From positions 1 to 43,270 of the IMG/VR virus record IMGVR_UViG_3300028556_000003: 43,270 nucleotides of DNA; one strand, written 5' to 3'. The stretch comes from a virus. The notes beneath the pieces are model-generated. The model had not been told where the DNA came from and did no database searches. It was given only the letters and a program-made list of their open reading frames with translations. Position 1 is the first letter of the stretch, and the number at the start of each line of letters is the position of its first letter. This document shows positions 1 through 43,270 of this stretch, one piece after another. A program made the position numbers and the translations under genes.

Positions 1-127
1 AACTGTTAACGGAGATTCAATTGCGACTAATACAACTCTCACATCAAATAATCATACTGTAAAAGTCGATACAAATGGCGGACCTGTAACAGTTACTATG
101 CCTGCAACTGTTCCAGGAACGTCAACA
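1..127. repeat. Terminal direct repeat, left copy
   Basis: These 127 bases are identical to 43144-43270. The tail-fibre reading frame continues through the join without a break, so the window is a circular sequence opened inside that gene. A 127-base overlap equals a common assembler k-mer length and is most simply an assembly overlap rather than a biological terminal repeat. Confidence 0.95.
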
Positions 128-295
128 CAATTTTGGTATTGTCTCATAAAAGATGCAGGAAATGCAGCAGGTACTAATAATATTACGATTGATGGAAATG
201 GTCATAATATTGATTTTGCTTCGACTGCGGCTATCAAAAGAAGTGGTGGAGCTTTAGGTATTTTTGCAGACGGTACTCAATTTTATATTTGGTAA
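1..295 (+). CDS. Tail fibre protein, C-terminal end (continues from 40082)
   Basis: This is the last part of the long fibre gene that starts at 40082. On the circle the frame enters at base 2 and stops with TAA at 293-295, giving a protein of about 1118 residues. The segment is Thr/Asn/Gly-rich with short beta-strand-like stretches and ends in GIFADGTQFYIW, a typical fibre tip composition. A separate gene starting at the ATG at 98 would lack a ribosome binding site and is rejected. The tip is likely to contact the receptor; that is inference from position. Confidence 0.85.
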   Translation, partial: TVNGDSIATNTTLTSNNHTVKVDTNGGPVTVTMPATVPGTSTQFWYCLIKDAGNAAGTNNITIDGNGHNIDFASTAAIKRSGGALGIFADGTQFYIW

Positions 296-307
296 AGGAA
301 TTAGATA

Positions 308-784
308 ATGGGATATAATACAGCAATAGATGGCACAAATATAACAATCTCAAATGGAGCTGGGTTTCAACAAATAGCTGCAAGCGGTGTGAATAATCCA
401 ACATCATTCCTCCCCGATATTTTTTTTGGAGGGGCTAATGTTGGAATAAGTTATATAACCCAATCTGGTACATGGCAATCAATAACAAATAATTTAGTGT
501 ATTGCACTGGACTACTTGAACTAATAAGTAAAGGAACTTCAACAGGAGTAGCTACAATTGCATTACCACAAACTGCAAGCAATACATTAGTTCCATCTCG
601 TTTAGGAATTTATTGTATAAATTTAAGTGTAGGGTTTGCATCTACTTTTATTTTAGCACAAACTATTTCAAATACCACAACAGCCTCTCTTGCAAAAGGA
701 AATGGTATTACTTCTACTGCAATGACTGATGCAGATTTTACAAATTCAAGTGCAATTTACTACGAAGGTTTATTTTTCAAATAA
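308..784 (+). CDS. Putative tail-fibre-associated virion protein
   Basis: 158 residues, not recognised as a named family. It is preceded by AAGGA eight bases before the ATG and follows the fibre stop by 12 bases. Composition matches the fibre: rich in Ser, Thr, Asn, Gly and Ala, with alternating polar/hydrophobic stretches and no membrane segment or catalytic motif. Position directly after the fibre suggests a fibre tip, fibre chaperone or minor surface protein; the sequence alone does not decide. Confidence 0.6.
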   Translation: MGYNTAIDGTNITISNGAGFQQIAASGVNNPTSFLPDIFFGGANVGISYITQSGTWQSITNNLVYCTGLLELISKGTSTGVATIALPQTASNTLVPSRLGIYCINLSVGFASTFILAQTISNTTTASLAKGNGITSTAMTDADFTNSSAIYYEGLFFK

Positions 785-794
785 AGAGGTTTTT

Positions 795-1133
795 ATGACA
801 ATTCCAGGATTTACTTTCAATTATACTGACCCAAATTCAGGTGCTAATTATCCATCCTCGTGGATAATAATTAGTGAATCTAAACAAGACACACCCACGA
901 CATCTTTAATGTCAAGTAGGGTTGCTATGAGATATGATGTTTATTTAAATCAAAATGCATTTACATCAACACCGAGAAAAGTTCCGGTGTCTCAATCAAA
1001 TGCTTATATCGTTAGTAATTCAGATTCTTCTTGGGCAACCTATTTTACAGAATCTGTTATGATGGGGGCGAATCATAGTCTAATGACTCAAAGTTATGCT
1101 GCATTACAGTCATATTTATCTAGCTTAACTTAA
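795..1133 (+). CDS. Small putative virion protein downstream of the fibre
   Basis: 112 residues. The start at 795 is chosen because AAAGAGG lies just upstream at 783-789; the frame is open further up to 729 but that part overlaps the previous gene and has no ribosome site. The protein starts MTIPGFTFNYTDP and is rich in Ser, Tyr and Asn, without Cys, membrane segment or recognisable motif. It is probably co-transcribed with the fibre genes and may be an accessory fibre or assembly protein (inference). Confidence 0.6.
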   Translation: MTIPGFTFNYTDPNSGANYPSSWIIISESKQDTPTTSLMSSRVAMRYDVYLNQNAFTSTPRKVPVSQSNAYIVSNSDSSWATYFTESVMMGANHSLMTQSYAALQSYLSSLT

Positions 1134-1139
1134 TAATAT

Positions 1140-1520
1140 ATGGGCATAAAAAAAATATCTATCAGAAAAAAAAATAATATGAGTGATAAGACAAAATATA
1201 ATTCTCCAATTGCCCAGATTATTGAATCTTTAGGAAATTTCTTTTCATATAATTCAGCAAACTTAGGATATATTATAGTATTTATCGTTTTAATAGGTGG
1301 TGGTTTTTTTTTATATAAAGGACCATCTATTATTGCAAATAGCATTAATTCAAGTAGTAATAATACAATAAGTAGTATAAATGCTCTCACTGAAAAAATG
1401 AGTAGTTTGATGATTGCATTTTCAAAACAAGAAGAACAAAACAATAGACAAATTGATTTAAGCAATAAACAAATTGAGATTCTAAATGAAATCTTACAAG
1501 AGCAAAAAAAAAGTAAATAA
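1140..1520 (+). CDS. Small membrane protein with coiled coil; holin candidate
   Basis: 126 residues from the ATG at 1140, or 113 from an in-frame ATG at 1179 (MSDKTKYN); neither has a clear ribosome site. A basic N-terminus is followed by one strong hydrophobic helix at about residues 43-59 (LGYIIVFIVLIGGGFFLY) and then a Gln/Asn/Glu-rich C-terminus with coiled-coil character. The layout, one helix plus charged tail at the end of the late genes, would fit a lysis protein (holin or spanin-type), but no family is recognised. Other small membrane proteins lie beside the endolysin gene. Confidence 0.55.
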   Translation: MGIKKISIRKKNNMSDKTKYNSPIAQIIESLGNFFSYNSANLGYIIVFIVLIGGGFFLYKGPSIIANSINSSSNNTISSINALTEKMSSLMIAFSKQEEQNNRQIDLSNKQIEILNEILQEQKKSK

Positions 1521-1529
1521 TAAAATTAG

Positions 1530-1559
1530 TCTACTTGCAAATATTTGTTTATGTATTAA
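1530..1559 (+). promoter_or_regulatory. Candidate promoter with partial operator
   Basis: TCTACT (1530-1535) and TATTAA (1554-1559) are 18 bases apart, and the spacer contains TGCAAATATTTG, most of the 14-base palindrome found in the two early promoters at 12480-12508 and 14491-14519. It would drive the gene at 1596. It is weaker than the other two sites because the palindrome is incomplete on the right. Confidence 0.45.
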
Positions 1560-1595
1560 ATTTATACACGGCAATTAAGCCAGAGGGAATTTTTT

Positions 1596-1961
1596 ATGAT
1601 AGAAGTAGAATTACATAAACTAGTATTAAGTATTGATTCAATAAAAAGATTAAATCAATTAAAATTTTCTGCATTAATATCACATAAAATATCTAAAATT
1701 TCATTTAAAGTCGAACAAGAATTACAAGAATATGAAAAAATTTCTCAACTAAAAATGAAAGAATATGGTACTCAAAATGAAGAACAAAAACAAAAAAATA
1801 TATATCATTTTGAAGGTGAAAATTTAACTAAATTTAATGAAGAAATTCAAGAATTAAATAAACATAAAATCAAAATTGATTTTGATAAAATCAAAATTGA
1901 AGAAAAATTTCCAGAAATTGAACCAGAAATTTTATTGGTATTGAACTGGTTATTTGAATAA
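1596..1961 (+). CDS. Hypothetical charged helical protein
   Basis: 121 residues, rich in Lys, Glu, Ile and Leu, with no Cys and no membrane segment. Residues 25-100 look largely helical, with heptad-like spacing and repeats of the KIKI type. AGAGGG precedes the ATG at a suitable distance. It has its own candidate promoter with a partial operator, so it may be expressed early with the operator-controlled genes rather than with the fibre genes upstream. No family is recognised. Confidence 0.6.
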   Translation: MIEVELHKLVLSIDSIKRLNQLKFSALISHKISKISFKVEQELQEYEKISQLKMKEYGTQNEEQKQKNIYHFEGENLTKFNEEIQELNKHKIKIDFDKIKIEEKFPEIEPEILLVLNWLFE

Positions 1962-1980
1962 TTCATATTAAGGAGAATAT

Positions 1981-2136
1981 ATGCCTGCAAAATCTAAAGA
2001 ACAGCTTAAAGCAATGGCAGCGGCAGCTCAAGGAAAATCTAATCTTGGTATACCTAAAAAAGTAGGTCAAGAATTTATTAAATCAACCCCCAAAGGGGCA
2101 GAAAAAGAATTGCCAAAAGTTGTTAAAAAAAAATAA
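1981..2136 (+). CDS. Small basic protein resembling DUF3008-like phage proteins
   Basis: 51 residues beginning [19 protein letters not shown] and ending in a Lys-rich tail (ELPKVVKKK). This pattern, an MPAxSKxQ start, an Ala-rich helix, then a lysine tail, matches a widespread class of very small phage proteins of unknown function (DUF3008-like, by memory of the pattern). AAGGAG precedes the ATG by seven bases. It follows the 1596 gene closely and ends one base before the convergent gene at 2137. Confidence 0.6.
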
Positions 2137-2667
2137 TCAAATTGGAATTAAGAAACCTATTCTAGAATCTAATTTGTAATTTGTTTCAGCAAATAAATAA
2201 AATTGTGAAAATGGTCGAAATTCAAGCATGAAGTTTATATCTTGTGGTTCTTTTTCAAGATTAGTTGGTTGTTTCAAGTCCTGGGTTAGAACGTTTAGAC
2301 CTATAAACCAATTTGACTGATAGTCTGTAATCAGTGTATTTTTAGATTCGCTAGTGCTGATATTGTTATTAACATCGACAATATGTTCCTTCATTGTTTT
2401 ATCAGTACTAGCGACCATTTGGTTACCGTAACTTATTTCGTGTATTAAAATACCCTTTTTATTAAAAGACTTCTCAGTATAACTTGTTCTTTGCCCCAAA
2501 TTTGAATCTTTTTGAGTAGTTGCTTGTGTTATCACCTGTTTATTTTGTATTGTTTTTGTTTGAATAGTCTTACTGGATATTTGTTTAGATATTTTATTGA
2601 GTGAAAATCTTCCTCCTAAAAATCCTAGGACAAGTGCTATAATAGTTAGAATGATATTTGTTTTCAT
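2137..2667 (-). CDS. Membrane-anchored protein, spanin-like architecture
   Basis: 176 residues. One N-terminal hydrophobic helix at about residues 4-19 (NIILTIIALVLGFLGG) is followed by a polar Lys/Gln/Thr/Ser-rich region (about 25-60) and a more ordered C-terminal part. It could be anchored in the inner membrane with the rest in the periplasm, as inner-membrane spanins or Rz-like proteins are, but no family match is claimed. AAGGA sits five bases before the start. It is divergent from the ankyrin gene, with only 23 bases between the two starts, and convergent with 1981-2136. Confidence 0.55.
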   Translation of the reverse strand: MKTNIILTIIALVLGFLGGRFSLNKISKQISSKTIQTKTIQNKQVITQATTQKDSNLGQRTSYTEKSFNKKGILIHEISYGNQMVASTDKTMKEHIVDVNNNISTSESKNTLITDYQSNWFIGLNVLTQDLKQPTNLEKEPQDINFMLEFRPFSQFYLFAETNYKLDSRIGFLIPI

Positions 2668-2690
2668 AAAATTCCTTTATCGAGGTAAAA

Positions 2691-3071
2691 ATGTCAATTT
2701 CTGGATTCTGTAAAATTGTAACAGCAAAACCACATAAACGTGAATGTAGACAACAAGAAGAGTTAAATACTCTTAATCTATGGATTCATGATAAGAATAA
2801 CAAAGATGCAAGCCATTTAATAGATTCTTTATCTGTTGATTCGTTAAACTGTTCAGATTCTTTTTTTAAGAAAAATCCTTTGCATATTGCGATAATAAAA
2901 GAAGATATTGATACTATTAACAAATTATTGAGTCGTGGAGTTGATTTAGAAGTCAAAAATTATCATGGTTTAGATGCTTATTATTATGCTGTTCAAGTAG
3001 TTAATATTCAAATAATGTCTATGTTATATAAGAATAATAGTAAATTATGTTATTTCTGTCCAATATTATAG
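2691..3071 (+). CDS. Ankyrin-repeat protein
   Basis: 126 residues. Residues 61-95 carry ankyrin consensus: NPLHIAIIKEDIDTINKLLS (TPLHxAxxxGxxxxVxxLL pattern) followed by RGVDLEVKNYHGLDAYYYA, the usual finger and start of the next repeat; a second, degenerate repeat follows. The N-terminal 60 residues are not recognised. GAGGT precedes the ATG. This plus-strand gene lies inside an otherwise minus-strand gene block and its 3' end overlaps the convergent 58-residue gene by 22 bases, as a gene acquired separately would. Ankyrin proteins mediate protein-protein contacts and in bacteria are often aimed at eukaryotic partners; its target here is unknown. Confidence 0.75.
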   Translation: MSISGFCKIVTAKPHKRECRQQEELNTLNLWIHDKNNKDASHLIDSLSVDSLNCSDSFFKKNPLHIAIIKEDIDTINKLLSRGVDLEVKNYHGLDAYYYAVQVVNIQIMSMLYKNNSKLCYFCPIL

Positions 3072-3226
3072 TCTTTTATCAACTGTAATTTCTCATATAA
3101 GCAACGCATATCAATAGCACAATCATATACGCCATGGAAATCTTGGATATCTAATTTGTGTAAAAGATATGTTTTCATCAAAGCAATCTGCTCCTCAAGT
3201 TTTTTAATTTCTTCCTCTTTACTCAT
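3050..3226 (-). CDS. Small conserved-type phage protein (58 aa)
   Basis: 58 residues, starting MSKEEEIKKLEEQIALMKT, then HKLDIQDFHGVYDCAIDMR. An N-terminal acidic/basic helix followed by a D(W/F)HGVxDxAxDxR stretch recalls small hypothetical phage proteins; function unknown. The start overlaps the stop of the upstream gene as ATGA (3223-3226), which supports translation by coupling. Its end overlaps the convergent ankyrin gene by 22 bases. Confidence 0.65.
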   Translation of the reverse strand: MSKEEEIKKLEEQIALMKTYLLHKLDIQDFHGVYDCAIDMRCLYEKLQLIKDYNIGQK

Positions 3227-3426
3227 TCACAAATCTCCATCAGGCTTAAATCTTCTTTATCTAAAAGAAGAGAGTCATATTTAACTTTATCATTTTCTAT
3301 GAATTTGTAGGAAATATCAACACTATAAACATCTCTTGACTTACAGATGGAAGTGATTGTCTTTACAGTTTGGTTATCAAATATCTTGAATTTGATACCA
3401 GGCTTGAGGTCATGTTTTGTTATCAT
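3223..3426 (-). CDS. Hypothetical protein (67 aa)
   Basis: 67 residues starting MITKHDLKPGIKFKIFDNQT. The short beta-strand-like stretches and the LKPGxKF opening suggest a small barrel, but no family is recognised. It overlaps the upstream gene by 17 bases and the downstream gene by ATGA, so it belongs to the minus-strand operon. Confidence 0.6.
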   Translation of the reverse strand: MITKHDLKPGIKFKIFDNQTVKTITSICKSRDVYSVDISYKFIENDKVKYDSLLLDKEDLSLMEICE

Positions 3427-3646
3427 CTATGATTTCTTCCATAGTTATTTTCCATTTTTTATGGACAGATTTTTCTTTATTAGGAAAATATCCATCAGCT
3501 ATAACAAGAGAACCATATTTTGAATAAATAATCTCAGGATTTTTAAGAGTATATCCAAATAAAATAATAATATTATTATTTTCAAATGGAATACATTCTT
3601 TATTATTTATAGTAACTGCGTCATTTTGTTTAAGTTCAATTTTCAT
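3410..3646 (-). CDS. Hypothetical protein (78 aa)
   Basis: 78 residues, starting MKIELKQNDAVTINNKECIP. Its C-terminus (WKITMEEIIDDN) resembles that of the upstream protein (FLITMEEIIE), which hints that these neighbours arose by duplication or share a small beta-rich fold. GGAGGAG lies eight bases before the start and the start overlaps the upstream stop as ATGA. Function unknown. Confidence 0.6.
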   Translation of the reverse strand: MKIELKQNDAVTINNKECIPFENNNIIILFGYTLKNPEIIYSKYGSLVIADGYFPNKEKSVHKKWKITMEEIIDDNKT

Positions 3647-4125
3647 TCTATAATCTCCTCCATTGTAATAAGAAATTTTGCGCCGTTTTGTTTTATATAT
3701 AAAGGTTCTTTAAGACTTAGATAAATTTCTGTATTTATAATAGATATAATTTCAGCCTCAAACTCAAATTTTCTAAGTTCTTTTGGAAGTTCTGAGCCGA
3801 GATATTTGATTAATTTTACACAAACTTCATTAAAATCATTAGTTAGAGTGCCATCTAAGTTAAATTTTGATAATTGAATAGGCTCTTTACTTAAATTTTC
3901 AATTAAAAAATAGGCCTTGTTATTATATATTCTTACACATTCAAATTTATATTTATCTGTTGATTCATACCAACCCAATTTATCAACTTTAAATTGTTCT
4001 TTTTGTTTAAATTTATCACAATCTATTGTAGAATTTTTTGTACTATCTTCATTGATAGTAATTCTTCTTGATTCTATTTCTATTCCTTCATAGTTAGTAT
4101 GTCCACATTTATTCTTATCAAACAT
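3643..4125 (-). CDS. Hypothetical protein (160 aa), in frame with a broken upstream part
   Basis: 160 residues from the ATG at 4125, which has AAGGA six bases upstream. The frame upstream is open for a further 74 codons and then meets an in-frame TGA at 4348-4350; see the separate entry for 4126-4401. The protein is mixed alpha/beta with the C-terminal motif FLITMEEIIE shared with the next gene. No family is recognised. It may be the surviving C-terminal part of a longer gene, or a gene in its own right. Confidence 0.6.
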   Translation of the reverse strand: MFDKNKCGHTNYEGIEIESRRITINEDSTKNSTIDCDKFKQKEQFKVDKLGWYESTDKYKFECVRIYNNKAYFLIENLSKEPIQLSKFNLDGTLTNDFNEVCVKLIKYLGSELPKELRKFEFEAEIISIINTEIYLSLKEPLYIKQNGAKFLITMEEIIE

Positions 4126-4401
4126 ATTATTTCCTTTTTCCGGCGGTAAAGCATTTTCATGTATGTATAATTCTTCTGGTTTGAACCAAATATCTCCTAT
4201 TTTACGTTCTACTAATTCGAAATGTTCGTGATAATAATTAGCATCATTACCTACAAATTCATTTTTACATATCTTCTTATGTACTGGGTATATTACTAAA
4301 CCATTCCATTGTTCTAAAGTTTCGATATCTCCTAATTTAATATCAGATCATAAATCTTTAATACATCTAACTCTATCACAAACATGAAATTTATTTATCA
4401 T
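4126..4401 (-). pseudogene. N-terminal part of an interrupted gene (in-frame TGA)
   Basis: Starting at the ATG at 4399-4401 the frame reads MINKFHVCDRVRCIKDL, hits TGA at 4348-4350, then continues SDIKLGDIETLEQWNGLVIY and runs, still open, straight into the gene at 4125. The text before and after the TGA looks like one protein: a small barrel-type start (VCDRVRCIKDL, then KLGDIETLE). TGA is a regular stop in this genome, so this is a nonsense mutation or a read-through site rather than a different code. The start overlaps the end of the upstream gene. Confidence 0.6.
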
Positions 4402-4612
4402 ATTTTTTATCCTTATCCATATTATACAATATAATATTAAATCTAAAATGATTTTCAACTGATTTTAAAAATGATTCTGAGTCATCAAAATTATCCATAT
4501 TTTTTCTCGTAAAATTATGTTCAATTTCTTTAAAATTCTCATTTCTTTTAATTCCTTCTATAGCTGAATCATGTAATTGCTTTAATGATAATTTTTCGTG
4601 CCAATCTTTCAT
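4391..4612 (-). CDS. Hypothetical protein (73 aa)
   Basis: 73 residues, starting MKDWHEKLSLKQLHDSAIEG, charged and mostly helical, with an Asp/Lys-rich end (NMDKDKKYDK). The start overlaps the upstream stop as ATGA (4609-4612). No motif or family is recognised. Confidence 0.6.
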   Translation of the reverse strand: MKDWHEKLSLKQLHDSAIEGIKRNENFKEIEHNFTRKNMDNFDDSESFLKSVENHFRFNIILYNMDKDKKYDK

Positions 4613-4953
4613 TTTTCTTGTTCCTCAATATATTTATAAACATAATTAATTGCTTTAATATGTCCAATTTTCGCATCTTTCAATGATGTATATCTTTCTT
4701 GATAAGATTCAAAAATTTTTTCTTCAGATTTTTCTGACTCATCAAATATCATTGTTTCAAATAAAACTGGTTTACCTTCTCCTAAACCATGATTATAAAA
4801 CATAAATATAGTTGAAATTCTTAACTTATAATCATATAAATTAATATCTGTAGAAAGTAATGATTTAGATACTGAATTTTGTTCTATAATCCATTCAAGA
4901 GTTGTCTCTATTACTTTATCACCTTCCAATTTAAAATAAAAATTACTTATCAT
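4609..4953 (-). CDS. Conserved phage protein of unknown function
   Basis: 114 residues. The central string RISTIFMFYNHGLGEGKPVL followed by FETMIF, and the later ESYQERYTSLKDAKIGHIKA, match a pattern I know from many phage hypothetical proteins: (V/I)STxFLGxDHxxGxGxPxLFETMxF, then ERYxTxxEAxxGH. Its function is unknown. It lies three bases after the gene at 4956 and overlaps the next gene by four bases. Confidence 0.7.
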   Translation of the reverse strand: MISNFYFKLEGDKVIETTLEWIIEQNSVSKSLLSTDINLYDYKLRISTIFMFYNHGLGEGKPVLFETMIFDESEKSEEKIFESYQERYTSLKDAKIGHIKAINYVYKYIEEQEK

Positions 4954-4955
4954 AT

Positions 4956-5207
4956 TTACCCCATATCATCATCTTGAATATATCCTCTTTTTTCATAATC
5001 AAGTAGAATGCAGTCTCTATCTTTTATTAAAGTGAATTTGTACTTACCTTTTTTATATACATTTATATTCTCAAAGTTATACTGTTCATTATAAATTCTG
5101 CATGTTGTAGTTGTATCAAACTCAAGATATTTTGGAACACCAAATGCAAGATGAAATTTTATTTCTTTTGATTTATGAATTTCTGTTTCTTTATATCCTG
5201 AGATCAT
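4956..5207 (-). CDS. Hypothetical protein (83 aa)
   Basis: 83 residues from the ATG at 5205-5207 (MISGYKETEIHKSKEIKFHL). This start has AAAGGG eight bases upstream; a TTG seven codons earlier would lie inside the rtcB remnant and is less likely. The protein is beta-rich with a C-terminal Asp-rich end. No family recognised. Confidence 0.55.
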   Translation of the reverse strand: MISGYKETEIHKSKEIKFHLAFGVPKYLEFDTTTTCRIYNEQYNFENINVYKKGKYKFTLIKDRDCILLDYEKRGYIQDDDMG

Positions 5208-5212
5208 ATTAA

Positions 5213-5350
5213 TTACCCTTTCACACAAATTATTTGTTTCAATTCTGCGACGATATCAATTAAATCAGATTGATTTTCCATAACTTTATCAATGTCTTTG
5301 TAAGCCCCTGGAATTTCATCTAAAACACCAATATCTTTTCGACACTCATA
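5213..5350 (-). pseudogene. rtcB: Remnant of RNA ligase RtcB (C-terminal 45 residues)
   Basis: The frame between the TAA at 5351-5353 and the TAA at 5213-5215 reads CRKDIGVLDEIPGAYKDID, then KVMENQSDLIDIVAEL and KQIICVKG. This is the C-terminus of RtcB, the GTP-dependent RNA-splicing ligase, whose ends read DExPxAYKDIDxVMxxQxDLVxxxxxLxQxxxVKG. The rest of the roughly 400-residue enzyme, including its metal-binding and guanylylated histidines, is absent, and there is no start codon in frame. A good ribosome site (AAGGAG) survives upstream but leads into another frame. I read it as the scar of a deletion. RtcB repairs RNA ends with 2',3'-cyclic phosphate and 5'-OH, exactly the ends hammerhead cleavage leaves. 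Confidence 0.8.
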
Positions 5351-5364
5351 TTATTTAATCTCCT

Positions 5365-5457
5365 TTATGTTTGATAACACATACCTATAAAACGTAATAT
5401 AATTATTATTATTGAAATTGCAATTCCTATTAAAATAATTATTTTTTTATTCGTCAT
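5365..5457 (-). CDS. Membrane micropeptide (30 aa) next to endolysin
   Basis: 30 residues: basic start MTNKK, then an almost uninterrupted hydrophobic helix (IIILIGIAISIIIIILRFIG) and a short CYQT end. The start lies one base after the endolysin stop, so translation is probably coupled. A single short transmembrane helix directly beside an endolysin is compatible with a pinholin or holin regulator, but size and sequence give no family match. Confidence 0.5.
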   Translation of the reverse strand: MTNKKIIILIGIAISIIIIILRFIGMCYQT

Positions 5458-5458
5458 T

Positions 5459-5914
5459 TTATTTTGTCTCCATAAAATTTTTAATCTCAATTTCTCTACG
5501 ATTTACAAGTCCTTTAATAATTTTACCATCAGCTTTCACATACTTTCTAAAAGCAGTAGCCAAAGCGTTCAAATCAGCTTTTTCAAGTGCAGCTATAATA
5601 GATTCACCTTTGAGGGCGCCTGCTCCGAGATTGTAAGCAAATGAACATAGTGAACAATACACTGCATCATTGAAGTGATATTTGACTTGTAGTGCATCAA
5701 CTGCCGGATATACATGCTTATTTAAATGGTTATTAAGCCAATCATATGCTTGTTCTTCTGTACAAGTATCTCCTTCTTTAACTGCTTTCCCATCTGGATA
5801 ATGAGTTGTTCCAAAAGCAATAGTCCATATTTCTATAGAATCTTTATAAGATTTTAATCTTATACCTTCACAAGTTTTAATTAATAAATCAACAGATTGC
5901 TGTTTTTTAGTCAT
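5459..5914 (-). CDS. Endolysin, GH24 lysozyme (T4/lambdoid type)
   Basis: 151 residues. It hydrolyses the N-acetylmuramic acid-N-acetylglucosamine bond of peptidoglycan at the end of infection. Catalytic positions fit the GH24 pattern E-x8-D-x5-T: Glu16 (CEGIRL), Asp25 (YKD) and Thr31 (WTIAFGTT). The later segments SLCSFAYNLGAGAL and GLVNRREIE are the usual family helices (FNxGxGxL, GLxxRRxxE). Length is normal for the family. No signal peptide is seen, so a holin is expected. AGGAGG lies seven bases before the ATG at 5914; the ATG at 5917 is four bases away and also possible. It sits in the minus-strand accessory operon instead of the late region. Confidence 0.93.
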   Translation of the reverse strand: MTKKQQSVDLLIKTCEGIRLKSYKDSIEIWTIAFGTTHYPDGKAVKEGDTCTEEQAYDWLNNHLNKHVYPAVDALQVKYHFNDAVYCSLCSFAYNLGAGALKGESIIAALEKADLNALATAFRKYVKADGKIIKGLVNRREIEIKNFMETK

Positions 5915-6090
5915 CATTCCACCTCCTCTAAAGAATTCCAATATGTACTATCATACTCATAATTTATCTCTTCTTTTTTTCCTTCATAATCTGAATCTTC
6001 TATCATTTCTTTTGCATGTTCGATAGAATTTGCTTTAATATAAGTCCAAACAGTTATATTATATTTTTCTTTAATTCTAAATGTTTTCAT
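5914..6090 (-). CDS. Hypothetical acidic protein (58 aa)
   Basis: 58 residues starting MKTFRIKEKYNITVWTYIKA, followed by ANSIEHAKEMIEDSDYEG. A beta strand followed by AxSxEHAxEM helix is common in small phage proteins of unknown function. The C-terminus (NSLEEVE) is encoded by the very bases that form the ribosome site of the endolysin gene, and the stop overlaps its start, so the two genes are translationally coupled. Confidence 0.6.
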   Translation of the reverse strand: MKTFRIKEKYNITVWTYIKANSIEHAKEMIEDSDYEGKKEEINYEYDSTYWNSLEEVE

Positions 6091-6363
6091 TTATTCTCCA
6101 TAAATATAATTAAAATTTGCTTTTTCTCTGAAAATATGGAATAAATTATCTGTAAAATTTAAAGGAGGATGAACTATTTCAATTTCTCCATATTGTTTTG
6201 TAATTTCTTCTCTTAAAGAATTTCTAGATTTTCTATTCCAAAGGTCATATGCCATAAAATCTAAATCAGAACAAATATGTCTAGAAATTACAATATAATT
6301 TTCAAGAACTAAATAACAAATATAATTATTATAAACACCTTCGTAAAATATATAAGCTTTCAT
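6091..6363 (-). CDS. Hypothetical protein (90 aa)
   Basis: 90 residues starting MKAYIFYEGVYNNYICYLVL. The opening resembles that of the plus-strand protein at 18161 (MKVYVLFEGVYEHRDIMCIF), so both may be related small proteins of the DUF7336 type, though the remainder diverges. It has good ribosome site AAGGAG seven bases upstream and follows the micropeptide at 6364. Confidence 0.55.
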   Translation of the reverse strand: MKAYIFYEGVYNNYICYLVLENYIVISRHICSDLDFMAYDLWNRKSRNSLREEITKQYGEIEIVHPPLNFTDNLFHIFREKANFNYIYGE

Positions 6364-6471
6364 TTATTTCTCCTTTAATTTATTCAAAAGATATCTTAAA
6401 GCCAACTGTGTACCAAATCTTAACAGAGCAATCCCACCTATGAATACTATGAAAATTATAAGTATGGTCAT
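6364..6471 (-). CDS. Membrane micropeptide (35 aa)
   Basis: 35 residues: MTILIIFIVFIGGIALLRFG and then a basic amphipathic end (RYLLNKLKEK). One membrane helix with the positive end probably in the cytoplasm. GGAGA lies about five bases before the start and the stop abuts the next ATG. It is one of at least five tiny membrane proteins in this operon; function unknown. Confidence 0.5.
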   Translation of the reverse strand: MTILIIFIVFIGGIALLRFGTQLALRYLLNKLKEK

Positions 6472-6495
6472 TTTCTCTCCATAAATTTATTAATA

Positions 6496-6651
6496 TCAGG
6501 ATATAAATTTATCTATTAATTCCTCTCTTTCTTCAGTTAAAGGTGGATTTTTATTAAAATAATTTTCAATATTTTCAAATAAATTATTTGGTATATTGTT
6601 TCTTTTTAAAACTTCTTTCCAATCTTCATTAGGAGTATCACCTCCATAAAT
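6496..6651 (-). pseudogene. In-frame continuation of the 6652 gene after a TGA
   Basis: Directly after the TGA at 6652-6654, in the same frame, 51 sense codons follow: IYGGDTPNEDWKEVLKRNN, then IPNNLFENIENYFNKNPPLT and EEREELIDKFIS, then TGA. There is no ATG, GTG or TTG start in this frame. The text looks like a normal protein C-terminus, so the gene was once, or still is by read-through, 147 residues long. Compare the second such interruption at 4348-4350. Confidence 0.55.
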
Positions 6652-6939
6652 TCATCTTTCGCCAATACAAATTTCATAATAATCAGGATAGATTTTAAAT
6701 TCTTTTCCGTTTATTAGTATTTTATGATAGAATTTTGCAAAAAGTGGGGAGTCAGGGCAACAACCACAACTATGACTAAAACTAACATTATCTAACTTTT
6801 CATTAATGCTCTTTGAGGTATAAAATACAGTTTTCCATCTATTTTGCTTTTTCTCTAAATCAGGAAATAAATTTAAAGCTTGTTTTATTGTATTAATTTC
6901 ATTTTCATCTATAGAAATTAAATCAGATAGTTTAATCAT
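6652..6939 (-). CDS. Hypothetical protein with CGCC motif, probably truncated by TGA
   Basis: 95 residues. It contains a Cys cluster SCGCCPDSPLFAK and a C-terminal beta region (YPDYYEICIGER) that stops at TGA 6652-6654; coding-like sequence continues in frame behind it (see 6496-6651). The Cys pair plus a nearby His might bind metal. The start lies two bases after the previous stop. Family not recognised. Confidence 0.55.
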   Translation of the reverse strand: MIKLSDLISIDENEINTIKQALNLFPDLEKKQNRWKTVFYTSKSINEKLDNVSFSHSCGCCPDSPLFAKFYHKILINGKEFKIYPDYYEICIGER

Positions 6940-6941
6940 TA

Positions 6942-7343
6942 TTATTCCTCTCTTTCTTCAATAAGTTCTGGTATTTCTGTTATTAAACGAATAAATAATA
7001 AAACAGAAGCACTTCCTACTTTATTACATTCTAAGTCTTTGTAATAATTATGAGCTTCTTTTGTAGATTTGAATCTAGAAGACTCCTGAGCATCAATAAA
7101 TAATCTAGGTTCATCATCCCATTTAACTAAAACAGGATAATATTTTACTTTCTGTTTTGGCTCTTCGATTATTTCCCAATCGTCAACTTCAAATATAGCA
7201 GATGAATAAAAATCAATTTCTTTACCATTATTACAAGCAGAGCATAGATAATCCCCATCGCGATATAAATAATCTTTTTCCCAAATAAGCCTTTTAATCT
7301 TCTTACCTCCTCTCAAAGCAGGTAAAATTTCTTCAAATTTCAT
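6942..7343 (-). CDS. DUF2829 / Tad2-like domain protein
   Basis: 133 residues. The N-terminal 60 residues fit the DUF2829 family (called Thoeris anti-defence 2-like): MKFEEILPALRGGKKIKRLI, W, then a beta hairpin YLYRDGDYL and the closing SSAIFEVDDWEIIEEP. In this family FEExLxxLRxGKKxxRxxW and DDWEI(V/I)E are the landmarks. Some members bind Thoeris signal nucleotides and block that defence; most are untested. The C-terminal 70 residues are not recognised. GAAGGA lies before the start. Whether this one is an anti-defence protein is inference. Confidence 0.7.
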   Translation of the reverse strand: MKFEEILPALRGGKKIKRLIWEKDYLYRDGDYLCSACNNGKEIDFYSSAIFEVDDWEIIEEPKQKVKYYPVLVKWDDEPRLFIDAQESSRFKSTKEAHNYYKDLECNKVGSASVLLFIRLITEIPELIEEREE

Positions 7344-7390
7344 ATCTCTATTCCTTCAATTTATTCTTGTTGTAACCAATTTTTAGTCAT

Positions 7391-7876
7391 TCACACTTCA
7401 TTTTCATTATACAAATATTTTGGTAAAGAAAGATTATCTAATAAATTATAAATAAAACTATCACTAGAAGGTGATTTATAGTCAGTCCAAACAGTTTCCC
7501 AAGCTAATTTTCTATCTCTCCATTCTTTGTTTGAAATATCATCCGGTTTATCAGTGTTATTCCAATATCCATATTCTTTTATATTTGGTAATTTGTTAAA
7601 CTCTTCTATATAAATTGAATGACACATTGGTACACATAAGATACATTTTTTATAAGGGAAAAATGATATAGTAGCAGTAAAATCAAGTTGAAAATTTATT
7701 TTATCAGTCCAATGAGGGATTAATATTTCTTTCTTATAAAATTCTTCATCATAATTTTCTTTAATATAGTTGTTTCTACAAAGCTTAAATTTTTCTCTTA
7801 CATTATCACAAAATATTTTTAATTCTTTTAAATTCATTAATTGTAATTTGTAAGCATAATATATTTTTATACTCAT
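7391..7876 (-). CDS. Conserved phage-type hypothetical protein (161 aa)
   Basis: 161 residues, starting MSIKIYYAYKL. The segment EYGYWNNTDKPDDISNKEWR, followed by DRKLAWETV, is a pattern I recall from phage hypothetical proteins (YWNNTDxPxxVSxxEWxxRxxxW). The start follows a TGA by no gap (TGAATG). Function unknown. The C-terminus YLYNENEV resembles that of the start-less frame just upstream (RENEENEV). Confidence 0.6.
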   Translation of the reverse strand: MSIKIYYAYKLQLMNLKELKIFCDNVREKFKLCRNNYIKENYDEEFYKKEILIPHWTDKINFQLDFTATISFFPYKKCILCVPMCHSIYIEEFNKLPNIKEYGYWNNTDKPDDISNKEWRDRKLAWETVWTDYKSPSSDSFIYNLLDNLSLPKYLYNENEV

Positions 7877-7981
7877 TCACACCTCATTCTCTTCATTTTC
7901 TCTTAAATAAATATCACTTGCATACATATAAATAGAATCATTAATAAATAATAAATATTCATTCCCAATTTTTAAAATTAA
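7877..7981 (-). pseudogene. Start-less coding-like frame between two genes
   Basis: Between the TAA of the 7982 gene and the start of the 7391 gene, in the same frame as the former, 34 codons read LILKIGNEYLLFINDSIYMY and ASDIYLRENEENEV before TGA. There is no usable start codon at its beginning. It looks like the C-terminal leftover of a gene, similar to the rtcB remnant; a real small gene with an unusual start is less likely. Confidence 0.4.
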
Positions 7982-8686
7982 TTATTCACATTCTTTTAAT
8001 AGTTCTAATAATTTCTTAGATTGTTTAATGTAAGATTTTTGTATCGTATCAGCAGCAGCAGCAGCAGCGTAAGTAGCGTAAGTAGCAGCAGCATCAGCAG
8101 CATCAGCAACAGCAGTAGCAGCGTAAGCAACAGCAGCGTAAGTAGCGTAAGTAGCGTAAGTAGCAGCAGCATCAGCAGCATCAGCAGCAGCATCAGCAGC
8201 AGCATCAGCGTAAGTAGCGTAAGTAGCGTAAGTAGCAGCAGCAGTATAAGCACTATTCTTTATAGCAAGCCAATCAATTTTATGACCATCTAATTCATTT
8301 TGAAGATTATCAGCTACAATTTTACATTGAGGATGTTTAGAATTACATTGTGTAGGATCAATTAGTAAAAATATTGCAAATTTATGCCAAACTTTAGATA
8401 AATCTGCTCCAACTTTAATAGACTCTAAAAACTCTAAAGGCCATTCTTTTGCTAATTCATTTGGTAAATTTTCAAATATTTGATCCTCTAATTTTGCTAA
8501 AATTCGTGGGATACCTAATTCAATTTCATAATTTTTATGGTCAGAATCATGAATTGTACAACCAACCGCACACCCTTTTCCATTTTCCCAATAAGTACCT
8601 TTTATGATCTCATCAGCTAAAGAATGTGCTTTAACTCGTTCAATATATTTTTTCTTTATTTTTTCATCATTGTGAAACGCTTTCAT
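7982..8686 (-). CDS. Conserved protein with Ala-rich period-3 repeat tail
   Basis: 234 residues. Residues 1-145 form a conserved domain I know from phage and bacterial hypothetical proteins: MKAFHNDEKIKKKYIERVKA, then AVGCTIHDSDHKNYEIELGI, PRILAKLEDQIFE and WHKFAIFLLIDP. Residues about 148-212 are a low-complexity Ala/Tyr/Thr/Asp tract of three-residue units (ATY, ADA, AAD) that would form a long helix with one face of Ala. The C-terminus SKKLLELLKECE is again conserved. GGAGT precedes the ATG. Conserved Cys and His might bind a metal. The role is unknown. Confidence 0.75.
   Translation of the reverse strand: MKAFHNDEKIKKKYIERVKAHSLADEIIKGTYWENGKGCAVGCTIHDSDHKNYEIELGIPRILAKLEDQIFENLPNELAKEWPLEFLESIKVGADLSKVWHKFAIFLLIDPTQCNSKHPQCKIVADNLQNELDGHKIDWLAIKNSAYTAAATYATYATYADAAADAAADAADAAATYATYATYAAVAYAATAVADAADAAATYATYAAAAAADTIQKSYIKQSKKLLELLKECE
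8048..8246. repeat. Trinucleotide-type tandem repeat inside the 7982 gene
   Basis: About 200 bases made of the units AGC, GTA, ATC and ACA in the +strand, with larger blocks such as GTAAGTAGC and AGCAGCATC repeated several times. It encodes the Ala/Tyr/Thr/Asp helix and keeps no stop in several frames. Slippage is likely to make its length variable between strains. Confidence 0.85.
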
Positions 8687-8998
8687 TTATACTCCATATA
8701 AATATTTAAAATTAAAATAATAACCATTTATCAAATAACCAACTACTTTCGTATTATCTGTAACGACATAGTCTCTATTTGAAAATTCTCGATTGTATTT
8801 ACTAGATACAAATGATTCATGAATTTGATATTGAACTCTATAAAGAAAATAACGTTGAATACTCTGACTATACGAAAAAGGAGAAGGAGAAGGTGTTTTA
8901 ACCATTTCTACTTCATTTTGGATTGCTTTTAGAAAGTTAATCTTTCTCCATCGACTTCCTTGATGTGTAGGTAGAGATGGTGATTGCAATTTCATCAT
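8687..8998 (-). CDS. Hypothetical protein (103 aa)
   Basis: 103 residues from the ATG at 8998 (MMKLQSPSLPTHQGSRWRK), chosen because AGGAG lies seven bases upstream; a farther upstream start has no such site. The protein is basic in its N-terminal third and Tyr-rich at the end (YLINGYYFNFKYLYGV). The start region overlaps the upstream gene by 62 bases. No family is recognised. Confidence 0.5.
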   Translation of the reverse strand: MMKLQSPSLPTHQGSRWRKINFLKAIQNEVEMVKTPSPSPFSYSQSIQRYFLYRVQYQIHESFVSSKYNREFSNRDYVVTDNTKVVGYLINGYYFNFKYLYGV

Positions 8999-9188
8999 TT
9001 TGATTCTCCTCGTTAGGTTTGATTTCCTCTTTACATTTATAACCATCGCAAAAAATTATTTTAGTCTGATTCAGATTTGTTTCACATTCCTTTCTCATTT
9101 CATAAACTACATAAACAATGAATAAAAGAATTGATAAACCTATCATCATTGTAATGGATATGGAAATTATCATAATTTTATTATACAT
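8937..9188 (-). CDS. Small membrane protein (83 aa)
   Basis: 83 residues. A hydrophobic helix fills about residues 5-28 (IMIISISITMMIGLSILLFI, then VYVVYE), followed by a polar tail with three Cys and many Glu/Asn. Ribosome site AGGAG lies before the start, which overlaps the upstream stop by one base. Function unknown; it may sit in the inner membrane with the tail on either side. Confidence 0.55.
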   Translation of the reverse strand: MYNKIMIISISITMMIGLSILLFIVYVVYEMRKECETNLNQTKIIFCDGYKCKEEIKPNEENQNDEIAITISTYTSRKSMEKD

Positions 9189-9355
9189 TATTTCTCCTGT
9201 ATTTTATTCAGAATTTCTGTTAATATTTTCCCATGAGAACGTATATATGAATATATAAATCTAATTTTCATACGTGTTTTGAGAAGATAAATAGATTGAA
9301 TACAACATATAACAGAAAGCATTAGAATTAGACATAAAATTGATTCAATGGTCAT
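9188..9355 (-). CDS. Membrane micropeptide (55 aa)
   Basis: 55 residues starting MTIESILCLILMLSVICC, a single hydrophobic helix, then a basic region (KTRMKIRFIYSYIRSHGK) and a short amphipathic end. The stop overlaps the next ATG by one base (TAATG) and the start lies inside the end of the upstream micropeptide gene, a sign of coupled translation. Confidence 0.5.
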   Translation of the reverse strand: MTIESILCLILMLSVICCIQSIYLLKTRMKIRFIYSYIRSHGKILTEILNKIQEK

Positions 9356-9461
9356 ATCTTATCCCTTTTTTCATTTTATCATTTGTTCTTAAAGCCATTG
9401 CTAATCCGAATAAGATAATAATAGCACATACTGTTAAAGGTAATTTAATTATTGTTTTCAT
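9345..9461 (-). CDS. Membrane micropeptide (38 aa)
   Basis: 38 residues starting MKTIIKLPLTVCAIIILFGL, one hydrophobic helix with a basic end (RTNDKMKKGIRYDH). GAGGAG lies seven bases before the start. It overlaps the next micropeptide gene by 11 bases. No family; function unknown. Confidence 0.5.
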   Translation of the reverse strand: MKTIIKLPLTVCAIIILFGLAMALRTNDKMKKGIRYDH

Positions 9462-9660
9462 TTTTCTCCTCTTGAATTTCAAAACGTTTAACAAGAAAAT
9501 TTTTGACTTTGTCAAAAACATCACCTCCTAAATTTATATGCCTACTATTATAGTAAATATTTACTTCTTTTAAATCATTTAAGATATCAATGGAGGTACA
9601 TAAATCTAAATTGATTATATATATATTATCTTTTCCGTTTAGGATTAAATTATTTTTCAT
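9445..9660 (-). CDS. Hypothetical protein (71 aa)
   Basis: 71 residues from the ATG at 9658-9660 (MKNNLILNGKDNIYIINLDL). This start overlaps the upstream MazG-like gene by 11 bases and is preferred to a non-ATG start further inside that gene. The protein looks alpha/beta with a Glu/Asn-rich end (EIQEEKNENNN) whose codons overlap the ribosome site of the following gene. Not recognised. Confidence 0.5.
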   Translation of the reverse strand: MKNNLILNGKDNIYIINLDLCTSIDILNDLKEVNIYYNSRHINLGGDVFDKVKNFLVKRFEIQEEKNENNN

Positions 9661-9958
9661 CTTTAATTTCATCTTTAATTTGTGATAATTTAACAAATAA
9701 ACCCACAAGATAGGCAGCTACATCAGCCAGTTCATCTATAGTTCTATCAAAGTTGATTTTATGATTTTGTTTTAAAATATTGCTTCTAAGATAATCAGGA
9801 TTAATTTCAAGCATCATTTCTGTGATTTCATCATGTAATCCTTTAATGATATCTTTAAGTTCCATATCTTCAAATTGAGGTTTGTTCACATTTTTAGGTT
9901 TATTAAGTGCATTAAGAGCATATTCTCCTAGTATATAGCATTCAGTTTCATATCTCAT
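9650..9958 (-). CDS. MazG-like / all-alpha NTP pyrophosphohydrolase-like protein
   Basis: 102 residues, all-helical by composition. The segments GLHDEITEMMLEI and TIDELADVAAYLVGL carry the ExxE (EITE) and ExxD (ELAD) pairs that bind Mg2+ in all-alpha NTP pyrophosphatases such as MazG and phage dUTPase-like proteins. These enzymes hydrolyse nucleoside triphosphates to monophosphates and pyrophosphate. Spacing between the pairs is about 29 residues, near the family's usual range. Substrate cannot be told. It starts by ATGA overlap with the upstream micropeptide gene. Confidence 0.6.
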   Translation of the reverse strand: MRYETECYILGEYALNALNKPKNVNKPQFEDMELKDIIKGLHDEITEMMLEINPDYLRSNILKQNHKINFDRTIDELADVAAYLVGLFVKLSQIKDEIKDEK

Positions 9959-10104
9959 TTCTTATCCTTTCTAAAAATATCTCTTAATCTTTCCATGCGT
10001 TTCATATCATTCATTTTCTTTCTGAATCTATATTCCATACGCAGGAAGATGAATAAGAAAATAATCCACAAAATTATGAAGAATATCAAAATAATAATTT
10101 TCAT
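9955..10104 (-). CDS. Membrane micropeptide with basic tail (49 aa)
   Basis: 49 residues: one hydrophobic helix (MKIIILIFFIILWIIFLFIF) followed by a strongly basic, helical tail (RMEYRFRKKMNDMKRMERLR). The tail could lie along the membrane or bind nucleic acid. Starts one base after the stop of the nuclease gene and overlaps the next start as ATGA. Confidence 0.5.
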   Translation of the reverse strand: MKIIILIFFIILWIIFLFIFLRMEYRFRKKMNDMKRMERLRDIFRKDKK

Positions 10105-10530
10105 TTATACCCCTAATCTCAAAAATATTTCTTTAACCTCGCGCACAGAGGTAACAAATTCATAAACTCCTCCATTATTTCTCACATTGGTTTGAGTTTT
10201 AATCTGTTCTAAAGAGCAAGTTCCATTGCATTTTTTAACTTCGAGATAAATGGCTTTTCCTTTGAAACAACAATGAATATCTGCAAATCCCCTATTTTCA
10301 TTTCTTTTGAATCGAATTCCTTTTCGTGTCATGAAAGGATCACCTTTTATTTTAATCTTCCAAAAGAGAATAAAATTCTCTCGTAAAAAAGAACAAATTT
10401 CAGATTCAATCTGAGATTCAGACTTTCTAATGCTTATCGGATCTCCAATAATTTTTATTTTTGAAACTTTTGTAGATTGTTTAATCTTAATAATTTTAGG
10501 CAGAGATTTGAGTTGTAATAGTTTACTCAT
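10105..10530 (-). CDS. VRR-NUC domain nuclease
   Basis: 141 residues. The C-terminal 100 residues fit the VRR-NUC fold of the PD-(D/E)xK superfamily: Glu in ESQIESEICSFL (about 38-49), the metal-binding Asp84 in RGFADIHCC, Glu97-x-Lys99 in YLEVKK, and Gln109 in LEQIKTQT, ending with VYEFVTSVREVKEIF. The N-terminal 35 residues are basic and not recognised. Such proteins cut DNA, often branched or junction DNA, in phage replication and recombination; here it may be the nuclease partner of the RecT protein encoded on the other strand (inference). Overlaps the upstream stop as TAATG. Confidence 0.85.
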   Translation of the reverse strand: MSKLLQLKSLPKIIKIKQSTKVSKIKIIGDPISIRKSESQIESEICSFLRENFILFWKIKIKGDPFMTRKGIRFKRNENRGFADIHCCFKGKAIYLEVKKCNGTCSLEQIKTQTNVRNNGGVYEFVTSVREVKEIFLRLGV

Positions 10531-10760
10531 TATTTCTCCTTTTTAACTATTTTCAAATAAAATTCAGCACCTTCCCATTTCCACACTTTCTCATTGCGTT
10601 TATTATACCCCACATTTTTATTTTTAATTCGGAAAGACTTAACTTTGAGTCTTCTAAAAGCACTATGTACACATTGATACGTTTGTCTGGGTTCAGCTAA
10701 GTTCATAATCTCTTTTGTCGTATAAATTCCGGGAGGAATATCATAATACCATACTTTCAT
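10530..10760 (-). CDS. Small basic protein, possible DNA-binding
   Basis: 76 residues, starting MKVWYYDIPPGIYTTKEIMN. The middle part (TTKEIMNLAEPRQTYQCVHS, then AFRRLKVKSFRIK) has the spacing of a small winged-helix or helix-turn-helix unit, as in phage proteins encoded before VRR-NUC genes. AAGGA lies eight bases upstream. It is the first gene after the intergenic hairpin region. Confidence 0.55.
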   Translation of the reverse strand: MKVWYYDIPPGIYTTKEIMNLAEPRQTYQCVHSAFRRLKVKSFRIKNKNVGYNKRNEKVWKWEGAEFYLKIVKKEK

Positions 10761-11018
10761 CTCTCATTTCCTTTTTCTCCAGTATATTTTTTTGTGTGTG
10801 TTAAGTGTTTATTCAATCGACGTATTGTCTGTATATATTTAAAATTTTTGTAAATATAAATATAAATATTTATAATTTTTTGCAAAAAACTGTGTCTTTA
10901 TATAATCACAATCTAGCCTTGCGTCTACTGGCGATTCAACCATTTTTTAGCTCATTTACATCCCCGATTTCTAAAGTCGGGGTATTACATTCGGATTGGT
11001 AAATCATTTTTTTATTTA
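10761..11018. other. Intergenic region with strong hairpin
   Basis: No convincing gene. A 65-codon plus-strand frame and a 35-codon minus-strand frame exist but lack ribosome sites and have unlikely composition. The right half holds a conserved-looking hairpin (10962-10982), listed separately; the left half is very AT-rich (ATATTTATAAT type) and may hold a promoter for the genes at 10760 and below. Confidence 0.6.
10905..10995 (+). ncRNA. Orphan structured RNA, possibly IS200/IS605 right end / omega-RNA-like
   Basis: CCCCGATTT (10962-10970), loop CTA, AAGTCGGGG (10974-10982) form a nine-pair hairpin with one G-T pair. It is preceded by GCTCATTTACAT and, further up, CTAGCCTTGCGTCTACTGGC. A terminal CCCCGA/TCGGGG hairpin followed by about ten bases is how right ends of many IS200/IS605 elements, and the 3' ends of TnpB guide RNAs, look. 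No tnpA or tnpB is present in the window, so this would be a relic or a solo RNA. The hairpin is certain; the assignment is tentative. Confidence 0.35.
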
Positions 11019-11252
11019 TCAATATCCAGACCCATTTCTATTTCCCGACCCATCTCCAGACCCATATCCATATCCAGACCCATCTCCATATCCAGATCCA
11101 TCTCCACATCCACATCCACATCCATCTCCATCTCCATATCCAGATCCAGATCCATCTCCATATCCATCTCCATCTCCATATCCAGATCCATATCCATATC
11201 CAGATCCAGATCCATATCCAGATCCATCATTTTTATTCAATGATGAGTCCAT
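11019..11252 (-). CDS. Gly/Ser/Asp/Tyr dipeptide-repeat protein
   Basis: 77 residues: MDSSLNKND followed by about 65 residues of G-x repeats (GSGYGSGSGYGYGSG, and a CGCGCG stretch in the middle), then NRNGSGY and TGA. GAAGGGG lies seven bases before the ATG and the start overlaps the end of the upstream gene by 16 bases, which supports this frame over the Pro-rich plus-strand frame and a Met/Asp frame. Such glycine-rich tracts are flexible and may drive aggregation or sticking. Similar low-complexity proteins occur in phage genomes; function unknown. Confidence 0.55.
   Translation of the reverse strand: MDSSLNKNDGSGYGSGSGYGYGSGYGDGDGYGDGSGSGYGDGDGCGCGCGDGSGYGDGSGYGYGSGDGSGNRNGSGY
11022..11230. 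repeat. Hexanucleotide tandem repeat
   Basis: About 35 near-perfect copies of a six-base unit, CCATAT, CCAGAT, CCATCT or CCACAT on the plus strand. It is free of stops in several frames on both strands. It encodes the Gly-x repeats of the 11019 gene. Slippage should make its length variable. Confidence 0.9.
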
Positions 11253-11611
11253 ATTTTTACCCCTTCTATAGATTTTTTTGCAATTTCTGAAACTTTTAAA
11301 ATTTCAAATCCATTCGGAGATGTTAGTGTAACTTCTGTTACTTTCTGAGGAAATTTACAATTTTCTGGTTTTGATGTTCCTTTTTCCGCTAATTCACTCA
11401 AAGAAGCAGCTCCATCCCAGTACCAAATTCTCCTTGCATTATTTAATATTTTACAAGTCTCAGTACTTTTTTCATTTAAGTATCCAGCAAATACCCCCAT
11501 TGAATATGTTCTTATAATCACATAATTATCACTCATATTTACAGATTGTTTATCTTCAAAATTTGCAACAAATTTTTCAACTGCTTTAAAAAACTCTTCT
11601 TTATCTATCAT
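11237..11611 (-). CDS. DUF6948-like phage protein
   Basis: 124 residues. The strings YVIIRTYSMGVFAGYL, ARRIWYWDGAASLSELAEKG and SKPENCKFPQKV, then KKSIEGVKIW, match a family of phage proteins known as DUF6948 (VIVRTYSAGVxAGxL, RRIWYWxGAxSLSxLAxxG, PxxCxxP, I.GVxxW). The fold is probably a small beta-rich domain; function unknown. Ribosome site AAGGAG lies before the start. It is downstream of the degenerate hammerhead-like element. Confidence 0.8.
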   Translation of the reverse strand: MIDKEEFFKAVEKFVANFEDKQSVNMSDNYVIIRTYSMGVFAGYLNEKSTETCKILNNARRIWYWDGAASLSELAEKGTSKPENCKFPQKVTEVTLTSPNGFEILKVSEIAKKSIEGVKIWTHH

Positions 11612-11635
11612 TTGGAATCTCCTTTAATTAAATTT

Positions 11636-11666
11636 TTCAGTTATCCAGCAATTTTGGATAACTGAA
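11636..11666. promoter_or_regulatory. Perfect 11-bp inverted repeat
   Basis: TTCAGTTATCC (11636-11646) and GGATAACTGAA (11656-11666) are exact inverse copies with a nine-base loop. It lies in the leader of the 11237 gene, next to the hammerhead-like half. It may be an RNA hairpin, a weak terminator (A/T-rich flanks but no strong U-run) or an operator. Confidence 0.7.
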
Positions 11667-11711
11667 CTCATCAGTGTACGAACATACATGCAGACACTCA
11701 GTGATTACTCG
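11664..11711 (-). ncRNA. Degenerate hammerhead-ribozyme-like element
   Basis: On the minus strand GUC (11695-11693), a stem I of six positions with one C-A mismatch and one G-U pair (UGCAUG / CGUACA), the core CUGAUGA (11674-11668) and GUUC (11667-11664) are present; 21 bases are identical to the functional-looking copy at 12296-12316. The required GAAA box is replaced by UAAU (11707-11704) and the stem II partner GAAC by CGAG. It should therefore not cleave; I read it as a decayed duplicate. Confidence 0.6.
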
Positions 11712-11718
11712 ACATATT

Positions 11719-11946
11719 TTATTCTCCTTTTTCTGTCATTAATTCATATAAATGTGTTAAATTTTTAGCTATGTATTCTGCTTTGATAAAATCCGAGTCA
11801 CAATCATTCTCTACAACTAAATAGTGATGTTTACCACCCTTCATTTTGTCATGATATCCAATTTGTTTTTCTTTTAGAGAATGTCCAATGCCAAATTCCA
11901 TAGTGATAAATTCTTTTATTTTCTTTTTTGCTAGATATGTGCGCAT
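11719..11946 (-). CDS. Hypothetical protein (75 aa)
   Basis: 75 residues starting MRTYLAKKKIKEFITMEFGI. The middle is beta-rich (HHYLVVENDCDSDFI) and the end helical (KAEYIAKNLTHLYELMTEKG). AAGGA lies nine bases before the start. Not recognised. Second gene of the minus-strand operon. Confidence 0.6.
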   Translation of the reverse strand: MRTYLAKKKIKEFITMEFGIGHSLKEKQIGYHDKMKGGKHHYLVVENDCDSDFIKAEYIAKNLTHLYELMTEKGE

Positions 11947-11959
11947 ATTGTATAATCCT

Positions 11960-12274
11960 TTATTTAAAAATTGATTTCTTTTTCAGACCTTTTTTTAATT
12001 TGAAAGGTTTTTGATAATTATTGTAAAAATCTACACATTTATTTAATATTTTTAATTTATTTTTATTTTGTCTAAATTTTTTCTCATTAATTTCAGAGGG
12101 AATAATATTTAGTTCATTTCGAAGATTAAATATTTTCTCAGCAACGCTGTCATTAGCTTTCCATTTATTTTCATTGTTTTCTATAGTTGAATGAAAAATA
12201 TAATTTTTATCATTTGATATTTTTTTCAAAAAAGTATTTCTTACAGATATTGCTAAGTTTTTTGCTCGTTTCAT
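11960..12274 (-). CDS. First gene of the minus operon, very basic protein (104 aa)
   Basis: 104 residues from the ATG at 12272-12274, which has GGAG nine bases upstream. An earlier ATG at 12304 lies inside the hammerhead core (CUGAUGA) and is less likely to be used. The protein is strongly basic, rich in Lys and Asn (KKFRQNKNKLKILNK, GLKKKSIFK) and probably helical, so it may bind nucleic acid. No family is recognised. Its mRNA would start, after ribozyme cleavage, at base 12325, about 50 bases before the start codon. Confidence 0.55.
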   Translation of the reverse strand: MKRAKNLAISVRNTFLKKISNDKNYIFHSTIENNENKWKANDSVAEKIFNLRNELNIIPSEINEKKFRQNKNKLKILNKCVDFYNNYQKPFKLKKGLKKKSIFK

Positions 12275-12296
12275 TTTAAAATTCTCCAATTTTATT

Positions 12297-12350
12297 GAAC
12301 TCATCAGTGTACGAACTTACGTACAGACAGTTTGTTAAGCTGTTTCGTTC
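12297..12350 (-). ncRNA. Type II hammerhead ribozyme
   Basis: Read 5' to 3' on the minus strand: stem II half GAAC (12350-12347), core GAAA (12346-12343), stem III CAG (12342-12340), loop of nine, CUG (12330-12328), cleavage triplet GUC (12328-12326), stem I UGUACG (12325-12320), loop UAAGUU, CGUACA (12313-12308), core CUGAUGA (12307-12301), stem II half GUUC (12300-12297). Stem I has six Watson-Crick pairs, stem II four, stem III four including the core A-U pair. All conserved core bases are present; stems I and III are closed, stem II open (type II). Cleavage is predicted between 12326 and 12325. It lies in the 5' leader of the minus-strand operon. Confidence 0.88.
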
Positions 12351-12479
12351 TATTAACCAGATCAGCTTTCGCCCGCGCCATCTCTTCGACTAGAGACCGC
12401 CTAACCCTGTCCTTTTTTTTGGTTTCAGGGGGTTTTTAGAGCTTTCGATATTTTTTCGTAACTAGCAGCTCACATAAAT

Positions 12480-12508
12480 ACTGTAACATGCAAATATTTG
12501 CAAGTCAA
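12480..12508 (-). promoter_or_regulatory. Left early promoter with operator
   Basis: On the minus strand: -35 TTGACT (12508-12503), spacer of 17 bases, -10 TACAGT (12485-12480) with an extended TG before it. The spacer contains the perfect 14-base palindrome TGCAAATATTTGCA (12489-12502). Transcription would start near 12473 and run leftward through the hammerhead into the accessory operon. A repressor bound to the palindrome would sit between -35 and -10 and block polymerase. The same 22-base block occurs at 14491-14512. Confidence 0.8.
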
Positions 12509-12615
12509 CGAGTTATAGAGAAAAAAAGTTGTTAAAGGGAAATAAGGATATTTTCTTTGACGTCAGATTTTTGACTTAGATTAGAAGGAAGAAATTTTTC
12601 TTTTAAAAACAAAAA

Positions 12616-12646
12616 ACCCACTGTATGGACACCAGTGAGTCTTTTT
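12616..12646 (-). terminator. Rho-independent terminator hairpin
   Basis: On the minus strand ACTCACTG pairs with CAGTGGGT (eight pairs, one G-U) around a nine-base loop and is followed by TTTTTTG. The plus-strand reading also forms a stem with one mismatch followed by CTTTTTG, so it may work in both directions. It separates the origin region from the left promoter. Confidence 0.65.
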
Positions 12647-12870
12647 GCGGAGAATAACTATGAATATTTTCTTTATAAGCTAGAAATGTTGATTTGTCAA
12701 TGTTTTGTGACGAGCGGAGCGAGTCTGCTCCTAAAGCATCAAATTTGCCCTAGGTTAAACGATTCCTCTTCATTTGATATATTCCCTACTTATAGACCAA
12801 AAAACCTCATCAAGGCCAAAATTTTGACGTTTCAGGATGATTTATCTTGTTGGATAGATTTTACAATAAC

Positions 12871-12907
12871 CTGGCGGCAAAAAAGTTTTTTTGCGCCAGG
12901 TGGCGCA
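12871..12907. repeat. Nested inverted repeats in the GC-rich island
   Basis: CTGGCG(G)CAAAAAA (12871-12884) is inverted almost without a loop by TTTTTTTG-CGCCAG (up to 12899), and TGCGCCA (12892-12898) is inverted by TGGCGCA (12901-12907). They could form alternative hairpins or a cruciform. Role unknown; the site near iterons suggests replication or transcription control. Confidence 0.6.
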
Positions 12908-13054
12908 GGAGCGGCAGCGACGAGCATAAAGAGCCGAGCGGCGTTTGAGCACTGTGCGAAGTGTATTTAAGAATAAGAATATACTATATAAGCGTTAGTA
13001 TTTTTTTTTTTATTTAACTGGCAGTAGTAAAAGTTTTTGTCGTACTTACGTTTT

Positions 13055-13186
13055 TACTGACATCCATACTGACACTTTTACTGACATCCATACTGACATT
13101 TTACTGACATTTTTTTGCGTATTTCCCAGTAAATAGAGTGTACTACTATGTTGATACTGACAGTCAGTACTGACATCATACTGACA
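13055..13186. repeat. Iteron array (eight copies of TACTGACA)
   Basis: TACTGACA starts at 13055, 13067, 13079, 13091, 13102, 13155, 13168 and 13179. Spacing inside the two groups is 11-13 bases, about one helical turn, so a protein could bind all copies on one face. Three of the copies extend to TACTGACATC. An AT-rich stretch (TTTTTTTGCGTATTT) lies between the groups. Such arrays mark origins of plasmids and phages and also bind their initiator for autoregulation. The gene starting at 13280 is the obvious candidate for the binding protein. Confidence 0.75.
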
Positions 13187-13204
13187 TTCTCATATGCAGC
13201 TAAC

Positions 13205-13233
13205 TTGATTGCTTATTTTGTTTATGTTATTAG
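13205..13233 (+). promoter_or_regulatory. Candidate promoter for the 13280 gene
   Basis: TTGATT (13205-13210), 17-base spacer, TATTAG (13228-13233) with TG one base before it (extended -10). It lies just downstream of the last iteron and lacks the TGCAAATATTTGCA palindrome, so it would be controlled differently from the two operator promoters, possibly by the iteron-binding protein. Confidence 0.6.
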
Positions 13234-13279
13234 AACTATTAGGTTTAATAAATAATCTTGAAAGGAATAGAATAATTTT

Positions 13280-13912
13280 ATGATAAGTCATTCAAAAACT
13301 AAGGAATATATGAATATGCTACAATTCCTAAAAAGAAATAAGTTTGAAAATCCAGGAGCTTTAAGCTTAATTCTTTTTGAAATATACGTAGATTCAAAAT
13401 ATCCTTCAAATTATCATAGTATTCCAGCAAATTTATTAAAAGAAAGAAAAATTATTCCTTGTAAAAGCTATAGAAATTTTTCGGAGTTTCGTTTGAAAAT
13501 GACAAGTACTGGAATTTTGATTTGCATGGCTGATGCAGAGGAACAACAAGATAAGAATCCTAATTATAAAGCAGGAATGTTTAAATATGGCCCTACTATT
13601 AAAAAGTATATTGAAAAAGCTTTATTTTCAAAATCTAGTATGATTGAACGTTTAGATAAAAAAGCTGATTTTGAAGATTTACAAATTCTTGAAAAAAGAA
13701 TGAATGATAGAATAGATCTTGCTGCTACAAAAGAGGAATTGGAAAATGTAAAATTACGTTTGTCAGAGATTGAAAACAATTTTATGAGAATGATGTTATA
13801 TTTTATGCCTCCTGACACAGATGAACGTCGTAAAATAATAGAAAAATATCAATTTGATAAGGACGAATGTATAAAACAATTAAATTTAGAATCTAAAAAT
13901 AAAACTAGTTGA
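13280..13912 (+). CDS. Putative DNA-binding protein; candidate replication initiator or repressor
   Basis: 210 residues. The N-terminal 100 residues look like a winged-helix-type domain (MLQFLKRNKFENPGALSLIL, then KSYRNFSEFRLKMTSTGI), and about residues 115-175 are a charged helix with coiled-coil character (IERLDKKADFEDLQILEKRM, later LRLSEIENN). No named family is recognised. Its position right after eight iterons and its own promoter suggests that it binds them, as Rep proteins do; a phage repressor for the TGCAAATATTTGCA operators is the alternative. It is the only good candidate for either role in the window. Confidence 0.55.
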   Translation: MISHSKTKEYMNMLQFLKRNKFENPGALSLILFEIYVDSKYPSNYHSIPANLLKERKIIPCKSYRNFSEFRLKMTSTGILICMADAEEQQDKNPNYKAGMFKYGPTIKKYIEKALFSKSSMIERLDKKADFEDLQILEKRMNDRIDLAATKEELENVKLRLSEIENNFMRMMLYFMPPDTDERRKIIEKYQFDKDECIKQLNLESKNKTS

Positions 13913-13959
13913 CTCGACGAGTTTTAAATATTAAGCAAGTTTCTCACTGGAGAACTTCT

Positions 13960-14457
13960 ATGAAATATTTTTTCCTTTTAATCGTCATTTTTTTGACATC
14001 CTGCGGTTCTCCTGACATTCCCCATGATATTGATCCTTACTTTGACAAATTCTTGGTTCATTTCAAACATGATGCTGATGCCTACGGAATCGACTATGGA
14101 GATATCCGTGATATCACAATCATAAAATTTGGGGATGTCTCAAATTCTGACAGACAATCTGAATGTAAAGTCCATGAAATATCAAATAGATATTTTGGAA
14201 TAAATACAGTTTACAAAGAAATCACATTTCAGGATTATGTTAAAAATCTAGATGAACAAATGCAGTATCAACTTTTTCTTCATGAGATTGGGCACTGTGC
14301 TTATCATTTAGGACATAATCCACAAAAATATACAATCATGTATTCTTATGGCATAGAGATACCAATTTTGGATTTTAAAAACCAACTTAAAATTTATTTT
14401 GATGATGCAAAATCTAATCGAAAAAATTGGTTTTCGTTTGACCCCACAACTCCATAA
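13960..14457 (+). CDS. Lipoprotein with zinc-metalloprotease motif
   Basis: 165 residues. The start at 13960 has GGAG seven bases upstream. A signal peptide (MKYFFLLIVIFLTSC) ends in a lipobox with Cys15, so the mature protein should be lipid-anchored outside the cytoplasm. HEIGHCAYHLGH at residues 108-119 is a zincin motif: His108 and His112 bind zinc, Glu109 is the catalytic base and His119 is the likely third ligand; TIMYSYGIE behind it resembles the Met-turn of this lipoprotein family. Substrate unknown. An exported protease in a phage is most likely a lysogenic-conversion or superinfection gene, or acts in lysis; it sits between the origin gene and the right promoter. Confidence 0.8.
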   Translation: MKYFFLLIVIFLTSCGSPDIPHDIDPYFDKFLVHFKHDADAYGIDYGDIRDITIIKFGDVSNSDRQSECKVHEISNRYFGINTVYKEITFQDYVKNLDEQMQYQLFLHEIGHCAYHLGHNPQKYTIMYSYGIEIPILDFKNQLKIYFDDAKSNRKNWFSFDPTTP

Positions 14458-14490
14458 AAACCTATATAAGATAATATTTTTTAAAACTAG

Positions 14491-14519
14491 TTGACTTGCA
14501 AATATTTGCATGATATCTT
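14491..14519 (+). promoter_or_regulatory. Right early promoter with operator
   Basis: -35 TTGACT (14491-14496), 17-base spacer, -10 TATCTT (14514-14519) with extended TG. The spacer holds the perfect palindrome TGCAAATATTTGCA (14497-14510). Transcription would start near 14526 and cover the genes 14596-17433. It matches the left promoter over 22 bases in inverted orientation, so one repressor can be expected to control both. Confidence 0.85.
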
Positions 14520-14528
14520 CTAAGAAGA

Positions 14529-14577
14529 GCAAGGAAGTTCTTGCTTAAAATCAACTGTCAAGAATTTCTTGACAGTT
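14529..14577 (+). promoter_or_regulatory. Leader hairpins upstream of the csrA operon
   Basis: GCAAG-GAAGTT-CTTGC (14529-14544) forms a five-pair hairpin that presents AAGGAAG at its loop, like a CsrA site. AACTGTCAAGAA (14553-14564), one T, TTCTTGACAGTT (14566-14577) is a perfect 12-base inverted repeat: an operator, or an RNA hairpin just above the ribosome site ACAAGGAGG (14582-14590). That site also has the ACARGGA core of the CsrA consensus. Self-control by the CsrA encoded two cistrons on is plausible. Confidence 0.6.
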
Positions 14578-14595
14578 AAAAACAAGGAGGTTTTT

Positions 14596-14829
14596 ATGGA
14601 TCATATAGCATTGATAAAAAAATTGGATAAACGCGGATATTTTATAAGACAAGAAGAAGGTTATTTTTATGTTAATAAAGAAAATAATATTCTTAAATGG
14701 TATGTTAACGAGAATGGAAAAGTAAAATTTGCATGTTTGATAAGAAATAATGGTGAGAGAGAAAATATTACAAATTTTTCTCTTAATGTCCTCAAATCAA
14801 TTCTCAATTTATTGGAGTTACAATGTTGA
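14596..14829 (+). CDS. Hypothetical protein (77 aa), first gene of the right early operon
   Basis: 77 residues from the ATG at 14596 with AAGGAGG six bases upstream; a non-ATG start at 14569 would lie in the palindrome. It begins MDHIALIKKLDKRGYFIRQE and alternates short strands (GYFYVNKEN, ILKWYVNENGKVKFA) with a C-terminal helix (LNVLKSILNLLEL). Family not recognised. Its end overlaps the csrA start by seven bases. Confidence 0.6.
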   Translation: MDHIALIKKLDKRGYFIRQEEGYFYVNKENNILKWYVNENGKVKFACLIRNNGERENITNFSLNVLKSILNLLELQC

Positions 14830-14990
14830 TCCGAAAAATGAAAAAAGGAGAAGTAATATACATTGGAAAAGAAATTTCTATTTTTATTCGTGATATTAAA
14901 GGAAAATTAGTTGTTATTGGTTTTGAAGCACCTAAAGATGTTCTTATTGTGAGAAATTTAGAATTTAAGGAGGATAATGAAAATGAGTAG
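14823..14990 (+). CDS. csrA: CsrA/RsmA-family RNA-binding regulator
   Basis: 55 residues. It lines up with CsrA along its whole length: MLI start, GE at 9-10, IGKEISIFI for the second strand, DIKGKLVVIGFEAPKDVLIV for the central strands with the invariant APKDV, and Arg44 at the position of the RNA-contacting Arg44 of CsrA. The usual LTR at 4-6 is RKM here, so binding preference may differ. CsrA dimers bind GGA motifs in mRNA leaders and block or help translation. A phage copy could redirect host or phage mRNAs early in infection. GGAG lies five bases upstream; the 3' end overlaps the next gene. Confidence 0.88.
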   Translation: MLIRKMKKGEVIYIGKEISIFIRDIKGKLVVIGFEAPKDVLIVRNLEFKEDNENE

Positions 14991-15522
14991 TTTAGCTGAA
15001 AATTTATTTCATTTTGCAAATGTAATGAAACAAATTGAAGAAAAAGATGGAGAAATATCAAATGAAATTCTTCCTATTTTGACTCATGCAGAAATTTGCT
15101 TGGCTAATAAAGTCGATTCGTATGTGAATTTTCGTGATGTAGTTCAAGCTCAAATTGATAGAACTAAAAAGAATATCGAGAATTTTAAGAAAAATCTTCA
15201 AACTCTCGAAAAACTTGAAGAACGGCTTAAAAGCAATGTCAAACATTTAATGGAAGCACATGACCTTCTTGAAATTGAGGGAAATAAACATTCTATTAAA
15301 CTTGTGAATTCTGGGGGTATACAAGCAACTGAGAAACCAACAGATATGTTTTATCAACTTGAATGTATCGACGAGAAATATGAGGAAGAATTATCAGATT
15401 ATATTCAACCTAAATGTATATTTGTTATTAAAGACAAAGAAAAATTCAAAGAAGCTGTGAAAAATAATAAATTTAAGTCCATTTATCTATTGCCTAGGGG
15501 GAAACATGTCAGATTTATGTGA
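14983..15522 (+). CDS. Gp157-like coiled-coil protein
   Basis: 179 residues from the ATG at 14983 (MSSLAENLFHFANVM), nine bases after AAGGAGG. Residues about 45-95 are a long coiled coil (AQIDRTKKNIENFKKNLQTL, EKLEERLKSNVKHLMEA), followed by the beta-rich end with KHSIKLVNSGG and a basic finish (YLLPRGKHVRFM). This layout matches the siphovirus Gp157 family, usually encoded beside recT-type recombinases; its role is not well established. It overlaps csrA by eight bases. Confidence 0.75.
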   Translation: MSSLAENLFHFANVMKQIEEKDGEISNEILPILTHAEICLANKVDSYVNFRDVVQAQIDRTKKNIENFKKNLQTLEKLEERLKSNVKHLMEAHDLLEIEGNKHSIKLVNSGGIQATEKPTDMFYQLECIDEKYEEELSDYIQPKCIFVIKDKEKFKEAVKNNKFKSIYLLPRGKHVRFM

Positions 15523-15721
15523 AATAGAAAATTGTTATGTACATGTCTTAGAATACAATCCTTATAATATGAATTTAGGTAATGAAAAATTGCAATATAT
15601 TCATAGTATAACTTTTAAATTTATTTCTGATGAAAATGAATTTAAAAATATATCTAAATTTATAATGGAGAATTCAAATACAAAATTTAAAATAATATTA
15701 AAAGGAGAAACAAATGACTAA
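15506..15721 (+). CDS. Hypothetical protein (71 aa)
   Basis: 71 residues, starting MSDLCEIENCYVHVLEYNPY. GGGGG lies before the ATG inside the end of the Gp157-like gene (17 bases overlap), and its stop overlaps the recT start region by eight bases. Mixed strand/helix composition with two Cys at the N-terminus; not recognised. Confidence 0.55.
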   Translation: MSDLCEIENCYVHVLEYNPYNMNLGNEKLQYIHSITFKFISDENEFKNISKFIMENSNTKFKIILKGETND

Positions 15722-16757
15722 TTTAACAGTAATTGAAAATAAGAATTCTTTACAACTTTCTCATAAACCTGAGCAACTTTTGAAGCTTATCAAAGAAAAT
15801 TATGCTAAAGGAGCTTCTGATGAAGAAGTAGAATTCTTTGCGCAAGTTTGTATTCAACAAAATCTTGATCCTATTAAGCGTCAAATTTACTTCACAAAGA
15901 TTTGGGATAGTAGCCAAGGGAAGAATTGTTTTGCTCCTATTGTCTCTATCGATGGCATGCGTTCTAAAGCAGAAGAAACAGGGCTATACGCAGGCCAAAC
16001 TATTCCTCTTTTCTGTGCACGCGATGGAATTTGGAAAGAGATTTGGGCTGATAAAGACCCACCTTTTGCTTGTAAAATAGGGGTATATAGAAAAGATTTC
16101 AAAGAACCTATATATGCTATAGCCTATTGGGATTCTTACGTTAAAAAGACGAAAGAGGGAAAAGTCACAAAATTTTGGGCCGATATGCCAACTACGATGC
16201 TTAGTAAATGTGCCGAAGCTCAAGCTCTTCGTAAAGCATGTCCGCAGAAACTTTCAGGACTTTATTCTAAAGAGGAAATGGATAACGTTATCGACATGGG
16301 AAATACGGAATTCAAACAATCTATAGTACATGCAAAGCCTTTGCAACTACAACAAACTGCAAAAGTTGAAACTGTTTTCAATGCAGTAAATGATTTCAAT
16401 AGTAAATCAAACGCTTTCATGGTTGAAATAGATAAATTAGTTGATACTGAAATTGGAAAATATGAAATTGACTTAGATTTCGAATCTTCTTTTAGAAATG
16501 AATTCTTCCAATATTTTAAAGATGAATATATTAAGAATAATGGAAATGTTTCTATTAAAGATTTATTCAATAAAAAACTTATTGCGAAGAGAATAACTAC
16601 CTTGAGTCTAAGAAATAATTCTGTGCGAGATGAAAAGTTGAATGATTCTCAGCTTAAAGAGCTAAGAAAGACTGTTTACGATAGATTCATGTTAGATACA
16701 AATCAAGATTTGGTATCTGTTTTTACAGAAGAAGCTAACATTTTTATTCCCTTTTGA
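15714..16757 (+). CDS. recT: RecT/Bet-family single-strand annealing protein
   Basis: 347 residues. The conserved half (about 15-190) reads LLKLIKENYAKGASDEEVEF, FAQVCIQQNLDPIKRQIYF, APIVSIDGMRSKAEETGLYA, then WADMPTTMLSKCAEAQALRK ACPQKLSGLY after a break, which are the landmarks of the phage recombination protein Bet/RecT. It anneals complementary single strands during phage recombination and replication. The C-terminal 150 residues are longer than usual and not conserved. No lambda-type exonuclease follows it; the VRR-NUC nuclease on the other strand might serve. Confidence 0.9.
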   Translation: MTNLTVIENKNSLQLSHKPEQLLKLIKENYAKGASDEEVEFFAQVCIQQNLDPIKRQIYFTKIWDSSQGKNCFAPIVSIDGMRSKAEETGLYAGQTIPLFCARDGIWKEIWADKDPPFACKIGVYRKDFKEPIYAIAYWDSYVKKTKEGKVTKFWADMPTTMLSKCAEAQALRKACPQKLSGLYSKEEMDNVIDMGNTEFKQSIVHAKPLQLQQTAKVETVFNAVNDFNSKSNAFMVEIDKLVDTEIGKYEIDLDFESSFRNEFFQYFKDEYIKNNGNVSIKDLFNKKLIAKRITTLSLRNNSVRDEKLNDSQLKELRKTVYDRFMLDTNQDLVSVFTEEANIFIPF

Positions 16758-16764
16758 GGTTTAA

Positions 16765-16983
16765 ATGAAAGAATTATTATATCAATTTTTCCTTGAGCTA
16801 GGACTTAGGAATCTAGCCAAGGGCGTCGAAGACACAAAACATCGGTTTAGTTTGAAGATTTATTGCAATATTTTTGCGAAAGAGATTAACAAACCAGATT
16901 TGATTGTCTCCGAGAAGAGAGCTGATGAAATGAAGAAAAAATTTTATAAGGAAAGAGAGAAGTTCTATGAAAGTATCGGTTGA
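16765..16983 (+). CDS. Hypothetical protein (72 aa)
   Basis: 72 residues, starting MKELLYQFFLELGLRNLAKG, helical and charged, with the end (KKKFYKEREKFYESIG) strongly helical. GAGG lies before the start and its end overlaps the next gene by 17 bases. Not recognised; part of the right early operon. Confidence 0.55.
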   Translation: MKELLYQFFLELGLRNLAKGVEDTKHRFSLKIYCNIFAKEINKPDLIVSEKRADEMKKKFYKEREKFYESIG

Positions 16984-17176
16984 ATTCGATTTAAGCAATG
17001 AAGAAGATAGAAAGCAATATCAGGGATGGATCAAGATGAAAGAAATTACTTTGAATTTGGAGAAATTAGAAAAACAAATTGATAGTTTTTCTATAAATGT
17101 TTCTGAAGAAGATTTTGATGATTTTGAAGAAATTAGGATTTTTTTTAATGAAATGATTTGGAGTAAATTAGGATGA
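16967..17176 (+). CDS. Hypothetical acidic protein (69 aa)
   Basis: 69 residues starting MKVSVEFDLSNEEDRKQYQG, with VSEEDFDDFEEIRIFF near the end. It is acidic and helical, of the kind often seen in small phage proteins that mimic or bind basic partners. AGAGAGAAG precedes the start, and the next gene overlaps it as ATGA. Confidence 0.55.
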   Translation: MKVSVEFDLSNEEDRKQYQGWIKMKEITLNLEKLEKQIDSFSINVSEEDFDDFEEIRIFFNEMIWSKLG

Positions 17177-17433
17177 AAATAAAAATGGTTAGTTATTACG
17201 TAAGAAATTCACCTCAGATTTTTGCTACTTTTGAATATCAGAAAATAAAATTTGATATGTTCAAAAACATAGAGGAGTTTAACCCTATATGGGATTTTAT
17301 AGAAGATGAAGATTTCTTGATGTTAAAGAAAATAGTTAACTTGGAATTGCTTAGACAAAATTGTTTACCTCATTTAACGATGCTTGATGCTCATCTACGA
17401 CCTCGTCCTGCCAATTGCGTCTATTTGAATTAA
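17173..17433 (+). CDS. Hypothetical protein (86 aa), last gene of the right operon
   Basis: 86 residues beginning MKIKMVSYYVRNSPQIFATF. It overlaps the upstream gene as ATGA. The end (LDAHLRPRPANCVYLN) departs in composition from the rest, which might mark a truncated or altered C-terminus. Not recognised. A terminator lies about 45 bases downstream. Confidence 0.5.
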   Translation: MKIKMVSYYVRNSPQIFATFEYQKIKFDMFKNIEEFNPIWDFIEDEDFLMLKKIVNLELLRQNCLPHLTMLDAHLRPRPANCVYLN

Positions 17434-17663
17434 ATATTGACATTTCGACCATTTTACTAAATTATACATATGTGTGGCGGCACTGTTCTCCGATGGTGCC
17501 GATTTTTCTCACAAAAAGAAGATCCCCAGAGATTCATAGAATCGCCGGAGATAATGTGGTAGGATATTTTGGAAGATACTTAGGTAGGTTTTCAAAGACT
17601 ATTTATAGTTTATAACATTTACGCAGATTGTAAATGACAATTATTTGACACAAGGTAACATTC
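17434..17663. other. Intergenic region between early operon and packaging genes
   Basis: No gene is supported; a 66-codon frame at 17415 lacks a ribosome site. It contains TTGACA at 17437-17442 with TTATACA about 20 bases later (a poorly spaced promoter at best) and a terminator at 17478-17507. The rest shows nothing clear. Confidence 0.55.
17478..17507 (+). terminator. Rho-independent terminator
   Basis: CGGCAC (17478-17483) pairs with GTGCCG (17496-17501) around a 12-base loop and is followed by ATTTTT. It would end the right early operon before the terminase genes. Confidence 0.7.
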
Positions 17664-18164
17664 ATGGCGGTTCGTAAGAGTAAACATTCGATGGCAAAGA
17701 TGGGAAAAGTTGGTAGAAAACCATTTCTTCCAGACATTAAAGAATGGTCTGAAGCTTGCGAAATTTATGTTTATGATGAGCAAATTTTTAAGCATTTTTT
17801 CATTTCTAGAGAGTGTTTTTATTCTTTTTTAGATAAGCAAAGATGCTTGATAGATGAGGGTAAAAAGTCTGCATATATAGATGCATATGAAAAAGGACGT
17901 AACAAAAGCCGGCAATGGGCTATTTCTACTCTTAAAACGGCCGCTATTAATGGAGATACTGGCGCAATTATCTTCTCATCAAAAGCAATCGGCGGACTAT
18001 TAGAGATTAAAGATCAGAAACATATTGAGTTGAAAAAAATTGAAGTTTCTTTTAAGACTAAGCAATTTCTTACTGAGCTTGCTAATAAATTTAGTCTTAA
18101 TTATGATCAATTGGATGAGTTTGCGAGTAAGTATTTTAAAGATAGTAAATTGGAAGATATATGA
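17664..18164 (+). CDS. Putative terminase small subunit
   Basis: 166 residues. A basic N-terminus (MAVRKSKHSMAKMGKVGRKP) leads to a helix-turn-helix-like region (FFISRECFYSFLDKQRCLID) and a helical middle (YEKGRNKSRQWAISTLKTAA), then a C-terminal helix. Length, layout and its place just ahead of the large terminase fit a small terminase that binds the packaging start and loads TerL; sequence similarity alone is weak. Two short genes and a non-coding stretch separate it from TerL. Confidence 0.65.
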   Translation: MAVRKSKHSMAKMGKVGRKPFLPDIKEWSEACEIYVYDEQIFKHFFISRECFYSFLDKQRCLIDEGKKSAYIDAYEKGRNKSRQWAISTLKTAAINGDTGAIIFSSKAIGGLLEIKDQKHIELKKIEVSFKTKQFLTELANKFSLNYDQLDEFASKYFKDSKLEDI

Positions 18165-18349
18165 AAGTTTATGTTTTATTTGAAGGCGTATATGAGCATC
18201 GAGATATTATGTGCATATTCAAGTCAAAATACTCCTCTGAAAAATATATGAAAGAAATGGAAAAAAAATATTCATATTTAGATATTCAAGAATATGATTT
18301 AATTGAAGAAGAAATAAAACCACCTGATGTGTTAATTGAGGCTAATTAA
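18161..18349 (+). CDS. Small protein, DUF7336-like
   Basis: 62 residues: MKVYVLFEGVYEHRDIMCIF, then SKYSSEKYMKEMEKK and a beta strand YLDIQEYDLIEEE. A strand, a signal of change (D/N-I-x-x-x-F-S-S-x-E-x-A) and a closing YxIxEYxLDE are typical of DUF7336-type phage proteins of unknown function. It overlaps the terminase small subunit gene as ATGA and the next gene by one base. Confidence 0.6.
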   Translation: MKVYVLFEGVYEHRDIMCIFKSKYSSEKYMKEMEKKYSYLDIQEYDLIEEEIKPPDVLIEAN

Positions 18350-18678
18350 TGAAAATATATGAAGACCAATATTATTATTTAAAATATAATGAAAAAGAAA
18401 AGAAAATACATGAGAAAGCCTATCTGGATGCATCAGAAAAATTTGCATCACCGAGAAATACTACTTGGATTGAAAAAGATATTGTTTGTAAGAACTGTGA
18501 TTCTAATATAGTAGTATGTCAACCGCGAAGTTCTTATGATTATTGGTATTATTGTTCTAATAAAATGTGCGAAAATCATTGGCTAGGTGAAGAATTAGGA
18601 GATCAAGAAGAATGTTCGTTTTCTAAATGCATACGAAATGAAGAAAATGAATTTTTAGAAAAGTTGGAAGATATATGA
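18349..18678 (+). CDS. Zinc-ribbon-like small protein (109 aa)
   Basis: 109 residues. Two Cys pairs, CKNC (about 47-50) and CSNKMC (about 69-74), with an aromatic beta hairpin between them (SSYDYWYYCS), look like a zinc ribbon; later Cys in EECSFSKC may add. The N-terminus is Tyr/Lys-rich. Start and upstream stop overlap (TAATG). Function unknown; may bind nucleic acid or a host protein. Confidence 0.6.
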   Translation: MKIYEDQYYYLKYNEKEKKIHEKAYLDASEKFASPRNTTWIEKDIVCKNCDSNIVVCQPRSSYDYWYYCSNKMCENHWLGEELGDQEECSFSKCIRNEENEFLEKLEDI

Positions 18679-19047
18679 ATATAGAAATATTAGATGGAAT
18701 TGAAGAAGATGGATTTATATTCGTTGATAGTTCTGATTTATTCTTTGAGATTATTGATTTAGAATTTGAATGATATTTAAGTTAGGCGAAAAGGATGAAC
18801 ACATAGTCTCTGACAAGATGTCATTAAGAAAAGTGAATTAATTACTCATTTATTTTAATGTAAGTTATAAAATATAGAATTAGCTAATCTATTTTTTATA
18901 TAAATGCTTGGATAGCCTTACCCTTTTTTAAAGTATTCGAATAGACGGTCATTTAATGGAGATAGTAGCTCAGTGGCTAGAGTAGGCTAACAAGTAAGGT
19001 CATTGGTTACACTAATAACCAATGACCTTTTATTTGGAAGACAATAA
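18679..19047. other. Intergenic region before the large terminase gene
   Basis: No gene is convincing; frames of 17 and 21 codons at 18675 and 18709 look like pieces of one small frame broken by a shift. The stretch 18840-18930 is very AT-rich. Bases 18958-18995 read GGAGATAGTAGCTCAGTGGC and TAGAGTAGGCTAACAAGT, which resemble the acceptor and D-arm of a tRNA, but no matching 3' half follows; instead a long hairpin begins. A packaging site could also lie here. Confidence 0.5.
18996..19036 (+). terminator. Long 14-bp hairpin, probable terminator
   Basis: AAGGTCATTGGTTA (18996-19009) and TAACCAATGACCTT (19016-19029) are exact inverse copies with loop CACTAA, followed by TTATTT. The perfect stem and U-rich end suit a terminator or a stable 5' structure just before the terminase start at 19048. 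Confidence 0.65.
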
Positions 19048-20382
19048 ATGTTCGTCGAAATGCGATATCTCTCAAATATACAGAAGAAAAATCAATCCTC
19101 AAATACTGAAAATTTAAAAATAAAAGAACTTGAAACAGAGATTCCAGATAAACTTATTCCATTCATGCAATCTCGAAAAATGTATCAAGTTCTGCATGGG
19201 GGGCGTTCTTCAGCTAAAACTCGTACTGCCCTTGCTAAACTACTCATTCGTGCTGCTGAAAAGGCTAATCAAACAATACTTTGCACTCGTGAGTTTGAGA
19301 GCTCCATTCAGACATCTACATATGCAGAACTTAAACAAATTATCTATGAAAAAGAGTTAACGCATATATTTCATATTAAACATGACAGAATTGAATGTAA
19401 CAATGGCACACAGTTCATTTTCAAAGGTCTTGCACGCGATATCATGCAAATCAAATCAATTCCAAATATTGATATTTGTCTTGTGGAAGAAGCTGAAACT
19501 ATCAAACGAGAGCTGTGGGAAGTACTTAATCCTACCCTCCGTAAAGATGGATGTGAGTTGATTATTCTCTTCAATCCTCGAGAAAAACAATCTTCGACAT
19601 ATCAAATGTGGCTGGAAGAAAATATTCCCCAAGAAGATATTCTCCGTATTGAGATAAATTATGATGAAAATCCTTATAACTCTGCTTTGATTCTTAAGAA
19701 AATTGCTCATATGAAAGAGCACGATTATCAACGATATGAACACATTTATCTTGGTAAAGTTCTTGATATTTCCGAAGATGTTATATTCAAGGGACGTTTC
19801 AAGATTTTAGATATGCAACTTGAAAGAATCGGCGATAGATTTTTCTATCAAAATAAACAACTTGGTATGTTATATGGAATGGATTTTGGGTTTAGTGTTG
19901 ATCCTGCTGCTCTTATTGAGCTTTGCTTTATAGATAAAAATACCATTTACATTCATAACGAAATTTATAAAACTGGATTATTGCCTAGGAATCCAAAAGA
20001 TTCAGAGAATAATTATGTCGATAGAATTCGGCGAGATATTGGAAAATACGCTTTACATGAAAGGTGGTATGCCGATTGTTCTCGTCCAGATTCGATTGCA
20101 CAATTAAAACAAGATGGACTTCGTATCGAAGGAGCACCAAAGCCCAAAGGAAGTATTGAATCGGGAATTGAATATCTTTTAGGTAAAAATATTGTTATTC
20201 ATCCAAGATGCACCAACATGATTTTCGAAGCGTATAATTATAAATATAAAAAAGACAAAAATTCTGGTACTATCCTTTCAGAGATTGTCGATGCACATAA
20301 TCACGGATGGGATGCCGTTCGTTATGCATTGTGTAATCAAATTGCCGCATTGAGCGGTAAATCACTATTAGATGTTCTTTGA
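19048..20382 (+). CDS. terL: Terminase large subunit
   Basis: 444 residues. It packs DNA into the head: an N-terminal ATPase and a C-terminal nuclease. Walker A is GGRSSAKT at 51-58, Walker B IDICLVEEAE at 141-150 with the catalytic Glu, coupling motif LFNP at about 174-177. The RNase H-type nuclease shows Asp279 in YGMDFGFSVDPAA, Asp343 in WYADCSRPDS and Asp422 in NHGWDAVRY. It fits the Terminase_3 (PBSX-type) group. Length is normal. GGAAG lies before the ATG; MRYLSN four codons later is an alternative start. Confidence 0.95.
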   Translation: MFVEMRYLSNIQKKNQSSNTENLKIKELETEIPDKLIPFMQSRKMYQVLHGGRSSAKTRTALAKLLIRAAEKANQTILCTREFESSIQTSTYAELKQIIYEKELTHIFHIKHDRIECNNGTQFIFKGLARDIMQIKSIPNIDICLVEEAETIKRELWEVLNPTLRKDGCELIILFNPREKQSSTYQMWLEENIPQEDILRIEINYDENPYNSALILKKIAHMKEHDYQRYEHIYLGKVLDISEDVIFKGRFKILDMQLERIGDRFFYQNKQLGMLYGMDFGFSVDPAALIELCFIDKNTIYIHNEIYKTGLLPRNPKDSENNYVDRIRRDIGKYALHERWYADCSRPDSIAQLKQDGLRIEGAPKPKGSIESGIEYLLGKNIVIHPRCTNMIFEAYNYKYKKDKNSGTILSEIVDAHNHGWDAVRYALCNQIAALSGKSLLDVL

Positions 20383-20390
20383 GGTATAGC

Positions 20391-21980
20391 GTGGCAAAAA
20401 AAGCACTTAAAAATACTGTTAAAAACATAGTTTCTCCAAAAAATAAAAATATTCAAAATGGATTCGGTGAAGCTATTGGATTTCAAGATTGGGGTTACAC
20501 TGGAGTTCCCTTCGGAACACAGCTCAACCAAGTGAATACTCTCTTCAATAACAACCGTTGGTATCTTGTATCAAACATGCGACAACTTCTTTCAGAACTT
20601 TATGTTGAACATGGTTTGATTCGCACTATTGTTGATTTGCCAGTTGATGATGGTTTTCGCGGAGGTGTAGAAATATCTTCAAAACAACTTGATGAAGTAG
20701 AATTACAAAAGCTTCAAATTTCTTTAGATAGAGACAACGATTTAAATTCTGTTGCACAGTCTATCAAATGGAATAGACTTTTCGGTGGTGCAGGCGTTCT
20801 AATCATGACAGATCAAGATCCAACTACACCTTTGGATTTGGACGAGATAACCGAAGATTCAAATCTGGAGTTCAGATCTTGCGATATGTGGGAGCTTTTT
20901 TGGGATAAACAAAATACAGAAGGTTACGACCCAGAAATTCAATTTAACGATTTTGAATTTTATAATTATTATGCAAACATCATCCATAAATCTCGCGTAA
21001 TGAGAGTCACAGGGCTTACTGCCCCTTCTTTTATTCGTCCTCGCCTTCGTGGATGGGGATTTAGTGTTGTCGAACATCTTGTACGGTCTATCAATCAATA
21101 CCTCAAAGCCAATAACCTCACTTTTGAAGTGCTCGACGAGTTCAAAATTGATGTTTATAAAATTAAAAATCTCACTGATACTTTGCTTAGCCCAACGGGT
21201 CAACAACAAGTCTCACAACGTGTTAAATTAGCAAACTGGCAAAAGAATTATCAACATGCTCTTATAATGGATGGTGAAGACGATTACATTCAAAAACAAT
21301 TATCATTTGCAGGGCTCGCTGATACTATGAAAGAAATCAGAATGCAGATTGCTTCTGATATGCGCATGCCTCTTACGAAACTTTTTGGTATTTCAAGTGC
21401 AGGTTTTAATAGCGGCGAAGATGACATTGAAAATTATAATGCTATGGTTGAATCTGAAGTACGCAACAAGGCAAAATATGACATTCTTCGAGTTATAGAA
21501 ATCAAGTGCCAAAAGATGTTTGGATTTATACCAACTGATTTATCGATTCAGTTTAAACCTTTGCGTATGCTTTCAAGTGTTGAAGAAGAACAAGTAAAAA
21601 CAGCAAAATTCACACGTCTTTTACAAGCTAAACAAGCAATGGAGATTTCTACCTTTGAGTTTAGAGATGCATGCAATCGAGATAAACTTCTCGGCATTCA
21701 ATTAGATACTACTCAAGATAAACTAAATCCCGATGATCCCGAAGTCGAACAAATTATTCAAGGTAAAATGGCAGTATTACCAGATCCTAATGGTGCCACT
21801 GATGATGGAAATCCAAACCCTCGAAAAACAACAGGTCCTTCAATTGAAGATCCTGGAGCCAATAAAGAGGATACAAGAAAACCACGAGCATGGGATTACA
21901 CTACAACCGAGAAAATTGTACCTCATAAATCTCCAAAGAAATCCGAAGCGATTGATTTACGTTATACAAAACGAGATTGA
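20391..21980 (+). CDS. Portal protein, DUF1073 type
   Basis: 529 residues with GTG start at 20391 (VAKKALKN), preceded by GAGGT; a TTG start at 20379 lies too close to that site. Landmarks of DUF1073 portals: ELYVEHGLIRTIVDLPVDDG followed by FRGGVEI, WNRLFGGAGVLIMTDQDP, RVMRVTG, and MPLTKLFGISSAGFNSGEDD. The portal ring forms the vertex through which DNA enters and to which the tail attaches. The C-terminal 60 residues are Pro/Asp-rich and probably disordered. Some databases label relatives as Acb1-family anti-CBASS proteins, but the portal role follows from context. Confidence 0.88.
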   Translation: MAKKALKNTVKNIVSPKNKNIQNGFGEAIGFQDWGYTGVPFGTQLNQVNTLFNNNRWYLVSNMRQLLSELYVEHGLIRTIVDLPVDDGFRGGVEISSKQLDEVELQKLQISLDRDNDLNSVAQSIKWNRLFGGAGVLIMTDQDPTTPLDLDEITEDSNLEFRSCDMWELFWDKQNTEGYDPEIQFNDFEFYNYYANIIHKSRVMRVTGLTAPSFIRPRLRGWGFSVVEHLVRSINQYLKANNLTFEVLDEFKIDVYKIKNLTDTLLSPTGQQQVSQRVKLANWQKNYQHALIMDGEDDYIQKQLSFAGLADTMKEIRMQIASDMRMPLTKLFGISSAGFNSGEDDIENYNAMVESEVRNKAKYDILRVIEIKCQKMFGFIPTDLSIQFKPLRMLSSVEEEQVKTAKFTRLLQAKQAMEISTFEFRDACNRDKLLGIQLDTTQDKLNPDDPEVEQIIQGKMAVLPDPNGATDDGNPNPRKTTGPSIEDPGANKEDTRKPRAWDYTTTEKIVPHKSPKKSEAIDLRYTKRD

Positions 21981-22013
21981 AATGAAAAATATTAGAAAAA
22001 TGGGAGGAAAGAA

Positions 22014-22259
22014 ATGATAGTTTGGAGTCCAGGAATGTCATTAGAATCTGTAGAAGAAAGAGTGATTCAAGCAGCTATTTCATTTTATAAAGATGAAAAA
22101 AGAGCAGCCGATTCCCTTAAATTATCCCCTAAAGATTTTGAAAAAAAGATTAAAAAATATCAAAATGAATGTAAAAAAGTAGAAGAATTAAAAGAATTAG
22201 AAAGACAAAAACATAATGACTTTGTGCTTCGTTCTCGAGGAATGAATAATACCATATAA
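22014..22259 (+). CDS. Small Fis-type helix-turn-helix protein
   Basis: 81 residues: MIVWSPGMSLESVEERVIQA, AISFYKDEKRAADSLKLSPK, then DFEKKIKKY. The segment LESVEERVIxAAxxFYxxxK RAADSLxLS resembles the Fis-like helix-turn-helix in small phage proteins encoded between portal and head genes. The C-terminal helix is charged. GGAGG lies ten bases upstream. Its role in a virion gene block is unclear; it may regulate late genes. Confidence 0.6.
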   Translation: MIVWSPGMSLESVEERVIQAAISFYKDEKRAADSLKLSPKDFEKKIKKYQNECKKVEELKELERQKHNDFVLRSRGMNNTI

Positions 22260-22260
22260 A

Positions 22261-23268
22261 ATGGAAAAAATTATAAGACTAAAACCAATTCTAGAAGATA
22301 CTTCTTACTATGACAAAATAGAAAAGAGAATAAAAGAACTTTTTAAAAAAGAATTTTACTATCCTCTTTTAAATTTATTGGATGTCGAAAAAAAGATAAT
22401 AAATTCTGTTGACGACAATCTTAAAAAAGCAATCATGTCAGGAAAAATTTATTATTCAAATGGTAAGTTTCATGGTAAATTTACTTCTTCTATTTCAAAA
22501 CAATTAGTGAAATATGGAGCAGAATGGAATAAAAAAGATTCTACTTATTCCATAAAAATAGAAGATTTACCAATGGATATAAGAAGCTCTATTTCACTTT
22601 CTCAAAGACGTTATGATGAAAGACTGAATGGAATTGATAAAAAACTCTCAAATTTTGATATTAATTCGATGTTGTCAAAACTTAATATTGCACCAATTTT
22701 CGATGAAAATATTAATAAGGTTGATAAAACATTTGAGGAATCAATTAAAAGTATAACTGTTGTTCCTCGTCTTTCTAAAAATCAACGTTCACGAATTGCT
22801 CAAGAATGGCAAAATAATCTTGAACTTTATATAAAAAACTTTGCAGATGAACAAACAAGAGATTTAAGAAAAAAAGTACAGGATAATGTTTTTGTAAAAG
22901 GAAATCGTCGTGAATCTTTAATAAAAGGTTTTATGGAAAGTTACAATGTAACAGAAAATAAAGCAAAGTTCTGGGCAAGACAAGAAACTAATCTTTTAAT
23001 GGCTAAATATAAGGAAACAAAATACACAGAAGCTGGGGTGAATGAATATGAATGGAGATGTGTACACATGCCACACCAACCATCTCCAAATGCTATTTAC
23101 AAAGCAGGAGAGGTAAGATACTCTCATGGTATACTTGAAGGAAAAATATTTTCCTGGAAAGACCCGCCAGTGACCACACCACCCGGCCAATCCCAGCGTA
23201 GAAATAACCCTGGGCAAGACTATAATTGTCGATGTTTTGCTTTGCCTATCGTGAGATTTAAAAAATGA
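22261..23268 (+). CDS. Minor head protein, Mu gpF/SPP1 gp7 family
   Basis: 335 residues. The C-terminal 130 residues carry the family signature: KAKFWARQETNLLMAKYKET, YEWRCVHMPHQ, the region around SWKDPP and NPGQDYNCRCFALPI (conserved Cys in NCRC). The N-terminal half is charged and helical. The protein is a minor capsid component needed for head assembly, and may be ejected with DNA. No clear ribosome site; the start follows the upstream stop directly, so it may depend on coupled translation. Overlaps the next gene as ATGA. Confidence 0.85.
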   Translation: MEKIIRLKPILEDTSYYDKIEKRIKELFKKEFYYPLLNLLDVEKKIINSVDDNLKKAIMSGKIYYSNGKFHGKFTSSISKQLVKYGAEWNKKDSTYSIKIEDLPMDIRSSISLSQRRYDERLNGIDKKLSNFDINSMLSKLNIAPIFDENINKVDKTFEESIKSITVVPRLSKNQRSRIAQEWQNNLELYIKNFADEQTRDLRKKVQDNVFVKGNRRESLIKGFMESYNVTENKAKFWARQETNLLMAKYKETKYTEAGVNEYEWRCVHMPHQPSPNAIYKAGEVRYSHGILEGKIFSWKDPPVTTPPGQSQRRNNPGQDYNCRCFALPIVRFKK

Positions 23269-24392
23269 TACAGAATTCTTCTGGTAAAATATACTATGGT
23301 ATGCATTTTTATCCGGGTTTAGCCCAATATGACCAACCAAGTAAAGATTCATTCAAAATTTTCTTAAATGAAGATGTTCTTAGAAAAATGGATCCTACTT
23401 TTGCTGGAAAACCTATTTTTGTTGAACATGTCGATGAAGTTGATTCAAACATAGACCAACTTAGAAAAGAAGCAGATGGATGGGTTGTTGAAAGTTTTTT
23501 TAACGGTGCTGACGGTAAACATTGGGTAAAAATGATACTGGTATCAGAAAAAGCAGAACGTGCAATAAAAAATGGTTATCGACTTTCAAATGCTTATGTG
23601 CCTCGCTTAAATGGTAAATCAGGTGTTTGGAATGGGATTGATTATCAAAACGAGGTAATTGAGGGTGAATACGAACATTTAGCTATTGTTAAAAGTCCAC
23701 GTTATGACGAATCAATAGTAATGACTCCTGATGAATTCAAAACTTATAATGAAAATTTAAAAATAGAACTAAATCGTATTTCAAATTCTAAACCAGAGGA
23801 GAAGAAAAGTATGCTTAGCAAACTAAAATTTTGGAATAAAAAAGAGGTTGAGAATTCTCTTAATCTCGAAAACATTTCTGTAACGTTGCCAAAATCCGGA
23901 ATGGAATTTTCTATATTTCAAATCGTCAATGCTATGGACGAAATGGAAATGAAGAAAAAAGAAAAAATGGAAAATAAAGACATGGACGTAGAATCAGAAT
24001 TAGAAATTAAAAAGAAAAAAATGGACGTAGAAGGAGATCTTCATAATGAAGATTCAGAAGATCAAGATATTGAATATGCCAAAAAAGAAAAAGAAGTCAA
24101 AAATAAGAAAATGAAGAATAAAGAAAAAGAAGAAGTTGAAGATTGCATGGAAAATGAAGAAGAAGAAAAAGAAGAAAAGGATAAAAAAGCTAAGAAAAAA
24201 GCTTTAGAACTCGCAGAGCATGAAGAAGAAGAAATCAAAGAAGAAGAAGTCGAAAAAAAGAAAAATAAAAAGATGAAAAATGAGAATTTCACAAAACTTC
24301 AAAATGCTCATTTGATATCACAAGAAACACGTCAAAACACTTATTATGACCAAGTTTCTCGTGGTAAAGCTAAATATGGCTCAGGTAATTAA
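23265..24392 (+). CDS. Prohead protease/scaffold, DUF2213 type
   Basis: 375 residues. Residues 1-165 match DUF2213 proteins: FAGKPIFVEHVDEVD, a conserved core WVKMILVSEKAERAIKNGYR, LSNAYVP, and YEHLAIVKSPRYDESIV. DUF2213 is thought to be a capsid maturation protease. Residues about 225-345 are an extreme Lys/Glu tract (EEEEKEEKDKKAKKKALELA type), as scaffolding domains are. The combination suggests a protease fused to scaffold that is removed from the mature head. The minus-strand Ser/Phe-rich frame opposite this tract is only a shadow. Confidence 0.8.
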   Translation: MIQNSSGKIYYGMHFYPGLAQYDQPSKDSFKIFLNEDVLRKMDPTFAGKPIFVEHVDEVDSNIDQLRKEADGWVVESFFNGADGKHWVKMILVSEKAERAIKNGYRLSNAYVPRLNGKSGVWNGIDYQNEVIEGEYEHLAIVKSPRYDESIVMTPDEFKTYNENLKIELNRISNSKPEEKKSMLSKLKFWNKKEVENSLNLENISVTLPKSGMEFSIFQIVNAMDEMEMKKKEKMENKDMDVESELEIKKKKMDVEGDLHNEDSEDQDIEYAKKEKEVKNKKMKNKEKEEVEDCMENEEEEKEEKDKKAKKKALELAEHEEEEIKEEEVEKKKNKKMKNENFTKLQNAHLISQETRQNTYYDQVSRGKAKYGSGN

Positions 24393-24410
24393 CAAAAAAG
24401 GAGATTTTTT

Positions 24411-25169
24411 ATGACTCTAACCGCTGGCGTTTTAACACTTCAAAGTGTTGGTTCCACTACAGACCAATTAATAACTACTGCTGCAAGCGGTGGAACTGGT
24501 CCTTATACTCAACAATGGTATCGTTCTACAACTACCGGATTTAGTCCAGGGGGCGGAAATATCATTGCAGGCGCGACTGCCCTTACATTAAGTGATTCTG
24601 GATTGATTCCAAATACCACTTATTACTACAAAGTTGTTTTTACAGATGTGGGAGCAAGCACTACAATTACATCCGCACAATTAACTGTTACTACAATTGC
24701 ACCATCCCTAAATATTAGCCAATTTGCAATGGCTCCATTCTTGGGAATGCTTGATTTGAAAGTTGGAAATACAAATGTAACTGCTGCACAAGTTGATATT
24801 ACTCAATCTGGATTATTATACGGTGGTTCATCTGTTAACGTTGTTAATAATTCCAATGGTATACCTACAGTTGTCGGAAGTGCTGCTGATACAAATAATG
24901 TATGGGGTTTTATTGTTTATGATATTAAATCTCAATCATATGGAATCGGCGCTCGATGTGAAATTGCACAAGGAGGAAGCTGTATTTGGCTTTATGCAAC
25001 AACTGCTATAACAAGAGGTAGTCAAGTTGTCCTTGATTTAGTATCTCCTGGTTCAGTTCAAGCTGCTGTGAGTGGGGATACTGTAATTGGATACGCTTAT
25101 GATCAAGCAACTGCATATGGACAATTGATTCGTATTGTGTTGAAAACTCCTAGCTTTGTAACATTTTAA
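24411..25169 (+). CDS. Head decoration protein with N-terminal Ig-like domain
   Basis: 252 residues. The first about 95 residues are an Ig/fibronectin-like domain (SGGTGPYTQQWYRSTTTGFS, LIPNTTYYYKVVFTD, ITSAQLTVTT). The remaining part, with SLNISQFAMAPFLGMLDLKV and IGYAYDQATAYGQLIRIVLK, looks like a capsid cement protein that sits on the capsid surface. Such Ig domains on virions are thought to bind loosely to glycans or mucus. AAGGAG lies seven bases upstream; the major capsid gene follows directly. Confidence 0.75.
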   Translation: MTLTAGVLTLQSVGSTTDQLITTAASGGTGPYTQQWYRSTTTGFSPGGGNIIAGATALTLSDSGLIPNTTYYYKVVFTDVGASTTITSAQLTVTTIAPSLNISQFAMAPFLGMLDLKVGNTNVTAAQVDITQSGLLYGGSSVNVVNNSNGIPTVVGSAADTNNVWGFIVYDIKSQSYGIGARCEIAQGGSCIWLYATTAITRGSQVVLDLVSPGSVQAAVSGDTVIGYAYDQATAYGQLIRIVLKTPSFVTF

Positions 25170-25184
25170 TAAAGGAAAATGAAA

Positions 25185-26252
25185 ATGAGAGAATTAACGA
25201 TATATAACGAGGCAGGTAAACCTGTGATTTTGAATGCGCGTGAAAAACAACATGCTGATTATGTACAAAAAATAGCAAATAGTCTGGGTTATGAAATTAA
25301 CATTACCTCTTTGACCACGATTATGAAAAGAATTACGGAACAAAAATTCTTTGAAATTCCTCCTGCTGACTATCTTCCTGTTCGTGTAGGTGAAGGAGCA
25401 TGGGCTAGTAACTTAGTAACCTATCGTTCCTACCAACTTGGTGCAGCGTTTGAGGATGGTATTGTTAACCTTGGGGCAAATAACAGTCGTCTTGCGACTG
25501 CCGATGCTGGTGTTGACAGTTTGACCATTCAAGTATTCAACTGGGCAAAAACAATTGGTTGGTCTATTTTCGATCTTGAACTTGCAGCAAAAGCTGGTAA
25601 CTGGGACTTAGTTACTGCCAAAGAAAAAGCACGCAAAAAAAACTGGGATTTAGGAATTCAAAAAGTAGCATTTCTTGGTTCAAATAATGGTACTAATAGT
25701 CAATGCGTTGGTTTATTGAATCAAAGTGGTATTACCACAAATACTTCTGTAATTACAATTCCAATTTCTACAATGAGTACTTCTCAATTAAAGACATTTA
25801 CTGCTCAAATTGTTGAAGCTTATCGTACAAATTGCCAACGTACTGCATGGCCTACTCATTTCATTATTCCTGAGTCTGACTATAATGGTTTGGCTTCCCA
25901 AGCTTCTCCTGATTTCCCAATCAAGAGTACTTTGGAACTTTTGGAAGAAACATTTCAAACTATTTGCAGAAACAAAAATTTCAAGATTCTTCCATTGGCT
26001 TATGCTGATGGTCCTTACGGACTATATGCAAGTCTTTCAGCTTCTTCGCAATTGCAAATTTATACTTTGCTTAACTACGACGAAGAAAGCATTCGTATGG
26101 ACATTCCAGTGGACTACACAAATACATTAGCGAATTCATTGGATAACTTCATGTTTCAGAATGTTGGATATGGTCAATTCACAGGCGTTTTGAGTTACAG
26201 GCCGCTTGAGCTTATGTATTTTACTTGTCCTACACCAAATCCTTTTGTTTAA
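25185..26252 (+). CDS. Major capsid protein, DUF2184 type
   Basis: 355 residues from the ATG at 25185, eight bases after AAAGGA; the ATG at 25179 is too close to it. Conserved strings: FFEIPPADYLPVRVGEGAWA, SNLVTYRSYQLGAAFEDG, WAKTIGWSIFDLELA, KKNWDLGIQKVAFLGS, and near the end LSYRPLELMYFTCP. This is the DUF2184 group of HK97-fold capsid proteins. Position between decoration and connector genes agrees. Confidence 0.9.
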   Translation: MRELTIYNEAGKPVILNAREKQHADYVQKIANSLGYEINITSLTTIMKRITEQKFFEIPPADYLPVRVGEGAWASNLVTYRSYQLGAAFEDGIVNLGANNSRLATADAGVDSLTIQVFNWAKTIGWSIFDLELAAKAGNWDLVTAKEKARKKNWDLGIQKVAFLGSNNGTNSQCVGLLNQSGITTNTSVITIPISTMSTSQLKTFTAQIVEAYRTNCQRTAWPTHFIIPESDYNGLASQASPDFPIKSTLELLEETFQTICRNKNFKILPLAYADGPYGLYASLSASSQLQIYTLLNYDEESIRMDIPVDYTNTLANSLDNFMFQNVGYGQFTGVLSYRPLELMYFTCPTPNPFV

Positions 26253-26274
26253 TATTAATTGATTGGAGGAATTA

Positions 26275-26739
26275 ATGGCTTATTTAAATCCCGATATTCC
26301 GACATTCAAAAATTATTTTTTTAGAGATTTTCCATATGGGACAGATCAAAATACATCTGTACTTGATATGGATATCGCAAAATCATACGGACAAGTAAAC
26401 TATTTAATCAATTCCGCTCTTTTTACAAATCAAGAAAATTACACCCTTGGTTACTTATGGCTTGCTGCACACTATCTCACGATAGATCTGCGTGCGAGTT
26501 CCCAGGGTATAGCAGGACGTTACAATTGGCTTGAGCAATCAAAAGGAGTTGGCAATGCGAATAGCAGCTTCGCAATTCCTCAAAGAATTTTAGATAATCC
26601 AAGTATGGCAATGCTTTCTCAGACACGTTATGGCGCGAAATATCTCGAATTAATATTGCCTCAACTTGCAGGTCAAATCATTGTCGCTCCTGGCCACACT
26701 AAGGCAGACGGTCCAAGTGGACCTTATGGAGTATGGTAA
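26275..26739 (+). CDS. Head-tail connector, DUF4054-like
   Basis: 154 residues from the ATG at 26275 (MAYLNPDIPTFKNYFFRDFP), after GGAGGAA. The layout fits DUF4054 adaptors: FKNYFFRDFPYG, a helical region LWLAAHYLTIDLRASSQG, and SQTRYGAKYLELILPQLAG close to the end. It probably forms the ring under the portal. Stop and next start are adjacent (TAAATG). Confidence 0.75.
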   Translation: MAYLNPDIPTFKNYFFRDFPYGTDQNTSVLDMDIAKSYGQVNYLINSALFTNQENYTLGYLWLAAHYLTIDLRASSQGIAGRYNWLEQSKGVGNANSSFAIPQRILDNPSMAMLSQTRYGAKYLELILPQLAGQIIVAPGHTKADGPSGPYGVW

Positions 26740-27213
26740 ATGAGTGATGAATTCAAAGATCAAATAGATACCAAATCATTAGATGCACTTTATAAAGCAT
26801 TAAAAGAAAATAAATATGTTATTCGAGTGGGTGTGCTTGGTGGAAAAAATGCACGAAGTGGGCCAGGTCAGTCAAATGCTACTATTGGTGCAGCTCATGA
26901 ATTTGGAACGAAAGATTTACCGATCCGCTCATTTTTAAGAATGCCCATTGCCGAACAATTTCCAAAAAAACTTGAGCGCGCAGGAATATTGAATGAAAAA
27001 GATATCAATCAAATCATCAAGAACTCTAGTATGAAAGATTTTGCAAATAAAATCGGAGTTCTTGCTGTCAGAACTGTTCTTATGGCTTTTGATAGCGGTG
27101 GATTTGGCAAATGGAAGGAATCCAAAATGGAATATAAAAAAGTTAAACAAACACTTGTAGAAACTCATCAACTTCGTGATTCCATAACTTATGATGTAAA
27201 GGCTAAAAAATGA
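26740..27213 (+). CDS. Neck/tail-completion protein, gp10/virion-morphogenesis-like
   Basis: 157 residues. A short helix, then VIRVGVLGGKNAR, IGAAHEFGTKDLPIRSFLRM and the C-terminal LRDSITYDVK are typical of the HK97 gp10 / phage virion morphogenesis family, where the motif (H/N)EFG....PxRxFLR is conserved. It likely joins head and tail. It overlaps the next gene as ATGA. Confidence 0.8.
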   Translation: MSDEFKDQIDTKSLDALYKALKENKYVIRVGVLGGKNARSGPGQSNATIGAAHEFGTKDLPIRSFLRMPIAEQFPKKLERAGILNEKDINQIIKNSSMKDFANKIGVLAVRTVLMAFDSGGFGKWKESKMEYKKVKQTLVETHQLRDSITYDVKAKK

Positions 27214-27629
27214 GTGCTGGACTAATTCAATGGATTAATAATGGCTCAAATATTCCACTTAATCAAAATAGTGGAACTATGCCAGATTCTAGCACAGCTC
27301 TTGATGACTGGTATCAAATCATGACATTCGGGATTATTACCAAAACTGTATCGGATTTCCAAGTAATTGAGACTGTCGTCGATACGACTTTTATGGGAGT
27401 ATGGCAACCTCTTACAGGTCGGCATCTTAATATGAAACCAGAAGGACAACGTCAATGGTCGTGGTGGATGCTTCATGCACAACTTGCATTAGATCTAAAA
27501 ATAGATGACATTATTATTTATTTAACCAAGCAATATCGTGTTATGGCGAAAAAGAACTATTCATTGGAGCAATATCAATATTATGAATTAGTTGAAGATT
27601 GGATATCTAGTGGGCCGCCCACTCCATAA
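27210..27629 (+). CDS. Putative head-tail joining protein
   Basis: 139 residues, starting MSAGLIQWINNGSNIPLNQN; YLTKQYRVMAKKNYSLEQYQ and YYELVEDW near the end recall head-closure or stopper proteins of Mu-like myoviruses in this gene position. Sequence evidence is modest; context between neck and tail-terminator genes is the main ground. Confidence 0.6.
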   Translation: MSAGLIQWINNGSNIPLNQNSGTMPDSSTALDDWYQIMTFGIITKTVSDFQVIETVVDTTFMGVWQPLTGRHLNMKPEGQRQWSWWMLHAQLALDLKIDDIIIYLTKQYRVMAKKNYSLEQYQYYELVEDWISSGPPTP

Positions 27630-27638
27630 GAAAGAATT

Positions 27639-28382
27639 ATGACTTTATCATTAATCTCGAATGTATCAGCGATAGGACCAGGATTAACTACTTACTTTTT
27701 AGCATTAGGTGGAACAAGTCCTTATACTTATTCTGTTATTCCAGGAGGCGCAGGCGGTTCAATAAATTCATCTACAGGACAATATTCTTCTCCTGCATTA
27801 GCAAGTTCATCACCAAATTTTGCTTATGATACTATTCGAGTAACTGATAGTTTATCGGCAACAGCAACACTTCAAATTCTAGTTGGAAGTCCTTTGATTT
27901 TATTTTGCAATATTCTACAAAATCAACTTGGATTAGATAACCAACATATTTATCTATGGGATCAAAAACTAAACGAACCAAAAGACTACGGATTATATAT
28001 TGCTGTAAGTATTCTTCATTCTAAACCATTTGGAAATACAAATTATTGGAATGGTTCAACGCAGCAAACTATTCAATCGGTAAATATGCTAGATATGTTA
28101 CAAATAGATGCTATAAGTCGAGGACCAGCAGCTAGAGACAATCGAGCAAATATATTGATAGCACTTAATAGTCAATACGCTGAACAACAACAAGAATTCA
28201 ACAGTTTTTTCATTGGTAAATTACCATATGGAGCAAATTTCAACAATTTATCTCAAATTGATGGTGCAGCGATTCCATATAGATTTCAAATCCAAGTTAC
28301 ATTACAATATTTTGTTAAGTTAATTCAAAATGCAGATTATTATGATACATTTAATCAACCAACTGTCTTAGTAAATCAGTAG
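27639..28382 (+). CDS. Tail terminator-like protein with N-terminal Ig-like domain
   Basis: 247 residues. Residues 1-85 are a Big2/Ig-like domain (GGTSPYTYSVIPGGAGGSIN, SSTGQYSSP, DTIRVTDSLSATATLQILV) that closely resembles the C-terminal domain of the baseplate J protein. The remaining 160 residues, with FCNILQNQLGLDNQHIYLWD, DMLQIDAISRG and IPYRFQIQVTLQYFVKLIQN, are placed where tail terminators (LIC_12616/phage U-like) occur, just ahead of the sheath gene. The fusion is unusual for the family. Confidence 0.65.
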   Translation: MTLSLISNVSAIGPGLTTYFLALGGTSPYTYSVIPGGAGGSINSSTGQYSSPALASSSPNFAYDTIRVTDSLSATATLQILVGSPLILFCNILQNQLGLDNQHIYLWDQKLNEPKDYGLYIAVSILHSKPFGNTNYWNGSTQQTIQSVNMLDMLQIDAISRGPAARDNRANILIALNSQYAEQQQEFNSFFIGKLPYGANFNNLSQIDGAAIPYRFQIQVTLQYFVKLIQNADYYDTFNQPTVLVNQ

Positions 28383-28398
28383 GAATAGGAGTAAAAAT

Positions 28399-30144
28399 AT
28401 GACAGCTCTTTCCATTTCAAACGTTGTGAATATTTCGGTAGCATCTGCTAATCTCGGAGTTAATGCGTACAACACAAGCAACTTGGCAATAATAACCGGC
28501 GAACCGGTAGCAGATGCAGTACAAACAATTACATTTTCCGGTGCTGCTGCAAGTGGTGCTTTTGTTCTAAAATTCGGAACATTGTCTACTGCATCCATTG
28601 CATGGAATGCGTCTATTGCAACGATTCAAAGTGATCTTAATGTTCTTTCTGGATTAGGAAGTGTGATAGTATCTGGGTCAATCGCAAGTCAAACTCTAAC
28701 ATTGACTCAGCCAGGAACGCTGGGTCCAATTACACTTGCCACAGTTCCCACAAATACTCTTCAAACATCTGGATCAATAGCAATTACAGTTACTCCGGTA
28801 AATACATCGCTTGGTTGGAGTGGTGGATCATTAGGTTATTCAACTTATGTTTCTCCTACTCAAGTAGGAATTGATTTTGGAACATCTTCTAAAACATTTT
28901 TGATGGCAAATGCTGTATTTAGTCAACAACCAAATATTTTGGCAGGCGGTGGACAATTAATCGTTATTCTGAGAAATGTTGGCCAACAAACATTAACTTT
29001 ATCAGGTGTTCCAGCTAGTGGAAATTTTACTCTTCAATATAATGGAAATACAACAACAAGTTTGGCCTCTACTGCAACTCCTGGACAAATTCAAACTGCT
29101 TTGCAGGCTCTTCCTGGATTATCAGAAGTTCAAGTTACAGGTAGTTTACCAGGAGAATTTTTGACTATTATTTTCACCGGAGTTTATGGTGCCGCACTTC
29201 CAATAACAGTGCCCACAAATACATTGATGACATCTGCTCCCGCTTCTATTTCAATTACTGTGGCCTCAACGATAACGGGTGAATCTTATGGTACCGCAAT
29301 TTCTCGTACTCGAGGTCTTGTTCAATATTTTGGAGTAATGCCAACAGAAACTCTTGCTGTGATTGGTCAAACTGATTTATTGTTAGCGGCTGCAATTATT
29401 CTTCCATTAAATTTAATTGGATATTCTGTTTCTTATAATGTTGCCGATATCGAACCAGGTGGGATGATTGACTTACTTAGAAGTGGCAGTTTTTATAATT
29501 CTCGAGGATTATATTACGGAGATTCTTCATCTGGAGGAAATAATGCGTTAATAATGATGGCTTCATACGCTGGGCTTAGTTTATCTGTTAATTTCAATGG
29601 AAGTAACACAACGATAACAATGAACTTAAAAACATTGAATGGCGTACAACCTGATCCAAGTATGAGTCAACCAATATGGGATTCAGCCGTAGCTTCTGGT
29701 GCAGATATATATGTTTCCTATCAAGGTGATCCTTCAGTTGTTTCTAACGGCGCAAATCAATTTTTCGACCAAGCATACAATTTAGAATGGTTTGTTGGCG
29801 CTCTTCAAGTAGCTGGATTTAATTATCTTGCACAAAGTTCGACCAAAGTACCTCAAACTGAGCAAGGTATGGATGGACTAAAAGGTGCATATCGTACAGT
29901 TTGTAATCAAGCTGTAACCAATCAATATAGTGCGCCAGGGAGCTGGACAAGTTCTACTACTTTTGGAAATCAAGTTTTATTTTTACAAAATATACAACAA
30001 TATGGATATTATATTTATTCTCAACCAATATCACAGCAATTAGCAACAGCAAGACAAGCACGTCAAGCACCATTGGTGCAAATTGCCTTGAAAGCTGCTG
30101 GTGCAATTCAAAGTTCTACAGTCATTGTATATGTAAATCAATAA
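28399..30144 (+). CDS. Tail sheath protein, DUF3383 type, with two inserted modules
   Basis: 581 residues. The C-terminal 290 residues are sheath-like: RGLVQYFGVMPTETLAVIGQ, MIDLLRSGSFYNSRGLYYGD, GLSLSVNFNGSNTTITMNLK, TLNGVQPDPSMS, and YGYYIYSQPISQQLATARQA. Sheath subunits contract to drive the tube through the envelope. Two copies of a roughly 95-residue beta module sit at about 41-134 and 196-290 (ending NTLQTSGSIAITV and NTLMTSAPASISITV). Standard DUF3383 sheaths lack both, so the outer surface of the tail is probably decorated. Confidence 0.85.
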   Translation: MTALSISNVVNISVASANLGVNAYNTSNLAIITGEPVADAVQTITFSGAAASGAFVLKFGTLSTASIAWNASIATIQSDLNVLSGLGSVIVSGSIASQTLTLTQPGTLGPITLATVPTNTLQTSGSIAITVTPVNTSLGWSGGSLGYSTYVSPTQVGIDFGTSSKTFLMANAVFSQQPNILAGGGQLIVILRNVGQQTLTLSGVPASGNFTLQYNGNTTTSLASTATPGQIQTALQALPGLSEVQVTGSLPGEFLTIIFTGVYGAALPITVPTNTLMTSAPASISITVASTITGESYGTAISRTRGLVQYFGVMPTETLAVIGQTDLLLAAAIILPLNLIGYSVSYNVADIEPGGMIDLLRSGSFYNSRGLYYGDSSSGGNNALIMMASYAGLSLSVNFNGSNTTITMNLKTLNGVQPDPSMSQPIWDSAVASGADIYVSYQGDPSVVSNGANQFFDQAYNLEWFVGALQVAGFNYLAQSSTKVPQTEQGMDGLKGAYRTVCNQAVTNQYSAPGSWTSSTTFGNQVLFLQNIQQYGYYIYSQPISQQLATARQARQAPLVQIALKAAGAIQSSTVIVYVNQ

Positions 30145-30167
30145 TTGATAATTTAAAGGAGTGAAAA

Positions 30168-30623
30168 ATGTCGATCGCAGCTTTATCTGGAAATGACACA
30201 GTAGTCATCAATAACAGAGCTTTTGCCGATTTCGCAGATGGGAATATTGTTGAATTGACTTTCCCATCTGACATCGCGCAAGTTAAAACTGGAAAAAATG
30301 GAAATAGCATTTATGGTTTGAATACGACAGGTCTCCAATGTGAGGTTCGGGTAAGAATTATTCGAGGTTCTCCTGACGACATTTTCATGAATAATTTACT
30401 TGTTCAGCAAAATAATAACTTTGCAGGTTTTCCTTTAATGATAGGTCAGTTCATCAAGAAAATTGGTGACGGGGCAGGAAACATTACAAGCGATACTTAT
30501 ATTTTAAGTGGTGGAATATTTCAAAAACAAGTAGAAGCAACAAGTAATGTTGAAGGAGATGCCCTTCAATCTGTTGCAGTTTATATGATGAAATTTTCCA
30601 ACGCTCCAAGAGCAATAACTTAA
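30168..30623 (+). CDS. Tail tube protein
   Basis: 151 residues: VVINNRAFADFADGNIVELT, FPSDIAQVKTGKNGNSIYGL, then LQCEVRVRIIRGSPDDIFMN and ILSGGIFQKQVEATSNVEGD. Strand-rich, with the typical tube pattern of a phage-type DUF3277/tail tube just downstream of the sheath. AAAGGAG precedes the ATG by seven bases. Confidence 0.8.
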   Translation: MSIAALSGNDTVVINNRAFADFADGNIVELTFPSDIAQVKTGKNGNSIYGLNTTGLQCEVRVRIIRGSPDDIFMNNLLVQQNNNFAGFPLMIGQFIKKIGDGAGNITSDTYILSGGIFQKQVEATSNVEGDALQSVAVYMMKFSNAPRAIT

Positions 30624-30631
30624 GGTAATCT

Positions 30632-31030
30632 ATGAAAGAAATAACTTTACCAAGCGGGGCAATTTTAAAAATAACCTTGGCTCCTTTTTCAGATGCAAAG
30701 GCTTTATATCAAGCTATTCTAGAAGAAGTTAAAAATATTGAATTATCTGGAAAAACAGATATGACAAATATTTTCAAGAATATCGCGTGTGCTGCATTTT
30801 CTAGTAAGAAAATAGAAATGTGCATTGAAACTTGTTTTAAAAGATGCACTTATGATGCTGGGAAAGGAGATTTTAAAATTGACGCACAAACTTTTGAATC
30901 TGCTGAAAATCGTATGGATTATATCCCTGCATGTACTGCCGTGATCGAGGAAAACATAGCGCCTTTTTTGAAAAGCCTCTTTGTCGAGTTTCAACGATTT
31001 ATGTTGAAAATTCCAAGCGTCCAAGCATAG
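30632..31030 (+). CDS. Tail assembly chaperone, short form
   Basis: 132 residues, starting MKEITLPSGAILKITLAPFS. A strand-rich start and a helical rest (KKIEMCIETCFKRC, NRMDYIPACTAVIEENIAPF) are as in gpG-type chaperones located between tube and tape measure. The last codons overlap a frame in -1 register that lacks its own start, so this gene yields both a short product and, through frameshifting, a long one (see 30964). Confidence 0.75.
   Translation: MKEITLPSGAILKITLAPFSDAKALYQAILEEVKNIELSGKTDMTNIFKNIACAAFSSKKIEMCIETCFKRCTYDAGKGDFKIDAQTFESAENRMDYIPACTAVIEENIAPFLKSLFVEFQRFMLKIPSVQA
30964..30970 (+). promoter_or_regulatory. Programmed -1 frameshift site
   Basis: T TTT TTG in the zero frame of the 30632 gene (codons TTT 30965-30967 and TTG 30968-30970). 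A -1 slip gives TTT TTT and continues in the 31197-ending frame. The sequence meets the X XXY YYZ rule with all-U pairing except the last wobble. The position, 60 bases before the stop of the short chaperone, and the tail-chaperone context are as in lambda G/GT and many Mu-like phages. Confidence 0.75.
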
Positions 31031-31197
31031 AGGCTAAGGATGATGATTTACTTATCTTTTTCAGACTATCAAAGGCTGGATATGGAACATTAAATCAAAT
31101 AGAAGAATGGGACGCGAGAAAGGTATTGCAGGCACTTAATTATGAGAAATTTTGTTCTGATTACGAAAACTCTTATATAGAAATTAACAAGAGATAA
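30971..31197 (+). CDS. Tail assembly chaperone, frameshift (GT-like) extension
   Basis: After the -1 slip the frame reads FFEKPLCRVSTIYVENSKRP, SIEAKDDDLLIFFRLSKAGY and GTLNQIEEWDARKVLQALNY, then ends with TAA at 31195-31197. The T-like end has GYGTLNQIEEWDARKVLxALNYE, typical for the second chaperone of myoviruses. No ATG with a ribosome site lies near its beginning. The fused product would have about 187 residues and would recruit the tape-measure protein to the tube. Confidence 0.7.
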
Positions 31198-31199
31198 TT

Positions 31200-32450
31200 A
31201 TGCAAATCTCGGAACTTTTTGTATCACTAGGTGTAAAGGGGTCGGAAAAGACTATAGAAGCTTTTGCGAAAGTTGGTAGTGGAATAAGAAATGTTGCCAC
31301 TATGTCTTTAGAAGCAAAAGCGGCAATAATTGGCGCCACATATGCTTTAGAACAATTCATGAGTAATTCTGCGACTCGTGGGACTGATTTATCAAATTTA
31401 TCAACTTATCTAGGTGTTTCCACAAAACAATTACAACAATGGCAATATGCAGCTCAGCAAGCTGGTGAATCAGGAGAAGAATTCACATCTTCTTTAAAAT
31501 CAGTTTATGATAAAGTTGCACAAATGAGACTGGGAGGACAACGACCTCCTTGGTTTGCTCTTTTTGCTCAAACTGTTGGTGGATTTGATTTTGAAAAATC
31601 TTATCACGATATTTTCTATACTTTAGGAAAATTACAACAATTTGCTCAATCAAATGTAAATACTCTTGTTCAAAATCCGATACTAAAAGGATTCGGATTA
31701 TCAGATAATACTATTGCAGCAATGCGTAAAGGTGTTTTTAATCAAGGAAATTTTGAGAAGGCTCCTTTATACAGTGATAAAGAAATAGCAAATCTTACGC
31801 AGGTTAAAGTTCTTTGGGATAATCTTGAAACTAAAGTAGAAATGTTCTTTGGACATTTTACAGCCGCAAATGGAAAACAGATAGTCAAAGATTTATCCGA
31901 TTTAACTGATCAAGTTTTAAAATTGGCTGTTGCTTTCGAAAGTCTTTTAGAAAAATTACAAGTTTTTCAAATACTTGGAAATGCCACAGCAGGTTGGAAT
32001 AAAATATTCGATGCAATAAATGGGAAACATGAAAATACATCTGACCAAAGAAATTTAGATAAAATTTATTCAGATATCCAAAAATATTCTAACAGAAATA
32101 TTGAAGATACAAAAAAAAGTTCAGATAATTTCGATACATCTATTTTTAGTAGTATAAAAGAAAATATTTCAAATAGTTGGAAATATTTAAATCCACAACT
32201 AGAACAAAGTACAGATTTTAAAGATACTTTAAATAACTTATTTAATTTTTTACCAAATAATCAAAATAATGTGATAAGTCCTCCAGTTCCTTATAATAGA
32301 AATTCACAAGGCGGAACACAAAATACAACTATAAATCAAAATCTAAATTTTCAACATGAAGGTAAAGAATACGGACAAATAAAAGATTCAATGAATCAAT
32401 CTGTAATGCTTGCTTGGAAACAATTATCAGCACAATCACAGGCTACATAA
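31200..32450 (+). CDS. Tape measure protein (short)
   Basis: 416 residues. N-terminus MQISELFVSLGVKGSEKTIE, a small hydrophobic stretch (AAIIGATYALEQFM), and a long helical middle with LSTYLGVSTKQLQQWQYAAQ (the pattern usual in Mu-like tape measures). C-terminus contains NTTINQNLNFQHEG. Place after the frameshifted chaperones settles the role: it sets tail length and ends in the host membrane. At about 0.15 nm per residue, a tail near 60 nm is expected, short for a myovirus. Confidence 0.82.
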   Translation: MQISELFVSLGVKGSEKTIEAFAKVGSGIRNVATMSLEAKAAIIGATYALEQFMSNSATRGTDLSNLSTYLGVSTKQLQQWQYAAQQAGESGEEFTSSLKSVYDKVAQMRLGGQRPPWFALFAQTVGGFDFEKSYHDIFYTLGKLQQFAQSNVNTLVQNPILKGFGLSDNTIAAMRKGVFNQGNFEKAPLYSDKEIANLTQVKVLWDNLETKVEMFFGHFTAANGKQIVKDLSDLTDQVLKLAVAFESLLEKLQVFQILGNATAGWNKIFDAINGKHENTSDQRNLDKIYSDIQKYSNRNIEDTKKSSDNFDTSIFSSIKENISNSWKYLNPQLEQSTDFKDTLNNLFNFLPNNQNNVISPPVPYNRNSQGGTQNTTINQNLNFQHEGKEYGQIKDSMNQSVMLAWKQLSAQSQAT

Positions 32451-32451
32451 T

Positions 32452-33357
32452 ATGTCATCACCTATTTCAACTTCATCATCGATATTATCCAATGCAAGTA
32501 CAACAGCAACGAATCTCGGAAATTTGGCGTTGGTCACTGCAAGTACGACTATGGGATATCAGCCTCAAAATCCACCTAATGATGATGGTACGCCATCTCA
32601 ATTAGTTCAACCTCCCGCATTTTTATTTGATTATGAGGGCGAACAAACTACCGAAGTGATTTCAGATATTACGGATCATTATATAGAAGATAACACTGCT
32701 ATTCAGGATAATATAGCTTTAAATCCTGTGCGTGTAACAACCAAGGGATTTATTTCTGAACTTAATGATGTCACGCCTGGAATATTACAACCATTGAAGT
32801 TAGTTGCTCAAAAATTAACGGCTGTAAATGCTTATGCACCATCTGTATCGGCGACTGCACAAGAAGCATATGACCAAGCATTCCAAGCTTATCAAATTGC
32901 TACAAATGCTTTTAATGCTGCTGTTTCTGCTTGGTCTTCTGTTGCTGGAGGAGGAGCCCCAGGAATAAGCGTAATTTCTGGAACTACTTTATTTAAACAA
33001 CCAGGTCAAAATAAACAACAGACGGCTTTTCAATTATTTTATGGATACTGGTATAATCGCACTTTATTTACAATTCAAACCCCATGGGCAATATTTCAAA
33101 ATATGGCTATTGAGAGATTAAGACCTGTACAAAGTGAAGATACTCAAACATTTACAACATTTGAGTGTACTTTTAAACAAATAAGAACAGCTCAAACAGC
33201 ACTAAATTTACCTCAAAGTGCAGTTTCACAAGGAAGATTATCCCCTCAAGCAGCGACTGCAACAGGTCAAGGTGTTTCTACTCCTCCTAGCAGATTATCA
33301 TTGACAGATGGTTTAACAGGACCTACCTCAGCAAGTTTTCCTCCTGGATTATTTTAA
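32452..33357 (+). CDS. Baseplate/tail protein following the tape measure
   Basis: 301 residues from the ATG at 32452, just after the tape-measure stop, without a clear ribosome site. A Ser/Thr/Ala-rich start is followed by FLFDYEGEQTTEVISDITDH YIEDNTAIQD (interrupted here for length), then RVTTKGFISEL and later YGYWYNRTLFTIQTPWAIFQ NMAIERL. This DxTDHxxExN..IQDxxxxxP pattern is common in the first baseplate protein of Mu-like tails, which links tube and hub. The C-terminus is Pro/Thr/Ser-rich. Confidence 0.65.
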   Translation: MSSPISTSSSILSNASTTATNLGNLALVTASTTMGYQPQNPPNDDGTPSQLVQPPAFLFDYEGEQTTEVISDITDHYIEDNTAIQDNIALNPVRVTTKGFISELNDVTPGILQPLKLVAQKLTAVNAYAPSVSATAQEAYDQAFQAYQIATNAFNAAVSAWSSVAGGGAPGISVISGTTLFKQPGQNKQQTAFQLFYGYWYNRTLFTIQTPWAIFQNMAIERLRPVQSEDTQTFTTFECTFKQIRTAQTALNLPQSAVSQGRLSPQAATATGQGVSTPPSRLSLTDGLTGPTSASFPPGLF

Positions 33358-33367
33358 TGGAGTATTT

Positions 33368-33721
33368 ATGTATTTGATCCAACAATTTACAAATGCACCA
33401 TTACAAACTCAATCATTTATTTTATATAATGGTAATATACTTACTTGCACTTTTTATTTTAGTAGTCAACAGCAAGGTTGGTTTATTAATAATTTTACTT
33501 ATGGGTCATTTATTTTAAACGGTATGAGGATAACAGTTTTGCCAAACATGTTGAATCAATTTCGAAATCAAATTCCATTTGGATTAGGTTGTTTCACAAC
33601 ACTTTTACGTGAACCTACGCAACAACAAGATTTTTCAAGTGGAAATTTTAGTTTATATATTTTAGATAATACAGAAGTGGATGAATATAACGAGTTATTA
33701 AGTGAAAGTTTAAATTCATGA
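33368..33721 (+). CDS. Baseplate protein, DUF6983-like plug
   Basis: 117 residues starting MYLIQQFTNAPLQTQSFILY. Strand-rich with the segments CTFYFSSQQQGWFINNFTYG and RITVLPNMLNQFRNQIPFGL, close to the small baseplate plug proteins (DUF6983-like) found between hub-associated genes. Ends with TGA. Assignment rests on pattern and location. Confidence 0.6.
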   Translation: MYLIQQFTNAPLQTQSFILYNGNILTCTFYFSSQQQGWFINNFTYGSFILNGMRITVLPNMLNQFRNQIPFGLGCFTTLLREPTQQQDFSSGNFSLYILDNTEVDEYNELLSESLNS

Positions 33722-33730
33722 GTTACTACC

Positions 33731-34684
33731 ATGGCTCAATATAAATTTGGAAGAAATTATATTTTATATATAGAACTTTCAGATGGAACAACTTTGGATG
33801 TTTTTCTTCCTTTTACTATTGAATTCAATATAATTAGGAAGAATTTAGGTTCTCTTAATACTTGCCAATTAAGAATATATAATCTCTCTCCTAGAAATAG
33901 GAATTTGATTAGATATGACATGTCCGATTATTCAACTATACGAAAAATACAGTTTTATGCAGGATACGGAATAAATTTACCTCTTATATTTATTGGAAAT
34001 ATAAGCCAAGCATGGTCAATTCGTGAAGGTGTTGATTTTATAACAACAATTGAATCATACGATGGAGGAGATGGATTAATTAATGGATTCATCCCAGGTA
34101 CGGCAACTTTTGCATCAGGAACAACAAAAAAAAATATTTATAAGAAATTAATGAGTTATATTCCAAATACGACATTTGGAGCTATAGGGCCTTCTTTTAT
34201 TTATGCAGATCCAGACACAAAAACAACTTTATTAACAAATACTCGTGCTACTTCTTATACAGGAAATGCAGGTGACGTTTTAAGAAGTATTACAGGAGGA
34301 GCTTTTTTCATAGATAATGGGAAAACTTATATTTTAGGTGATAATGAATGCATAAATGGTTCTGTTGCTATTGTTAATTCGCAAAGTGGTCTTTTGAATA
34401 CACCACTACGAGAAAATAGTATTGTGACAGTCGACATGATTTTTGAGCCAGGAATTATATTATCCCAATACATTCAACTAGAATCATCTACTTTTCCACA
34501 ATTAAATAGTAATGCAACAAATCAATCATTTAATTTTGCGACAAATTCAGATAATGTGAATGGATATTATAAGATAACTTCTTTGATACATAGAGGAATG
34601 ATATCAGAAAGTGTTTGCGGAGATGCGATAACTACATTAGAATTCTTTGCTCCTAATGCTCCTCTAAGTAGAGTTACAACATGA
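33731..34684 (+). CDS. Baseplate hub protein
   Basis: 317 residues. RNYILYIELSDGTTLDVFLP, FTIEFNIIRKNLGSLNTCQL and RIYNLSPRNRN are the usual opening of hub proteins in which a beta-barrel is built from the F...I.F.I.......N.A.I.IYNL pattern. Later YAGYGINLPLIFIGNISQAW is also typical. No ribosome site is obvious. It overlaps the spike gene as ATGA. Confidence 0.75.
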   Translation: MAQYKFGRNYILYIELSDGTTLDVFLPFTIEFNIIRKNLGSLNTCQLRIYNLSPRNRNLIRYDMSDYSTIRKIQFYAGYGINLPLIFIGNISQAWSIREGVDFITTIESYDGGDGLINGFIPGTATFASGTTKKNIYKKLMSYIPNTTFGAIGPSFIYADPDTKTTLLTNTRATSYTGNAGDVLRSITGGAFFIDNGKTYILGDNECINGSVAIVNSQSGLLNTPLRENSIVTVDMIFEPGIILSQYIQLESSTFPQLNSNATNQSFNFATNSDNVNGYYKITSLIHRGMISESVCGDAITTLEFFAPNAPLSRVTT

Positions 34685-35436
34685 GTACACCAACGATTAA
34701 TCAAAACTTAAATCCTGTACGTCAACCAGAATTAAAAGATGTTCTTGATTTATATCAGAAACAAACTTTATTAAATTTAAGTTGTCATCATTTAGGAACA
34801 ATTCAAAGTTTTGATTCATCCAATCAGACAGCAATAATTACTATAAATTATAAAAGAACTTATTTCAAACAAACTGATAATAATCAATATGTTTCATTTC
34901 TAGAAGATTATCCGATACTTTATGATTGTCCTGTCGTGATATTAGGAGGAGGAACAGCAAGAATAACTTTTCCAGTTTCTCAAGGAGATCAATGTTTAGT
35001 CTTATTCAATGATAGAGATATTGATAATTGGTTTAACGGTTCCACGACTAGTCCAAATCAGACTCCTAGACTTCATTCATTTGCAGACGCTATTGCATTG
35101 ATTGGGCCAAATAATAAGAATACTGCGATAAAAAATTATGATTCTGTTCGGGCGATTATAACAAATGGAACTGTAAAAAATGGAATAAATCCCCAAACAA
35201 ACAAATTAACTTTAACAAATGGAACTTCTTTAAATACACTTTTGCAAAATTTATGTACCCAATTAGAAAATTTAACGACGGCAATAGCAGCTATTACGGT
35301 CAGCTCAGGTACTTTTAATGTTGCTTCTGCTCCGGTTACTGGAGTTAGTGGAATTCCGGTAAATGCTGTGATTATTACAACCATTGGTACTAATATTTCA
35401 ACTATAGCGACAGAAATATCTCAACTCATAGAATGA
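34681..35436 (+). CDS. Baseplate spike, Gp138 N-terminal domain type
   Basis: 251 residues. The OB-like part has HHLGTIQSFDSSNQTAIITI, DYPILYDCPVVILGGGTARI, TFPVSQGDQCLVLFNDRDID and NWFNGS, then PRLHSFADAIALIG, the typical Gp138_N sequence. The C-terminal part has NGTSLNTLLQNLCTQLENLT and a Thr/Ile/Val-rich end. It forms the membrane-piercing spike at the tube tip. Confidence 0.88.
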   Translation: MSTPTINQNLNPVRQPELKDVLDLYQKQTLLNLSCHHLGTIQSFDSSNQTAIITINYKRTYFKQTDNNQYVSFLEDYPILYDCPVVILGGGTARITFPVSQGDQCLVLFNDRDIDNWFNGSTTSPNQTPRLHSFADAIALIGPNNKNTAIKNYDSVRAIITNGTVKNGINPQTNKLTLTNGTSLNTLLQNLCTQLENLTTAIAAITVSSGTFNVASAPVTGVSGIPVNAVIITTIGTNISTIATEISQLIE

Positions 35437-35444
35437 GGTAAAAA

Positions 35445-35825
35445 ATGACAATTGTTAGAGCAATAGATTCAACAGGAGATTGGCTTTTTGGAAAAAGTTT
35501 AAATGACTACGTTTCGGCAAATGCTGCTGTAAAACAGAATATTAGGACAAGATTATTAGAATTTCTAGGAGATTGCTTCTTTAACATTGCTGCTGGAATA
35601 GATTGGTTAAATCTTCTTTCGGGTTCCAAAAGCGAATTTGCATTGAATTTATCGATTAGCTCTGTTATTTTAAACACAACAAATGTCACTGGTATTTTGC
35701 AATTGAGTATTGGTTTGACTTCCCAAAGAAAAATTTCTATTAGTTATCAAGTTCAAACTACATATTCCATAACAGGTGATATTTTTCAGTATAATTTGAT
35801 AAATTCAGCAGGAACAGGAAGCTAA
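35445..35825 (+). CDS. Baseplate wedge protein, gp25/GPW-like
   Basis: 126 residues: SLNDYVSANAAVKQNIRTRL LEFLGDCFFN (split) and AGIDWLNLLS, with a closing strand region RKISISYQVQTTYSITGDIF. The pattern AVxQxIRxRLxxFxGexFxD xxxGIDWxxLLG is conserved in gp25-like/DUF2634 wedge proteins. GAGGT precedes the ATG. Confidence 0.82.
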   Translation: MTIVRAIDSTGDWLFGKSLNDYVSANAAVKQNIRTRLLEFLGDCFFNIAAGIDWLNLLSGSKSEFALNLSISSVILNTTNVTGILQLSIGLTSQRKISISYQVQTTYSITGDIFQYNLINSAGTGS

Positions 35826-35826
35826 A

Positions 35827-37644
35827 ATGCCAAATTCACTAACAGCTGCGGGTCTAACGACAGCTACGCAAGCAGAGCTTTTAGCAAATCAAACGGCAAA
35901 TTTGCAGTCAATTTATGGCGCAGATATTGATTTAAATTCGAATACACCTGATGGGCAATGGATAAATATTAACATTCAAGCTCAACTAGATGTTCAGGAA
36001 TTACTTAGTCAAATTTATAATTCATTTGATCCAGATAATGCAGTTGGTACACAACTTGATCAGCGTTGTGCAATTAATGGAGTTCAAAGACAAGCTGGTA
36101 CTTATTCAACAACTGATATTACGCTCGTTTTGACTCAATCTGTAAATCTATATGGCTTGGATCAATCAATCCAGGCAGTTTATACTGTTTCAGATAATGC
36201 TGGAAACTTATGGAATTTACAACAAACTCAATTAGGTGTTGGACCTGGAACAGAGATTTATTCTTTTCAAGCAGCTTCTCCTGGGGCAAACATTACAATA
36301 CCAAATACTATAAATGTGCCTGTTACTATTGTGCTTGGTGTGCAATCTGTAAATAATCCAACAGCTCAAAGTGTTCTTGGTATTAATGAAGAAACAGATG
36401 CTTCACTTCGAATTCGTCGCCAACAATCCGTTTCTGTTAGTTCTCAAGGATATTTACAAGGTCTCCTTGGAGCATTGGAAAATATCAACGGAATAAATTC
36501 TGCATTAGTCTATGAAAATGATTCGAGTGCGACGGATGGTAATGGCGTCCCAGGCCATTCCATTTGGGTTATTGTTGACGGAACTCCTACCATAAATCCA
36601 GTTTTGGCATGGTCAGCAACTACTATTTATTCTTATGGACAAATAGTCACATCTGCTGGATTAAATTATATTTCATGGCAAAATAATAATCTAAATAATG
36701 CCGTAACAAATCCAATTTATTGGGGTTTATATAATCCGATTGCACAAACAATATATGCAAAAAGAAATGCTGGATGTGGCATGTATGGAGCAACTTCTTA
36801 TACCATCACTCAAATCGATGGAAGTGCTTTTGTAGTCTTATGGGATATAGTAGCAGATCAGAATCTTTATATTTCATTTACAGCTACCTCTATTAATGGG
36901 ACAACTCAACCAAATATAGCAGGTATAATATCAGCTTTAGTCGCAAAATATACTTTTACTGTAGATGAAGAAATAAATATCAATCAAATGGCAACTATTG
37001 TTCAAGCTGCTGATCATAATTGTTTAGTAACAAATGCAGGTTTAAGCTTATCTTTAACAGAAATTACAACTCTTTCCGGTGTAGCAGCAAGTGGAACATT
37101 TGTTCTTAATTATGGAGGACATGCAACAGCAGCTATAAATTGGAATGATTCAGCGAGCACAATTCAAACAAAATTACGCGCTGTGACTGGATTAGGTAGC
37201 GTGATAGTCACCGGTTCGATAGCAAGCCAAACATTGACATTCGTTTTGAATGTTACATCGGCTGCGTCTTTACTGACTGTTACAAGTAATTCTTTAATGA
37301 CAAGTGGGCCTGTTGCAATTACTTTCTTATTTAACGAAGGTTATACAAATATACTTTCTCCTACGTTAAAGAAAAATAAATTTATATTGAGTGCTGCAAA
37401 TATTATAATATTACCTATGATACTTTCTCCAACGACAGTATCAGTTTCACCAAGTGGAACTCAACAATTTACTGGATTAGGTGGATACGGAACATTAGCT
37501 TATAGTTTACAAACAAATGTTTCTGGAGGTTCAATCAATTCAAGTTCTGGTCTTTACACTGCTGGTATGACGCCAGGAACAGATATTGCTTTAGTTACAG
37601 ATGCCTTTGGAAATAATGCAACTGCAACCATTTTGGTGACATAA
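35827..37644 (+). CDS. Baseplate J protein with inserted and appended modules
   Basis: 605 residues. Residues 1-255 are baseplate J-like (LLANQTANLQSIYGADIDLN, SNTPDGQWININIQAQ, TDASLRIRRQQSVSVSSQGY). A carbohydrate-binding-like module follows at about 258-300 (AWSATTIYSYGQIV, YISWQNNNLNNAVTNPIYWG), then the J core resumes. At about 412-505 lies the 95-residue module also found in the sheath (ASGTFVLNYGGHATAAINWN), and at about 525-605 an Ig-like domain (GGSINSSSGLYTAG). Most relatives are about 350-400 residues, so extra modules account for the length. Confidence 0.85.
   Translation: MPNSLTAAGLTTATQAELLANQTANLQSIYGADIDLNSNTPDGQWININIQAQLDVQELLSQIYNSFDPDNAVGTQLDQRCAINGVQRQAGTYSTTDITLVLTQSVNLYGLDQSIQAVYTVSDNAGNLWNLQQTQLGVGPGTEIYSFQAASPGANITIPNTINVPVTIVLGVQSVNNPTAQSVLGINEETDASLRIRRQQSVSVSSQGYLQGLLGALENINGINSALVYENDSSATDGNGVPGHSIWVIVDGTPTINPVLAWSATTIYSYGQIVTSAGLNYISWQNNNLNNAVTNPIYWGLYNPIAQTIYAKRNAGCGMYGATSYTITQIDGSAFVVLWDIVADQNLYISFTATSINGTTQPNIAGIISALVAKYTFTVDEEININQMATIVQAADHNCLVTNAGLSLSLTEITTLSGVAASGTFVLNYGGHATAAINWNDSASTIQTKLRAVTGLGSVIVTGSIASQTLTFVLNVTSAASLLTVTSNSLMTSGPVAITFLFNEGYTNILSPTLKKNKFILSAANIIILPMILSPTTVSVSPSGTQQFTGLGGYGTLAYSLQTNVSGGSINSSSGLYTAGMTPGTDIALVTDAFGNNATATILVT
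37135..37178 (+). repeat. 44-bp exact DNA repeat, copy in baseplate J gene
   Basis: Identical to 37854-37897. It starts ATAAATTGGAATGATTCAGC and ends with AAATTACG, encoding INWNDSASTIQTKLR of the shared module. Bases on both sides differ, which points to recent gene conversion or strong selection on a short stretch. Confidence 0.95.
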
Positions 37645-38570
37645 TGAGTGTAAAAACTACTTTAGACTTAGTAAATTATTATTCAAACTTGTTGATAAAG
37701 CAGTATGGTGCATTATCTCGTGCAGTTGCAACTGTTCAATCAACTGTAACTCCATTATTAATACCACAACAATCTGTTCAAACGATTATATTTTTGCCAA
37801 TTCCAACTTCTGGAACATTCATTCTGTCTTATAATGGTGTGAATACTCCTTCCATAAATTGGAATGATTCAGCGAGCACAATTCAAACAAAATTACGAAC
37901 TATTCCTGTTTTAAGTCAAGTTACAGTTTCTGGATCTATTGCATCTGGATTAACTGTAAATTTTGTTGGTTTGACTGTAGTAGCACAATTACTTTTAGTA
38001 TTTTCCAATAATTTAATTAGTTCTAGTTCTGTAGTTATTACGATTACGGAAACAGATTTGACACTTCCATTAGCTATACAGAATGCTTTTAATTTAGACA
38101 CAGCTATTGGAGTTCAATTAGATATATTAGGTAAATATGCGGGAGTTACTAGAACTATATCTACCCCCACACAAACTATTACTTTAAATGATTCAGATTT
38201 TATTACTTTAATTAAGTTCGCAGTTGTTCAAAATAATTCCGGTAGTTCTCTTTCGACAATAGAAAATAATTTAAATATATTTTTTCCAGGTAATTTTGTA
38301 GTTACTGATTATAAAAATATGTATATGAGTTATATTTTCGATCAATCTATTGGTAGTGCTAATCTGTTTGCAGCACTTGTTCAAGAAAAATTAATACCAA
38401 AGCCTATGGGAGTAGGATTTAATGTAATTGTACCACCAGTAATAAATAATTTTTTCGGATATGGATTATATGAAGATAATAATACAAATCCAATAGTAAA
38501 ACCATATAATACATATGAAAGTTTTAATACAAGTTGGTTGTATTTAGATTATAATAATTTTATTTATTAA
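37644..38570 (+). CDS. Baseplate/tail protein, DUF2612 type, with inserted module
   Basis: 308 residues. N-terminal 40 residues (LVNYYSNLLIKQYGALSRAV) and the part from about 138 (LPLAIQNAFNLDTAIGVQLD ILGKYAGV, split) correspond to DUF2612 proteins, which follow baseplate J and act in the gpI position. The 95-residue module interrupts them at about 42-137 (LPIPTSGTFILSYNGVNTPS), so an insertion inside a normally continuous domain is visible. The start overlaps the baseplate J stop by one base (TAATG). Confidence 0.82.
   Translation: MSVKTTLDLVNYYSNLLIKQYGALSRAVATVQSTVTPLLIPQQSVQTIIFLPIPTSGTFILSYNGVNTPSINWNDSASTIQTKLRTIPVLSQVTVSGSIASGLTVNFVGLTVVAQLLLVFSNNLISSSSVVITITETDLTLPLAIQNAFNLDTAIGVQLDILGKYAGVTRTISTPTQTITLNDSDFITLIKFAVVQNNSGSSLSTIENNLNIFFPGNFVVTDYKNMYMSYIFDQSIGSANLFAALVQEKLIPKPMGVGFNVIVPPVINNFFGYGLYEDNNTNPIVKPYNTYESFNTSWLYLDYNNFIY
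37854..37897 (+). repeat. 44-bp exact DNA repeat, copy in DUF2612 gene
   Basis: Second copy of 37135-37178, 719 bases downstream and in the same reading frame of the shared module. Confidence 0.95.
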
Positions 38571-38579
38571 GAGGAAAAT

Positions 38580-39683
38580 ATGTCTCAATTAACTAGATAT
38601 ACGCAAAAAGTATTTGCATCGACAGCAGGAAGCAATCAATTATCTGAATATGGTTCTTTCATTGCTTCTCCTCCTGGTAATTTATATTCCGGTTCTACTA
38701 TTACTCCCGCGATTGTTCAACAATTATCAAATTTCTTAGATGGACAATATGCAGCAGTAGGAGGATCATATAGTCCTACAATTCAAGATCATAATTCACT
38801 TTTTTATCTATTATCATACCAATCTGCTTATGTATTACAAAGTGGTATCCCTGAATGGGATTCAGGCACAACTTATTATATTGGCAATATGGTTAGAGAT
38901 AATTCAGGAATTGTATATGTTTCTCTGACTGATTCAAATTTAAATAATAATATAACAGATGCATCAAAATGGAGAAATATATTAAATTACCTTGCAAATG
39001 TTGCAGCAAATGATTCAAATATTAATTTTACCGCAACTTCAAATAGATTTCAAAATTGTTTACCTACAGCACCAAGAACATATAAGCTTCCTGCAACAAA
39101 TATTTTAGCAGGAGATACATGGACATTTTATAATCGAGGAATAAGTAACTTTCCTACAACATTTAATTATATAGAATTAGTTGCTAATGATAATAGTTTA
39201 ATTGGATATTGTCTTCCAAATGGTTCAACAATAATTCAATCAAATACTTCGAATCCAACAACTTCTACAGATTGGAATGTTATAAATTCTTCTTCAACAG
39301 GTATATATCAAATATCGATTCAATCACAATCTGGTGTTTTTTCAGGTGCAACAATTACAAATTATTCTGGTACACAATTATTTTATACTCAAAATTTTAA
39401 TACTATTATAACTACAGGAATATTAGTATCAACTGGAGGAACATCAGGAACATCAGGTAATTTAGGATTATATATTCCTAATCCAGGAAATTCTGTAGGA
39501 TTCGGTTCAGGAGTATCTGGAAGTTTAAATACTGTTTTTGGACAAGGAAATGGTGCATTTACAGGTGGAACTGTAATAGAAAATACTGGACCAGGAGGTG
39601 CTGATTTATTATTTAGCATTTCTTTTCAAACAGCTTCCACTAGTTCAGGGATAGCATTTACAGTAAATTATAATATTTATTAA
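38580..39683 (+). CDS. Tail fibre/collar-like protein with carbohydrate-binding-like module
   Basis: 367 residues. The start (MSQLTRYTQKVFASTAGSNQ) and GSFIASPPGNLYSGS are often seen in short tail proteins of myoviruses that join fibres to baseplate. At about 90-131 there is a chitin-binding-like module (PEWDSGTTYYIGNMVRDNSG, IVYVSLTDSNLNNN, WRN) similar to that in baseplate J. The rest is Ser/Thr/Gly-rich with a Gly-rich end (SGVSGSLNTVFGQGNGAFTG). Probably part of the host-recognition apparatus. Confidence 0.7.
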   Translation: MSQLTRYTQKVFASTAGSNQLSEYGSFIASPPGNLYSGSTITPAIVQQLSNFLDGQYAAVGGSYSPTIQDHNSLFYLLSYQSAYVLQSGIPEWDSGTTYYIGNMVRDNSGIVYVSLTDSNLNNNITDASKWRNILNYLANVAANDSNINFTATSNRFQNCLPTAPRTYKLPATNILAGDTWTFYNRGISNFPTTFNYIELVANDNSLIGYCLPNGSTIIQSNTSNPTTSTDWNVINSSSTGIYQISIQSQSGVFSGATITNYSGTQLFYTQNFNTIITTGILVSTGGTSGTSGNLGLYIPNPGNSVGFGSGVSGSLNTVFGQGNGAFTGGTVIENTGPGGADLLFSISFQTASTSSGIAFTVNYNIY

Positions 39684-39696
39684 TAAAGGTAAAAAA

Positions 39697-40080
39697 ATGT
39701 TAGTATTTCAATATGTAATTAGCAATACTGGGGCGATTATTTGGCCTTCAACTCTTCCAGTTAATCAAAACTTAAATATTTTTAATAATTCTCCATCTTA
39801 TAATCAGATAACCCTGATTTATTATAATAACATAACAACGGGGCCTACGGGAGTTATTACGCCAAATACTCCGGTTTTATCTGGATTATCTGGCACAGTT
39901 CAACTTCAAGCACGAACAACAAGTGATAGTGTTTGGTCTGATATTCAAAACGGAGATTTAGACTTATCAACAGGGGCTAATATGGCTTTTCCGCAAGGAG
40001 CGATTTATCAAATCAATGCCATTTGTTCAGGTGTAACAGGATGTAATTATATTTTAATTCGTTTTGATGTGGGGGCATAA
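39697..40080 (+). CDS. Small putative fibre-associated protein (127 aa)
   Basis: 127 residues: MLVFQYVISNTGAIIWPSTL, TVQLQARTTSDSVWSDIQNG and INAICSGVTGCNYILIRFDV. The strand-rich composition and its location between two fibre-like genes suggest a fibre accessory or a small virion protein. AAAGGT lies before the start. Not recognised. Confidence 0.6.
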   Translation: MLVFQYVISNTGAIIWPSTLPVNQNLNIFNNSPSYNQITLIYYNNITTGPTGVITPNTPVLSGLSGTVQLQARTTSDSVWSDIQNGDLDLSTGANMAFPQGAIYQINAICSGVTGCNYILIRFDVGA

Positions 40081-40081
40081 A

Positions 40082-43000
40082 ATGTCAGGTACACGATATC
40101 CCGATTGGAATATACCGAACGGTGGTGCAGTAATAGATTCCGTTTTACCTCCTCTAGAATTGAGCGCAGGAGTTTTGAGTGTTGATAATTCAACAACTGG
40201 TAGCGTAGGTGTTGTTCAAATAAATGATAATTATCTCAGTACACCTGTTCATACAGATGCCACAACATCATATTATGTGAGTCAGGCAATTATTGCCGCT
40301 TTAGCCGGATCTTATAAACCAGTTACAAATGTAATCGCATTTGTTAATACGAATACTGCTTTAACAGGTGTAACAACAGTTTTAAATAGTGTAGGGACTG
40401 TTATAACACTTGCGAATGGAAATAATGTTTGTCTTTCAAACCAAACAACTGCATTACAAAATGCAAGATATATATTTAATTCTGGGAATCTTACTCTCGC
40501 ATCAGATTGTTTGACAGGTAGTAATCAACAAAATACAACATTTTTTGAAACATCAACTGGAAATCAATATGGACTAATAAGTTCTACACCCGAAATTGTA
40601 GGAACAAATGTTTTGAATTTCACTTTATTTTCTCAAAATCAAACATATTTTGCAGATGAAGTAACACTGCATTTAAATACCGGAACAAATACATTTAGCA
40701 TTAATACTGGATATGTTGGTCAATCATCAATTACAACTCTAGGAACTATCTCAACGGGGATATGGAATGGTACAAATATTGATTTGTCTCGCGGAGGTAC
40801 AAATGCGACTTTAACTGCAAACGTAGGCGGTATTGTTTATTCTGCATCTTCTGCTTTAGCAATTTTATCGGGGACATCAACAGCAAGCAAAATGTTGTTG
40901 TCTGGATCAACAGCAGCACCAACTTGGTCGACTTCTACAATTCCCACATCGTCTGGCGCAACAGCAAATAAAGTTTTGCTTTCTGATGGCACAAATTATG
41001 TTCTTTCAACACCGACATTTCCGAATTCAAGTGCAACTCTTGGTAAAATAATTATTTCTGATGGCACAAATTGGATTGCATCAACACCGACATTTCCGAA
41101 TTCTTTTGCCTTAGGGGATATGATTTATAGTTCAGCAACAAATGTGATGACGTCACTTTCAGGAAATATCACAGCAGTAAAACAATATCTTTCTCAAACA
41201 GGTACAGGAACAGTATCAGCCGCACCAACCTGGGCAACAATTTCAGGTAGTGATATAACGGGCGCTGCATTAACAAAAACGGATGACACAAATGTCACAT
41301 TAACGCTGGGCGGAACTCCCACAACATCTTTGCTTCGAACAACAAGCTTAACATTAGGATGGACAGGTACTTTAGCAGAAACTCGCGGAGGCACAAATCA
41401 GAGCACATATGCTTTAGGTGATATGTTATATGCCTCTGCTGCAAATACTCTCTCAAAACTAGCAGGAAACATTTTAACAAAGAAATTTTTGACTCAAACA
41501 GGTACGGGCACAGTATCAGCCGCACCAACCTGGGCAACAATTTCAACCTCTGATTTACCTACGGCTGCTCTATCTGCATCAAGTGATACGAATATCAATA
41601 TAACGTTAGGTGGTAGTCCAACCAACGCACTTATAAATGCCACATCAATTACGATGAGCTGGGCTGGATTGTTATCACCTTCGCGTGGTGGAACAGGCGT
41701 AAATAATGGATTATTTACCCAGACATGGGGTGGAACAGTATCAACAGCTGGTTCATTTACAATTATAGGTGCTTTTACAACAGCATTTACAATGACTGCA
41801 AATACTGTCGTAACATTTCCGACCAGCGGAACATTAGCAACAACATCGGGATCCGTGCCAACTGTTCAGGGTACTTCTGATGAAATTTTAATAAATGGAG
41901 TAATAACTCCAGTAACGGGATCAAATGCAGTATTTACATTAAGTTCTACTTTAGTTACGCCTGGTACATTATCTATAAATGGTATTACAGCTGGTTCAGT
42001 TTTATTTTCTGGTGCTAGCGGCCTTGTTTCTCAAGATAATTCAAATTTATTCTGGGACAATACTGGTAAAAGATTAACAATCGGATCCGGTTCTCTAACA
42101 GATACAAATTCAAAATTAGAAGTTCATGGTGGATTTTTAAATACTTATTTCAATTCAGCATCAGTAAAGCCGCAAATTGTGTCATCAAATGCTGGTTTGT
42201 CATTGGGCTGGAATGCATCAGGGGGAGGGGCAGAAGTAAATTTTTATAATAATTTTAGTTTATTTTCTGGTACAAGTAGCTCTATATTCACTTTTTCTTA
42301 TTATAATGTAACAAATTCATCGTGGCAAAATTTAATTAGTATTTATCAACAAAATACAAATGCTGCAAGAATAGCTTTTAGTAATACAAATTCTGGAATG
42401 GGTGGCGGAAATATATACGGTGATACTACATATGATTTACATTTAGACACGCAAGGAAACGGTAAACCCATCGCAATTGATGGCTCTTTTGTTAACGTAA
42501 GAAGTAAATTAGGAGTTTTAGATGCAAACCCTTCTGCTTCTATATCATCAACATCTAATGCACAAATTGGTTTCTCAAGTGGTACCAGTGCGCCTGCAAA
42601 TTCTTTAGCTGTTAATACATCTCTTTTAGTAGGAACAAATTCAGTCACTACAAATGATTCTTTTTATCAAATGTGTCAATTCGGAGCCATTGGAGTTGAT
42701 GGTAATATATCAATAGGAATGTCAAATAGTTTCTCAAGATTTCGAGAAGTTGATGCGGCTAATAAATTGGCAATAAGTTCAAATTACAATTTGGGATTGA
42801 ATAGATCTGATAGTTCTTCATTTGCTTCTTGGAATATGTACCTAGGAAATGATGTTTGGCAAATTCAAAGAGCTCCTGCAACTGCCGGAGCGCCTGCATT
42901 TGTTAATTTTTTAACTTTATTAAGTAATGGAAATTTTGGATTACGTGATTCAACTCCATCGGCAACATTTTCAAATCCAGGGTCATCACAATTTGGATTT

Positions 43001-43270
43001 AGCGCAGGTACATCGGCAGCGAGTAGTACGGGAATTAGTGTTAATGGGCCATCTACTTTTGGTACTAATGTAGCATTAATAAACACAAGTGTAACAATAA
43101 ATCCAGGATCCCAAGGATATGCTTTGGGAATTTCTGGTGGTTTAACTGTTAACGGAGATTCAATTGCGACTAATACAACTCTCACATCAAATAATCATAC
43201 TGTAAAAGTCGATACAAATGGCGGACCTGTAACAGTTACTATGCCTGCAACTGTTCCAGGAACGTCAACA
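40082..43270 (+). CDS. Long tail fibre protein (continues at 1-295)
   Basis: 1063 codons to the window end and about 1118 residues over the circular join. A short N-terminal part (RYPDWNIPNGGAVIDSVLPP) probably attaches to the baseplate. Several RGGT-containing repeats follow (LSRGGTNATLT, ETRGGTNQSTYALGDMLYA, PSRGGTGVNNGLF), typical of phage fibres that trimerise as long shafts, then beta-rich receptor-binding parts. The largest repeat is about 100 residues (from 41108 and 41411). It lacks a recognisable intramolecular chaperone at its end. Confidence 0.9.
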   Translation, partial: MSGTRYPDWNIPNGGAVIDSVLPPLELSAGVLSVDNSTTGSVGVVQINDNYLSTPVHTDATTSYYVSQAIIAALAGSYKPVTNVIAFVNTNTALTGVTTVLNSVGTVITLANGNNVCLSNQTTALQNARYIFNSGNLTLASDCLTGSNQQNTTFFETSTGNQYGLISSTPEIVGTNVLNFTLFSQNQTYFADEVTLHLNTGTNTFSINTGYVGQSSITTLGTISTGIWNGTNIDLSRGGTNATLTANVGGIVYSASSALAILSGTSTASKMLLSGSTAAPTWSTSTIPTSSGATANKVLLSDGTNYVLSTPTFPNSSATLGKIIISDGTNWIASTPTFPNSFALGDMIYSSATNVMTSLSGNITAVKQYLSQTGTGTVSAAPTWATISGSDITGAALTKTDDTNVTLTLGGTPTTSLLRTTSLTLGWTGTLAETRGGTNQSTYALGDMLYASAANTLSKLAGNILTKKFLTQTGTGTVSAAPTWATISTSDLPTAALSASSDTNINITLGGSPTNALINATSITMSWAGLLSPSRGGTGVNNGLFTQTWGGTVSTAGSFTIIGAFTTAFTMTANTVVTFPTSGTLATTSGSVPTVQGTSDEILINGVITPVTGSNAVFTLSSTLVTPGTLSINGITAGSVLFSGASGLVSQDNSNLFWDNTGKRLTIGSGSLTDTNSKLEVHGGFLNTYFNSASVKPQIVSSNAGLSLGWNASGGGAEVNFYNNFSLFSGTSSSIFTFSYYNVTNSSWQNLISIYQQNTNAARIAFSNTNSGMGGGNIYGDTTYDLHLDTQGNGKPIAIDGSFVNVRSKLGVLDANPSASISSTSNAQIGFSSGTSAPANSLAVNTSLLVGTNSVTTNDSFYQMCQFGAIGVDGNISIGMSNSFSRFREVDAANKLAISSNYNLGLNRSDSSSFASWNMYLGNDVWQIQRAPATAGAPAFVNFLTLLSNGNFGLRDSTPSATFSNPGSSQFGFSAGTSAASSTGISVNGPSTFGTNVALINTSVTINPGSQGYALGISGGLTVNGDSIATNTTLTSNNHTVKVDTNGGPVTVTMPATVPGTST
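41108..41710 (+). repeat. Tandem repeats in the fibre shaft
   Basis: Two units of about 100 residues begin with ALGDM at 41108 and 41411. Nearly identical DNA, such as GCCGCACCAACCTGGGCAAC, recurs at 41219 and 41519, exactly 300 bases apart. A shorter 25-residue repeat (LSDGTN...STPTFPNS) precedes them at about 40980-41105. Recombination between copies could change shaft length. Confidence 0.85.
43144..43270. repeat. Terminal direct repeat, right copy
   Basis: Identical to bases 1-127 (see the first entry). Removing one copy leaves a circle of 43,143 bp. Confidence 0.95.

Follow-up and report, generated by a model that had tools for sequence, protein, structure and literature searches.

Hammerhead ribozymes are common in phages. 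In the type II hammerheads described from phages and bacteria (Perreault et al. 2011, PMC3088659; RF02276), closed stems I and III and an open stem II surround the core elements CUGAUGA, GAAA and GUC, and in the published consensus loop I forms a pseudoknot with the tail that follows stem II. These ribozymes usually lie between genes, just upstream of a small phage gene and with more than one copy per operon; hammerheads arranged in tandem in phages are active in vitro, and for one set cleavage has also been seen in E. coli (PMC3088659). In the haloviruses HF1 and HF2, HHphage precedes the start codon of an early-region gene by 13 nt (PMC3088659). The literature that we found still treats what hammerhead ribozymes do in phage and bacterial DNA as an open question.

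The locus analysed here lies in a 43,270-nt stretch of viral DNA (IMG/VR record IMGVR_UViG_3300028556_000003, positions 1 to 43,270; hereafter the window). The record is complete and phage-like, carrying a terminal repeat of 127 bp and contractile-tail genes. Read directly on the minus strand from 12350 to 12297, the motif at this locus consists of GAAC, GAAACAG, CUUAACAAA, CUGUC, UGUACG, UAAGUU, CGUACA, CUGAUGA and GUUC, giving the type II order of GAAA, stem III, GUC, stem I and CUGAUGA (Table 1). By sequence and descriptor scan, the core shows zero mismatches, with CUGAUGA, GAAA and a UH cleavage triplet (GUC) all present, and three helices of 6, 4 and 4 pairs surround it, including the G10.1-C11.1 and A15.1-U16.1 pairs. 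This letter-by-letter reading bears out the original prediction of a complete type II hammerhead on the minus strand: closed stems I and III and an open stem II, as in the described phage and bacterial examples, match the order of the strands, and GUC and stem I place the cut site where it was predicted, between 12326 and 12325. An exact-core descriptor scan of the whole window returned no further complete type II hammerhead. Placement ahead of a start codon resembles that of HHphage, which differs in being a structural variant of archaeal viruses, discussed in connection with high-salt habitats, whereas the core in the window is canonical (PMC3088659).

Table 1. Coordinates of features in and around the hammerhead locus.
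Feature	Position	Strand	Basis or remark
Type II hammerhead ribozyme	12297..12350	(-)	Sequence, descriptor scan, null model, covariance model
Stem II, open	GAAC 12350-12347 / GUUC 12300-12297	(-)	4 pairs
GAAA core	12346-12343	(-)	Last A shared with stem III
Stem III	ACAG 12343-12340 / CUGU 12330-12327	(-)	4 pairs, closed by loop CUUAACAAA
Stem I	UGUACG 12325-12320 / CGUACA 12313-12308	(-)	6 pairs, loop UAAGUU
CUGAUGA core	12307-12301	(-)	Sequence
Predicted cleavage site	12325..12326	(-)	After C12326 of GUC, judged from where GUC lies with respect to stem I
Predicted 5' cleavage product (leader RNA, ~148 nt)	12326..12473	(-)	Predicted start and cut
Promoter-like site TTGACT-17-TACAGT, TG before -10 hexamer	12480..12508	(-)	Sequence; start expected near 12473
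Operator-like palindrome TGCAAATATTTGCA, perfect, 14 bp, inside promoter	12489..12502	(.)	Sequence
Second, rightward promoter with the same operator-like block	14491..14519	(+)	Sequence
GGAG ribosome-binding site of first gene	12287..12290	(-)	Sequence; 13-16 nt before AUG 12274-12272
First operon gene, 104 aa, no known family	11960..12274	(-)	Family and relative searches
Second operon gene, 75 aa, no known family	11719..11946	(-)	Family search
Degenerate second hammerhead copy	11658..11728	(-)	Similarity, covariance model, sequence
Terminator-like 12-bp hairpin, continuous with degenerate copy	11636..11666	(-)	Sequence
Third operon gene, DUF6948	11237..11611	(-)	E 4.9e-23
Endolysin in leftward run	5459-5941	(-)	

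In simulated first-order Markov sequence with the window's composition, exact-core type II motifs with stems of at least 6/4/4 pairs occurred four times in 2,600 Mb (60,094 window-equivalents), or about 7e-5 per window; for the loosest descriptor (stems of at least 3/2/3 pairs), about 0.03 are expected per window. Plain folding of the 54-nt motif was no better than that of shuffled sequences (z -0.27), a result that is weak either way, as shuffles do not test the core. Relatives were gathered from IMG/VR by a degenerate pattern, yielding at least 120 stretches (loci L004-L123); among the matches listed, all three stems were present in 110 of the 130 pattern matches examined, two of the 110 being the window's own site. 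From 40 IMG/VR type II hammerheads with a four-pair stem II and a short loop I, leaving the window out, we built a covariance model (R1), in whose alignment 97.6% of cells show the pair formed and 211 double changes occur. R1 assigned the window site 58.5 bits (E 3.8e-14), with the runner-up in the window at 16.7 bits; this score is partly built in, as the 40 members were picked by their exact core letters, and the Markov null is independent of that choice. Outside the core, the window site shares an A just before stem II (38/40 members), a U first in loop I (39/40), an A third in loop I (27/40) and an A after stem II (32/40), while its loop I comprises 6 nt rather than the 5 nt seen in 34 of the 40 relatives.

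A gathering-level Rfam scan of the whole window brought no family to threshold, RF02276 included, and a permissive scan of the leader returned only RF00008 (18 bits, E 0.23), with different partners for stems II and III. An Rfam match had originally been proposed as a check on this motif and its absence as part of a refutation. No match came, yet this test turned out to be unfair: in a positive control, Rfam detected hammerheads in one of 16 loci with descriptor-verified type II (L078, two copies) and missed the other 15. Because the Rfam type II model misses most comparable phage-contig hammerheads, the missing match is not evidence against the window site. Several IMG/VR loci (L026, L058, L019, L045 and others) represent a short-loop type II sub-architecture that stays below the gathering score in all Rfam 15 models; loop I is mostly 5 nt and starts with U, and the four-pair stem II has an A on both sides. 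This short-loop form does not depend on the loop I/tail pseudoknot of the published consensus, and Rfam misses it. The pseudoknotted majority of type II hammerheads form four or more pairs of this kind. In the window, nothing better than three or four weak pairs was found for such a pseudoknot; read by eye, GUU could pair with AAU directly after stem II, and AGUU alternatively with a more distant AAUU, with a G-U pair in both cases. The window site differs from the described phage and bacterial type II hammerheads (PMC3088659) in its short loop, four-pair stem II, apparent lack of a strong loop I pseudoknot and score below the RF02276 gathering level, and resembles the short-loop IMG/VR sites (L026, L058, L060 and others) in stem lengths, U-first loop I, A residues flanking stem II and a start codon about 24 nt downstream. 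Judged by its letters, the R1 score and the Markov null, it is a true member of a known ribozyme class, in the short-loop form with a four-pair stem II, and is predicted to cleave. Rfam's present models overlook this common sub-architecture.

Similarity searching revealed a second copy of the motif, in which 34 nt (11696-11663) are 91% identical to the part of the intact hammerhead comprising stem I and CUGAUGAGUUC (E 1.8e-8); R1 scores this copy at 16.7 bits (E 0.018). It is placed after the stop codon of the second operon gene and runs straight into the terminator-like hairpin. CUGAUGAGUUC is perfectly kept, the stem I palindrome is imperfect (a C-A mismatch) and the GAAA strand is lost, with AAAA at best, which rules the copy out as an active type II or type III hammerhead. 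As the strand due to supply GAAA is degenerate, we take it as probably a decayed, inactive hammerhead.

The same comparison bears on whether the intact motif could be a chance resemblance, in which stem I would be a DNA palindrome (TGTACG-N6-CGTACA) serving as an operator or other binding site for a protein, or else a hairpin with a different function in the RNA, next to an accidental core. The two copies share stem I and CUGAUGAGUUC and not the GAAA strand, both lie just ahead of a gene, and a 6-bp palindrome is a common operator form. This explanation is nonetheless highly improbable given the null rate of 7e-5 per window and the R1 E value of 3.8e-14; moreover, an imperfect palindrome beside a perfect CUGAUGAGUUC in the second copy is the opposite of what an operator would lead one to expect. 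Taking both copies as hammerheads by origin, the intact and the decayed copy bracket the first two operon genes, a layout also reported for phage hammerheads (PMC3088659), and the analogy suggests that hammerheads may once have flanked a two-gene cassette, like the tandem hammerheads of other phages. In the triple hammerheads around ardA of Agrobacterium tumefaciens (PMC3088659), the copies cleave, whereas the second copy in the window lacks its GAAA strand and the bracketed genes belong to no known family.

The leftward gene run begins at the hammerhead, and the operon has a GC content of 27%. The original description of this operon as early is insecure: because the same leftward run encodes an endolysin, the operon may not be purely early. 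No relatives of the first gene were found in IMG/VR or phage records; an apparent 40% identity to the protein following the L123 hammerhead in a multiple alignment was an artefact, as BLASTP gives no alignment. The portal protein has relatives in Bdellovibrio phage phi1422 (54.5%) and in six IMG/VR contigs (58-72%), and no hammerhead was present in the searched DNA of these portal relatives, some of those contigs being fragments. Leader DNA had no match in phage records, nor did GTTCGTACACTGATGAG in IMG/VR; a homologous locus with the same leader was found neither in these two collections nor among the portal-protein relatives, and host genomes contained no relative. Elsewhere in the window, repeated ACTGACAT/TACTGACATCC units resembling replication-origin iterons occupy 13040-13190, upstream of a gene at 13280-13912 (+). 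A minus-strand frame at 11012-11252 encodes Gly-Ser/Gly-Tyr/Gly-Asp repeats from 6-nt GGATCT/GGATAT units, and a 234-aa frame at 7982-8686 (-) contains an Ala-rich tract in which GCTACTTAC and GCTGCTGAT units recur.

Upstream, the promoter-like site supports the predicted placement of the hammerhead between promoter and first start codon, at spacings close to those originally given: about 125 nt from the promoter, or about 130 nt from the -10 hexamer to stem II (predicted, about 120 nt), and 22 nt from stem II to AUG (predicted, about 25 nt). As to the operator control also proposed, the perfect palindrome and a 22-bp block (12487-12508) that recurs exactly at 14491-14512 (+), with none expected in shuffles for a 22-mer, make control by a putative repressor plausible; a repressor shared by the leftward and rightward promoters is a plausible candidate arrangement. 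A descriptor scan found no hammerhead in the rightward (14491) leader. In its stead, a strong hairpin (AACUGUCAAGAA-UUUC-UUGACAGUU) lies at 14540-14597 (+), just ahead of the ribosome site. A separate element at 12700-12609 (-) combines a near-consensus promoter (TTGACA-17-TATAAA) with, about 56 nt later, a 13-bp hairpin and a T run; it could possibly encode a small RNA with UUAUUCUCC, complementary to the phage's GGAGAAUAA ribosome-site sequences, or else reflect a short frame on the other strand.

Comparison with the IMG/VR sites showed how uncommon this placement is. Among the matches listed, an upstream frame ends no more than 10 nt before stem II in 109 of 126 sites, as opposed to 7.5% of random places, with the count permitting up to 12 nt of overlap and frames called by a crude rule rather than a gene finder. 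Likewise among the matches listed, 97 of 125 sites have a start codon and ribosome site no more than 120 nt downstream (random places, 25%), and the median distance from stem II to the start codon is 24 nt, with about 20-31 nt taken as the range characteristic of intercistronic sites. Several apparent exceptions in the family prove to follow a small frame. In this set, phage type II hammerheads fit almost exactly into the space separating tandem genes and are nearly always intercistronic. The window site, at 22 nt, shows the usual downstream spacing but has no gene upstream on the same strand, setting it apart from the 109 sites close behind a stop codon and, at the head of an operon, from the intercistronic hammerheads described previously (PMC3088659). 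Such a head-of-transcript position is rare and unusual. Of the novelty originally claimed, only this placement is unusual, since hammerheads directly upstream of phage genes, including early-region genes, were already known (PMC3088659). In the survey loci (L004-L123), hammerheads precede, among others, genes for ArdA, GemA, RusA resolvases, a Mu-type transposase and a DNA polymerase processivity factor. The known contexts of hammerheads thus already extend to genes whose expression is normally early. Fourteen loci among the matches listed carry two to eight hammerheads.

We next consider the leader (12326..12473), which has more GC than the operon and is folded (whole-leader z = -2.5). The hammerhead fold itself amounts to -9.7 kcal/mol, compared with a family mean of -19.9, and its stems are rich in A and U. 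Holding this fold in the leader costs 6.5 kcal/mol above the predicted minimum, with 14% of the family as bad or worse, and the predicted minimum-energy leader does not contain it. Because this cost exceeds that in 86% of relatives, the models suggest that folding may be slow, and the original statement that every operon mRNA would cut itself is not supported in that form. Taken further, the hammerhead could be real by descent and now slow or inactive in the leader, a relic like the second copy: the upstream leader would sequester the strands of GAAA and stem III (AAGCUG with CAGCUU, for instance), the stems are weak, the fold is costly and missing from the minimum-energy prediction, and the GAAA strand is already gone from the second copy. 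We regard such a relic as unlikely, since it should have lost some of the core bases, the 14 stem pairs or the flanking bases typical of the sub-family, all of which are still present, and since a context cost above 2.6 kcal/mol is also paid by about half of the family.

The leader also contains a frame of 25 codons (MARAKADLVNRTKQLNKLSVRKFVH; AUG at 12381), open over 12381-12301 (-) and ending in tandem stops (UGAUGA) within CUGAUGA. It could in principle specify a leader peptide whose translation through the motif controls the operon, with ribosomes blocking the hammerhead, but we hold this to be very improbable. Its sole purine-rich stretch abuts the AUG with zero spacing, the AUG is inside a predicted hairpin, about half of the third codon positions are G or C in contrast to the 27% GC of the operon, and an open run of such length is unremarkable. 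In addition, all differences from the second copy in the aligned frame change amino acids. The frame is probably fortuitous.

Weighing these readings, we judge it likely that the motif is an authentic type II hammerhead acting in cis within the leader at the 5' end of the leftward operon, where it would probably serve as a leader-processing site. Hammerhead cleavage leaves a 2',3'-cyclic phosphate upstream (here, C12326) and a 5'-OH downstream (U12325). Transcription would start near 12473 at the operator-overlapped promoter and, once CUGAUGAGUUC has been transcribed, the RNA could fold and cut after C12326. The upstream product would be a leader RNA of about 148 nt with the stem III hairpin at its 3' end and a 2',3'-cyclic phosphate; the downstream product, the operon mRNA, would have a 5'-OH and begin directly with the stem I hairpin, 51 nt before the AUG. 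Each product would gain a hairpin at its new end because the type II scissile bond lies between the closed stems III and I. In bacteria, a 5'-OH end and a 5'-terminal hairpin each slow 5'-end-dependent decay. The likeliest benefit would be a uniform 5' end offering poor entry for such decay, together with removal of the structured leader. Opening of the ribosome site by cleavage was ruled out, with opening costs of 4.3 kcal/mol before and 4.2 kcal/mol after the cut; as access is unchanged, no gain at translation is predicted.

For phages more broadly, we tentatively propose that type II hammerheads may be used as self-acting end-makers, whose cut would leave one hairpin on the 3' tip of the upstream RNA and another on the 5' tip of the mRNA downstream. 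In the window the device would stand first in an operator-controlled operon, freeing a separate leader RNA and leaving a hairpin-capped 5'-OH operon mRNA; the literature that we found describes no leader control of this kind. An operon-head hammerhead with a promoter nearby and no upstream gene represents a cleaner test case than intercistronic ones, because the processing of the leader is not entangled there with that of a message from a preceding gene. The placement rule emerging from the survey gives a simple testable prediction, and its pattern of a stop codon just before and a start codon about 24 nt after the ribozyme suggests that the ribozyme helps to shape the ends of messages between genes.
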